DNA of 41,178 nucleotides from a virus, in IMG/VR virus record IMGVR_UViG_3300036853_000224, positions 1-41,178 of that record; one strand, written 5' to 3'. The translations under genes and the position numbers were made by a program. This document shows positions 1 through 41,178 of this stretch, piece after piece (positions within the stretch are counted from its first letter, which is position 1; each line of letters starts with the position of its first letter). The notes beneath the pieces were generated by a model, which was not told the origin of the DNA, did not search any database, and was given only the letters and a program-made list of their open reading frames with translations.

Positions 1-7
1 CTGGGTC

Positions 8-217
8 ATGGATTTCGGCCCGCGCAAGCTGGCATCGGAACTCACGCGTATCGGCCGCGACGTCGCGGTCACGCGCGGAACGGTCTATCAGTGGCTGAAC
101 CGCGAACGCGAACCGCGGCCCGCAAAGATCCGCGCCCTGGTCGAGATCGGACAGGGGCGCATCACGTTCGAGGACGTCCACCAACACTTTGCACAACACA
201 GAGGGTTACTGCGATGA
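8..217 (+). CDS. Small helix-turn-helix protein (possibly 5'-truncated)
   Basis: A 69-residue protein whose centre (about residues 8-50) reads as a Cro/YdaS-like helix-turn-helix: LASEL, then a turn, then TRGTVYQWLNRER as the recognition helix, followed by a segment like the one that trails such domains in phage Cro proteins (KIRALVEIGQGRITFEDV). It probably binds DNA as a small regulator. The frame is open to the left edge (bases 2-7 are sense codons), so this may be the C-terminal part of a longer protein. If the window is circular it continues the frame that runs off the right edge. Its stop overlaps the next start by ATGA. Confidence 0.6.
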   Translation: MDFGPRKLASELTRIGRDVAVTRGTVYQWLNREREPRPAKIRALVEIGQGRITFEDVHQHFAQHRGLLR

Positions 218-402
218 GTGCACCCATCCTCAAGTACTTTGCCTACGAGCATTTGCCACCACACCTGCAGGAGACCAGTAAACCCCTTGGCGAGCTTGCA
301 CGACAGTTCGACCAGGAGCTACCAGACGGCCCCGAGAAGTCGGCCGGGCTGCGCAAACTGTTGGAAGCCAAAGACTGCTTTGTGCGCGCGAGGCTGCCAT
401 GA
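214..402 (+). CDS. Small helical-hairpin phage protein, possibly Acb2/Tad1-like
   Basis: A 62-residue protein translationally coupled to both neighbours by ATGA overlaps. It has a short N-terminal motif (YFAYEHLPPHLQ), a helix (residues 15-33), a turn (LPDGPEK) and a second amphipathic helix (LRKLLEAKDCFVRARL). This kind of sequence recurs in many tailed phages of proteobacteria. The two-helix plan and the tyrosine at residue 11 recall the Acb2/Tad1 hairpin family of cyclic-nucleotide sponges that block CBASS and Thoeris immunity. That link is from memory and general architecture, not from an alignment. If it is wrong, this is a conserved small phage protein of unknown role. Confidence 0.6.
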   Translation: MSAPILKYFAYEHLPPHLQETSKPLGELARQFDQELPDGPEKSAGLRKLLEAKDCFVRARLP

Positions 403-626
403 ACCGACTCAACCACAACATTACGATCGACACGCGCGCTGACACCATCGAGATTTTCGGGACCAAGTACACGCTTGAGTTGTTCCGCACCATGGCCTTC
501 GGCCAGATCGGGACGTTGTTCGAGATCATCGAGCGCAAGTCGGATGGTCTCATCAGCGTGCGGGCTTGGGCGCCCGGCGCGCACGATCGGCCGAAGGTGT
601 CGCCACCCGTGCCGGACGGCACTTAA
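399..626 (+). CDS. Hypothetical small phage protein
   Basis: A 75-residue protein starting in an ATGA overlap with the previous gene. The first 55 residues alternate short beta-like strands with one helix (TKYTLELFRTMAFGQIG, then TLFEIIERKSDGLISVRAW); the tail is rich in proline and charge. No signal peptide, membrane segment or known motif is visible. The gene is supported by coupled overlaps and consistent codon use within an operon of similar small genes. I do not recognise its function. Confidence 0.65.
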   Translation: MNRLNHNITIDTRADTIEIFGTKYTLELFRTMAFGQIGTLFEIIERKSDGLISVRAWAPGAHDRPKVSPPVPDGT

Positions 627-629
627 CCG

Positions 630-833
630 ATGGCCGCGCAATTGGTGACCGGTTTTGACTACAGGCGTCGCCAGAGCGTCGCATTCCCGCGCCGTGAATG
701 GCGGTGGATCATCGACGAACTCAAGGCCGGCGGCGGCCGTGTGGTACGGCATCGGCGCGTGCGGTCCGGCGATGATGACCTGCTGTTGATCAAAAACGGT
801 CGAATCATCGCGGAGGTGTACGACAGTGAGTAG
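630..833 (+). CDS. Hypothetical small basic phage protein
   Basis: A 67-residue basic protein with a central WRWIIDELKAGG helix and a C-terminal beta hairpin (DDLLLIKNGRIIAEVYD). It sits three bases after the previous stop and its TAG overlaps the GTG of the next gene. It has no recognisable catalytic or binding motif. It is supported by its place in a gap-free co-directional cluster. Confidence 0.6.
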   Translation: MAAQLVTGFDYRRRQSVAFPRREWRWIIDELKAGGGRVVRHRRVRSGDDDLLLIKNGRIIAEVYDSE

Positions 834-1317
834 GCAAACACTGCCCTATGAGGATGCGTCGAGCGGCGATCGCGCGCTCGGCGAGGCGCAAAAGATCCTC
901 GAAAAGTTCGGGTGCGAGAGCTTCGGGACGATGACGGATGGCGGGCGCGGATGCACGGTCGTGCAATTCAAACATCGCGATCGCATCGTGAGCCTGGAGG
1001 CGAGCTGGAAGGGCTACGCGGCGGCGTGGTTGAAGGCGCACCCACACATGCCGCACAAGTCACACCGCTCGCTCGCCGACCACGAACAACGCGCGTTGAA
1101 TCAGGCGAAGATTGCCGTCTGCTCGATCTTGCGCGACTGGATCAAGGGACAGGTCACCGCGGTCGAGTGTGGTGTGATGAGCTTCGAGGCGGTGTTCATG
1201 CCACACATGTTGCTCGCAACCGGGGAACGACTCATCGACCGCGTCAAGAAAGCCAACATGTTGCCGGGGCCGGACGACGGCGGAAAGGTCGTCAACATGG
1301 GGAACCGCAAGTCATGA
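826..1317 (+). CDS. Conserved phage protein of unknown function
   Basis: A 163-residue protein starting at GTG inside the end of the previous gene. The central part has a conserved-looking alpha/beta block (EAQKILEKFGCESFGTM, then TVVQFKHRDRIVSLEASWKGYA) followed by a long helical region ending at ILRDWIKGQVTAVECGV and MLLATGERLIDRV. Similar proteins recur beside early small genes in proteobacterial siphoviruses, usually without an assigned role. No catalytic motif is evident. Its stop overlaps the next start. Confidence 0.7.
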   Translation: MSRQTLPYEDASSGDRALGEAQKILEKFGCESFGTMTDGGRGCTVVQFKHRDRIVSLEASWKGYAAAWLKAHPHMPHKSHRSLADHEQRALNQAKIAVCSILRDWIKGQVTAVECGVMSFEAVFMPHMLLATGERLIDRVKKANMLPGPDDGGKVVNMGNRKS

Positions 1318-1604
1318 CGGACGAGCTGAACTACAACAACGCCGGACCGCCGAGCCGAGAGCGGGAGGTTGAGGCGATCGATCGATTCGAGCGGCTGGGC
1401 CGGGCCGGACTCGTCATCTCCATTGCTTGCGGTCCGATGCGCGGATCCTTTGCTTGGTCGGTTGACTGTATGTGCGATCGGACCGGCCAGTCATTCGACC
1501 GATGCTACGCGGCTCTGAGCTTCGCCCATTGCGTCGAGATCGTCGAGACTGAGGCAGTGGCGCGCGGATGGATCGGCCGCGACCAGCTCGTCGGGACGCG
1601 GTAG
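1314..1604 (+). CDS. Hypothetical phage protein
   Basis: A 96-residue protein starting in an ATGA overlap with the upstream gene. The N-terminal third is polar and probably flexible. Residues 25-90 hold a beta-rich core (LVISIACGPMRGSFAWSVD) and a helix (FAHCVEIVETEAVARGW). It contains four cysteines, but no clear CxxC pair. Function unknown. Confidence 0.6.
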   Translation: MTDELNYNNAGPPSREREVEAIDRFERLGRAGLVISIACGPMRGSFAWSVDCMCDRTGQSFDRCYAALSFAHCVEIVETEAVARGWIGRDQLVGTR

Positions 1605-1606
1605 CC

Positions 1607-2335
1607 ATGCAAATCAATGTTGATTTCGATACGTCCGTGTTGGACAAGACGGCAAAGCGCTATGAGAAAAACTTGGCTTATTCGGTCGCGCAATCGATCA
1701 ACGCGGCGGCGCTCGAAGCGCAGAAGCGTGTCAGGGCCCACTTGCGGGAAGTCTTTCACATTCGCCGCGGCGATTTCATCGATCGCACGGTCAAAGTGTT
1801 CGCGTTTGCGAGCGTTGGAAAAGATCGTATATACGCCGAGATCGGCATCGACAATAAGCCGCGGCTCATCCTGTCGATGTTTGAAACTGGCGGAACGCGT
1901 CTGCCCTTCAAAGGCAAGGGCCAAGCGGTGCCGGTCACTGGGCAGGTCGCGCGACCAAATGCCGCTGCTAGTGTCAATCCCGCGTACACCTTCCAAGCGC
2001 TGAACTTCAAGCGCGGCCCGGTCACGGCGCACGGGCGGCGTGTTCTATCGGCGCGCCGTGCGAAGGGCATCAACAAACGCAAGTTGTCGGGTCAGTACTA
2101 CGTCTGGCAAGGCGCCAATCGGACATTCATCCTGCAGGCCACGCGCCGCGCGCCCTTCGGCGGCGTGTTCCAACGTGTTGGCCCGCGCCGCGACGATATC
2201 CGATTGATCTACAGCTTCAAGCGTACGGTGGCGCTGCGCAAGGCGTTGGCGTTCGTGGAGACCTCGCGCGAGGCATACGAGCGAGTCTTCAAGGATACAT
2301 TCGTGCAGAAATTCTTTCGGTTACAGCAACCATAG
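1607..2335 (+). CDS. Prophage minor tail protein Z-like
   Basis: A 242-residue basic protein. The first part (FDTSVLDKTAKRYEKN, then AVAQ-like helix SVAQSINAAALEAQKRVRAHL) and the later block (RRAPFGGVFQRVGP) match my knowledge of the lambda gpZ family (Minor_tail_Z), tail-completion or neck-associated proteins. I chose the ATG at 1607, three bases after the preceding stop; the frame extends further upstream but overlaps that gene. Oddly, the gene lies about 3.7 kb before the terminase, among early-type genes, instead of beside the tail-terminator gene. A related virion role such as head-tail joining is possible. Confidence 0.65.
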   Translation: MQINVDFDTSVLDKTAKRYEKNLAYSVAQSINAAALEAQKRVRAHLREVFHIRRGDFIDRTVKVFAFASVGKDRIYAEIGIDNKPRLILSMFETGGTRLPFKGKGQAVPVTGQVARPNAAASVNPAYTFQALNFKRGPVTAHGRRVLSARRAKGINKRKLSGQYYVWQGANRTFILQATRRAPFGGVFQRVGPRRDDIRLIYSFKRTVALRKALAFVETSREAYERVFKDTFVQKFFRLQQP

Positions 2336-2348
2336 GAGCACAGCCAGC

Positions 2349-2537
2349 ATGTTGAAGTTGGAAGACGTTACGATGGGTAAAGTCGCGCGGGACAGAGTGA
2401 CCGGCGTCAAGGGGACGGTTACAGCCAAGTGTGAGCGTATGAACGGACCAAACTCTGTATGTCTCGAAGGCCTCGACTCAACGGGTCGGGCGTTCTCCGA
2501 GTGGGTCGAGCTCGAACGGGTCGAAGTTGATGACTGA
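2349..2537 (+). CDS. Small SH3-like phage protein
   Basis: A 62-residue beta-rich protein with the pattern ARDRVTGVKGTVTAKCE near the start and EWVELERVEVDD at the end. It belongs to a common set of short phage proteins built on D-VTG-(F/K)-G-TV strands, thought from sequence to form a small SH3/KOW-like barrel. The role is unknown; these proteins often accompany zinc-ribbon mini-proteins, as here. An AGGAG-type ribosome site lies about 10 bases before the ATG. Confidence 0.65.
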   Translation: MLKLEDVTMGKVARDRVTGVKGTVTAKCERMNGPNSVCLEGLDSTGRAFSEWVELERVEVDD

Positions 2538-2751
2538 GTTCCCCTTACGCTGTACGCGCTGCGGTTGGGATCAATTCAAACTGACCGCAGTCATGCGGGG
2601 CGACGACCGTCCCGTCGGCGACATCAAGGTGGAATGTCTGCGCTGCGGTGGCATCGAGCAACCCGGCTATTTGCCGGACGTTGATCCCCAGCTCGAACCC
2701 TCACGCGAACCCATCGGGGAGAAGATATGGCGAGCGAGCGACTACAAATGA
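2530..2751 (+). CDS. Zinc-ribbon mini-protein
   Basis: A 73-residue protein with two CxxC knuckles: CTRC near residue 8 and CLRC near residue 36, spaced as in a zinc ribbon. The C-terminal half is acidic and proline-rich. The ATG at 2530 overlaps the upstream stop; a TTG three bases earlier is the alternative. Such ribbons usually bind nucleic acid or a protein partner, but nothing in the sequence says which. Confidence 0.6.
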   Translation: MTEFPLRCTRCGWDQFKLTAVMRGDDRPVGDIKVECLRCGGIEQPGYLPDVDPQLEPSREPIGEKIWRASDYK

Positions 2752-3044
2752 CGCATGACGAGTACAACCGGCTGATCATGGAACGATCGCGCGTATTCGG
2801 GTTCGGCATGGAAACCTCATTCTCCGCTCCGTGTCCGTTCTGCTGCGCGCCTGACTGGATGACATACAAGGTGTTAGAAGTTGAGGAAGTCATGAAACGC
2901 GGCGCAGTGTGCAAAGACTGCGGGCGTGGCGTGAGGGCCGTGTTTTCCGTGGATCAGCCGGGCCATAAGCAATTCGAGTTCGTGCAGACGTGCGGGCCCG
3001 ACCCCGATCTCCCGTTCCTGCCACCAATGCGGAGGGTTGAGTAA
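2727..3044 (+). CDS. Phage zinc-ribbon protein
   Basis: A 105-residue protein: a helical start, then CPFCCAPDW (around residue 36) and CKDCGRGVRAVF (around 63), which together form a likely four-cysteine zinc ribbon, then a C-terminal QTCGPDPDLPFLPPMRRV. That tail is a recurrent signature of a widespread phage family of unknown role. It overlaps the upstream gene by 25 bases and shares one base with the next start (TAATG). Confidence 0.7.
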   Translation: MASERLQMTHDEYNRLIMERSRVFGFGMETSFSAPCPFCCAPDWMTYKVLEVEEVMKRGAVCKDCGRGVRAVFSVDQPGHKQFEFVQTCGPDPDLPFLPPMRRVE

Positions 3045-3385
3045 TGGGAACCAACACCGATTGGATTGAGCGCTTAGGCAAATGGCGCACAGTGTTTGCC
3101 GGATGGCAACTCGGAACCCGACCCAAAGGCGAGCCCGAGGGCGACGCGGTCCGTGATCATCGCGAACTGAGCATGGCGTTGCGCGCGGAAGTCAGCGCGC
3201 TCACACAGTTGTTGATTGCCAAGGGCGTGTTCACCGCTCGCGAGTACACAGACCAGGTGCAAGACGAAGCGCAGCATCTGTGCCGCGCGTATGAGCAGAA
3301 GTTTCCTGGCTTCAAGGCGACCGACTACGGCATGGAGATCAACGCCGAGATCGCACGGGACACTATGGCCGGGTGGAAACCATGA
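3044..3385 (+). CDS. Conserved phage protein of unknown function
   Basis: A 113-residue mostly helical protein beginning in a TAATG junction with the gene before. The N-terminus carries WIERLGKWRTVFAGWQLGTR. The middle (LRAEVSALTQLLIAKGVFTAREYTDQV) is likely a long helix pair, and the C-terminal part continues to GMEINAEIARDTMAGWKP. This composition recurs in phage early operons. No enzymatic motif is apparent. Confidence 0.65.
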   Translation: MGTNTDWIERLGKWRTVFAGWQLGTRPKGEPEGDAVRDHRELSMALRAEVSALTQLLIAKGVFTAREYTDQVQDEAQHLCRAYEQKFPGFKATDYGMEINAEIARDTMAGWKP

Positions 3386-3573
3386 TCAAGATCACCATCG
3401 AAGGCTGCGGCGCCGGTATCGTTGGCAACATCGTCACCAAGGCGTTGCGTGCGTCCGGCATCGATACCAACTTTTGGTTGGATGTCACGCCGCGTGAGGT
3501 CAGGGGCTGCAGGCTGGATGCAAAGCGGAAACGCGATGAGATATCCGTCGTCGCAATGCGCGAGCACAAATGA
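3382..3573 (+). CDS. Hypothetical small protein
   Basis: A 63-residue protein starting at the ATG in a coupled overlap with the upstream stop. It has a beta-strand, a glycine-rich turn and a helix (ITIEGCGAGIVGNIVTKALRASG), then strands. The pattern resembles a compact alpha/beta fold but has no motif I can name. Confidence 0.55.
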   Translation: MIKITIEGCGAGIVGNIVTKALRASGIDTNFWLDVTPREVRGCRLDAKRKRDEISVVAMREHK

Positions 3574-3797
3574 CTAGCAACACGTGCGAAGGCCTGCCGG
3601 TTGGGATTATATCCATGGTCGCGGACGATGACATCGCGCGTTGCGATTGTGAACCTATGCCGGCCGTTGGTTGTTGTTATCCCCATTGCAAGACGGGTTG
3701 CGACTGTACGCATCGCAATGCCTGGCGTTGTTTCAACGGCGGGCGCGTACCCCGTGCGGCGTGCGTGTGTGCATGCCATAGGATGGTTGAACCGTGA
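3570..3797 (+). CDS. Cysteine-rich mini-protein
   Basis: A 75-residue protein with eleven cysteines, mainly as CDC, CC, CKTGCDC and CVCAC, plus several histidines. It probably folds around zinc or another metal. It starts in an ATGA overlap and ends overlapping a GTG start, so it is part of a translationally coupled string. Function unknown. Confidence 0.5.
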   Translation: MTSNTCEGLPVGIISMVADDDIARCDCEPMPAVGCCYPHCKTGCDCTHRNAWRCFNGGRVPRAACVCACHRMVEP

Positions 3798-4042
3798 CCA
3801 CGTGCACACACTATGCGTGTCGCTGCGCACGTGCCGCGGAGTTGGCCTACATGTCAGATCTGACAGGCGATCCGCGGTTGTTGGTTGAAGCCATCCACGT
3901 GCACGACGGTGAGGTTAGATGTCGTGTGCAACATAATGGCCGATGGGTCCTTCCCCCTACCCCGCCCCCTGCGGGTGCCGGCGGCCGCCCGACATCGCTA
4001 GCGTCGATATGTGAAACCGAGGCACCGGGTTCCACCGCATGA
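3794..4042 (+). CDS. Small phage protein with N-terminal Cys/His cluster
   Basis: An 82-residue protein starting at GTG. The N-terminus CTHYACRCARAAELAYM and the following TGDPRLLVEAIHVHD form a pattern seen in small proteins of many tailed phages. The tail (PPTPPPAGAGG) is low-complexity. Metal binding by the Cys/His cluster is likely but unproven. Confidence 0.6.
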   Translation: MTTCTHYACRCARAAELAYMSDLTGDPRLLVEAIHVHDGEVRCRVQHNGRWVLPPTPPPAGAGGRPTSLASICETEAPGSTA

Positions 4043-4599
4043 ACTCGACGCAGGCACGGCTCCCGGAACGGGTGGAACGGTGGCCCGTCGGCCGGTTGGT
4101 GCCCTACGTACGGAACCCGCGCACCCATACGGAGGAGCAAATCGCCAAGATCGCCGCCAGCATCCGCGAATTCGGGTTCACCAACCCGATACTGGTGGCC
4201 GATGACACCATCCTGGCGGGCCACGGGCGTCTCCGGGCGGCGCAGCTCCTGGGGTTGGACGAGGTGCCGGTCATTGATCTGTCGCATCTCAGCGAGGCGC
4301 AGCGGCGGGCGTACGTCATCGCGGATAACCGGCTGGCGCTTGACGCCGGATGGGACGAGACCCTCCTCGAAGGCGAACTGGCCGCGTTGCAGGGGGCGGA
4401 CTTCGACCTGACGTTGACCGGGTTCACGGATGAGGAACTCGCCGATCTCCTACCGCCGACCGAACCGGCGCAATTCACCGCCGCCACCGCGGCCGATCAG
4501 GGGCGCCTCGATCGACGGGCGTTGATCGTCTGCCCGAACTGTCAACACGAATTCCCTGTGAACCATGGACAATGGCGCAAGCCCAACAGCGACACCTGA
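4039..4599 (+). CDS. ParB-like N-terminal domain protein with C-terminal CxxC
   Basis: A 186-residue protein. Residues 12-130 match the ParB/Srx N-terminal nuclease-like domain: P-x-R-x-H (PRTH, 27-30), SIREFGFTNPILV (41-53) and the GHGRLRAA box (61-68). Phages often fuse this domain to a DNA methyltransferase, but here it stands alone. The last 28 residues carry one CPNCQHEF knuckle (C165, C168). Its end overlaps the Mom-family gene by 35 bases, so the two are co-translated. It may assist or target DNA modification, or act in partition. The single zinc half-knuckle vaguely recalls Com, the translational activator of mom in Mu, but is too short to claim homology. Confidence 0.8.
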   Translation: MNSTQARLPERVERWPVGRLVPYVRNPRTHTEEQIAKIAASIREFGFTNPILVADDTILAGHGRLRAAQLLGLDEVPVIDLSHLSEAQRRAYVIADNRLALDAGWDETLLEGELAALQGADFDLTLTGFTDEELADLLPPTEPAQFTAATAADQGRLDRRALIVCPNCQHEFPVNHGQWRKPNSDT

Positions 4600-5284
4600 C
4601 GCCCTGCGTATCGACTGGGCATCACACGAAGCGGCGGTCTACGCGACGCGGCGGTGGCATTACTCGCGGACCGTGCCGCCCGGCAAGACGGTCAAGGTCG
4701 GCGCCTGGGAACGCGGGCGGTTCATCGGTGTTGTGATCTTCGCGCGAGGTGCAACGCCCGAGATCGGTTCACCGTATGGGCTCGATCAAACGACAGTGTG
4801 TGAACTCGTACGCATCGCGCTCGATCGACATCTGACGCCTGTGTCACGGATCGTCGCTATTGCACTGCGCTTCCTGAAACAACACTGCCCGGACTTGCGG
4901 CTTGTCGTCTCATTCGCGGACGAGGGACACGGGCATCATGGCGGCATCTATCAGGCGGGCAACTGGATCTATACCGGCGGGACTGTGCAACACGCTTACC
5001 GCATACACGGGCGACTCGTGCACCCTAAGTCGTTGCATTCCAAGTACGGCGTCGGCGGGCAGTCGATTCCCTGGCTACGGGCGAACGTGGACCCGAAGGC
5101 CGAGCGCGTCGCCTCCGGGATCAAACACCGGTACTTGATGCCGCTCGACAAGGATCTCCGCGCTACACTGGCGCAACTGCATCAACCTTACCCCCGGCGT
5201 GCGAAGCAGGCGACGAGCGCTCCCAGCGTTTCGGCGGCGGTGCAACCCCGACCCGCACGCTCCGAGGGTGATAGCGTTGCATGA
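4565..5284 (+). CDS. mom: Mom-family DNA modification protein (adenine methylcarbamoylation)
   Basis: A 239-residue protein matching the phage Mu Mom family (GNAT-like fold): RRWHYSRTVPPGK (29-41), GVVIFARGA (55-63), GSPYGL (68-73), VCELVRIAL (78-86), TPVSRIVAIALRFL (91-104) and SFADEGHGHHGGIYQAGNW (116-134). Mu Mom converts a subset of adenines in phage DNA to N6-methylcarbamoyl-adenine, shielding it from restriction. The same role is inferred here. The C-terminal 50 residues, rich in Pro, Ala and Arg, look like a disordered extension. The gene overlaps the ParB-domain gene upstream and the terminase small subunit downstream. Confidence 0.85.
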   Translation: MDNGASPTATPDALRIDWASHEAAVYATRRWHYSRTVPPGKTVKVGAWERGRFIGVVIFARGATPEIGSPYGLDQTTVCELVRIALDRHLTPVSRIVAIALRFLKQHCPDLRLVVSFADEGHGHHGGIYQAGNWIYTGGTVQHAYRIHGRLVHPKSLHSKYGVGGQSIPWLRANVDPKAERVASGIKHRYLMPLDKDLRATLAQLHQPYPRRAKQATSAPSVSAAVQPRPARSEGDSVA

Positions 5285-5781
5285 CAGAACTGATATCCAT
5301 ACGGGAGTACGCCCGGCGCCGCGGCGTGTCGCATACCTCGGTGTTGAAGGCCATTAAGCGCGGCCGGATCACTCTCACCAAGGGCAAGATCGACCCCGGC
5401 GCGGCCGATGCCGCCTGGGACACCAACACTGACCCAGCCCAACGCCGGCCCACACGGGGGGCGAACGGCAGCCCAACCCCGGCCCCGGCGCCGACACCCG
5501 AAGGCCTCACCTACGCCAAATCGCGCGCAGTCCGCGAGACCTACCTCGCCCGTTTAGCGCAATTGGAATACGACGTAAAGAAAGGCAAGTTGGTTGATGC
5601 GGAGGAAGTGCGCGCGCGGGTGTTTACCATCGCCCGCACGGCGCGCGACATTCTGACCGGGATACCGGATCGGCTCGCGCCGCGGCTGGCCGGCGAGACC
5701 AACCCGCACGAAATACACCGCATGATCGCCGAGGAGATCGCGCGCGTATGCAACGAGATCGCCAATGCTCCGGGTATGTGA
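5281..5781 (+). CDS. Terminase small subunit (Nu1-like)
   Basis: A 166-residue protein. An N-terminal winged HTH like lambda Nu1 (SIREYARRRGVSHTSVLKAIKRGRI, residues 6-30) is followed by a Pro/Ala linker and a helical C-terminal region (LARLAQLEYDVKKGKLVDAEEV, then IARTARDILTGIPDRLAPRLAG) typical of phage DNA-packaging small subunits. It recognises phage DNA and hands it to the large subunit. It overlaps the start of the large subunit by 17 bases. Confidence 0.9.
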   Translation: MTELISIREYARRRGVSHTSVLKAIKRGRITLTKGKIDPGAADAAWDTNTDPAQRRPTRGANGSPTPAPAPTPEGLTYAKSRAVRETYLARLAQLEYDVKKGKLVDAEEVRARVFTIARTARDILTGIPDRLAPRLAGETNPHEIHRMIAEEIARVCNEIANAPGM

Positions 5782-7666
5782 CGAAGCCTGGGCAGACGGC
5801 TGGCGATCGGATCTCGCTCTTTCGCTCGCGGATTGGTCCGACCAACATATAGTCCTTTCGTCCAAGGATAGCTCCGAACCCGGCCCCTATCGCACGGCGC
5901 GCACCCCCTACGCCCGCGAGGTCGCCAACTGTCTGTCGCCGTCCGACCCAACGGAGCGCGTCGTGTTGGTCTCCGGCGCACAGATGGGTAAAACCCGGAT
6001 CGGGCTCAACTGGATCGGCTATGTCATCGATATCGTGCCGGGTCCGATGTTGATGGTCGAGCCGACGGTTGACATCGCCAAGAAGGTCAGCAAGCAACGC
6101 CTCGCGACGATGATCGAAACCACGCTCGCGCTGACCAACAAGGTGGCCGAGGCGCGCTCGCGGGATTCCGGGAATACGATGTTTGAGAAGGAGTTCCCCG
6201 GCGGGATACTCCTCATCACCGGCGCCAATAGCGCGGTCGGCCTGCGCGCGATGCCGATCCGCTATCTATTCCTCGATGAAGTGGACGGCTACCCGCTGGA
6301 TGTCGAGAACGAAGGCGACCCGGTTGGACTCGCCGAAGCGCGCACAACGGCATTTGCTCGGCGCAAGGTGTTCCTAACATCAACGCCCACTCTCAAGGGA
6401 TTGTCCCGCATCGAGGCGGAATATCTGCTCTCGGATCAGCGGCGTTACTTCGTGCCCTGCCCGTATTGTGATGCCTACGACTGGATCAGATGGGAACGCA
6501 TCCAGTGGCCGGAAGGGCAACCCGAAGGGGCGCGGCTGGCATGTCTGTCCTGCGGCGCGTTGATTGAGGAACGTCACAAGACGGCGATGTTGGCCCGCGG
6601 TCAGTGGCGGGCGACCGCGCCAGGGCCGGGCAAGTGCGCCGGGTTTCATATCTCGACGTTGTACGCGCCGCTCGGGTGGCGCTCGTGGGTCAGCATCGTG
6701 CGCGAATGGGTGGCCGCACAAGGCGATACATCGAAACTCAAGAAGTTCATCAACACGGTGTTGGCTGAGACGTGGGAGGAGAAAGGCGACTCGTTCAGTG
6801 CGCATGATCTCGAAACGCGGCTGGAAGACTATGCCGCGGAGGTCCCCTCCGGTGTTGGTCCCATCACCGCGTCGGTAGACGTCCAGGGGGACCGTCTCGA
6901 GGTGGCGGTCAAAGGTTGGGGTGCGGGCGAGGAATCTTGGCTCATCGCGTTGGATCAGATGCACGGCGACCCCGCGAAAGCGGATGTCTGGTTGGAGTTG
7001 GATAAACTGCTACTGCAGACCTTCGACCACGCCTCCGGCCGCAAGCTCACGATCCGCGCCGTCGCGATCGACTCGGGCGGGTTACACACGGAACACGTCT
7101 ACCGATTCGTCAAGCCGCGCGAGACGCGCCGCCTCGACAACGGCGACATCCAACATGTGTACGCCATCAAAGGCCGCGCCGGATCGGGCCGGGAGATCTT
7201 GGGGCGGCCCTCGACTAGCAACCGCTACAAGGTGAAGTTATTCCCGGTCGGCGTGGACACCGCCAAAGATACCGTTTTCTCGCGCATGCGTTTGGAGAAC
7301 CCTGGCCCCGGTTACATGCACCTGCCCGCCTGGGTCGATGACGAATACATGGCGCAGCTGACCGCGGAGAAGGCGCTTCGCAAGTACAAGAAGGGGGTCG
7401 GCACGGTCCGGGAGTACGTCAAACTCCGCGAGCGTAACGAAGGCCTGGACCTCGAAGTGTACGCGCTCGCGGCCCTGCACATGCTCGGCAGGCACACCAT
7501 GGCGGAGCTGGGCCGGCTCGCCGCGGAGAACGACGCGGCGCCAGCACCGCCGCCACAACCGGAGGAGTCGCAAGTCCATGGTATGGCTCACAATCAACTC
7601 GCACCGACTCCCCGGGTCGGCGGCAACTGGGCCACGGGCCGCAAGAGTTGGATTAAGACGTGGTGA
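5765..7666 (+). CDS. Terminase large subunit (lambda gpA family)
   Basis: A 633-residue packaging motor. The N-terminal ATPase has a Walker A variant (SGAQMGKTRIG, K76/T77) and Walker B (YLFLDEVDG, D171/E172). A zinc-binding insertion has CPYC and CLSC pairs near residues 235-262. The C-terminal RNase H-like nuclease begins at the VDVQGDRLEV strand. Length and order fit the gpA family. The last 45 residues are a proline-rich, probably flexible tail. With the Nu1-like subunit it cuts concatemers and pumps DNA into proheads. Confidence 0.95.
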   Translation: MLRVCDEAWADGWRSDLALSLADWSDQHIVLSSKDSSEPGPYRTARTPYAREVANCLSPSDPTERVVLVSGAQMGKTRIGLNWIGYVIDIVPGPMLMVEPTVDIAKKVSKQRLATMIETTLALTNKVAEARSRDSGNTMFEKEFPGGILLITGANSAVGLRAMPIRYLFLDEVDGYPLDVENEGDPVGLAEARTTAFARRKVFLTSTPTLKGLSRIEAEYLLSDQRRYFVPCPYCDAYDWIRWERIQWPEGQPEGARLACLSCGALIEERHKTAMLARGQWRATAPGPGKCAGFHISTLYAPLGWRSWVSIVREWVAAQGDTSKLKKFINTVLAETWEEKGDSFSAHDLETRLEDYAAEVPSGVGPITASVDVQGDRLEVAVKGWGAGEESWLIALDQMHGDPAKADVWLELDKLLLQTFDHASGRKLTIRAVAIDSGGLHTEHVYRFVKPRETRRLDNGDIQHVYAIKGRAGSGREILGRPSTSNRYKVKLFPVGVDTAKDTVFSRMRLENPGPGYMHLPAWVDDEYMAQLTAEKALRKYKKGVGTVREYVKLRERNEGLDLEVYALAALHMLGRHTMAELGRLAAENDAAPAPPPQPEESQVHGMAHNQLAPTPRVGGNWATGRKSWIKTW

Positions 7667-7680
7667 GACGGTGTGAGACG
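7663..7680 (+). repeat. Two GTGAGACG direct repeats, 10 bp apart
   Basis: GTGAGACG occurs at 7663-7670 and 7673-7680, one helical turn apart, beginning at the terminase stop codon and ending six bases before a 14-bp palindrome. This could be part of a protein-binding site in the short gap after the terminase gene. Reverse-complement relatives (CGTCTCAG) occur as a tandem pair in the attP region at 33187-33206. Confidence 0.5.
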
Positions 7681-7686
7681 ATGTTG

Positions 7687-7700
7687 GTTCCACGTGGAAC
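7687..7700. promoter_or_regulatory. parS-like palindrome
   Basis: A perfect 14-bp palindrome, GTTCCACGTGGAAC, in the 119-bp gap between terminase and the gpW-like gene. The 16-mer GGTTCCACGTGGAACA differs at one position from the chromosomal parS of Pseudomonas as I recall it (TGTTCCACGTGGAACA). It is therefore a plausible binding site for a chromosomal or phage ParB. It may instead be an operator for an unrelated dimeric regulator. The rest of the gap (7667-7785) holds no convincing gene. Confidence 0.6.
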
Positions 7701-7785
7701 AACAACGTTGAGTTGTGTTCGTCGGGCTCTGTCGGCGGAAAGCGTACAGCGGGCGCCTATGAACCCGTGATAAATCGCCGGGCGC

Positions 7786-8391
7786 ATGCCACCGCCCGAG
7801 CCATCAATCCCGACCTGCTTTCCCCCGAGCATCACGGCCGGGACGACATTCAAGATCGACCGCGGGTTGTCGGACTGGCCGAACACGAGTTGGAAATACA
7901 CGTTGATTCTGGCCGGCGCCGCCGTCGTCTCGAAGGACGCGAGCGCGGACCCTGACAACGGCAACCTGTACCACCTGGTCATGACGGCATCCGACACGCA
8001 GCCGCTGAACCCCAGCGGCGGCGCGACGCTGTATTACAAATACACCGAACGGATGACCGCGCTCGATCTGTCCGGGGAGGTGTTCGATATCGGCGAGGGC
8101 GTGATCGCCGTCGCACCCAACTTCGCGATCGCGCAACCGGGCGATGCGCTGTCCAACAACGAGCGCATGCTCGCAGCGATCCAACAGCTGTTAGCGGGCC
8201 GGGTGACCAGCGATCTATCGAGCTATGCCATCGCGGGCCGCAGCCTCACGAAGATGACCTTGAAGGAGTTGCAAGAGGCGGAAGGGATCTACCTCACGCG
8301 CGTCTACAAGGAACGCAATCCCGGCACGTTCTCGACGCCCGTCGATGTCCAATTCCCGCCGACTGACTTTCCGATGCGGGGGCGCTGCTAA
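7786..8391 (+). CDS. Head-tail joining protein with gpW-like C-terminus
   Basis: A 201-residue protein in the position of lambda gpW, between terminase and portal. Residues 125-190 resemble gpW: a helix (NERMLAAIQQLLAG), a YAIAGRSLTKMT strand pair and a second helix (LKELQEAEGIYLTRVYKER). The first 115 residues form an extra beta-rich domain (TTFKIDRG, WKYTLILAGAA, LYYKYTERM) absent from the 68-residue lambda protein. GpW-type proteins seal the portal vertex and carry the tail. The ATG at 7786 is the first after an in-frame stop, with no strong ribosome site. Confidence 0.7.
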   Translation: MPPPEPSIPTCFPPSITAGTTFKIDRGLSDWPNTSWKYTLILAGAAVVSKDASADPDNGNLYHLVMTASDTQPLNPSGGATLYYKYTERMTALDLSGEVFDIGEGVIAVAPNFAIAQPGDALSNNERMLAAIQQLLAGRVTSDLSSYAIAGRSLTKMTLKELQEAEGIYLTRVYKERNPGTFSTPVDVQFPPTDFPMRGRC

Positions 8392-9948
8392 ATGAAACTC
8401 CGCAAGGTGTTGGCTCGCGCCGCCGGCAAGGTCGCCGGTTGGTTGGCCGGCGCACGTAACACGTTCAAGGGCGCGGAGTTGTCCCGGCTCTGGTATGACT
8501 GGATTGCATCTCCGATCTCGGCCGATCAGGAGATCTATAACGACTTCTCGCGACTGCGGGGTCGCGCCCGCGAGATGCGCCGCAACCATCCATTGGTTCG
8601 ACAGTACATGTCGATGCTCTCGACCAACATTATCGGCGCCGACGGGATGCAACTGCGGCCGCGGGTACGCAATCGCGACGGCAAAATCAACAAGACCCTC
8701 AACGAATCGATCAAGGAAGCCTGGGACGATTGGAGCGACGAGGTCACAGTTGACGGTTTGATGGGGTTGGTCGATCTCCAACACCAACTCATCGAATGCC
8801 TCGCGGTCGATGGTGAAACGTGTCTGCGCAAGATCCGCAGCTATCCCGACAACCGATATCGCTTTGCGCTCCAGTCGATCGACCCCGATTTGTTGGACCA
8901 TCAATTTTTTCGCGCCGCCGGCGAGGGAGTCAATGAGATTCGCCTCGGAGTCGAAGTCAATGACTGGGGCAGGCCGATAGCCTACTGGTTTTGGGATCGA
9001 CACCCGACGGATCTCTATAACACCGGATCGCGGAAAAGGATGCGCGTCCCCGCGGATGAGATCCTGCACATTTACCGGCCCGATCGGGTCAACCAGACCC
9101 GCGGAACAACATGGCTCAACAGCGTCATGTTCCCCGCGAAGATGGTGGACGGGTATGTCGAGGCGGAAGTCGTCGCCGCGCGCACGGGCGCCGCGAAGAT
9201 GGGCTTTTTCGAGGTCAAGGACGGCGCCGAGTACGTGCCGCCAAAACCCGGCGAACGGTTGAGCATCGAGGCGCAGCCGGGCCAGTTCGAGGCGCTCCCG
9301 CCCGGTTACGAATTCAAACCGTGGACGCCCGACCACCCCGGCACGGCCTTTCCGTCGTTCCTCAAAGCGATTGTGCGTTGGATCGCCTCGGGCCTTCGCG
9401 TCTCCTACAACACGCTCGCGAACGATCTGGAGGGCGTGAACTATTCCAGCCTGCGATCGGCGTTGCTTACCGAACGGGACGAATGGCGGAAGTTGCAACG
9501 TTGGTGGGCGCGGCGCGTGTTGAAACCGATATACGCCGAATGGCTGGAATTCGCGCAGCTCTCGGGACAGCTCTATCTCGACTCGCGTGACTGGAACTCC
9601 TACATGCGCGTGCTGTTCATGCCGAGGGGTTGGGCGTGGGTTGATCCGTTGAAGGATGTCAACGCGAGCATTGCGGAGATCGATAACGCGCTGACCTCGC
9701 GCCAACGAGTGTTGGACGAGCAAGGCCTTGACTTCGAGACGATCGCTGAGGAGCTGTCCGAGGAACAGAAGCTCATCGAGGAACTCGGTCTCGATTTGAG
9801 CGGTATCGGCGTCGGAGGTGGCGACACCGCCGGCGACAACAACACGGACAACGGCGATCAACAGCAGCAAGGCAACAACACTGACCGCGCGAGGCGCCGC
9901 CGCGAACGGTTGCGGCTCGTATCTGGCCTACTCGCACAGGAGCGCTAG
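8392..9948 (+). CDS. Phage portal protein (lambda gpB family)
   Basis: A 518-residue portal protein. It shows the family's typical blocks: RRNHPLVRQYMSMLSTNIIG, a DGETCLRKIR strand, ADEILHIYRPDRVNQTRGTTWL and an arginine-rich helical region (DEWRKLQRWWARRVLKPIYAEWL). It forms the dodecameric ring at one capsid vertex for DNA entry and exit. The C-terminus is low in complexity (Gly/Asp/Asn/Gln runs, then RARRRRERLRL). It starts directly at the upstream stop and ends five bases before the capsid gene. Confidence 0.95.
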   Translation: MKLRKVLARAAGKVAGWLAGARNTFKGAELSRLWYDWIASPISADQEIYNDFSRLRGRAREMRRNHPLVRQYMSMLSTNIIGADGMQLRPRVRNRDGKINKTLNESIKEAWDDWSDEVTVDGLMGLVDLQHQLIECLAVDGETCLRKIRSYPDNRYRFALQSIDPDLLDHQFFRAAGEGVNEIRLGVEVNDWGRPIAYWFWDRHPTDLYNTGSRKRMRVPADEILHIYRPDRVNQTRGTTWLNSVMFPAKMVDGYVEAEVVAARTGAAKMGFFEVKDGAEYVPPKPGERLSIEAQPGQFEALPPGYEFKPWTPDHPGTAFPSFLKAIVRWIASGLRVSYNTLANDLEGVNYSSLRSALLTERDEWRKLQRWWARRVLKPIYAEWLEFAQLSGQLYLDSRDWNSYMRVLFMPRGWAWVDPLKDVNASIAEIDNALTSRQRVLDEQGLDFETIAEELSEEQKLIEELGLDLSGIGVGGGDTAGDNNTDNGDQQQQGNNTDRARRRRERLRLVSGLLAQER

Positions 9949-9952
9949 CGCC

Positions 9953-11992
9953 ATGCCTGACGATCAAACACCGAAGTCATTGAAAGAGCAGGACGAGCTA
10001 CCGCTACAGCGGCGCACGTTCAACGTCGTGATCACCAAGCGGGCCGCGGCGCCGCAGGCAGGACCGGCCGCGGAAGGCGCGCGGGGCGCTCCCGCCGGCG
10101 ATGGTGAGGACGAGGAGTTATACGACGTTTCGCTTTCATCGGAGGAACCTGTTGACCGTTGGTGGGGGCGCGAGATCCTGTTGCATGGCAAGGAAAACAT
10201 CAATTTGGAGCGGACCAAGGACGGCTTGCCGTTGTTGGCCAGCCATAACAGCCGCTCACTGCCGATCGGCCGCATGTACGACTTTCGCGTCGATGACGGC
10301 AAGCTGAGGGCGGGCCTCCGATTTTCCAAGATACAGGCCGGCCGCGACGCTAAGACGTTGGTCGATGAGGGTCACCGTGAGATGTCGATCGGCTACTCGA
10401 TCGATGAATATGAAGTGACACCCGGCAAGGCCGATGAACCATCCGTGTTTCGCGCGACGCGGTGGACCCCCATGGAGGGGTCCATCGTCGCCGTTCCTGC
10501 CGATCACACCATCGGTGTTGGTCGCAATTCAACCGGGGTGAAGTACCCCGTCCATGTTCGCAACTTGCCCAAAGCGGGCTCAACGGGAGTGACGACTATG
10601 CCAGACGATAACGCGCCGCCGGCCCGTGCCGGGGCTGACTCAAAGGTGGCCGCGGAGATCGTGCGCCGGGCCGCCCTCCATGGTTGCAGCGACCAGGTCG
10701 CCGACTGGTTGGATCGCGGGTTGACCCTCGAACAGGTCAACGAGGAGATCCTCGCCAAGCGCGCGACGGCGCCGAGCAAACAACCGGCCGCCGAACAGTT
10801 GGAGCTGTCCGAGAAGGAGCGCAAGGAATACAGCTACGCGCGGGCGATCATCGCCGGAGCGGAAGCGCGCGACGGCCGGGCCAAGAACTGCTTTGAGCTC
10901 GAGATCAGCCAGGACCTCGAAAAAAGCATGCCGATGCAGTACAAGCGCAACGGCGGCATCTTCGTTCCAACAACGCTGCGCGGTGGCAAATTCAAGCAAG
11001 AACTGCACATGTCGGCCAGTGCTGACTTGCAGCGACAACTGGATCTGTTGACCCGTGTTGGGATTATCGACTCAGTGACGACCAACGCCATCAAGGAGAC
11101 CGTCTTCACGGTCTACGGCGGCGAGCTGATCGAAATGCTACGCAATACCGCGATGGTCGTCGCGATGGGGGCGCGCGTGCTCACCGGTCTGGACTCCCCG
11201 GTTGGATTCCCGCGGCAGACCGGCGACGTGAGCGCCAACTGGGTTGCGGAGAACCCCGGCGCCGATGTCACCGCGAGCAATGTCACGACTGACATTGTCA
11301 CGCTGGCTCCCAAGACCCTGCAGGCGACCACCGCATACACGCGCCAGTTGTTGGTGCAAAGCTCGATCGACGTGGAAGCGATGGTACGCGGATCAATCGC
11401 AGCCGCGCACGGTCTGGCGTGGGACAAGGCGGCCCTACACGGAACGGGCTCGAACAATCAGCCGACCGGCATATACAACACAGCCAATGTGTTGACGGTC
11501 GATTTCAGCGACGCCAACTTCTCGAACACCGGCCAGCTGATCGCCTATACCGGCGTTGTCGAGATGGAAACGCAGGTTGCGGCGGCCAACGCGCTGTTGA
11601 GTGCGCTCGGCTACCTGACCACGCCGAACGTCGCCGGCCGTGCCAAACGCACGTTGGAATTTGCCGGCGCCGCCATCGCGCAGGGCATGCGCCTCTGGAA
11701 CGGCAAGATTTTGGACGGCGAGATGAACGGCTACACGGCGCGCGCCACCAACCAAGTCAGCAAGTTGCTCGGGACCAATGGCGTCGCGTCGCCGGCCGGT
11801 ACCTATCACGGGCTGACATTCGGAAATTGGGCTGACCTGCTCGTCGGGCAATTCGGGGGCGCTCTGGAACTCATCGTTGATCCCTATGCGCAGAAGAAGC
11901 GCGGCATCATCGAGGTGACATCGTTCCAAATGTGCGACATCGCGCTCAGGCATCCGGTCAGTTTCTGCATCGGAATCAATCTCAACAAGTAA
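9953..11992 (+). CDS. Fused HK97-type prohead protease and major capsid protein
   Basis: A 679-residue single reading frame. Residues 15-200 are an HK97 prohead protease (U35): LLASHNSRSLPIG with H98, and MSIGYSIDEYE with S146, in the expected order. After a linker and a helical scaffold-like part (about 230-340), residues 370-679 are an HK97-fold major capsid protein (GGIFVPTTLRG, PRQTGDVSANWVAENPGA, GTGSNNQPTGIYN, RHPVSFCIGINLNK). The protease probably releases the capsid domain during maturation. I start at the ATG at 9953 because the longer frame overlaps the portal gene. Confidence 0.93.
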   Translation: MPDDQTPKSLKEQDELPLQRRTFNVVITKRAAAPQAGPAAEGARGAPAGDGEDEELYDVSLSSEEPVDRWWGREILLHGKENINLERTKDGLPLLASHNSRSLPIGRMYDFRVDDGKLRAGLRFSKIQAGRDAKTLVDEGHREMSIGYSIDEYEVTPGKADEPSVFRATRWTPMEGSIVAVPADHTIGVGRNSTGVKYPVHVRNLPKAGSTGVTTMPDDNAPPARAGADSKVAAEIVRRAALHGCSDQVADWLDRGLTLEQVNEEILAKRATAPSKQPAAEQLELSEKERKEYSYARAIIAGAEARDGRAKNCFELEISQDLEKSMPMQYKRNGGIFVPTTLRGGKFKQELHMSASADLQRQLDLLTRVGIIDSVTTNAIKETVFTVYGGELIEMLRNTAMVVAMGARVLTGLDSPVGFPRQTGDVSANWVAENPGADVTASNVTTDIVTLAPKTLQATTAYTRQLLVQSSIDVEAMVRGSIAAAHGLAWDKAALHGTGSNNQPTGIYNTANVLTVDFSDANFSNTGQLIAYTGVVEMETQVAAANALLSALGYLTTPNVAGRAKRTLEFAGAAIAQGMRLWNGKILDGEMNGYTARATNQVSKLLGTNGVASPAGTYHGLTFGNWADLLVGQFGGALELIVDPYAQKKRGIIEVTSFQMCDIALRHPVSFCIGINLNK

Positions 11993-12055
11993 GGGGACGA
12001 ACGGCCTTCGCGCGAGTTGAGTTGAGCATGTAACCGAACTGTTGGAGGTCAACAT

Positions 12056-12292
12056 ATGAGCAAGTCAATCATGCCCCTGCGCCCGTTCAACCTCGGTGAT
12101 GGGAGGATCGGCACGCCGGGCCAGGTCGAGGTCGTACCGGACGCCGTCGCACATACGGCGCACGCATTCGGCAACGCGCAGATCCTCACAGACGAGGAAG
12201 CGCAGGCGGCGAAGGCGGCCGGGCCGCCCCCGTCTACGGATGACGAGTCTCCGTCCGCGCAGGATCGCGATCCGAAAGTCCGTAAGAGGTAG
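12056..12292 (+). CDS. Small hypothetical capsid-operon protein
   Basis: A 78-residue protein with a good ribosome site (GGAGG) eight bases before the ATG. The N-terminal half is mixed; residues 45-78 are strongly charged and Ala/Pro-rich (TDEEAQAAKAAGPPPSTDDE). Its place right after the capsid gene suggests a minor head component or assembly factor. No motif is recognised. Confidence 0.6.
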   Translation: MSKSIMPLRPFNLGDGRIGTPGQVEVVPDAVAHTAHAFGNAQILTDEEAQAAKAAGPPPSTDDESPSAQDRDPKVRKR

Positions 12293-12299
12293 GGCCAAC

Positions 12300-12686
12300 A
12301 TGTCACACCAACTTACGCACTTGGCGGCGGCGGGTGTCGGTCAGTCGCTATTGCCCCCCGGCGCGATCGCGGCGAACACCAATGGGACGGGCGTCTCATT
12401 GGCCGGCAAGAAGGGAACCGCGGCCGCGATCCTCAACTGCGGGGCCGCGACGGCGGGCACCAACCCGACGATGGATGTCAAGTTGCAGGAGTCGGACGAC
12501 AACTCCACCAACTGGACAGACATCACGGGTGCGTCGTTTCCGCAGGTGACCAACGCGGCGAAGTGCAACGTCATATCGTTTCGGCCGGGCGAGCGGAAGC
12601 AATACATCCGTGCGGTTGCGACGATCGGCGGGACCTCCAGCCCGAGTTTCCCGGTCTCCTGCGAGATCCTCGCGCTGCCCAGCTGA
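12300..12686 (+). CDS. Putative capsid decoration protein
   Basis: A 128-residue beta-rich protein with the pattern ILNCGAATAGTNPTMDVKLQ, SDDNSTNWTDITGASF and YIRAVATIGGTSSPSF. I associate this with small virion surface proteins encoded next to phage major capsid genes, with an immunoglobulin-like or jelly-roll look. It probably coats or cements the capsid. The ATG at 12300 is chosen because the frame upstream overlaps the preceding gene. Confidence 0.6.
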   Translation: MSHQLTHLAAAGVGQSLLPPGAIAANTNGTGVSLAGKKGTAAAILNCGAATAGTNPTMDVKLQESDDNSTNWTDITGASFPQVTNAAKCNVISFRPGERKQYIRAVATIGGTSSPSFPVSCEILALPS

Positions 12687-12697
12687 CGGGACGTGCA

Positions 12698-13021
12698 ATG
12701 CCCACGTATTTTCGCGATGCTGACATCGACCTCATTATGGCCGACGGGAAAGCCGAAGGTCTCGCGGTCGATGTTTCGATCAACGGGGGGAGCACGATCC
12801 CCGGCATCGTGGATTACGTGGGCCGCGACGTGTTGCAGTCGATGAACGTCGCGGGGATCAGCGGCGTATCGATCGCGGTGTGGGTCCAGACTTCCAAACT
12901 GACACTGCCGTTGCGCAATCGGACGCCGCTGACCGTCGAAGGCCAAAACATGATCCTTCGGGATTCCAACCCGGAAGGCGACGGTGCGCTGACCGTACTC
13001 GCCTGCGAGCGCGCGCCGTGA
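12698..13021 (+). CDS. Head-tail connector protein (gpFII-like)
   Basis: A 107-residue protein of the length and position of lambda gpFII, between capsid and tail-terminator genes. It shows successive strands (GLAVDVSINGGSTIPGIVDY, SGVSIAVWV) and a C-terminal RDSNPEGDGALTVLACER, as in head-tail attachment proteins. It would sit at the end of the connector where the tail docks. Its TGA overlaps the GTG of the next gene. Confidence 0.6.
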   Translation: MPTYFRDADIDLIMADGKAEGLAVDVSINGGSTIPGIVDYVGRDVLQSMNVAGISGVSIAVWVQTSKLTLPLRNRTPLTVEGQNMILRDSNPEGDGALTVLACERAP

Positions 13022-13452
13022 GCTCGATTCGCAAGCAGATCATCGACGCCGTGATGGCACGGCTCAACACGAGCACGCCGGGCGGCGTCCCGCAGACGAC
13101 GCGCGCGCGCCAGGAGCCCTACGACCCGTCTGAGTTGCCGGCGATCACCGTGAAGCCGCAGCGTGAGCAGATTGATTATGAGGCGCTGGGCAAACGCAGC
13201 TACTTCCGCAAGCGCGAGATGACATTGCGGGTGTCTGTGCATTTCACGGGCGACGACAGCGTCGCCGATCCAATGACGGTCTGGATCACCAGTCAGCTCG
13301 ACGGGCAGGTATTCCCGTCGCTCATCGAGGATTGCAAGGAAGAAAACAACGAATGGGAATACGCGGCGGAGGATCAACCCTATCTGGTGTTGCATCAAGA
13401 CTTCCGCGTTGTCTACCACACGCTAGTCGGCGATCAAACACGTACGCAATAG
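13018..13452 (+). CDS. Tail terminator-like protein (gpU/neck type)
   Basis: A 144-residue protein starting at GTG in a GTGA overlap. It opens with an amphipathic helix (IRKQIIDAVMARLNT), then a basic loop, LPAITVKPQ and KREMTLRVSVHFTGDD, and ends in beta strands (YLVLHQDFRVVYHT). This matches the alpha/beta plan of tail-completion proteins that cap the tail tube. The position just before the tail tube gene supports this. Confidence 0.7.
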   Translation: MSSIRKQIIDAVMARLNTSTPGGVPQTTRARQEPYDPSELPAITVKPQREQIDYEALGKRSYFRKREMTLRVSVHFTGDDSVADPMTVWITSQLDGQVFPSLIEDCKEENNEWEYAAEDQPYLVLHQDFRVVYHTLVGDQTRTQ

Positions 13453-13464
13453 GAGTGAACGACC

Positions 13465-14268
13465 ATGCCAGCCATCACCGGCCCCAACATCATCGCGCCA
13501 GATCCGCGCCTGTGCATGCTCGGGCGCGGGATCATCTACTTTGACCAATTCCTGGCCAACTCCACGACGCGCACCGGCATCCAGGACTTGGGCAACTGCA
13601 CGACGCTGGAGGTTGAACCCAAGGTCGAGATCAAAGAAAAGTACGAGAGCCGCGATCCGGCCAGCTCGCTGTACGCGCGCGCGGTCACTCGCGAAACGTT
13701 CGGCATCAAGATCACGGGCGATGAGTACTCGGTAGACAACCTGGTCCGTGCGCTTCTCGGCTCAGGGATGACACTGGCGGCCGCAACGGGCGGCACGGTC
13801 ACCGATGAAGCGATCACGCCGTCGGGCGGCGCAATCCTGGGCCGCTACTACGATCTCGCGCATCGAAACATCACGACGTTGACCAACGTCAAACAAGGCG
13901 CGACGACGTTGGTGTTGGGTACGGACTACACGGTCGATCTGGTGCGCGGGCGTATCTACCTGTTGCCGACGTCCGTCACCATCACGCCGGCGTCCGCGCT
14001 CACGGCGTCCTATGTGTGGGCGGCCTACACCTACTCGGGGATTGCGATCGGCACGGTCGGCACGATCGAAGGGTATCTCAACTACCGCGGCAATCCGGTC
14101 AAGGGGCCGCAGTTCGAGGGCGAATGGTGGCACGTGTCGTTCACGCCGTCGGGCGCGCTCGGCTTCATCGCGGACGACTTCGGCAACTGGACACTCGAAG
14201 GGCTTGTTATTGCCGACCCGGTCAACCATCCAACCGAACCCATCGGGCATTTGATCGCGGTCGGCTGA
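13465..14268 (+). CDS. Major tail tube protein
   Basis: A 267-residue beta-rich protein with a ribosome site (TAGGAG) ahead of the ATG. It includes GNCTTLEVEPKVEIKEKYES, an insertion with a beta hairpin (TTLVLGTDYTVDLVRGRIYLL) and GTIEGYLNYRGNPVKGPQFEGEWWHV. Position between tail terminator and G/GT chaperones, together with these features, identifies the tube subunit that stacks around the tape measure. Confidence 0.8.
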   Translation: MPAITGPNIIAPDPRLCMLGRGIIYFDQFLANSTTRTGIQDLGNCTTLEVEPKVEIKEKYESRDPASSLYARAVTRETFGIKITGDEYSVDNLVRALLGSGMTLAAATGGTVTDEAITPSGGAILGRYYDLAHRNITTLTNVKQGATTLVLGTDYTVDLVRGRIYLLPTSVTITPASALTASYVWAAYTYSGIAIGTVGTIEGYLNYRGNPVKGPQFEGEWWHVSFTPSGALGFIADDFGNWTLEGLVIADPVNHPTEPIGHLIAVG

Positions 14269-14300
14269 CCCCGTGCTTCTGGCCGCTATGTTGGTCTTTA

Positions 14301-14325
14301 CAGGGGATCGTATTGTGATCCCCTG
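14301..14325 (+). terminator. Intrinsic terminator after tail tube gene
   Basis: A perfect 9-bp stem, CAGGGGATC pairing with GATCCCCTG, with a 7-base loop, followed by AGTTTTC. It sits 32 bases after the tail tube stop and 28 bases before the chaperone gene. The short T tract suggests partial termination, which would lower expression of tail-assembly genes relative to the abundant tube protein. Confidence 0.7.
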
Positions 14326-14352
14326 AGTTTTCAAAAAGCGGAGGCACACTCG

Positions 14353-14889
14353 ATGGTGTTGGAAATAGACGGGGCGGGCACGTACTCCCTCATAACACGC
14401 CGGACCATCGAGAACGACATCGCGTTGTCGAATCTTCTCAGGTCATCCGGCGCGGAACGTGCACTGATCGATGCCCTCACTGAGGGCGAGGAACCCGACT
14501 CGAAAGTCTTCGCTGCGGTCAGCGGCAGCGGGAAGTTGTTCGACATTCTCGGCGCCGCGTTGGTCCCGGAAGGAACCGACCCGTTGGAATGGACACCGAA
14601 GCTACAACAGCAGACCGCCGACACGCTCAAGCGCGTCATCTCGGATGCGGGCAAGCGAACGATCCTGCTGTGCATTGTGCCGTTGGTGACGAGTTTTTTT
14701 CTGGCCGGGCTGCACTCAACGGCGACTTCCCGGAGCTTTACCGACACTCCGGCGAGTCAGGTGCAGCCCGATTCCGAGAACGCGGCGACTACGACTTCGG
14801 CGACTGGGCCCTCATGGTTCGCGAGTTGGCTGGATACGATCCGGGCCGCGCTCGGGAGATCGTTCGCTGGCCGCTCCGCGAAGCCCTAA
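14353..14889 (+). CDS. Tail assembly chaperone gpG-like (no frameshift)
   Basis: A 178-residue protein with a good ribosome site (GCGGAGG) upstream. The first 116 residues are an alpha-helical chaperone domain (DIALSNLLRSSGAERALIDALTEG, KLFDILGAAL, LQQQTADTLKRVI) and read into a seven-T slippery run at 14694-14700. Without slippage, translation continues 62 codons in the original frame to a low-complexity tail. GpG-type chaperones coat the tape measure before tail tube assembly. The unshifted tail is unusually long, as it overlaps most of the T frame. Confidence 0.8.
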   Translation: MVLEIDGAGTYSLITRRTIENDIALSNLLRSSGAERALIDALTEGEEPDSKVFAAVSGSGKLFDILGAALVPEGTDPLEWTPKLQQQTADTLKRVISDAGKRTILLCIVPLVTSFFLAGLHSTATSRSFTDTPASQVQPDSENAATTTSATGPSWFASWLDTIRAALGRSFAGRSAKP

Positions 14890-15035
14890 TGTGTTACGTA
14901 CACCAGTTGAAGCGCAACGCCCTGGACGGGTGGCGCCATGACATGTTGATTTGGGCGTCGATCGCACCGCAGTTGAAAGAGAAGCTGCAGCGGCCGCCGG
15001 TACCCAGGATCTTGAGACCGAACAATGCCGACTAA
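14353..15035 (+). CDS. Tail assembly chaperone gpGT-like, -1 frameshift product
   Basis: Ribosomes slipping back one base on T TTT TTT at 14694-14700 leave the gpG frame and read SGRAALNGDFPELYRH onward to 15035, giving a fusion of about 227 residues. The T part contains DFGDWALMVRELAGYDP and REALMCYVHQLKRNALDGWRHDM, typical of GT partners that bind the tail tube protein. The slip keeps phenylalanine codons in both sites. Frame arithmetic (14353 frame to the overlapping frame) is exactly -1. The product ends 11 bases past the tape measure start. Confidence 0.85.
14694..14700 (+). promoter_or_regulatory. -1 ribosomal frameshift slippery site
   Basis: Seven Ts read as T TTT TTT in the gpG frame, the canonical X XXY YYZ layout. 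It sits at codon 114-116 of gpG, at the junction with the T frame. The frame after slippage has no stop until 15033. This is the expected location in lambda-type tail operons. Confidence 0.85.
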
Positions 15036-17592
15036 TCAACAAGACGTCCGGGTCAGACTCTCCGCGGAGGGAATGGCCGAAGTCGTCGCCGCATTCAAAC
15101 AAATCTCGGCGGCCGGCAAGCAGAGCGCGCACGAGACGGGCGAGGCCTTCAAGGAGCTGAAAAAACAGTTCCAGGAAGTCGGCAAGGGGTTGCTCGCAGG
15201 GCTGTCGATCGTGTACGCGGCGGACAAGCTGAAAGAGCTGTTCAAGCAGACCCTCGAGAACGCCGACGCCCTGACCCGCCTGAAACGACAGACCGGCCTT
15301 TCGACCGATGCGATACAGGCGTTTGGACGCGCGGCGGTGGAGTCCGGCAGCAGTGTTGAGGCCGCCAACGCGGGGCTGACAAAACTGACTCTGTCGTTCG
15401 GCAAGGCGCAGATCGGCAGTAAGGACGCCCAGGGCGCTTTGCGCGATCTCGGGATATCCTCGAAGGAGTTGAACGCGCTTTCGCCGGATCAGAAGTTGCA
15501 GCTCATCGCCTCACGTCTGGCCGGCATCGAGGATCCGGGGCGGCGCGCGCGCGATGAAGTCGCCCTGCTCGGCAAGAGCAGCAACGAGTTGGATCAAGCG
15601 TTGGTGAAGCTCGGCCAGGAAGGGATCGACGGGCTGATCTCCAAGCTGCAACACCTGGGCGTGTTCCTCGACCAGGAGTCTATTGCGCGATTCCAACGGC
15701 TGGGCGACCAGCTGCGCGACGCGAAGCTCTCCGCGCAAGGGCTCGGCACGCAATTCCTCACCGGGCTCGCCCCCTCGCTTACCCGGATCACCGGCGATCT
15801 GCAGGCGGCGACTAATGCCGGCGAGGGGTTCCGTTTGGTCGGCGTCGGTGTCGGCGTGATTCTCAAATCGTTGGTGTTGCTCATCGAGACCGCCGGCAAG
15901 ACCATCGGCCTGCAATGGGCGTTGCTCATGAACCATATGACCAGTGCGGCGGAGGCGGCCGCCCTGGCGATCCACGGGCATTTGATCGATGCCGCGAAGG
16001 CGGGCATTGAAGCCTTCAAGCGCGATGCGACGATCCTGAAGGAATACGCGGCCGACGTCGCCGGCGCCGCGCGTGATCTCTTTGGGGATGAGAAGAAATC
16101 CCCGGAAGCCGAACGTAAGCCAACCGACACGCCGGCGCCACCGGATGAGGCGCTTTTGCGGGCGCGCTACAACCTACTCGCCGCCCAACTGGACAACGAA
16201 CTGAAGTTGTTCGAGGCGCATAACCAACTGCGCCTTGCGCAAGAGAAAGCGTCATACGAGAACGGCGACACGTCGCTGCGGGAGTACTACGCGCGCCGGG
16301 CGCAGATCATCAATGAGAATTTCGACAAGGAGATCGCCACCCTCAAAGCGAAGTTGGCCGCGCAGGAGAAACTCCCGCCCGCAACCGGCGTCAGTGCAGA
16401 GGCGGCCGAGGTCGAGAAACGCATCGAGCGGGAGAAGCTCCTCGGCCAGATCCGCGAGCTGAACGCGCAGCGCGACGTCGCCCTGCAGACCGAACGCAAC
16501 ACGCTGTTCCAACAAGAGACGGCGCAGACGCAAGCTCAGATTAAAGCGGAACAGACGTTGCTCACCATCGCGGGCAAACGCACGGAAGCGGCCCGGTTGC
16601 AGTTAGGCTTGCAGGCGCAGGCGCTCGCCAAGTCATTGGTCGCGGGCGGCGTCGCGCCCGACCAGGCCGCCGGGGCGGTTGGGCAGTTCACCGCGCAGGG
16701 CAACGCCAAGATCGATTTTGATGAGGCGACCCGACAAGCGAATGCAACACTGAAATCATTGGAGGCAGATAAGCAACGCATCCAGAACGAAGTCAACCAG
16801 GGGCTCATATTCTCGATCAACGGTGAGCAGCAGATTTTGGACAAGGAACGCGCGGCGCTCCCGGTGTTACAGGCGCAGGCGGACGCCATGTTGGCCCGCG
16901 CGCGCGCGGCCGGCGAAGGCAATGAGGAGTTAGTCGCGCAGGCGGAACAATTCAAGCAGAAGGTCGGGGAGATCGCCGCGGCGACCAACACGGCCGGCCA
17001 GTACATGAAGGAGTTTCGCGCCGGCGTGGAAAGCTCGATCGGCGCAGGACTCAACACCTTTCTCGATGAGGCCATATTTAAGAGCAAGAGTCTCGGCCAA
17101 GCGTTCGACACGGCAATGAAGCAGATTTTTACCGACCTCGCCAAGTTGGTGTTGCAAATCGAGGAACAGAAGTTCCTCAAGTGGTTGTTCGGCGGCGGCG
17201 GGGGCGGTCTCGGCGGCGGGGGCGGCGGTGGCGGCTTGGGCGGGTTGGGTGCGTTGTTCGCAGCCTCCGGTGGCTACATCCGCGGGCCGGGCACGACGAC
17301 ATCCGACTCGATCCCCGCGTTGGTCTCTGATCGGGAGTTCATCGTCAATGCGGCCGCCACCCGGCAGCCGGGCGTGTTGCCGTTCCTTGAAGCCCTGAAT
17401 GCCGGCGGGCCGCGCGGCCCACAACCGCTGTCGCGGTTTGCCGCGGGCGGATCGATCGGCGGCCCCTTGCGGGCGCCCAGCTCGGCGCCCCCGCCCACAC
17501 CTGTGGTGCTCCGCGTCCACCCGGACGCGCTGCATATGACCCTTCGTGATTGGTTCGAGCGGGAGGTCGCCGACATCGCGGCGAAGCGTTGA
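15025..17592 (+). CDS. Tape measure protein
   Basis: An 855-residue protein, the longest in the window. The N-terminal helical region (LSAEGMAEVVAAFKQISAAGK) leads into a lambda-family-like segment, a hydrophobic patch (LVGVGVGVILKSLVLLIETA, about 272-291), long coiled coils rich in Ala/Glu/Gln/Lys (370-680), a glycine run (GGGGGLGGGGGGGGLGG) and a C-terminal block SGGYIRGPGTTTSDSIPALV then REFIVNAAATRQPG, which marks tail-length proteins. By the usual rule of about 0.15 nm per residue, the tail would be near 130 nm. It starts inside the end of the GT frame. Confidence 0.95.
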   Translation: MPTNQQDVRVRLSAEGMAEVVAAFKQISAAGKQSAHETGEAFKELKKQFQEVGKGLLAGLSIVYAADKLKELFKQTLENADALTRLKRQTGLSTDAIQAFGRAAVESGSSVEAANAGLTKLTLSFGKAQIGSKDAQGALRDLGISSKELNALSPDQKLQLIASRLAGIEDPGRRARDEVALLGKSSNELDQALVKLGQEGIDGLISKLQHLGVFLDQESIARFQRLGDQLRDAKLSAQGLGTQFLTGLAPSLTRITGDLQAATNAGEGFRLVGVGVGVILKSLVLLIETAGKTIGLQWALLMNHMTSAAEAAALAIHGHLIDAAKAGIEAFKRDATILKEYAADVAGAARDLFGDEKKSPEAERKPTDTPAPPDEALLRARYNLLAAQLDNELKLFEAHNQLRLAQEKASYENGDTSLREYYARRAQIINENFDKEIATLKAKLAAQEKLPPATGVSAEAAEVEKRIEREKLLGQIRELNAQRDVALQTERNTLFQQETAQTQAQIKAEQTLLTIAGKRTEAARLQLGLQAQALAKSLVAGGVAPDQAAGAVGQFTAQGNAKIDFDEATRQANATLKSLEADKQRIQNEVNQGLIFSINGEQQILDKERAALPVLQAQADAMLARARAAGEGNEELVAQAEQFKQKVGEIAAATNTAGQYMKEFRAGVESSIGAGLNTFLDEAIFKSKSLGQAFDTAMKQIFTDLAKLVLQIEEQKFLKWLFGGGGGGLGGGGGGGGLGGLGALFAASGGYIRGPGTTTSDSIPALVSDREFIVNAAATRQPGVLPFLEALNAGGPRGPQPLSRFAAGGSIGGPLRAPSSAPPPTPVVLRVHPDALHMTLRDWFEREVADIAAKR

Positions 17593-17807
17593 TGTTGACG
17601 ATCTACCCCAGCACCGTCTATGCCGACTCGACCGGCGCGTTGGTCGTGTTGACTGGACCGGCCAACCGGGCGGTCTCCTGGTCGTTGGTCGGCGCCGGCA
17701 CGCTGACCCCCATTACCGACTACACCGACGACCAGGGGCGCGCGGCGGCGAAGTTCGTACCGGCCGGCGCCGGCAACGTGACCATCGAGGCGACCTATGG
17801 CACTTGA
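17592..17807 (+). CDS. Small Ig-like (Big_1 type) virion protein
   Basis: A 71-residue protein starting in an overlap with the tape measure stop. Most of it is a single Ig-like module: VSWSLVGAGTLTP, YTDDQGRAAAKFVPAGAGNVTIEATYG. The TD-x-x-G-x-A strand followed by NVTIEAT is characteristic of bacterial Ig-like domains of invasin type. The same module ends the next two proteins. It is probably an exposed tail component. Confidence 0.65.
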   Translation: MLTIYPSTVYADSTGALVVLTGPANRAVSWSLVGAGTLTPITDYTDDQGRAAAKFVPAGAGNVTIEATYGT

Positions 17808-18732
17808 GGTCCTCGCCGGCCCGTACTCGATCACGACCGACGGCGGCACGCCCATTGACTCGTTTCCCTCGGGCGGTCAGGAGGGCGCCTATATCCAGGG
17901 GTTGGGGTTGTTTGTCATGCTCTCGCCGGCATCCGAGGGCAGCAAACTTTGTGCGGTCCAATGGGACGGGACCGCGCACCGACGCGGCATCACGGCCAAC
18001 ATAACACCGATCATTCCGAACCTGCGCGATGGTGGATTCGCCTACCGACATGCGTTCCACCTGTACGCGATCGACATCCTTGCGGCGCGTAACGATCCCA
18101 CAGCGTTCTACGACTCCCCCGGCGGAACCCTGGCGATGCATGTCATTTGCCCGGACCGTTTCCTGCGCTTCTCGCTGGGGACGGTGCAGTCAAGCCCATT
18201 GAACGATGGCGTCACATTCACGACTGAGTACACCTGGAGCGGGACCGCCCTCGGCTCAATCCTCACGGTGTCGCCGGGCGGCGCGCCAAACATCTTGTGC
18301 GTCGCCTCGCACAACTCGCCTGGGCAAATCCGCTTCTATGACATCGTGAAAAAGACTCAGGTAGGTAGCGTCCTGTATGTGGGCGAAGCCCATGACGGTG
18401 TGTGGTATGTCCCCAAACACAACGTCTTCCTGGAAGTGCACACCAAACAAGTGAAGGTGCTGGCCAACGCCGTCCGGCCGGCGACCCTCGCGAATCCCAG
18501 CGCGCTCGCCACCGTGCAGGCGGGCCGGACCGTGCAGGTGCGTACCCGTCTACTCGGCGCACAGTCGGAACCCTGCGTCGGCGAGTTGATCGACTGGTCG
18601 ATCACGGCCGGCAGCGGATCGCTCGCCGATGCGCAGACCACAACAGACGCCGACGGCTACGCCTATAACACGTTGGTGTCGGCGGTCGGCAGCTCGGGCA
18701 ATGTGACGGTGCAAGCAACGGTGGCGTTCTAA
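17797..18732 (+). CDS. Tail-associated protein with C-terminal Ig-like domain
   Basis: A 311-residue beta-rich protein overlapping the previous gene by 11 bases. Residues 1-220 have repeated strand patterns (NILCVASHNSPGQIRFYDIV, GVWYVPKHNVFLEVH) suggesting a propeller-like or virion beta domain. Residues 230-311 form an Ig-like module (AGRTVQVRTRLLGAQ, IDWSITAGSGSL, DADGYAYNTLVSAVG, NVTVQATV). It sits where other siphophages place distal tail proteins, but it is not lambda gpM or gpL. Confidence 0.65.
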   Translation: MALEVLAGPYSITTDGGTPIDSFPSGGQEGAYIQGLGLFVMLSPASEGSKLCAVQWDGTAHRRGITANITPIIPNLRDGGFAYRHAFHLYAIDILAARNDPTAFYDSPGGTLAMHVICPDRFLRFSLGTVQSSPLNDGVTFTTEYTWSGTALGSILTVSPGGAPNILCVASHNSPGQIRFYDIVKKTQVGSVLYVGEAHDGVWYVPKHNVFLEVHTKQVKVLANAVRPATLANPSALATVQAGRTVQVRTRLLGAQSEPCVGELIDWSITAGSGSLADAQTTTDADGYAYNTLVSAVGSSGNVTVQATVAF

Positions 18733-18733
18733 T

Positions 18734-19852
18734 ATGCTGCGTCAAACATTCACCTCTGAACCGTTCACCTACCGGCTACCGGGTGACATCCCGGTGACCT
18801 TCTTTCCGTTCACGCACTACAACGACTACCTGATCACGCCGCCGCGCATCTATGGTGAGGCTTACGACGGCTTCGGCGTGACCGGGATGTTCCTCCAGGA
18901 AGAGACGCTCGTTGACGGGTATGAGGTCGTGTATCTGTGGCTGTCCAACGACCAGGTCCACTATCCCGGCAACATCTATCGGCTCTATCGGTGGAACGCC
19001 ACGACCGGCGCGTATCTCGGGGGACTAGATACGGGCTCAACCCCAAGCGATGGGCCTTACGTGCAAATGCTGGCGCAGTCGCGCGATAGCACGATTTGGA
19101 GCCTGCGGACGGATGTCCAACATATCCGCAAGGTGACGGTCGATCCCGACACCGGGATTACCTTCGGGGACACGGTGTATGACATCAGCGGTTGGTCGAG
19201 CCTCAGTGGCACTATTTCTGCCTTCAGCGTCGATGCGGAGCAGAACCTGTTGCTCGCGGCGCTGGCCGTTGAAGATCACTTCGGCGTGTATGACCTCACG
19301 AGCGGCGATCTGATCCGCACGATCTACGTGCCTGGATATGTCAGTCAGATCATGCCGGAGGATACCAACCGCTGTTATGTTGCGCATGCGCGCGGTGACG
19401 AGCATCGCATTGGACTGGTCAACTATTCGGCCGGTGAGTTGCTGTCGGTGTTCAAGATCGATGACACGTTTGACCCGTTGACCTCGCAGAAAGTCATCAC
19501 CTGGGATCGCAAATACAGGCGCTTTCTGGTGTGGAACGACGCCCCGGTCACGACCGAAGGGCAAAACACGAGCGTCGTCAAAGGGTACTTCCCGCAGCCG
19601 CAACCGGTGGGGTTCACCAAGCCGATCCCACTCCGACCGCCGCGCAAGTATCGATCGACGCCGATCCTGACACGTCTATACGGCGACATGGGCGAGCCGA
19701 TGCCGGGCGCGCGCGTGACGTTCTCGCCAGATTCCGGGATCGGGACCGTGACCGGTTTCCCGGCCCTGACGGATGCGGACGGCGAAAGCATCGGCACGGT
19801 CTACGGGGCGGACGCCGGCTCTCTCACCTTGACCGCGAGTACCGACGTATGA
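18734..19852 (+). CDS. Tail-associated beta-propeller-like protein with Ig-like domain
   Basis: A 372-residue protein beginning one base after the previous stop. Residues 40-290 contain several WD/YVTN-like repeats (IYRLYRWNATTGAYLGGL, DHFGVYDLTSGDLIRTIYV, HRIGLVNYSAGELLSVFKI). Residues 305-372 form another Ig-like module (GARVTFSPDSGIGTV, LTDADGESIGTVYG, SLTLTAS). It probably decorates the tail tip. Its stop overlaps the next ATG. Confidence 0.65.
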   Translation: MLRQTFTSEPFTYRLPGDIPVTFFPFTHYNDYLITPPRIYGEAYDGFGVTGMFLQEETLVDGYEVVYLWLSNDQVHYPGNIYRLYRWNATTGAYLGGLDTGSTPSDGPYVQMLAQSRDSTIWSLRTDVQHIRKVTVDPDTGITFGDTVYDISGWSSLSGTISAFSVDAEQNLLLAALAVEDHFGVYDLTSGDLIRTIYVPGYVSQIMPEDTNRCYVAHARGDEHRIGLVNYSAGELLSVFKIDDTFDPLTSQKVITWDRKYRRFLVWNDAPVTTEGQNTSVVKGYFPQPQPVGFTKPIPLRPPRKYRSTPILTRLYGDMGEPMPGARVTFSPDSGIGTVTGFPALTDADGESIGTVYGADAGSLTLTASTDV

Positions 19853-20397
19853 GCACGCTCACCAGCTCGGCAACGTTCACCATCGGCGCGGGGGCGGTCG
19901 TCATCGAATCAACGGCGGTGACGATCCTTCCGGCGATCGGCGGCGCGACCGGCCGGGGGCGCCTGATCCATCCGACGCTGGGCACGTTGGATTACCCGAA
20001 TGCCCCGGACGAGTGGGTCAACATCGACGGCGATCTCATCGTCGCGCCCATCTGGAGCTCGACCAAGACCCTCCAGGGCGCCGCCAACGCACTTTGGCAA
20101 GGCAACATCCGGGACGTTCAGGTCGCAGAGTGTTGGATTCAGGAGCTGAATGTCACCATCGCATTCCTGCGGCAACTGCTCGCCTTCTTCCAGAATCCGC
20201 CCGACCCGGACGCGGGAACGCCCGTGCAGTGGTGGCCGAACTACGCGAGCGCGTTGGGTTTTGAAGTCGCAATGATCGACGTATCCGTGTCCGGGGATAG
20301 CGGCGCGCAGGGGATCGTCCTCGATGCGCTCGCGAATCGCACTGGCTGGGTAGACGGCAAGGTCACCAACACCATGCGGATCTTGGGGCGCGTCTGA
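19849..20397 (+). CDS. Distal tail-type protein
   Basis: A 182-residue protein starting at an ATGA overlap. It contains RGRLIHPTLGTLDYPNAPDEW, VNIDGDLIVAPIWSSTKTLQ and FQNPPDPDAGTPVQWWPNY, a combination recurring in tail proteins encoded just before the hub in non-lambda siphophages. It ends in RILGRV, also typical. It probably joins tube and baseplate. Confidence 0.7.
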   Translation: MSTLTSSATFTIGAGAVVIESTAVTILPAIGGATGRGRLIHPTLGTLDYPNAPDEWVNIDGDLIVAPIWSSTKTLQGAANALWQGNIRDVQVAECWIQELNVTIAFLRQLLAFFQNPPDPDAGTPVQWWPNYASALGFEVAMIDVSVSGDSGAQGIVLDALANRTGWVDGKVTNTMRILGRV

Positions 20398-20398
20398 C

Positions 20399-21856
20399 AT
20401 GCTCACGAGCTGGTCACCGATGAACGCCGATTCGCCGCGCGCCGCGCAGGTGATTCGCCATCCGTCGGCGACGTTCGTGGAGCTGATCCAAGGCACTTCG
20501 AGCGACGGGGTAGATCTGTCGCCGTATGTATCGCAGTGTAAGCACACGTCCAAGGACGCGGATGTCACGTTCTCCTATCACACGGCTTTGAATGGGAGCG
20601 CCCAACCGAAACCCGGTGAGTTGTTGGAATTGCGCCTCAACGATCAATTCCTGTGGTGTGGGATCATCGACAGCGTGACCTCGTACCGCCTGCGCTCGGG
20701 CGAGCACTCGCTCGCGGTGAAGGCGTACACACGCGACAACACACCCACGTGGAAGGAAGTCAAACGGGTCACGGACATCTACGCCACCGGTAGCCCGGTC
20801 GGGCTGATCGCCACTGATATTGCAACCGCGGTGGGCCTCGCCGCGGTGGAAATCAATCTGCCCTTCTTCGGCGTGTACACGGTGCATTCCAACATGCAAT
20901 TGGCCAACATGTCGGCGCAGGACATGCTTACGGCCGTGATGCTCTCAAGCGGGTATGAACCGTATATCGACGCCTACGGCATTCTGCGGGCGATCTCGCG
21001 CGATCTCGGGCGCGCCTCCGACGTCGTGCTCACGGAAGATCGCGTCGTGTCGATCGATGGGAGCAAGTCTCGCAGTCCGGTGACTTCGGTCCGCGTTCAA
21101 TGGCTTGACCCGGCGTTGTCGTTGGTGACGCAGCAAGATCAGGCGCTACAACAGGCCACGATCACGGCCGGGTTTTTCCAACTCAAACAGTTGCAGGAGA
21201 TCTACTTTAGCGAAGACCGCACGCAGCGGGCCCTGAACACGTACATGGTCGTCAAGCAGTCGGCCAACTCCGGGCTGTTGTCGTTCTGCTCGGAACACTA
21301 CACGGTGATTTCACCGACCCAGGGCCAGATCGAAGTTGACACGTCCGTATTTGCACCCGCTCTCGCAACGGCATCGCTTGCCGCGTTGATCGCATCCGCC
21401 TATATCCCCGATGACGTCGCCGCGTTCGGCGGCGGAGTTACCATTCCGGTCGGGCGCATTGTGGAGATGACCGCCAACGCCGCGATCTTGCTGGTAATGA
21501 TGTCACTGGGGACCGGGATGTATGAGGTCCGCGGCCAACCTTTCGATTACGTGCACGCCCGCAACACGACGGAAGCAACTGCGGCCGGCGTGCCGATCTG
21601 GCTGCTGCAGAACGACGACATCGGGAATGACTTCGTGATGAACGAGGCGCAGGCGCAGGCCTTCGCGGCTCGGGAGTTGATCTACCGGGCGAGATCGGCG
21701 ACCACCTACAAAGTGACGATGGTTGATGACCCGCGGCTAGAACGCGGCGACATCGTTGAGCTATACGACGGCTCGCGGGTGTATGTGTTGGATTACGCGC
21801 GGGATCTCAGCCGCGGGGGCCCCGCGACACTGGAAATTACGGGGTTCCAAGCGTGA
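20399..21856 (+). CDS. Baseplate hub / tail tip protein
   Basis: A 485-residue protein. Layout fits hub proteins: an N-terminal beta domain (VELIQGTSSDGVDLSPYVS; GELLELRLNDQFLWCGIIDSV), a central DNIPTWK-like segment, and a C-terminal domain with RGDIVELYDGSRVYVLDYARD. It lies directly after the distal tail gene and before the fibres. It likely forms the trimeric centre of the tail tip through which DNA leaves. Its end overlaps a GTG start. Confidence 0.65.
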   Translation: MLTSWSPMNADSPRAAQVIRHPSATFVELIQGTSSDGVDLSPYVSQCKHTSKDADVTFSYHTALNGSAQPKPGELLELRLNDQFLWCGIIDSVTSYRLRSGEHSLAVKAYTRDNTPTWKEVKRVTDIYATGSPVGLIATDIATAVGLAAVEINLPFFGVYTVHSNMQLANMSAQDMLTAVMLSSGYEPYIDAYGILRAISRDLGRASDVVLTEDRVVSIDGSKSRSPVTSVRVQWLDPALSLVTQQDQALQQATITAGFFQLKQLQEIYFSEDRTQRALNTYMVVKQSANSGLLSFCSEHYTVISPTQGQIEVDTSVFAPALATASLAALIASAYIPDDVAAFGGGVTIPVGRIVEMTANAAILLVMMSLGTGMYEVRGQPFDYVHARNTTEATAAGVPIWLLQNDDIGNDFVMNEAQAQAFAARELIYRARSATTYKVTMVDDPRLERGDIVELYDGSRVYVLDYARDLSRGGPATLEITGFQA

Positions 21857-22317
21857 CCGACAATGTCCTCACATACCTGACCGAAGCGCAAATCACCGAC
21901 GCCAAGGATGAGATCGACGGCAAGGCATTGACGCGACCGGCGTTGCTCGCGACCGATGGCGCGGTCCTGGCGTACGTGGTCGATGTTGATATCGGTAAGA
22001 ATGTCATTTTGCGTAACGTACCAATCGCCCGGAATAACCGGTCGCTCGTGTTCACCGATGCCGGGGCCGCCATCCGCTTGCGTCGTACACGGAGTGGGCG
22101 CTACGAAGTCGTTGGACTCTCGAACGAGCTGCCCGGCACTTATACAACATTCTCCGTCGATCTCGGCGACTTTACCTTCGGGCCGGTGACTGATCTGTCG
22201 ATTGTCTCGCGCGTACTCACCTATGCCGAGCTGGCGACCTTCGGGGGTTACGGGACGCTACCGTATGGGGTAATCGGGATTTTCAAGGGCGGCGTACTGC
22301 TGGAGCTTCGTACATGA
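21853..22317 (+). CDS. Tail protein of unknown role
   Basis: A 154-residue beta-rich protein starting at GTG in a GTGA overlap. Features include AVLAYVVDVDIGKNVILRNVPIARNNRSLVF-type strands and a C-terminal GVIGIFKGGVLLELRT. It is sandwiched between hub and fibre, coupled to both, and so is probably a tail-tip accessory or fibre-anchoring protein. Confidence 0.6.
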   Translation: MTDNVLTYLTEAQITDAKDEIDGKALTRPALLATDGAVLAYVVDVDIGKNVILRNVPIARNNRSLVFTDAGAAIRLRRTRSGRYEVVGLSNELPGTYTTFSVDLGDFTFGPVTDLSIVSRVLTYAELATFGGYGTLPYGVIGIFKGGVLLELRT

Positions 22318-23882
22318 CACTAGCGCTGCAGACACTCGCGAACGGCGACACCAACTATGTCGCCAAACACAACTCCAACTATGGGGACATTCAGACCGCA
22401 GTCAACGGAATCCTCGCGACGCTGGGAACCTCGAGCGCCGGGAGCACGGGAAACCTGATGGCGGCGTTGTTCGGCAACGCCACCGCATTTATTGGCGACA
22501 CCAGTTACACGACCAGCACGGCCGGAACGGTGTTGACCGTCTCGTCCGGGTATGCATGGCGGCCGGATCTCGCGAGCGTGCTGTACAAAGGTAGCTCGAC
22601 GCCGATCGACTTCTCTGGCCAACCCGCCGCGACGTATTACATCACGCTCGGCGCCGATGGCACGCCAGCGCGCCAGACAGTCTCAACGTTCGCGCTGTAC
22701 TCGGTTGTCTGGACGGGTTCGGCCTTCGGTGCGATCACGGCCGTCGCACCGATCGTGCCTGGCGGCGACATCTCGGGCACATTCCAGGCGCTCTCGATCG
22801 TCGCCGGCGCGGTGACGCTCGCGAAGCTGGCCAACCTCGCGGCCAACTCGGTCATCGGTAACAACACCGGGTCGCCGGCCACGCCGGTCGCGGTACCGAT
22901 CGGCGGCGCCAATGGTGTTGCGTCTCTGGATGGCTCGGGGAAAGTCCCGACGTCCCAACTGCCGGCGTCGGTTCTCGGCGCCGTCGATTATCAAGGGACG
23001 TGGAACGCATCGACCAACTCGCCGTCGATCACGACGGGGTCGGCCAGCTCGGCCAACAAAGGGTATTACTACAAGGTCGCGACCGCCGGCACGACCACGG
23101 TTGACGGGGTCAACGATTGGGGCGTCGGCGACTGGATCATTTCGGACGGCGTGAGCTGGGGAAAGATCGACAACACCGAGGCCGTGTCGAGCGTTGCCGG
23201 GTTGTCGGGTGCGATCACGGCCGCCGCGTTGACAGCCGCCTTAAATCTGTTCTCCTCAACACTGCAAGGCCTCGTGCCTGCCAGCGGTGGCGGGACGTCT
23301 ACTTTCCTGCGGGCGGACGGCAGTTGGGCAACGCCGGGTTCAGGCGGTTCGGGCGGCGGCAGCGTGACGAGTGTTGGTCTATCGATGCCGGCGGAATTCA
23401 GCGTGAGCGGGAGCCCGGTCACCGGCTCGGGCACACTGACGGCGGCGAAAGCGAATCAGAGCGCCAACCAGGTGTATGCGGGCCCGACCTCCGGCGGCGC
23501 CGCGGCGCCCGCGTTTCGCGCGCTCGTGGCCGCGGACGTCCCCGCGATGCGCTACGACATCGCGACGTTCTATCCGGGCGTGCCCGGCAACTCGCAACTG
23601 GTGCTGCGCTGGCAGGCGCCGCGCGCAGTCACGATCCCATCCGGGGGAACCAACAGCCAAGCGAGCGCCGGCACGGCCGCGACCGCTTCAACGACCTTTA
23701 CCATCAAACAAAATGGGTCGAGTGTTGGAACGATCGTATGGAGCGCGTCGGGCACGGCAGGTGCGTTTACGATCAGCTCGACAATCAACATCGCCGCGGG
23801 CGACGTGTTGACTATCACCGGCCCGGCGACGGCAGACGCGACATTGGCCGACGTCGCGATCACGTTGGCGGGCACTGCTTAG
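22314..23882 (+). CDS. Tail fibre protein
   Basis: A 522-residue Gly/Ser/Thr/Ala-rich protein. It has hallmark fibre sequences: SVIGNNTGSPATPVAVPIGG, GVASLDGSGKVPTSQLPASV and QVYAGPTSGGAAAPAFRALV with ADVP. The first segment (ALQTLANGDTNYVAKHNSNY) begins an N-terminal attachment region, and the C-terminal 100 residues form a beta domain (TFTIKQNGSSVGTIVWSASG). It likely trimerises and contacts the host surface. Confidence 0.85.
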   Translation: MTLALQTLANGDTNYVAKHNSNYGDIQTAVNGILATLGTSSAGSTGNLMAALFGNATAFIGDTSYTTSTAGTVLTVSSGYAWRPDLASVLYKGSSTPIDFSGQPAATYYITLGADGTPARQTVSTFALYSVVWTGSAFGAITAVAPIVPGGDISGTFQALSIVAGAVTLAKLANLAANSVIGNNTGSPATPVAVPIGGANGVASLDGSGKVPTSQLPASVLGAVDYQGTWNASTNSPSITTGSASSANKGYYYKVATAGTTTVDGVNDWGVGDWIISDGVSWGKIDNTEAVSSVAGLSGAITAAALTAALNLFSSTLQGLVPASGGGTSTFLRADGSWATPGSGGSGGGSVTSVGLSMPAEFSVSGSPVTGSGTLTAAKANQSANQVYAGPTSGGAAAPAFRALVAADVPAMRYDIATFYPGVPGNSQLVLRWQAPRAVTIPSGGTNSQASAGTAATASTTFTIKQNGSSVGTIVWSASGTAGAFTISSTINIAAGDVLTITGPATADATLADVAITLAGTA

Positions 23883-23894
23883 GAGTGTTGAACC

Positions 23895-24884
23895 ATGGCT
23901 ATTCTTTGGTGCGGCGGTGAGGACATTGACTTCCCCAATGGTTCTACGCTGAGCATTGGGACGACATCGACCAATCGGCGATCGAGCTACTCCCGCTGCG
24001 ATATCAGCAACTCCAACGCGAACAGCACGTCTGCGCGCAGTCCCTCATTTGCCGGCGGCGCCGTGACCAGTGCATGGCTGCATTGCCAAGCGAAGGGTAA
24101 CAATAGTGGGACATCGAAGGAGTTTATCGGCCTGGGTCTGAACTCCGCCGGGCAGGCAGCACTCGCGCTCGGCTGCGACTCCGCGAGCGCCACCAAACTC
24201 GCACTATGGAAGTACAGCGGCGGGACCTGGACGGAGCTGGCGAGCGAGGCCGGTAATAGCATCTCCACTTCGGCGCTGCAACAGTTGGACATGCATGTCA
24301 GCAGCTTTGGCGCTTCGGCGACGGTTGATGTCTATATCAACAGCACGCTTGCCTTCACGTACTCCGGGAGCACAACCGTCACGGGTGTCACCAATCTCGA
24401 TTGCGTAGCGATCGTCGGCAACGCTACGACGCCGAACATGCTATTTAGCGAGATTATCGTTGCCGACGAGGACACGCGCGCGATGTCACTGGCGACGCTC
24501 GGGCCCAATGCGGCCGGGGACTCCACGGGCAGTTGGACCAACACCTATACATCGATCAACCCGACCACCATCAACGACGCCAACGCGATCTATAACAATG
24601 CGACGGGATCGGACTTTCAGGCCAACTTGTTGGATCTGCCCGCGGGTAGCTTCACCATCAAGGCCTGCAAGGCGGTCGCGCGCGCCGAGGTCACGGCCGG
24701 AGCCACGCCCACGGGATTCAAGCTCGGCATCAAATCCGGCGGCACCGTCAACGTTGATGCGGGGCATTCGCCTGGCGCGGCGTTCGTGAACTATGAGCGG
24801 CTCATGACGACCAATCCGGTGACGTCGGCCGCCTTCACACAGACCGAAGTCAACGCGCTGCAGCTCGACGTCCAGTCAATGTGA
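23895..24884 (+). CDS. Lectin-like receptor-binding or tail spike component
   Basis: A 329-residue protein with its own ribosome site (TAGGAG). Residues 1-195 look like a concanavalin A/LamG-type jelly roll: WCGGEDIDF near the start, LALWKYSGGTWTELASEAGN, LQQLDMHVSSFGASATVDVY. Residues 205-329 form a second beta domain (WTNTYTSINPTTINDANAIY, FQANLLDLPAGSFTIKACK). Such proteins follow the fibre gene in many phages and bind surface glycans. That role is inferred. Confidence 0.6.
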   Translation: MAILWCGGEDIDFPNGSTLSIGTTSTNRRSSYSRCDISNSNANSTSARSPSFAGGAVTSAWLHCQAKGNNSGTSKEFIGLGLNSAGQAALALGCDSASATKLALWKYSGGTWTELASEAGNSISTSALQQLDMHVSSFGASATVDVYINSTLAFTYSGSTTVTGVTNLDCVAIVGNATTPNMLFSEIIVADEDTRAMSLATLGPNAAGDSTGSWTNTYTSINPTTINDANAIYNNATGSDFQANLLDLPAGSFTIKACKAVARAEVTAGATPTGFKLGIKSGGTVNVDAGHSPGAAFVNYERLMTTNPVTSAAFTQTEVNALQLDVQSM

Positions 24885-24894
24885 GGATCCGACC

Positions 24895-25098
24895 GTGAGT
24901 ACGGGAACCGGTGTTGATATCAGCAAGGCGAACATCTATGCGGCGGTCGCGCCTTCCGATGGTGTGAACATCACCAAGGCCAACATTTACGCGGTGACCG
25001 CGCCGCCATCACTCTCGATCTCTAAAGGGTTGGTCTATGCGGTCATCATAGCGGGCGTCGCCACCGTGGCGCGTCCCGTCGTGCAATGCTGTGGCTGA
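24895..25098 (+). CDS. Small repeat protein
   Basis: A 67-residue protein starting at GTG. It consists of three near-copies of a short unit: GVDISKANIYAAVAP, GVNITKANIYAVTAP and LSISKGLVYAVIIA, then a hydrophobic tail. It is probably a structural appendage or a small membrane-associated factor. It overlaps the next gene by eight bases. Confidence 0.5.
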   Translation: MSTGTGVDISKANIYAAVAPSDGVNITKANIYAVTAPPSLSISKGLVYAVIIAGVATVARPVVQCCG

Positions 25099-25447
25099 CA
25101 ACGACGAACAACACCGGCTGACGGTTGTACTGAAGAAACTGTCCCCCGGCTGGGCGTGGCTGCGGGCCAACTTCACCTTGCCGTCGGTCATCACAATAGC
25201 GGGGATCCTGGGTGGCGCCGCGATGTACATTATCAACTTGCGGACGCGGGTCACCGTGTTGGAACAAACGGTAACCATCGTTCAGAAGGTCGCGCCCGAC
25301 GTGACAGCGCTCGCGGTGTTGCGACAGCGCGTTGACGATCACGACCGGCGGATCGAAACGTTGGAGGGTGCGTGGACTGAGGCCGTGAAGGAAGCGCACA
25401 CGCCGCTTCCGCAGCCCGCGCCGGCATCACGCCGCAAGGGTCGCTGA
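25091..25447 (+). CDS. Membrane protein with coiled coil (possible holin accessory)
   Basis: A 118-residue protein starting at GTG. It has one transmembrane helix (LPSVITIAGILGGAAMYIIN, about residues 30-49) followed by a coiled coil with heptads (LRTRVTVLEQTVTIVQ, VLRQRVDDHDRRIETLEGAW) and a basic C-terminus. The plan resembles XhlA-type proteins at the start of lysis cassettes. Its place next to the lysis genes agrees, but it could have another membrane role. Confidence 0.55.
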   Translation: MADNDEQHRLTVVLKKLSPGWAWLRANFTLPSVITIAGILGGAAMYIINLRTRVTVLEQTVTIVQKVAPDVTALAVLRQRVDDHDRRIETLEGAWTEAVKEAHTPLPQPAPASRRKGR

Positions 25448-25448
25448 G

Positions 25449-25685
25449 ATGCCGCGCCGGAGGAAATATGCCGTTTGGCTCTCGGAGATGGCCTTGCGCG
25501 ATGCGTGTGAGGCAATGGAGGAGTACGTCAAGGTACAACACGACCGCGCACGCACCATTGAACACGGCCGGAAGCCGGATAAACCCGCGACGCGCGGTGA
25601 AGCCGACCGTATGGCCGCAAGCGCCAACGAGCTGCATGACGCATTAACCCAATTGTTGTTGGAGGCGGGCAAACGTGCAAATTAG
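25449..25685 (+). CDS. Hypothetical helical protein
   Basis: A 78-residue, mostly helical and basic protein (LSEMALRDACEAMEEYVKVQH, AASANELHDALTQLLLEAGK). It lies one base after the preceding gene and overlaps the M15 peptidase start by 11 bases. No motif is recognised. Confidence 0.55.
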   Translation: MPRRRKYAVWLSEMALRDACEAMEEYVKVQHDRARTIEHGRKPDKPATRGEADRMAASANELHDALTQLLLEAGKRAN

Positions 25686-26130
25686 CGAACACTTCTCACT
25701 CGCAGAGCTGACATTCTCCACCATCGCGCTCCGCGCCGGTCTCGACAATACACCCGGCCAGGAGGAGATCGCGAACTTGACCGCCCTGGCGACTACGTTG
25801 TTGGAACCCGGCCGGTCGGTTCTCGGCGATGTGCCTTGGTGCATTGACAGCGGCTATCGATCGCCGAAGGTCAACGTCCTGGCGAAAGGGTCAACCAACA
25901 GCGCGCACATGCACGGCCGGGCCGCGGACGTCCGTCCGGCCGTGATCCCACTGCGCAACGCATTCAACGCGCTGCGGACGTCATCGCTCCCCTACGATCA
26001 GATCATTATCGAGTGCAACGCATGGCTGCACATTGCGATGGCGGCCACCGGGCAGGCGCCGCGACGGGAAGCGCTCTTTGCGACCTGGGACGCAAAGCAA
26101 GACAAGTGGATCTATTGGCCGGCGCGTTAG
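25675..26130 (+). CDS. Peptidase M15-type endolysin
   Basis: A 151-residue protein starting at GTG. It has the D,D-carboxypeptidase/endopeptidase M15A signature: SGYRSPKVN (59-67), the zinc motif SAHMHGRAAD with H78 and D85, and WLH with H119, with E113 a possible catalytic base. It cleaves peptide bonds in peptidoglycan for host lysis. No signal peptide, so it needs a holin to reach the wall. Confidence 0.9.
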   Translation: MQISEHFSLAELTFSTIALRAGLDNTPGQEEIANLTALATTLLEPGRSVLGDVPWCIDSGYRSPKVNVLAKGSTNSAHMHGRAADVRPAVIPLRNAFNALRTSSLPYDQIIIECNAWLHIAMAATGQAPRREALFATWDAKQDKWIYWPAR

Positions 26131-26233
26131 CGACGTCACAGATTCGAGATCGCGCGGTGCCGAGTGCGCGAGGCTTCACAGAATCCCACGCGATCGCGTG
26201 CATGATGCCGATCCTCATACACCGGGGATTGAT

Positions 26234-26479
26234 ATGTTGCGGCGCGCGTGGGACTGGGTTGACGATCATCTGACCAAGACGTTGGCGGTCATTGGCGCCA
26301 ATGTTGCGATTGGCGATGTCATGACGCACGCGAGCGAGATCAAACTCGTTGCCGGTGACCTGGGCCTTCGCCTCGCGATCGTTGCCGTGTTCGCTGCGTT
26401 GTTCTGGCGGGGCTGGGTCACCGGCAAACGCGGTAAGGAAATGGAAGCCGCGTTGAACAAGCCGCCCGATATCCCGTAA
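26234..26479 (+). CDS. Putative holin
   Basis: An 81-residue protein between endolysin and spanins. An amphipathic/hydrophobic N-terminal half (LTKTLAVIGANVAIGDVM) is followed by a clear transmembrane helix (LGLRLAIVAVFAALFWRGWV, about 47-66) and a charged tail (GKRGKEMEAALNK). Size, position and tail charge suit a class II or III holin that triggers lysis. The ATG at 26234 is preceded by GGGGATTG. The 100 bases between the endolysin and this gene hold no other convincing gene. Confidence 0.6.
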   Translation: MLRRAWDWVDDHLTKTLAVIGANVAIGDVMTHASEIKLVAGDLGLRLAIVAVFAALFWRGWVTGKRGKEMEAALNKPPDIP

Positions 26480-26561
26480 ATGAACCGGGCACGGCGACCT
26501 GACGGCGTTGCTATGTGCGGCGCGCGTCTGCAACGTCGGGTCGTCGTGTCCACCCGCAACC

Positions 26562-27020
26562 ATGTTGACTCAACTTGAAGAGCGCATCGCCTGGGCGGCC
26601 GCCGTGTTGGTCATGGCGCTGTGCCTCGTGATTGGGCTGGAACACCGTGGCGCGCAGAAGTGCCTTGCCGCGGATGCCAAGCTCGACCATGCCGCCGAGG
26701 TCCACAACACCGCGGTCGAAGCCGTCAACACGGAGATCATTGAACAGGAGGCTCGCGCCTATGCGGATGCTCTCTCTCAGCCTGTGCGTCATCCTATCAA
26801 TGTCAGCTTGTGCGACCGGTCCGCGCCGGGCCGTCCCGTGCGTCGTCCCGAAGCCGCCCCCGGCCGCGTTGATGCGACCGCCGGAATACGAGAACCGGAT
26901 CACGCGACGTCTGTGTCAGATCAAACCGTTGGACCCGAACTGCAGGCCGTAGGCCGGGACGCGGACGCCCAGGTCGCCGGCCTGCAGGACTACATCCGGC
27001 GCGTGTGCCCGTCGCGTTGA
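26562..27020 (+). CDS. Rz-like inner-membrane spanin
   Basis: A 152-residue protein with one N-terminal transmembrane helix (WAAAVLVMALCLVIGLEH, about 10-27) and a periplasmic helical region (AEVHNTAVEAVNTEIIEQEARAYAD-type). The lipoprotein Rz1 lies entirely inside it in another frame. With Rz1 it spans the periplasm and fuses the membranes at lysis. It ends directly against the convergent outer-membrane protein gene, with no spacer. Confidence 0.8.
   Translation: MLTQLEERIAWAAAVLVMALCLVIGLEHRGAQKCLAADAKLDHAAEVHNTAVEAVNTEIIEQEARAYADALSQPVRHPINVSLCDRSAPGRPVRRPEAAPGRVDATAGIREPDHATSVSDQTVGPELQAVGRDADAQVAGLQDYIRRVCPSR
26761..26952 (+). CDS. Rz1-like outer-membrane spanin lipoprotein, nested in Rz
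   Basis: A 63-residue lipoprotein read in the +1 frame inside the Rz gene. It has a signal peptide with a lipobox ending SMSAC (C17 becomes the lipidated first residue) and a proline-containing mature part (VPCVVPKPPPAALMRPPEY) as in Rz1 proteins. Extra cysteines (C26 and two near the C-terminus) may form disulfides. A second ATG two codons on is an alternative start. Confidence 0.85.
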   Translation: MRMLSLSLCVILSMSACATGPRRAVPCVVPKPPPAALMRPPEYENRITRRLCQIKPLDPNCRP

Positions 27021-27809
27021 CTAGTGTCGCCCGATGGCCGACAAGAGAACCGACAATTGGAAGTTGATGGTACTCAGCGAGTAGCGGCCGGTCCGCGCGT
27101 CGCCCAGGTCGGTGAGCGTGCGGTCATACTCCACCGACACTGACCCCCAATCTCTCCAACGGTAGCTCAGTCCTAAGCCAACCTGAGGCACATTGCGCGC
27201 GGCGCCGGCGGAAGATCCCGTATGGTCTAACCCGCAGAAATACGTGGTCTCGCGTCCCGCCGGGTCGGTGTAGGTGCATTTCTCGCCGCCCAACGCGACG
27301 AAGTGCGTGACCTCGGTTCGTGTGTGTTCGATTCCCGCGCGCGCCAACACATGCAATCCGCGCCAAATAGGCCAGTAACCGAGCAACGCGCCGCCGTACC
27401 AGTGTTGATCGACAGTGAGCGCTGATCCCATGGTTATCACCTGTCCGTGCTGCCGCGCGGTTCCGCCTGTATAGATACTCGTGCCCTCCACAGCCGCGAA
27501 ATCGACCCCGCCGCCCAACATGTTGCCGAAGTAGTTCGCTTCTATTGTCAGGTGCGGCGTTAGTTCGTAGCTCAGTATCAGTCCCCACGGGTCGCTTCCC
27601 TTCCATGTTTGCTCTGAATCGAATGTTAGAGTCGCCGGCCCCTGCGGAAGATTTAGCGCATCAACGGTCGCCAGATCGTGAGCGGCGCGGGTCATCTTGC
27701 CGAATGAAGGAATCGAATAGGCAAAGCCGATTTGCGGCGAGTGCCATTCCAGCGCGAACGCGGGTGCGACCACGGCCAGAGAACCTAACGCGAGTATGCT
27801 TCGTATCAT
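27021..27809 (-). CDS. Outer-membrane beta-barrel protein
   Basis: A 262-residue protein with a cleavable signal peptide (MIRSILALGSLAVVAPAFA) and alternating aromatic beta strands typical of eight-stranded OmpA/OmpW-like barrels, ending in FQLSVLLSAIGRH. Strands such as PWGLILSYELTPHLTIEANY and VSVEYDRTLTDLG fit the outer-membrane family. The ATG at 27809 is chosen for its AAGGAC ribosome site and signal peptide; the longer frame has a hydrophilic lead. Phage-carried barrels such as lambda Lom act in lysogenic conversion. It could also block superinfection. It opposes the late operon head-on. Confidence 0.8.
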   Translation of the reverse strand: MIRSILALGSLAVVAPAFALEWHSPQIGFAYSIPSFGKMTRAAHDLATVDALNLPQGPATLTFDSEQTWKGSDPWGLILSYELTPHLTIEANYFGNMLGGGVDFAAVEGTSIYTGGTARQHGQVITMGSALTVDQHWYGGALLGYWPIWRGLHVLARAGIEHTRTEVTHFVALGGEKCTYTDPAGRETTYFCGLDHTGSSAGAARNVPQVGLGLSYRWRDWGSVSVEYDRTLTDLGDARTGRYSLSTINFQLSVLLSAIGRH

Positions 27810-27904
27810 TGCTGGGTGTCCTTGTGTGTTGTGTTTGTTGTTAGAAAAGAAGGCACGGCGCCCGTGCGGCAACCGTGCCCTTCTTGTGGCGGGTAATAGA
27901 TGAC

Positions 27905-28249
27905 TTAGCGGATCTGCTGACTCGCGGCGCTCGCGGCGGCAGCTCGCATCTGCTTGTTGAACACCTGACCTTCGTCACACTTCCTGATCAGGTTGCACAA
28001 CGTCCCGAGATCGGCGGGACACCGCCCGGCTTGCGCGTGTTGGGCCAGGATCGACAAGAAGACGTAGCGTGTGACGTCGGGGTAATTGCCGTTGCTGTTG
28101 TATTGCAGAACCGTGACCGGTTCCCCGGCGCGGATGCGCCGCTCGATCTCTTCCATCGTGATATAGCGCCCGGTCTTGCGGCAGTACAGTCGGCGATTCC
28201 CGTACCGCAAAACGCAAGACAGTGATATGGCAGCCGTCTTGTTCTTCAT
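27905..28249 (-). CDS. PhaR-type DNA-binding domain protein
   Basis: A 114-residue protein whose residues 12-70 match the N-terminal domain of PhaR, the polyhydroxyalkanoate synthesis repressor: LRYGNRRLYCRKTGRYITM corresponds to its KYPNRRLYDT then SRYITL, followed by EEIERRIRAGEPVTV and DVTRYVFLSIL. PhaR binds DNA and polyester granules. The phage protein keeps mainly the DNA-binding part, then a short Ala-rich tail. It could alter host carbon-storage genes or regulate phage genes. Confidence 0.7.
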   Translation of the reverse strand: MKNKTAAISLSCVLRYGNRRLYCRKTGRYITMEEIERRIRAGEPVTVLQYNSNGNYPDVTRYVFLSILAQHAQAGRCPADLGTLCNLIRKCDEGQVFNKQMRAAAASAASQQIR

Positions 28250-28387
28250 CGTCCATTCTCCTAAAGCGGTGTTGTGTTTGTTCCAAAAGCCGGCGACCCG
28301 GACCCTGTCGGGGGAATGCGCAAGCTAGAGGGGATTAACGCCCTCCCGCGTGCGGGTCGGAGTCACCGGCCCCGCGCGCCCGCAATG

Positions 28388-28717
28388 TTACTTGCCGGCA
28401 CGCACAGGGACAGACGAACGTCGCGGAGACTTCCGTAGCTGCTTTCGCTGTTGTTTTTTGAACCATCGATCATAGCGCGCGCGATGGAGCAGCCGCGTGT
28501 TCTCTTCCTGGTGCGCGTCGCTGCAGTAGTGGTACCAGAGCTTACTCGCGTTCTGAGCCCAAACATGACGCCTGCAACCGGGGAGGTCGCACTTGTAGAA
28601 GCGATACGGGTGGCGCGACGTGTCAATCAGGATACCAACTCGCTCGGGATGCGAGCCGACCAACGCACACATAACTCGATGGGGGATGCGTGTCAGCTTG
28701 GGCTGCTTCTTCTTCAT
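28388..28717 (-). CDS. Basic zinc-binding-like protein
   Basis: A 109-residue basic protein. Residues 42-70 hold KCDLPGC, then HYCSDAHQEENT, a Cys/His arrangement that could bind one zinc ion. The rest is rich in Lys/Arg (LHRARYDRWFKKQQRKQ). It is probably nucleic-acid binding. The 138-bp gap upstream to the PhaR-like gene contains only a weak short GC inverted repeat. Confidence 0.55.
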   Translation of the reverse strand: MKKKQPKLTRIPHRVMCALVGSHPERVGILIDTSRHPYRFYKCDLPGCRRHVWAQNASKLWYHYCSDAHQEENTRLLHRARYDRWFKKQQRKQLRKSPRRSSVPVRAGK

Positions 28718-28729
28718 GGATCTTTCTCC

Positions 28730-28924
28730 CTATGCCGGCGCAGAAGCCGCACGGCGAACCGCGAGATATAGTAACCCGAGCCCGCCCGCGAAGAACCGGA
28801 ACCCGGTGTACTGTTCCTCGGGCAACAGCAAATACAACCCTTCGACCATCACGACAATCGACAGAATGATCGCGAGCGTCAACCCGATGGCGGTAAAGAG
28901 TTCAGATCGATTCGACGGGCTCAT
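28730..28924 (-). CDS. Small two-helix membrane protein
   Basis: A 64-residue protein with two transmembrane helices: LFTAIGLTLAIILSIVVMVE and FFAGGLGLLYLAV. The ATG at 28924 overlaps the upstream gene; an ATG two codons earlier is an alternative. Role unknown; possibly a membrane exclusion or toxin-like factor, but nothing specific supports that. Confidence 0.55.
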   Translation of the reverse strand: MSPSNRSELFTAIGLTLAIILSIVVMVEGLYLLLPEEQYTGFRFFAGGLGLLYLAVRRAASAPA

Positions 28925-29105
28925 ATGCATCGGGCAGGATCTCGAAGGGTTGGAGTCCGTTCGCGCGCCGCCAATCGTTAATCCGGTGCATGCACGTTTC
29001 ACAGATCGGCTCGCGCGTGCCCGTGATGGCGGTGGACGACGGGACGCTTTCCGGGTTGAAGGTGAATACGCGACCGCACCCGATACACGCGCCCATGGCG
29101 AACAT
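28902..29105 (-). CDS. Four-cysteine zinc-ribbon mini-protein
   Basis: A 67-residue protein with CIGC near the start and CETC about 28 residues later, flanked by VFTFNPESVPSSTAITGTRE and GLQPFEILPDAYEPVES. This composition is shared by small zinc-ribbon proteins found in unrelated phages, including actinophages as I recall. Function unknown. Confidence 0.65.
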   Translation of the reverse strand: MFAMGACIGCGRVFTFNPESVPSSTAITGTREPICETCMHRINDWRRANGLQPFEILPDAYEPVESI

Positions 29106-29113
29106 GTAGCCCG

Positions 29114-29812
29114 TCACGGTGGCAACCCCTGCGGGAAGTACTCGCGAATATCCGCGACTCGCTGCGACTGACAGACCGCCACGTAAGCGACGTCGAACGG
29201 CACTCGGTTGAGGTAGGGGACTGTCGGCTGCGGCGGCGAGGGCATCATGTGACACAAAAGATCATCGATGTCGGCGTTGACCAAGTTGCGGCATGCAAGG
29301 GGTCGATCGGCGTAGATGGAACACTCGCCCTGCTTCAGGAATGGACAGGGCGTGTGATAGTTGTAACTGAAGATGTCGAACTCGCGGTATTTCCGGGCGA
29401 CGTCTTTAGGCTTGATGCGCAGGCGCGCGCCTAACATCTTCGCTTCGGGCTCGATCATCACGACGGCGATATGGCAGCAATGATTGCACCCTCGCCGGCA
29501 GGCGACGTTGTCGCCGTTGTAGGAATTCATCTCATCGGCCAGGGCATAGAGTTGACGCAACCTAACCCACACGGGCTCGCGACTCCTGATGACCGCTTCG
29601 ATTCGTGGCGTGAACGTGTCGAGTTTGTCGCCCATGCGCGCGCGGATCTCGCGGACGTTGCGCTCCGCTTGCTCTGTCGAGACGCGCAAGCGGGCGCGGA
29701 CTTCGGGCGGGAACAGCGGGTTATCGGGGTCCGCTTTCGGTTCCAGCTTTGCCATGCCGGCCTGCAACACGCTATCCCAGGCATTGGCCAACTTCATGCG
29801 ATCAGACTGCAT
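29114..29812 (-). CDS. YkgJ-type cysteine-cluster protein
   Basis: A 232-residue protein with a strong ribosome site (GGAGG, nine bases before the ATG). Residues 100-180 carry the YkgJ/UPF0153 cysteine pattern: CRRGCNHCCH (C105, C109, C112, C113), PCPFL (C156), GECSIYADRPLACR (C164, C174). The family is thought to chelate zinc or iron. The first 95 residues are a helical extension. Unusual cargo for a phage; possibly a metal-dependent modifying enzyme. Confidence 0.8.
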   Translation of the reverse strand: MQSDRMKLANAWDSVLQAGMAKLEPKADPDNPLFPPEVRARLRVSTEQAERNVREIRARMGDKLDTFTPRIEAVIRSREPVWVRLRQLYALADEMNSYNGDNVACRRGCNHCCHIAVVMIEPEAKMLGARLRIKPKDVARKYREFDIFSYNYHTPCPFLKQGECSIYADRPLACRNLVNADIDDLLCHMMPSPPQPTVPYLNRVPFDVAYVAVCQSQRVADIREYFPQGLPP

Positions 29813-29827
29813 AGCTCGTGTCCTCCA

Positions 29828-30031
29828 TCATGGGGCCAACCTGACGGTGTCGGGCTCGGTCGAGAATACCTCCATGTCATGCCGCCAACACCACACCTGA
29901 AACCGCCCGTCCGGCGTCAACCCAACCTGCAGCCGCGCGAAGTTGCGCCATGAGACGTCGCGCGGCTTCTGCTCCTTGCACTTGCGGCACTGGAATTCAA
30001 CCTTCAGGTTCTTTCTCTTGTCAGTGTCCAC
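29828..30031 (-). CDS. Small zinc-ribbon-like protein
   Basis: A 67-residue protein starting at GTG in an overlap with the upstream gene. CRKC (residues 15-18) and a later CWRHD may coordinate zinc. The rest is basic and beta-rich (RFQVWCWRHDMEVF). No known family. Confidence 0.5.
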   Translation of the reverse strand: MDTDKRKNLKVEFQCRKCKEQKPRDVSWRNFARLQVGLTPDGRFQVWCWRHDMEVFSTEPDTVRLAP

Positions 30032-30281
30032 GTCGTTGCATCCTGCCTTGCGAGATCAACATCTCGACGTTGGTTGGAATCATCTGTCGGACCAGCCGCA
30101 AATGCGTCTCCAACACGGCATCCATGAGTTGCTGACCGCCGGGGTAGTGACCGGCGATCCAGACCGAGAGCAGCTCGGCGAGAATCGCGCCTTGGATCTC
30201 GGGCGGCCGCCCCGCCAGGAAGGGCCGGATCTGCTCGGCAACGTCTATGATCTCGACGGTTATGGGGTCAGGTTGATTCAT
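30021..30281 (-). CDS. Hypothetical helical phage protein
   Basis: An 86-residue, predominantly helical protein: IIDVAEQIRPFLAGRPPEIQ, AILAELLSVWIAGHYPGG, then a second helical part. The opening RPPEIQGAILAELLSVWIAGH is typical of small phage proteins of unknown function. It starts in an ATGA overlap with the gene upstream. Confidence 0.6.
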   Translation of the reverse strand: MNQPDPITVEIIDVAEQIRPFLAGRPPEIQGAILAELLSVWIAGHYPGGQQLMDAVLETHLRLVRQMIPTNVEMLISQGRMQRRGH

Positions 30282-30799
30282 GTTTCCCCCGGATCATCCC
30301 ACGGACCGTCGTTGCCATAGAGAACAGCGAGCAGCATGCATTGCTGGAGCGTGTAGCGTTTGGGCGGCGGCGTGGTCTCAACGCCGGCATTTTCGTAGTA
30401 CATGTCGCGCGGCATGAACCGCGCTCGTTCATCAACCTGGCAGTAATCCACGACGACAGTGAGCGGTAGCTTGATGCGCTCGCCGGCATCGTTCTCGTAC
30501 TCGCCCGCGCCGGGCGTTTCCGCCCAGGCATGTTGCACCAGCTCGCCCGTCCATGAATCGCGCACGCGCCCGTGCACCACTCGGGATTGCTCGTTACCGT
30601 GATGTTTGACCGTCCAAAATGCCACACTGAAACAGTCGCGCCGCGTGAGGCCGCGCGCGAATTCGCACCCCTTGAGCTCCGCCACCAGCTCGCCGCGTAG
30701 ATCTTCTGCGAAGACATCGCAGAACGAACAATGCTTACGCGCGACGTCTTGCGGGTCCTTGTTCACCAGCCGGCACTTCGGGCATTGATATTCCGTCAT
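30278..30799 (-). CDS. Zinc-ribbon protein with possible Cys-His-Asp triad (copy 1)
   Basis: A 173-residue protein. The N-terminus is a zinc ribbon (C6, C9, C24, C27). The remainder has conserved C56 (RRDCFSVAF), H77 (VVHGRV), H90 (VQHAWAET) and D118 (VVVDYCQVD), then RARFMPRDMYYENAGV and PPPKRYT, ending in GPW. The spacing Cys, His-Ala-Trp, Asp resembles papain/transglutaminase-like cysteine enzymes, so a C56-H90-D118 triad is suggested. It is clearly paralogous to the gene at 31011-31562. Substrate unknown. Confidence 0.65.
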   Translation of the reverse strand: MTEYQCPKCRLVNKDPQDVARKHCSFCDVFAEDLRGELVAELKGCEFARGLTRRDCFSVAFWTVKHHGNEQSRVVHGRVRDSWTGELVQHAWAETPGAGEYENDAGERIKLPLTVVVDYCQVDERARFMPRDMYYENAGVETTPPPKRYTLQQCMLLAVLYGNDGPWDDPGET

Positions 30800-31014
30800 T
30801 GGACTCGTTCGATTGTTAGGATTGTGTTGCCGCGCAACTCGCGGTATTGACCGTCGTCGCCCTGGAACACCGGAACCGGCCCGATAAAGACGCCGTGGCC
30901 AACATCCAAGATGTCATCGACAAACAACACGAGCGACCGTTGGTTTTGCGACGCAAAGATGATATAGCCTTCAACGGTCTTGCCATTGCTAGTGATCTTG
31001 ACCCGCCGCGTCAT
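30796..31014 (-). CDS. Small beta-rich protein
   Basis: A 72-residue protein starting in an ATGA overlap with the stop of the upstream paralogue. It is all short strands (VKITSNGKTVEGYIIFA, SLVLFVDDILDVG, NTILTIERV), consistent with a small barrel. It is placed between the two copies of the zinc-ribbon/triad protein. Function unknown. Confidence 0.6.
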   Translation of the reverse strand: MTRRVKITSNGKTVEGYIIFASQNQRSLVLFVDDILDVGHGVFIGPVPVFQGDDGQYRELRGNTILTIERVQ

Positions 31015-31562
31015 GCGTCCCCCGGTTCCGGCCATGGCCCATAGTCTCGATGCATCAATGACAGCAGAATTGTCAGCTCGCGCGTGTAGCGCTTCGGCGG
31101 CGGTAGGAGGCGGACTCCCGCGCTCTCGTAATAAGGGCCCCGCAACATGAACCGCGCGCGCGGATCGACCTGGCAGTAATCAACAACGATCAGGGCCGGG
31201 ATATCTACATGTTGCCCGATCTCGCACGCCGGCGTCTCTACCCAGGCATGCTCGACGTACGCGACCGATCGGGCTCTGATCCTGTTACGGACGCGGCGCG
31301 CCGCGCGCACTAATCCGTGAGCCAGACGGGCTTCGCGGTGGCGTACGTGTTCGATCAACGTTTGAGCGGCCACACTGTAGCAATCGCGGCAGGTCAACGC
31401 GCCGGTCTCGAAAAAACCGTTGCACAAGGCGCGGACCGGTTCGACCCGCAACTCCTCCGCGAAGAGATCGCAGAACGAGCAATGTCTGTGGGCGACATCG
31501 CGGGGGTCGGTGTTGGTCAACCGACACTTGGGACAGATGTAGATATAGACCTCGTCAAGCAT
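31011..31562 (-). CDS. Zinc-ribbon protein with possible Cys-His-Asp triad (copy 2)
   Basis: A 183-residue paralogue of the 30278-30799 gene, with the same order: ribbon cysteines C10, C13, C28, C31; then C61 (CRDCYSVA), H82, H105 (VEHAWVET), D128 (IVVDYCQVD), RARFMLRGPYYESAGV, PPPKRYT and YGPW. The central linker is longer and arginine-rich. The ATG at 31562 is chosen because it overlaps the previous stop; the longer frame upstream covers another gene. Both keep the putative triad, so neither looks decayed. Confidence 0.65.
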   Translation of the reverse strand: MLDEVYIYICPKCRLTNTDPRDVAHRHCSFCDLFAEELRVEPVRALCNGFFETGALTCRDCYSVAAQTLIEHVRHREARLAHGLVRAARRVRNRIRARSVAYVEHAWVETPACEIGQHVDIPALIVVDYCQVDPRARFMLRGPYYESAGVRLLPPPKRYTRELTILLSLMHRDYGPWPEPGDA

Positions 31563-31761
31563 GGACGTATAGCGGCGGCTGCTCCTTGCGTAGGCGGGTC
31601 GATGGGAAGACCTGAAGCACGAGATCCCCGGCCATACGTAGCAGCGCCGACGCGCAGTCTCGCCCGATGCCGATGATCTCTCCGTGTTCTGTGGCGCTAG
31701 TCCACACTCGATCGCCGATCTCGGCGGTATTGCCATCGACGCATCTGATCGCAACTATCAT
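31555..31761 (-). CDS. Small hypothetical protein
   Basis: A 68-residue protein (AVDGNTAEIGDRVWTSATE-like start, then IIGIGRDCASALLRMAGDLVLQVF) of alternating strands with one helix. The ATG at 31761 has a GGGAG element upstream, directly after the structured element at 31801-31873. Its end overlaps the copy 2 start by eight bases. Function unknown. Confidence 0.55.
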   Translation of the reverse strand: MIVAIRCVDGNTAEIGDRVWTSATEHGEIIGIGRDCASALLRMAGDLVLQVFPSTRLRKEQPPLYVHA

Positions 31762-31800
31762 TGCGGCATTACTCCCTGTGTTGATACACCATCCGCGGGA

Positions 31801-31873
31801 CTCGGCGCCGATGTCAGTGTGTTTTGACGCCGGTCCTGACATCCAATCAGGGACACCCTCGACCGGCGCCGAG
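31801..31873 (-). ncRNA. Candidate three-way-junction structured RNA element
   Basis: Three stems nest here. P1: CTCGGCGCCG (31801-31810) pairs perfectly with CGGCGCCGAG (31864-31873), 10 bp. P3: ATGTCAG (31811-31817) pairs with CTGACAT (31836-31842), 7 bp, abutting P1 with no gap, so it could stack on it. P2: AGGG (31849-31852) pairs with CCCT (31856-31859) across three bases. The element lies in the only sizeable gap (31762-31884) of the minus operon, 40 bases before the next start, with no U tract. It may be a cis-regulatory element, a processing site or a DNA operator. Confidence 0.5.
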
Positions 31874-31884
31874 CCTCGAGTATC

Positions 31885-32190
31885 TTAATTCTTCGTTGCA
31901 TCGCGCGCCTCAACCAGCATGTCACCGCTCGCGATGTTGTCGGCTTCCACGCGCGCGGCGTGGACCTTCGCTTCGTCCATCGTGGGCCATCGCGTGCGGC
32001 CGGACTCGTAATGCCACACGGTGCCGCGGCAGATTCGACAATAGCCGTCGATCGCGCGTTCCAACACGAGTTGCGCTATGGTGTTGCGGAACTGGTGCTC
32101 CGCGTCGCGCTGTTTGATCTTGGCCTCATCCCAAAGCGTCGCCATGATGCAATGGCGTTGCTCACACAGGCACTGCGTGATACAGATCAC
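31885..32190 (-). CDS. Cysteine-rich hypothetical protein
   Basis: A 101-residue protein. The GTG at 32190 sits in a GTGA overlap with the upstream stop; an internal ATG at 32145 would give 86 residues but has no ribosome site. Cysteines cluster in CITQCLCEQRHC near the N-terminus and CRICRG about residue 65. The C-terminal half is helical and charged (MDEAKVHAARVEADNIASGD). Probably a small metal-binding protein. Confidence 0.55.
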   Translation of the reverse strand: MICITQCLCEQRHCIMATLWDEAKIKQRDAEHQFRNTIAQLVLERAIDGYCRICRGTVWHYESGRTRWPTMDEAKVHAARVEADNIASGDMLVEARDATKN

Positions 32191-32537
32191 GCGGCAACTT
32201 CCAACCTGCAACGGAAATACTGCTCGGTCGCCCACAGTTGGCCGGGGTAGCGCAGATGGACCAATCGTATGGTCAACTGCACGCCGGGCGGATCGCCGCA
32301 GATGTACTCATTGAGTGCGTGCAGACTCGACGCCCGGATCAACCGGAAGCTGTGACACGTGAAGTCACCTTCGTTGCGCCGGTAGACGAGGAACAACCCC
32401 GCCGCGGTTTCGCTGGCGGAAGCCAAGAATCCGTCCATGATCTCGGGGAGGAGGAAGGGGGTCGGAGATGCCGCGCGTTGCGGCGCCCTCCGTGGCTTGT
32501 CGTCATCGTCGATTACTCGCACACCATCCAACAACAT
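32187..32537 (-). CDS. Hypothetical protein, first gene of the minus accessory operon
   Basis: A 116-residue protein with a good GGAGGG ribosome site. Residues 1-30 are charged and Pro/Ala-rich. The core (IMDGFLASASETAAGLFLVYR, FTCHSFRLIRASSLHALNEYI, LTIRLVHLRYPGQLW) is mixed alpha/beta. Function unknown. It opens the leftward run of genes down to 27021. The promoter must lie between 32538 and about 32700, but no clear consensus pair is visible. Confidence 0.6.
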   Translation of the reverse strand: MLLDGVRVIDDDDKPRRAPQRAASPTPFLLPEIMDGFLASASETAAGLFLVYRRNEGDFTCHSFRLIRASSLHALNEYICGDPPGVQLTIRLVHLRYPGQLWATEQYFRCRLEVAA

Positions 32538-32836
32538 CCTGGTCCCTCCATTGGAACGGCTCCTATTTGTGCGCGGCCGCTCTCAACCGTAGGTTGTAAT
32601 AGATCCGAAAGCATTTAACAAGACTAAGGTCTACATGATGCGGCGCGATCTTGTTGTTGGCGTGCGCGAGATCGGTGTAAGGTCCGCGCGCCGCCCGACA
32701 ATCGGCGGTTGTAGCGATTCAATGTGAGGAATTCTTAAGCCATGGCGCGACATCCGGGGGTGCGCGCACATGTTGGTACTCCTAAAGGTTGGTGCGGCGG
32801 GATGCGGTCTGCACGTGACCGGGCCAGGACGCCCGA

Positions 32837-32940
32837 CCGGGGTGCTGTGCGCTGGTGGAGGGACCGTCGGCGATCCTGGGGTTGGTGGCCTCCTTGCTCT
32901 CGTGTGGCCCCGGACGCGCCGACCGGCGCACGCACCCCGG
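32837..32940. ncRNA. Long imperfect hairpin, candidate structured RNA
   Basis: An outer stem of 15 bp with one bulge: CCGGGGTGC and GTGCGC (32837-32852, T at 32846 bulged) pair with GCGCAC and GCACCCCGG (32926-32940). An inner stem, GTCGGCG (32866-32872), pairs with CGCCGAC (32917-32923). A third pairs TCC and GGGG around 32874-32881 with CCCCGGA at 32908-32914. About 28 pairs over 104 nt in a non-coding gap suggest a small RNA or leader. High GC raises the chance of accidental pairing. Confidence 0.4.
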
Positions 32941-32950
32941 CGCCATGGAC

Positions 32951-32995
32951 CAGAGCGGACCCGCGCCGCTCTGTGGGCTTCTCCTGAAGCCACAG
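32951..32995 (+). other. Two overlapping, mutually exclusive hairpins
   Basis: CAGAGCG (32951-32957) pairs with CGCTCTG (32967-32973). CTGTGGGCTTC (32971-32981) pairs with GAAGCCACAG (32986-32995) with one bulge and a TCCT loop. Bases 32971-32973 are in both, so only one can form at a time, as in attenuators. A GGCGGGGGTTTCGG tail follows the second hairpin, a weak terminator. Either strand could be the transcript. Confidence 0.35.
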
Positions 32996-33061
32996 GGCGG
33001 GGGTTTCGGATCGCGGCGCAATATAGCGCTTCGGCGTACGTCCGTCCTAGGCGCGCGCTAT

Positions 33062-33082
33062 TGCCTATATCGGTGCCTATAT
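33062..33082 (+). repeat. Left arm-type pair TGCCTATAT x2
   Basis: Two exact copies of TGCCTATAT starting at 33062 and 33074. The same 9-mer pair recurs with identical 12-bp spacing at 33273. Likely integrase arm-binding sites of the P arm. Confidence 0.65.
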
Positions 33083-33186
33083 GGGGTAGGGGCGCGTTTT
33101 GGGAAAGTCTATTTTTACCGGGGTTTTTCGCACGGAATGGGACGGACACCCTCTCCGCCACACTGCCGTCTAATGCCAGATCACCC

Positions 33187-33206
33187 CGTCTCAGATCGTC
33201 TCAGAT
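33187..33206 (+). repeat. Tandem 10-bp repeat CGTCTCAGAT x2
   Basis: Two exact adjacent copies, one helical turn apart, inside the attP candidate and overlapping the GATTC inverted repeat. They could be excisionase or integrase sites. Confidence 0.6.
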
Positions 33207-33214
33207 TCCCAAAG

Positions 33215-33227
33215 AATCAATAATTTA
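33215..33227 (+). promoter_or_regulatory. IHF binding site
   Basis: AATCAATAATTTA matches the IHF consensus WATCAANNNNTTR at every defined position and lies in an AT-rich patch of GC-rich DNA within the attP candidate. Confidence 0.65.
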
Positions 33228-33272
33228 GCGTCTCTTACCATATCATCGCGTCGCATGGCGGCGCACCCCCGT

Positions 33273-33293
33273 TGCCTATATAATTGCCTATAT
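33273..33293 (+). repeat. Right arm-type pair TGCCTATAT x2
   Basis: Exact copies starting at 33273 and 33285, separated by AAT, overlapping the -10 element of the int promoter. Binding of integrase here would repress its own transcription. Confidence 0.65.
33279..33284 (+). promoter_or_regulatory. int promoter -10 element (TATAAT)
   Basis: A perfect TATAAT lies 48 bases before the small gene at 33332 and about 200 before int. No good -35 is seen at 16-18 bp. A second candidate -10 (TATAAG at 33309) sits nearer, with TTGCCT at 33284 as a weak -35 at 19 bp. Confidence 0.5.
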
Positions 33294-33331
33294 GGCGCAC
33301 CCCGCGCCTATAAGACAACGACAACGTAGGG

Positions 33332-33475
33332 ATGCACATGCAAGACAAATTGATGACCGCCGCGGCCTTGGTTGCCGCGCTCGTTCTGTTCGCCGAGATC
33401 GTGACCCACTTCCCGCTCGCCGGCGTCCGCGCCGTGACGCATGCCGTCGAGACGTCCACCCCAGGAGGCCGCTAA
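33332..33475 (+). CDS. Small single-pass membrane protein upstream of int
   Basis: A 47-residue protein. After MHMQDKLM comes a hydrophobic helix (TAAALVAALVLFAEIV, residues 9-24) and a polar tail ending TSTPGGR. A TAGGG element lies right at the ATG. Its stop is two bases before the int ATG, and the int ribosome site (AGGAGG) lies in its last codons, so the two are coupled. Function unknown; its helix could anchor it in the inner membrane. Confidence 0.5.
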   Translation: MHMQDKLMTAAALVAALVLFAEIVTHFPLAGVRAVTHAVETSTPGGR

Positions 33476-33477
33476 CC

Positions 33478-34794
33478 ATGCTCACCGAGAAGACTGTCGC
33501 CGCCGCGAAACCCAACGCCGACAAAGCCTATCGCCTATGGGACGAGGGCGGCGGCGGGCTGTATCTGGACGTCATGACATCCGGCCGCAAGGTCTGGCGG
33601 ATGCAGTGCCGCGTCGCCGGCAAAGACGTGCTGCTGACCTTCGGCCGGTACGATCCCAACGCCGCGACGCATGTGTCACTGAAGCAGGCGCGCGAGCGCC
33701 GCGACAAAGCCCAACGCGACATCCGGGACGGCAAGGACCCGCGCGAAGAAGATCGAAAACGCGAGGCGGCGATCGTCGCGACGCTCAACCCGGCCGATGC
33801 CAACCGGCTGCGCACGGTAGCCCTGGCCTATCTCGACGTCCGCAACGGACAGGACCCGAAAAGCAAACACCAGGACCAACGCCGCCTCGAGATGTATATT
33901 TTCCCGTACAAGGTCGCGCGGTTGGGCGACCGGATCATGGGCGACACTGACATACGCGAACTGGAGGACGGCGATTTACTGGCCGCCCTCCGCGCGATCG
34001 AAGCGAAGGGGTTGCAGCCTCTCGCGCACAAGATCAAAACCCTGTGCAGCGGCATCTGGAAGCACGCGAAGCACTCTCGCAAATGCGCCACCAACATCGT
34101 TGCGGACCTCGCCGGCACGATCAAACGGGGCGACGACAATCACTATGCCAGCATCCAAGAACCGCCGCGGATCGGTAAGTTGTTGCTCGACATAGACGGC
34201 TACTGGGGCCAGCCCGAGACGGTCTATTGTCTGCGCCTGCAACCGTTCTGGTTCCTGCGGTCTCACACGTTGCGTCATATCGAGTGGACGTGGGTCGATT
34301 GGGACAACACATTGATCCGAATCCCGCCCGGCGCGATGAAACGCAAACACTGGCACGTTGTACCGCTCGCCCGTCAGGCGATCGTGTTGTTACGCGAGTT
34401 GCAAGAACTGACCGGCGGTCGGTCCAAATACCTATTCCCGAGTCTGCGCACGACCGGGCGCCCGATCTCCGACGGCACGTTGAACGGGGCGCTGCGGCGT
34501 CTCGGCTACTCCAAAGCCGACCAAACGACGCACGGCTTCCGCGCGATCGCCGACACGCACTTACACGAAATGGGATACGCCGACGGGTGGATCGACGTGC
34601 AAATGTCACACCTGAAGAAGAGCAAGACCAAACGCGCCTATGACTACGCGCAATACCTAGCCGACCCCAACACTGACCGCCGGCCCCGCCATGAGATGAT
34701 GCAAGCCTGGGCGGACTATCTCGACAAGTTGCGCGAAAAAGCGCGGCGCACCCATTCCAACACCAACAACGTCATCCCAATGACAGCAGCCTAA
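33478..34794 (+). CDS. int: Tyrosine integrase (P4 type)
   Basis: A 438-residue recombinase. Residues 1-85 are the DUF4102 arm-binding domain (LYLDVMTSGRKVWRM, TFGRYDPNAATHVSLKQAR). The core-binding region follows (about 105-200), then the catalytic domain: FLRSHTLRHIEW (first Arg), MKRKHWHVVPL (Lys), HGFRAIADTHLHE (HxxR), MSHLKKSKTKRAYDYAQYL (His and nucleophilic Tyr). The segment after the Tyr has a short insertion. The usual Glu after the first Arg is Thr here. AGGAGG precedes the ATG. It integrates phage DNA at attP, next to which it lies. Confidence 0.95.
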   Translation: MLTEKTVAAAKPNADKAYRLWDEGGGGLYLDVMTSGRKVWRMQCRVAGKDVLLTFGRYDPNAATHVSLKQARERRDKAQRDIRDGKDPREEDRKREAAIVATLNPADANRLRTVALAYLDVRNGQDPKSKHQDQRRLEMYIFPYKVARLGDRIMGDTDIRELEDGDLLAALRAIEAKGLQPLAHKIKTLCSGIWKHAKHSRKCATNIVADLAGTIKRGDDNHYASIQEPPRIGKLLLDIDGYWGQPETVYCLRLQPFWFLRSHTLRHIEWTWVDWDNTLIRIPPGAMKRKHWHVVPLARQAIVLLRELQELTGGRSKYLFPSLRTTGRPISDGTLNGALRRLGYSKADQTTHGFRAIADTHLHEMGYADGWIDVQMSHLKKSKTKRAYDYAQYLADPNTDRRPRHEMMQAWADYLDKLREKARRTHSNTNNVIPMTAA

Positions 34795-34811
34795 AAAGAG
34801 AGAAAACAACC

Positions 34812-35198
34812 ATGCAAGCTATCGAACGACAGATCCTGATCGCACTACTGAAGGACATGCGCGCCGCCGGCTACCAACCGGCGGCCGTGTGGGACGGTGA
34901 GCAGTATGTCATTGCGCGCAGCGACGGCGATGTTATGAGCATCGACTCGAAGGCCGGCAGCGGCTATGAGCGCATTGCACGCCCGCTCACGGATCGGGAG
35001 GCATTAGAGGCGATTGACAGCGTGTGCGACTCGACGCTGCACTTTACGCACCACAACGCTGAGACCTGGGGAAATCGCGGCGTGTTGCTGATCCTAGGCA
35101 ATGGCGAGGACGTTATCAGCGACTCTCACGACGCCAAGGACGAGCCGTTCGGAGAGATTATCGACGCCGTCTGTCGCCGGATCGGCCGGACATCCTAG
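34812..35198 (+). CDS. Hypothetical protein downstream of int
   Basis: A 128-residue acidic alpha/beta protein with a purine-rich ribosome site (AAAAAGAGAG). It begins with a helix (AIERQILIALLKDMRAAGY), has beta strands (QYVIARSDGDVMSID), and ends with a helix (FGEIIDAVCRRIG). Central WGNRGVLLILGNGEDVIS suggests a small enzyme-like or binding fold. No homology recognised. A terminator follows at once. Confidence 0.65.
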   Translation: MQAIERQILIALLKDMRAAGYQPAAVWDGEQYVIARSDGDVMSIDSKAGSGYERIARPLTDREALEAIDSVCDSTLHFTHHNAETWGNRGVLLILGNGEDVISDSHDAKDEPFGEIIDAVCRRIGRTS

Positions 35199-35212
35199 TC
35201 CGCGCCCCGAAT

Positions 35213-35238
35213 GGGTCGCCCCGTCCTGGGGGCGGCCC
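35213..35238. terminator. Terminator between int unit and leftward early operon
   Basis: A 10-bp GC-rich stem (GGGTCGCCCC with GGGGCGGCCC, one G-T wobble) and a 6-base loop, followed by CTTC on the plus strand. It lies 15 bases after the 34812 gene and 18 bases beyond the last minus frame, so it may stop transcription from both sides. The T tract is short. Confidence 0.65.
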
Positions 35239-35255
35239 CTTCATCACCGCAGGCG

Positions 35256-35361
35256 TCAATTCACCAGCGACTTGCGGAACTTCTGCAACTCAGCATCGAT
35301 TAGCATGCTCGGTCGGCACGCCGCGTGCCGAACTCAACAAGCGAATCACATACACCGTCAC
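35256..35361 (-). pseudogene. Small gene apparently split by a frameshift
   Basis: A GTG at 35361 sits in a GTGA overlap behind a strong AGGAGG, giving 23 residues (VYVIRLLSSARGVPTEH and a short end) before a stop at 35290. A second frame starting at ATG 35306, offset by one base, encodes 16 residues (LIDAELQKFRKSLVN). Read together they look like one short protein of about 35 residues interrupted by a one-base change. It is the last gene of the leftward operon. It could also be two tiny separate frames or chance. Confidence 0.35.
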
Positions 35362-35558
35362 GGCGTCACCTCCTGCCAACGGCTGTCGGGGCCGTCTCCC
35401 TCAGTGTTGAATGCTTGCACCATCGTGACGTTATCGCCGGCAAGCTGGAGCAGCTCTATTCGAGTGATCGGATACAACATCACGCGCTTGACTTCGCCGG
35501 TCTCACGGTCGAGCAAATAGGCCACGGCGGAGGCATACGCGCGTTGCGGTGCTGTCAC
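35358..35558 (-). CDS. Hypothetical small protein
   Basis: A 66-residue protein starting at GTG in a GTGA overlap. It has LLDRETGEVKRVMLYPITR and IELLQLAGDNVTMVQAF, a beta hairpin plus helix. No known motif. Part of a string of coupled early genes. Confidence 0.55.
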   Translation of the reverse strand: MTAPQRAYASAVAYLLDRETGEVKRVMLYPITRIELLQLAGDNVTMVQAFNTEGDGPDSRWQEVTP

Positions 35559-35815
35559 AGGATCATTCTCAGATCAAACACGCGCCGCGCCGCGGGGGTC
35601 GGCGGCCGTTGTTCCTGCAGAGACGCGGCAAACTCCCGCGCGATCTCTTCCGGGACCGGTTCCTCGATCACGGGCGCGATCCGCGTCACGAAGCAGACGA
35701 CCGGTATGCCGCTCTCGGTCTTGCCTTCCCATACGCGCGCAGGGACCGCCGGCCCGTCGCCGTTATCGGTCACCAACTCGATGACCTTGTCGGTAGATTC
35801 AATCGTGATCTTCAT
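35555..35815 (-). CDS. Hypothetical phage protein
   Basis: An 86-residue protein: KITIESTDKVIELVTDNGDG, then VPARVWEGKTESGIPVVCFV, RIAPVIEEPVPEEIAREFA and a basic tail. This arrangement recurs in phage early operons. The ATG at 35815 is in an ATGA overlap with the preceding gene; the longer frame upstream is not needed. Confidence 0.65.
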   Translation of the reverse strand: MKITIESTDKVIELVTDNGDGPAVPARVWEGKTESGIPVVCFVTRIAPVIEEPVPEEIAREFAASLQEQRPPTPAARRVFDLRMIL

Positions 35816-36018
35816 TTGCGTCGCCTCCTGAACTCGCCCGCCTTCGGGCATGTTGTGAAGTGCGAGACGTGGCGGCCGTGCTCATAGTTCACGTCGCCCG
35901 TCTCGACGGTGTTGGAATTGACCGGGATCAGCTTGCCGGCCGCGGTAATCAGCCAGACGATCGGCGCGCTGCAGGCGCGGCAGACGCCATACCGCGGCGT
36001 TGGAGGGACCCGGCTCAC
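35812..36018 (-). CDS. Zinc-ribbon-type mini-protein
   Basis: A 68-residue protein starting at GTG in a GTGA overlap. CRAC (residues 13-16) with a later H-F-T-T-C, in the order CRACSAPIVWLITAAGKLIPV then HFTTCPKAGEFRRRRK, forms a probable one-zinc ribbon with a basic tail. A common type of phage protein, role unknown. Confidence 0.65.
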   Translation of the reverse strand: MSRVPPTPRYGVCRACSAPIVWLITAAGKLIPVNSNTVETGDVNYEHGRHVSHFTTCPKAGEFRRRRK

Positions 36019-36215
36019 GTACGTTGCAGCCGTTCGTAATCGGCTTTCGAGGGCGCCCGGTGCGGCCACAGGCCGGTCTCTTTCTCGTAACACGGCGCGC
36101 AGCGGTATCGATGCAAACCGGGCGTGATCAGGTAAATCGTCGTCGGGAAGGTGCTGCACCCGGCGCAATTGCCAATGCGGACTTCCGGGAGCGGGTCAGG
36201 TTGGCGCCGGCTCAT
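36015..36215 (-). CDS. Zinc-ribbon mini-protein
   Basis: A 66-residue protein with CAGC (residues 17-20) and CAPC (about residue 39), flanked by TTIYLITPGLHRYR and YEKETGLWPHR. Two CxxC pairs 18 residues apart indicate a zinc ribbon. It overlaps both neighbours by four bases. Confidence 0.65.
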   Translation of the reverse strand: MSRRQPDPLPEVRIGNCAGCSTFPTTIYLITPGLHRYRCAPCYEKETGLWPHRAPSKADYERLQRT

Positions 36216-36496
36216 AGGGATCGACTCAGCGAGTCGCGCGCCATCTTGACACTCGCGACCGCGGCCCTGGCGATATCCTTGTACTCGCGCGCCTGCAGGC
36301 CATAGTAGCCGTCACCGGTGGCGATCGCGCGCAACGCCGTCAACATCTCCTCGTGTGAGTTGATGGCGGTCGCTAGGTTGACCGCCCACTCGCTGTCCTG
36401 CGGCCCGATGGCAATGTAGGCGATCGTGCGACCGTCGCACTTGAGGGCGATTCGAGTGTTGGTCTCGACGATAACGACTGGCCGCCGCGTGATCAT
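36212..36496 (-). CDS. Hypothetical protein
   Basis: A 94-residue protein. An N-terminal beta sheet (PVVIVETNTRIALKCDGRTIAYIAIGP-type strands) is followed by helices (WAVNLATAINSHEEMLTALR, YKDIARAAVASVKMA). The ATG at 36496 overlaps the previous stop; the longer frame upstream overlaps two genes. Function unknown. Confidence 0.6.
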   Translation of the reverse strand: MITRRPVVIVETNTRIALKCDGRTIAYIAIGPQDSEWAVNLATAINSHEEMLTALRAIATGDGYYGLQAREYKDIARAAVASVKMARDSLSRSL

Positions 36497-36783
36497 GACT
36501 GCCCGGTCTTGCGCAACTTCGCCCTGACCAGGTCGAGCGCGGTTTGGGCGACGATGCGCAGAACGCCCGTCGAGATCCGCTCCAGGCATGCGGCGTGCCC
36601 GGTGTTGTAGGCAGCGGAGCCGAGCAGCTCGCCGAGCAGCTGAGCCACGCTGATCAACATGTCTTGATCGCTCACCGTCGGGTGATTCTTGGCCCATTCG
36701 TCAATGATGCGCGGCAGGTAGCAGTGCAGGCAGTTCTCATCTGCCGGGCCCCCGGTCAGTTCTTCGAATCCGAGGCCGCTCAC
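36493..36783 (-). CDS. Hypothetical helical protein
   Basis: A 96-residue protein starting at GTG in a GTGA overlap with the AlpA-like gene. ENCLHCYLPRIIDEWAKNHP at the start could bind metal through one CxxC. The rest is helical (MLISVAQLLGELLGSAAYN, VLRIVAQTALDLVRAKLRK). Function unknown. Confidence 0.6.
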   Translation of the reverse strand: MSGLGFEELTGGPADENCLHCYLPRIIDEWAKNHPTVSDQDMLISVAQLLGELLGSAAYNTGHAACLERISTGVLRIVAQTALDLVRAKLRKTGQS

Positions 36784-37037
36784 GACTGCACATCCCGCTG
36801 CGCGTCCGCGCGCGCCTGCAACCACTCATCAAGCTCATGTTCAAACCAACCCGTTGCCCGCTCCGTGATCTTGAACGGCTTCGGGAACTTGTCTGCCTTG
36901 ACCCAGCGCCAGATCGTCGCCGGCGACAGGCCGGTTTTCTTCACGACCTCCGGCATGCGCAGCACCGGGCCACCTTTCGCGCGCTTCATCGCGACTACAT
37001 TCCTCGTATTCGAGTCATCTGACCGCAGTGTTGACAT
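36780..37037 (-). CDS. AlpA-family regulator / possible excisionase
   Basis: An 85-residue protein with a MerR-like winged HTH: LRMPEVVKKTGLSPATIWRW, KADKFPKPFKITERATGWF and HELDEWLQAR. AlpA proteins act as excisionases or activators of int-linked functions. I choose the ATG at 37037 for its GGAGG ribosome site, though it overlaps the upstream gene by 43 bases; an ATG at 36989 would give a 69-residue core. Since int is nearby, this is the best Xis candidate. Confidence 0.75.
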   Translation of the reverse strand: MSTLRSDDSNTRNVVAMKRAKGGPVLRMPEVVKKTGLSPATIWRWVKADKFPKPFKITERATGWFEHELDEWLQARADAQRDVQS

Positions 37038-37303
37038 TTGCAGGACCTCCGTCGCTCGTGTTCGATTTTGAGTTGCAGGTATCGGCGCCGGGCTTCCATC
37101 CAACGCGACTCATACATAGAAAGCTGCGCAATCACCCAAATCGGGTTCAGCTTTGCGCCGCAGCTGCCGCAGGTGACCTCATTCTCAGACTCACAGAAGA
37201 TGTACGTCGCCGGGAAGTGTGAACAGCCGGCAATCACCGACTTCCGCTCGAGCGACCGGTCGTTCGCGCGCTTCTTGAGCGGAAAGTTGATGATCTCCGT
37301 CAT
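36995..37303 (-). CDS. Zinc-binding phage protein
   Basis: A 102-residue protein. CSHFPATYIFCESENEVTC, then GSCGAKLNPIWVI and CKCQHCGQMTRIRG place cysteines in two CxxC-type sites separated by a long helix (YESRWMEARRRYLQLKIEHE). This matches a widespread phage family with CxxC zinc sites at both ends. It starts in an ATGA overlap. Confidence 0.7.
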   Translation of the reverse strand: MTEIINFPLKKRANDRSLERKSVIAGCSHFPATYIFCESENEVTCGSCGAKLNPIWVIAQLSMYESRWMEARRRYLQLKIEHERRRSCKCQHCGQMTRIRGM

Positions 37304-37620
37304 CGCAGGAACACGCACTCCGTCGGGTCGGTGAGGCCGGGCGTGTAAAACTTGGTTGAAGTAGATGCGAGGAACTCCCCCGGCATCAACACGCGCGGCC
37401 GCCCGTCCGCCATCACAGACGGCAGCGGCCGTGTAACGCGGCCGATCGACCATATCCACTCGCTGGTCTCCGCGACACAGTAGTCGCTACCTTCCTTGAA
37501 TCGCGAGAGCAGATAATCGCCCGTCGTCGTGCGCGGGCATTCGCTGACATCGATGGCGCGATGTTCCCGTAGCTTCTGCAACATCCGCATGTTCTGGCGG
37601 CGCAATTCAACACTACTCAT
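37300..37620 (-). CDS. Conserved phage early protein
   Basis: A 106-residue protein: a helical N-terminus (ELRRQNMRMLQKLREHRAID), then beta strands (DYCVAETSEWIWSIGRV, FLASTSTKFYTPGL). The order resembles small proteins placed next to phage recombination genes. Its start overlaps the ATPase stop by four bases. Function unknown. Confidence 0.6.
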   Translation of the reverse strand: MSSVELRRQNMRMLQKLREHRAIDVSECPRTTTGDYLLSRFKEGSDYCVAETSEWIWSIGRVTRPLPSVMADGRPRVLMPGEFLASTSTKFYTPGLTDPTECVFLR

Positions 37621-38699
37621 GTTGTCAGCTCCAGTTGTTTGCCTTCATTCTCCGTCATGCGTTCGACGGCGCCGTCGGCCGCTTGTTTGAGTCGGCGCTT
37701 ATCCGGCCCGCTCAGTTTCGCCCATAGCTCCCGGCGCCGGTTTTCCAACTCCTCGTATTCAATCCGGCCGCAGTTGGCATAGCGCTTGACCAGCTCGTCG
37801 GCGCTGTACGCCTTCGCCGGTTTCGCAGGCGGGGCAGGATCGATCCGCGGTGGCGGCGAGTCACCGGCCGCCCAGATGGCGAACGCCGCACCAACACGCT
37901 CGTCCAGAGGCTTCTTGAGGTCAACGAACTCGCGATGTTGTTCCTCTAGTTTGATTGGTTTCGGGAAACCCGGTTCAACCTCCGTGAGTAGAAAGCTCGC
38001 AGTCAGCTCGAACGGCAGGCGCTTCTCGCAGATCGGAACCCAACCGGCCAACCCGGTGCGGGTCTTTTTCGGCTGGATCTCCAGCTTGCCATCCTTGCCG
38101 CGCGCCATCTCGATTTTCTCCTCAGCGCGAAAGCACAGGATCAGATGCGAGCGAAGTTGCAGGAGGCGGTTGACCATCCGTCGGTGCGACATCTTCGGCG
38201 CAACCCATGCGGCCATTTTGCAGCGCTCGCGTTTATCCCAGTCCTGCCCGGCCATCCGGTCAAGCTCCTCCTCCTGCCATTCCAACATCCCGCCTTCGCC
38301 TTCCCACTCATGCGAAGCCGAGTCAACAACAACAACCGGATACCGCGCCGCCTCCGCGGCGGCGATGGCGTCCTGGTAGGTCTGAGGGCGGAACGGCGCA
38401 ACCAGCTCGCTATGGTCAAACACAAACTGACCGCGTTCGAGCACCGTCTGACCTTTGCGCGGCGCATAGTGCAGCGCGCGGCGTGCTTCGGTGTCAGAAA
38501 CCGCAAAGCGACGGCCACACGTGCAGCGAGCCGTGAATTTGCAAGTGCAGGGGCCGCCGGCGAGGCCGGTGGCGAGCGCCAGGGCAGAATAGGTCTTGCC
38601 CGAACCGGTGCCGCCTGCGAGTCCGATGAGGAGCGTTGTACGCTCGCGCACTCCCGGCGCAAATGACACCGCCGAGCGGGCGGCCGCGCCGCGACTCAC
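37617..38699 (-). CDS. RecA-like AAA ATPase (Sak4 type) with cysteine insertion
   Basis: A 360-residue protein starting at GTG in a GTGA overlap with the nuclease gene. Walker A GGTGSGKT (29-36), Walker B YPVVVVDS (D126) then HEWEGEGG, as in phage RecA-fold ATPases that assist recombination. Between helix A and the next strand is a short insertion with C51-x-C53 and C59-x-C61 that most relatives lack, a possible zinc knuckle. C-terminal residues 300-360 form a charged helical tail (LVKRYANCGRIEYEELENRR). It likely pairs with the adjacent PD-(D/E)XK nuclease in phage recombination. Confidence 0.8.
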   Translation of the reverse strand: MSRGAAARSAVSFAPGVRERTTLLIGLAGGTGSGKTYSALALATGLAGGPCTCKFTARCTCGRRFAVSDTEARRALHYAPRKGQTVLERGQFVFDHSELVAPFRPQTYQDAIAAAEAARYPVVVVDSASHEWEGEGGMLEWQEEELDRMAGQDWDKRERCKMAAWVAPKMSHRRMVNRLLQLRSHLILCFRAEEKIEMARGKDGKLEIQPKKTRTGLAGWVPICEKRLPFELTASFLLTEVEPGFPKPIKLEEQHREFVDLKKPLDERVGAAFAIWAAGDSPPPRIDPAPPAKPAKAYSADELVKRYANCGRIEYEELENRRRELWAKLSGPDKRRLKQAADGAVERMTENEGKQLELTT

Positions 38700-39562
38700 G
38701 AATACGCCCCTTGCTCCTCGGCGGCCAACACCCACGGCGGCGCGTATAGCGTGACCGGCTCGACGCAGTAGCCGGGCCAGTTGCCGGTTGCAAGACACTC
38801 CTGCCAACGTAACACCGCGCGCTCCCAACGCAGATGTCCGATGGTGCGGAACCCTCCGTCCGGCCGCGCCGGCACGACCGAATAGGGGGGCTCCAACTCC
38901 AGAAAAAGGAATGTGAACTCGACGCGGCCTTCAAACTCCGGGCGCAGTGCCGCCAGCGCGCGGGTGTAGGCTGCATACTGGATGTCATACCCGCGATCAA
39001 CGAATGTCTTTTCGCAATTCTTCGGGCTGGCGTTGGCGGCCTTCTTCAAGTCATAGATAACACCGCGGTCCAGTAGGACATGATCCAACATCGCCCGACA
39101 GACAACCGGCGTCGCATCACTCGCGCCGCGCTCGTGCCACTCGATCGGGAGCTCGGACCGACCCTTCAAAGGGAATCCCAACTCCGCGCAGCGAGTACTC
39201 AACAACTTGGCGGCCTTGGCGACATGGACGTAATCGCGCTCCTTGACCGGGAGCTTGCCGGCCGCGATCGCCCCGTCGCGCGCCGCCTTCGCCTCATTCG
39301 TTCGGTACTCGTCGAAGGGTAGGACCGCGATCTCGCGACCACATCCGAGAATCAACTTGTGTATGAGCGTGCCGGCATCCATGGCGGCGGAGGAGTCGCC
39401 CGACTGGCCGCCAAAGCGCGGGTGTCGGGTGTAAGCGTGAAGCGGGGAATGTTCGACAAGCGTGTGAGCGATCGACTGCGAGAGCGAGGGCACCTTGCAG
39501 GGGTCCAGGTGATACTCCGCGGGGGTTACATCGAGAATGCGGGCTCGCAACTTCGAGCGCAT
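38696..39562 (-). CDS. PD-(D/E)XK exonuclease (RecE/YqaJ-like)
   Basis: A 288-residue nuclease. Core motifs: an early GTLIHKLIL helix (64-72), E137, D160 (RAMLDHVLL), D171-x-K173 (YDLKKA) and Q195 (DIQYAAY). This order fits phage DUF3799/RecE-type exonucleases. It would resect double-strand ends for recombination with the neighbouring ATPase. The ATG at 39562 has a GGAG ribosome site; the longer frame upstream lacks one. First gene of the leftward early operon. Confidence 0.85.
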   Translation of the reverse strand: MRSKLRARILDVTPAEYHLDPCKVPSLSQSIAHTLVEHSPLHAYTRHPRFGGQSGDSSAAMDAGTLIHKLILGCGREIAVLPFDEYRTNEAKAARDGAIAAGKLPVKERDYVHVAKAAKLLSTRCAELGFPLKGRSELPIEWHERGASDATPVVCRAMLDHVLLDRGVIYDLKKAANASPKNCEKTFVDRGYDIQYAAYTRALAALRPEFEGRVEFTFLFLELEPPYSVVPARPDGGFRTIGHLRWERAVLRWQECLATGNWPGYCVEPVTLYAPPWVLAAEEQGAYS

Positions 39563-39876
39563 GACGGCTCCTTGTGCGCGTCGCGTTCGACGGCGGTGGC
39601 GCACCCTTTATTGATTCGGGTTATGTACAACGTACAACCGCCGGTTTCCCGGTGTCAAATGGGGAAGTGTCAAAGTCTGTGCATAACTTTTCCGCGCAGC
39701 ATCATGACGTTGTGTATGCATGCGACGGCATGAGACGACGTGAGGCATCACGCGACACCAACACGAACGCTAGCGGGTGCGGGCCGGACCCCTCGACGTT
39801 GGACAAATCGAAACGACGAGTTGTACAGTCCGCCCCCGTTGCGCCGTTCCACCCCATCTTCGAGGTCAATACCAAC
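39563..39876. promoter_or_regulatory. Divergent early control region
   Basis: A 314-bp AT-richer gap between the leftward nuclease and rightward cro-like gene. For leftward transcription, two TTGACA copies lie on the minus strand (39653-39658 and 39668-39673), but no strong -10 at ideal spacing. For rightward transcription, TTGGAC (39799-39804) lies 17 bp from TGTACA. Candidate operators: tandem GTTGTAC copies (minus, about 39625-39638), CCGG-TTTC-CCGG (39641-39652) and GTTGTACAG (39820-39828). No protein-coding frame inside looks real. Confidence 0.55.
39678..39686 (-). promoter_or_regulatory. DnaA box-like site
   Basis: On the minus strand TTATGCACA fits the DnaA-box consensus TTATNCACA. 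It lies in the early control region, 0.6 kb from the replication initiator gene. A single box can be chance. Confidence 0.35.
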
Positions 39877-40182
39877 ATGGACACGACCATCCCCGCCAAG
39901 ATCAGGAACCGCGACGCGATCGAGCGCGCGATCACCGGGGCCGGTGGCATCTATCGTTGCGCCGAGAAGATGGGTGTTACGTACCAAGCGATTCAGAAGT
40001 GGTTGCGCAATGGTGTTGTGCCGCCCAAGCGTGTATTGCCGTTGGAGCGCGCGAGCCGCCGACCAGGTCCCATGGTGCATCGGTCGAAAATCGCGCCGGA
40101 TCTCTATCCGCGCAGCCTCTACCCGGATCCGAGCAACCCGCGCAAGCGCGCCATTGTGAGCACACCGCCCGCGGCTGCTTGA
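39877..40182 (+). CDS. Cro/YdaS-like transcriptional regulator
   Basis: A 101-residue protein with a helix-turn-helix at about residues 11-45: RDAIERAITGAGGIYRCAEK, MGVTYQAIQKWLRNGVVP, PKRVLPLERAS. YdaS/Cro-like proteins bind early operators and push the phage to lytic growth. The C-terminal 45 residues are basic and Pro-rich (IAPDLYPRSLYPDPSNPRKR). The ATG at 39877 begins the HTH-bearing part; the long frame upstream crosses the control region. Confidence 0.8.
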   Translation: MDTTIPAKIRNRDAIERAITGAGGIYRCAEKMGVTYQAIQKWLRNGVVPPKRVLPLERASRRPGPMVHRSKIAPDLYPRSLYPDPSNPRKRAIVSTPPAAA

Positions 40183-40218
40183 TCGCGGGTCGGTGCGATG
40201 TCTTGCGACAGTACGATA

Positions 40219-40268
40219 GGGCGTGAGACGCCACACGCCCATGGCGTGACATCTCTCCCGGTGTCACG
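40219..40268 (+). other. Two hairpins before the replication gene
   Basis: GGGCGTG (40219-40225) pairs with CACGCCC (40234-40240), and CGTGACA (40245-40251) pairs with TGTCACG (40262-40268), both perfect 7-bp stems. The second ends three bases before the GTG start at 40272, where no ribosome site is visible. They could terminate part of the cro transcript or control translation of the initiator gene. Confidence 0.45.
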
Positions 40269-40271
40269 TCC

Positions 40272-41063
40272 GTGAGCTACATCAAGGTTGAAAAGGACCT
40301 GCCCGACGATCCGCGCTTACTCGAGCTTGCAACCAGCTGTTATGACGCGGTTTTGGCGTGGCTCACGAGCCCGGACTGTAACGCCCGCAGTCACGCGTCG
40401 CGTCACGCGCTACTGGGTGTTCTCGTTGACATCTGGAAGTACGCCGACACGTACTTACAAAGTGACGAAAGTCTGCCTGTCACGTTACAGGGGCTCGCGG
40501 CGGCCATCGGCGCGCCCGTCGAGTTGTTACAGCGACTGCCCGAGCGTTGGTTGAAAGTCCGATCGGACGGAACGGTCGAACTGCCGCGCTACATCAAAAA
40601 AAACCGCCTTGTTGGCAAAGACTTGCGCCGGTCTGCCTCGGAGCGACGCGAAGCCGATCGAGTGCGACAACAACGTCATCGTGCCAAGCGAAAGCAACAG
40701 GAGCAGCTGCAGACTGTCACGCAGCGTGACAACGACGGACGTCACGCCTCCACCGGTACCGGTACCGGGACCAGTAACCCTATACCGGTACCGGCGGTCA
40801 CGGCGCTCGCGAGGGCCTTCGGGCCCCTCGCGCCGCGACCGGAGAACGGACGCGCCTCTGCGCACGCTGCCGCCAACGGAAGCGCGGCCGCCGCACCAAC
40901 ACGGCCGAAGCGCCAACCCAAGACGCAAGCGATGCTGAAGTCCGACGTCCGCAAGCTGACCGCCGGCGGCCTGGACCCGCCGACGATCGCCCGCACCCTG
41001 GCACAACACGGCGTCACCGAAAGCGACGTCAACCGCTGGCTTGCGGAAGGGGCGAGCCCATGA
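40272..41063 (+). CDS. Replication initiator (phage O-like)
   Basis: A 263-residue protein starting at GTG. It opens with MSYIKVEKDLPDDPRLLELA, then an N-terminal winged-helix-like region (LLGVLVDIWKYADTYLQ; AAAIGAPVELLQRLPERWLKV), followed by a basic helix (RREADRVRQQRHRAKRKQQEQ). The middle (TGTGTGTSNPIPVP) is low complexity and coded by short DNA repeats that may be origin iterons. A C-terminal domain (LKSDVRKLTAGGLDPPTIAR; LAQHGVTESDVNRWL) resembles a small HTH. It probably loads the host helicase at the phage origin. Confidence 0.7.
   Translation: MSYIKVEKDLPDDPRLLELATSCYDAVLAWLTSPDCNARSHASRHALLGVLVDIWKYADTYLQSDESLPVTLQGLAAAIGAPVELLQRLPERWLKVRSDGTVELPRYIKKNRLVGKDLRRSASERREADRVRQQRHRAKRKQQEQLQTVTQRDNDGRHASTGTGTGTSNPIPVPAVTALARAFGPLAPRPENGRASAHAAANGSAAAAPTRPKRQPKTQAMLKSDVRKLTAGGLDPPTIARTLAQHGVTESDVNRWLAEGASP
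40752..40794 (+). repeat. ACCGGT/GGTACC iterons inside the initiator gene
   Basis: ACCGGTACCGGTACCGGGAC starts at 40752 and TACCGGTACCGG at 40783. They encode the Thr-Gly and Ile-Pro-Val-Pro stretch. In lambda the origin lies inside gene O as iterons, so this is the natural place for a phage origin. AT-rich flanking DNA is not obvious. Confidence 0.4.
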
Positions 41064-41178
41064 CTCACAGTGGTGGCCAACCGCACCCCGTCGGAGATCG
41101 CGGCCAACGCTACGTCATCAGCGTGTATGACCAGGGCCGGCAGGAACGGATGAATCTCGCGTACACCGACGATGCCAG
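41060..41178 (+). CDS. Truncated small phage protein at right edge
   Basis: The first 39 complete codons of a protein starting in an ATGA overlap with the initiator. GQRYVISVYDQGRQERMNLA, with alternating strands, resembles a small phage protein of unknown function. The frame runs off the window; if the ends join it continues in frame into the left-edge helix-turn-helix (111 residues in all). Confidence 0.55.
   Translation, partial: MTHSGGQPHPVGDRGQRYVISVYDQGRQERMNLAYTDDA

Follow-up and report, generated by a model that had tools for sequence, protein, structure and literature searches.

Paralogous genes in a leftward accessory block

The window analysed here is a stretch of viral DNA of 41,178 nucleotides from a temperate phage, positions 1 to 41,178 of IMG/VR record IMGVR_UViG_3300036853_000224. 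We found that its minus strand carries two tandem paralogous genes, P0001 and P0002, separated by one small gene as had originally been predicted (Table 1). BLASTP aligned the two proteins over their whole length at 48% identity (E = 2e-55), and MAFFT gave 52%. Both genes belong to a block of small leftward genes, which is flanked by the rightward structural genes on one side and by the integrase (33292-34794) on the other. Read from the sequence, three junctions are ATGA overlaps (31014, 30799 and 30281), and a fourth, where P0002 starts, is an overlap of 8 bases; because of these overlaps the five genes from 31842 down to 30021 probably form one translationally coupled operon. The small gene between the copies matched no family in Pfam, PHROGs or NCBIfam, and the 86-aa gene downstream of P0001 has a relative at 59% identity elsewhere in the related phage L115/L117, which is described below. 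Furthermore, codon analysis revealed that third positions were the least conserved between P0001 and P0002 and that dN/dS was about 0.25 (0.41/1.64, with dS near saturation). Judged from the codons, both copies are therefore under purifying selection at the protein level, in line with the expectation that two copies keeping all of their motifs are probably both functional.

Table 1. Genes and residues of the P0001/P0002 locus (coordinates of the window; residue numbers of the protein named)
Feature	Position	Strand	Basis
P0001, 173 aa, N-terminal four-Cys zinc ribbon (predicted) and transglutaminase-like domain	30278..30799	-	sequence, profile, alignment, model
P0002, 183 aa, paralogue with the architecture of P0001; predicted triad C61, H105, D128	31011..31562	-	ORF, BLASTP, profile, alignment
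Small gene between the copies	30796..31014	-	72 aa from an ATG overlapping the P0002 stop; 79 aa if the start is 31035
Upstream gene of the operon, 95 aa	31555..31842	-	shares 8 bases with the start of P0002
Downstream gene of the operon, 86 aa	30021..30281	-	ATGA overlap with P0001
P0001 predicted zinc ribbon core, C6-C9...C24-C27 (CPKC-x14-CSFC)	30719..30784	-	invariant in P0001, P0002 and L115
P0002 predicted zinc ribbon core, C10-C13...C28-C31	31470..31535	-	sequence, alignment
P0001 C56, predicted nucleophile	30632..30634	-	invariant 37/37; first residue of helix 56-67
P0001 H90 of HAW, predicted catalytic His	30530..30532	-	invariant 37/37, partly by selection; strand 87-102
P0001 D118, predicted third catalytic residue	30446..30448	-	invariant 37/37, partly by selection; follows strand 108-117

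Several other genes of the window could be recognised. The accessory block encodes a PhaR-type DNA-binding protein (27908-28249, minus strand; PHB_acc_N, E = 9.5e-12), a domain that is normally part of a bacterial polyhydroxyalkanoate-storage regulator, and a predicted outer-membrane beta-barrel (27021-27872, minus strand; OMP_b-brl, E = 5.9e-5, below the cut-off). A putative metal-chelating CxxCxxCC (YkgJ-like) protein is encoded downstream of the pair, a few genes away (29114-29812, minus strand; E = 2.9e-8). On the plus strand, the gene at 4565-5284 matches, at the DNA level, genes of the acetyltransferase/Mom-like type from phages of Microbacterium and Arthrobacter (83-96% over 49-84 bases), which suggests a DNA-modification gene, and the major head protein at 9818-11992 also matches head maturation protease families and is apparently a protease-capsid fusion.

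Shared motifs and a candidate zinc ribbon

Alignment of P0001 and P0002 revealed that they have in common (P0001 numbering) C6, C9, C24 and C27, C56, H76-G77, H90-A91-W92 and V117-D118, followed by YYE134-136, PPPKRYT144-150 and GPW165-167. The four ribbon cysteines, the later Cys and the HAW, YYE and PPPKRYT motifs of the original prediction are all seen here in both copies. We found one further protein with the same ribbon and enzyme architecture, 51% identical to P0001, in record IMGVR_UViG_3300036853_000149 (L115/L117, hereafter L115). This phage is related to that of the window, with tail-region proteins 75-81% identical, and differs from it in that its 41.2-kb record holds a single copy, in which Thr replaces C120. 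The predicted VVDYCQVD motif is thus present in both window proteins without being general, and VxD is the sole part of it that is kept across the whole family described below. Like the window pair, the L115 gene adjoins an integrase and a predicted outer-membrane barrel gene. The latter was judged by eye (L115:6766-7623, minus strand, in the accessory block of that phage), and the two barrel proteins are not detectably related to each other.

The two CxxC knuckles have conserved spacing (CPKC-x14-C[SP]FC) in all three ribbon-bearing proteins, and we infer that the four-Cys knob is a zinc-binding ribbon; a Pfam search gave only sub-threshold matches to known ribbon families (DUF7128, E = 0.08). 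The pattern YYE..GV..PPKRY retrieved no further ribbon members, and a ribbon match in mycobacteriophage Rey was unrelated. In the family tree the ribbon-bearing members form a clade (support 0.99) and the two window copies are joined to each other (0.92). The duplication therefore probably took place within the lineage of the window phage.

An unnamed family in uncultured viruses and plasmids

On their own, P0001 and P0002 matched no family in Pfam, PHROGs or NCBIfam. When P0001 or the pair served as query, no matches came from pattern and tblastn searches of contigs in IMG/VR and GTDB or from tblastn of phages and plasmids; no homologue of the pair was present in 29 records of terminase-related viruses, and a PDB sequence search returned chance matches only. 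Candidates that were rejected include a single chance match to a VDYCQVD pattern (L003), one unrelated cyanophage ORF, which was all that a probe modelled on similar phage proteins matched, and two unrelated low-score matches (H13 and H14).

A DNA pattern consisting of HAWVE and then V.D retrieved 81 viral stretches, and about half of them encode a clear family with G-D/Q-C-[YF]..A followed by VHG, HAWVE, VxD, YY, YT and GPW. L115 was found with a second pattern that has the longer HAW-to-D gap of the window proteins. In addition, tblastn rather than a motif identified as a member WP_342632770.1, a 'hypothetical protein' of a Marinobacter plasmid, which also carries the Cys, His and Asp. When cultured-phage genomes were searched by tblastn with family members, none was found, and the family therefore seems rare in isolates.

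Because the DNA pattern fixes HAWVE and V.D, the relation of the window proteins to this family was tested with and without the motifs. A family profile of 28 members, with the window proteins excluded and the database size set to 100000, gave E-values of 2.6e-14 for P0001 and 2.4e-8 for P0002, the best of 1000 shuffled sequences reaching 44. With HAWxE, VVDY and GPW masked, P0001 matched the profile at E = 2.3e-4, and the match of P0002 with the selected motifs masked was not significant (E = 0.58). Alignment of the pair with 14 members by hhalign gave a probability of 98.5% (E = 2.6e-15), and the Cys, HAWxE, VxD, YY, YT and GPW were found in this order both in the window proteins and in the family. 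By these sequence comparisons, P0001 and P0002 belong to a real, unnamed family in uncultured viral contigs and some plasmids.

Members such as L036, L079, L094, L100, L108 and WP_342632770.1 have the same domain as P0001 from the Cys to GPW but are without the N-terminal zinc ribbon, and their HAWVE-to-VxD gap is short whereas P0001, P0002 and L115 carry a longer insertion. The domain also occurs twice in a larger protein (L109:9120-11117, minus strand), and in two others (L046:100-1866 and L083:4428-5480, both plus strand; the latter matches phrog_2579, E = 1.3e-8) it is followed by a common segment, IFRA...NDY[IV]T.S.KFA..H. On plasmid pGSUB1 (NZ_CP010312.1, 194120-195963) a TnpB gene splits a family member into halves at 195829-195936 and 194129-194347. 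Two weaker HAWVE proteins with the motifs C..NA ... EG ... HAWVE ... VLD.T ... Y.GVPF (L040:7085-7651 and L088:861-1463, both minus strand) resemble members of a sister family of transglutaminase-like phage proteins.

Predicted catalytic residues and fold

We found that C56, H90, A91, W92, E94, D118, G165 and W167 were invariant across 37 aligned sequences. The original prediction of a Cys-His-Asp enzyme depended on homologues retaining the triad, and C56, H90 and D118 were kept in all 37, at 18-52% identity to P0001. Conservation of the His and Asp is partly by construction, as the search pattern contains HAWVE and V.D; the Cys was absent from the DNA pattern. The regular expression used to select family members required only that there be some Cys upstream, and members added later through the profile alone also carry the Cys in register.

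Comparison with Pfam showed that Transglut_core3 (PF13471) matches 19 of the 37 members at E <= 1 (best 7.1e-4), these 19 being kin and so not independent tests, and that each other Pfam family matches at most one. P0001 and P0002 themselves had no match to Transglut_core3 at E <= 10, and the curated cut-off was not reached. The lasso B2 protease model gave a weak match in one of 14 members.

An AlphaFold2 model built with the family alignment reached a pLDDT of 83.5 and a pTM of 0.73. Residues 51-120 contain blocks with a pLDDT of 86-96, and the ribbon part is less certain (59-73). In this model helix 56-67 starts at C56, strand 87-102 contains H90, and D118 comes just after strand 108-117. 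This predicted helix(Cys)-strand(His)-strand(Asp) order is that of papain and transglutaminase, in agreement with the original reading of the Cys, His, Asp order. An earlier run with two sequences was poor (pLDDT 42), with the same element order, and was left out of the claims. When the PDB was searched with Foldseek, the top match was staphopain (E = 0.12, probability 0.75, not significant), and SpvD, SseI, VASH2, USPL1 and phytochelatin synthase, all papain-like, were among the first 50 matches; no fold match in PDB or BFVD reached E <= 0.001. On sequence and model, a papain/transglutaminase fold is likely, not proven, and P0001 and P0002 are very probably thiol enzymes of this transglutaminase-like/papain-fold type. 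The enzyme reading is thus supported by the triad, the Transglut_core3 matches and the order of the predicted elements; it had been put forward with no characterised member known, and we found none for this family.

Proposed activity and role

We propose, with a probability of about 0.7, that P0001 and P0002 are paralogous small Cys enzymes of the transglutaminase-like branch of the papain fold, each with an N-terminal zinc ribbon. In the transglutaminase-like/papain superfamily a Cys-His pair attacks an amide and an Asp orients the His. By the same chemistry C56, activated by H90 and with D118 in the orienting role, would attack a protein at a backbone or side-chain amide. Water would resolve the resulting acyl-enzyme, as in a peptidase or Gln deamidase; resolution by an amine, as in a transglutaminase, is less likely. 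By analogy a peptidase or deamidase is the most likely activity, and cross-linking is possible. The ribbon would bind or position the target, and probably binds it, because ribbon-less members keep the catalytic core. The likely target would be a protein of the host, acted on in infected cells or lysogens, because the genes lie in the leftward accessory block adjoining the integrase, away from the structural genes. Their position in this block, together with the proximity to an integrase and a predicted barrel gene that is also seen in L115, suggests an accessory role during infection or in lysogens. With two copies, the phage could address two targets or form a heterodimer.

In one relative the domain is joined to others. 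The L075 protein, of 882 aa, combines the family domain with a head-morphogenesis domain, Phage_Mu_F (E = 5.2e-12), and has a weak ADP-ribosyltransferase match (E = 0.005, below the cut-off) in which FLSTST and ExE motifs are visible, hinting at a host-directed effector. The MuF domain is absent from P0001 and P0002 by Pfam search and was present only in this relative. A tentative, broader possibility is that the family as a whole comprises widespread, undescribed thiol enzymes with which phages and plasmids act on host proteins, delivered in the virion (as the MuF/ADP-ribosyltransferase fusions may be) or made in the cell, and that the duplicated ribbon form has specialised as a pair directed at two host proteins.

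A narrower form of the accessory enzyme explanation is that the pair serves in counter-defence or superinfection exclusion, made in the infected cell or lysogen. This accords with an accessory block in which a regulator and a predicted outer-membrane barrel are encoded, and with the L115 relative, which also adjoins a predicted barrel gene and the integrase although the barrels are not detectably related; we nevertheless regard it as rather unlikely, as no defence-related neighbour was recognised and a promoter scan was uninformative. It is improbable that the proteins have the papain/transglutaminase fold and no enzyme activity, being binding proteins in which Cys, His and Asp serve a metal site or the structure, which would make the whole protein a two-site zinc protein. 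The zinc ribbon and the CxxCxxCC protein nearby in the same block are compatible with such a role, but the triad is invariant in ribbon-less members, and so are the W and E of HAWxE, residues that mark transglutaminase-like enzymes, and a purely structural role should tolerate loss of the Cys in some of 37 divergent members. Marginally more improbable still is that P0001 and P0002 are themselves effectors carried in the virion that reach the host together with the DNA, a route proposed for MuF-fused proteins. In its favour is the L075 protein with its MuF domain and weak ADP-ribosyltransferase match; against it, P0001 and P0002 are not fused to a head protein, and their genes occupy the leftward accessory block by the integrase, outside the rightward set of head genes.

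Comparison with known systems

What is new here is the surrounding family, which is widespread in uncultured viruses and absent from Pfam, PHROGs and NCBIfam. Since none of these collections has a model for it, the members of this sizeable family of likely Cys enzymes are left as hypothetical proteins. Naming the family, with its predicted catalytic residues and the MuF fusion, makes its function testable by simple point mutants.

The best-matching known family is Transglut_core3 (PF13471), which corresponds to MEROPS C96, the lasso peptide B2/McjB-type proteases (grouping from PMC10318531). The Cys-His-Asp order and a HAW-type motif are common to both families, whereas the ribbon and the motifs VHG, YY, YT and GPW set the unnamed one apart, and no lasso peptide context was seen for it. 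Staphopain, SseI, SpvD and vasohibin are like P0001 in the predicted helix(Cys)-strand(His)-strand(Asp) order, with fold matches that are weak and not significant. Among surveys of phage proteins, that of MuF toxins proposes that DNA injection may be the step at which such toxin domains are delivered, and its main text mentions neither papain nor transglutaminase (PMC5576092). The paper on phage polyvalent proteins describes four peptidase superfamilies (zincin-like, assemblin-like, DD and LonC), and because papain and transglutaminase are absent from its text (PMC5512222), the present family could add a protease-type class to the phage conflict proteins.
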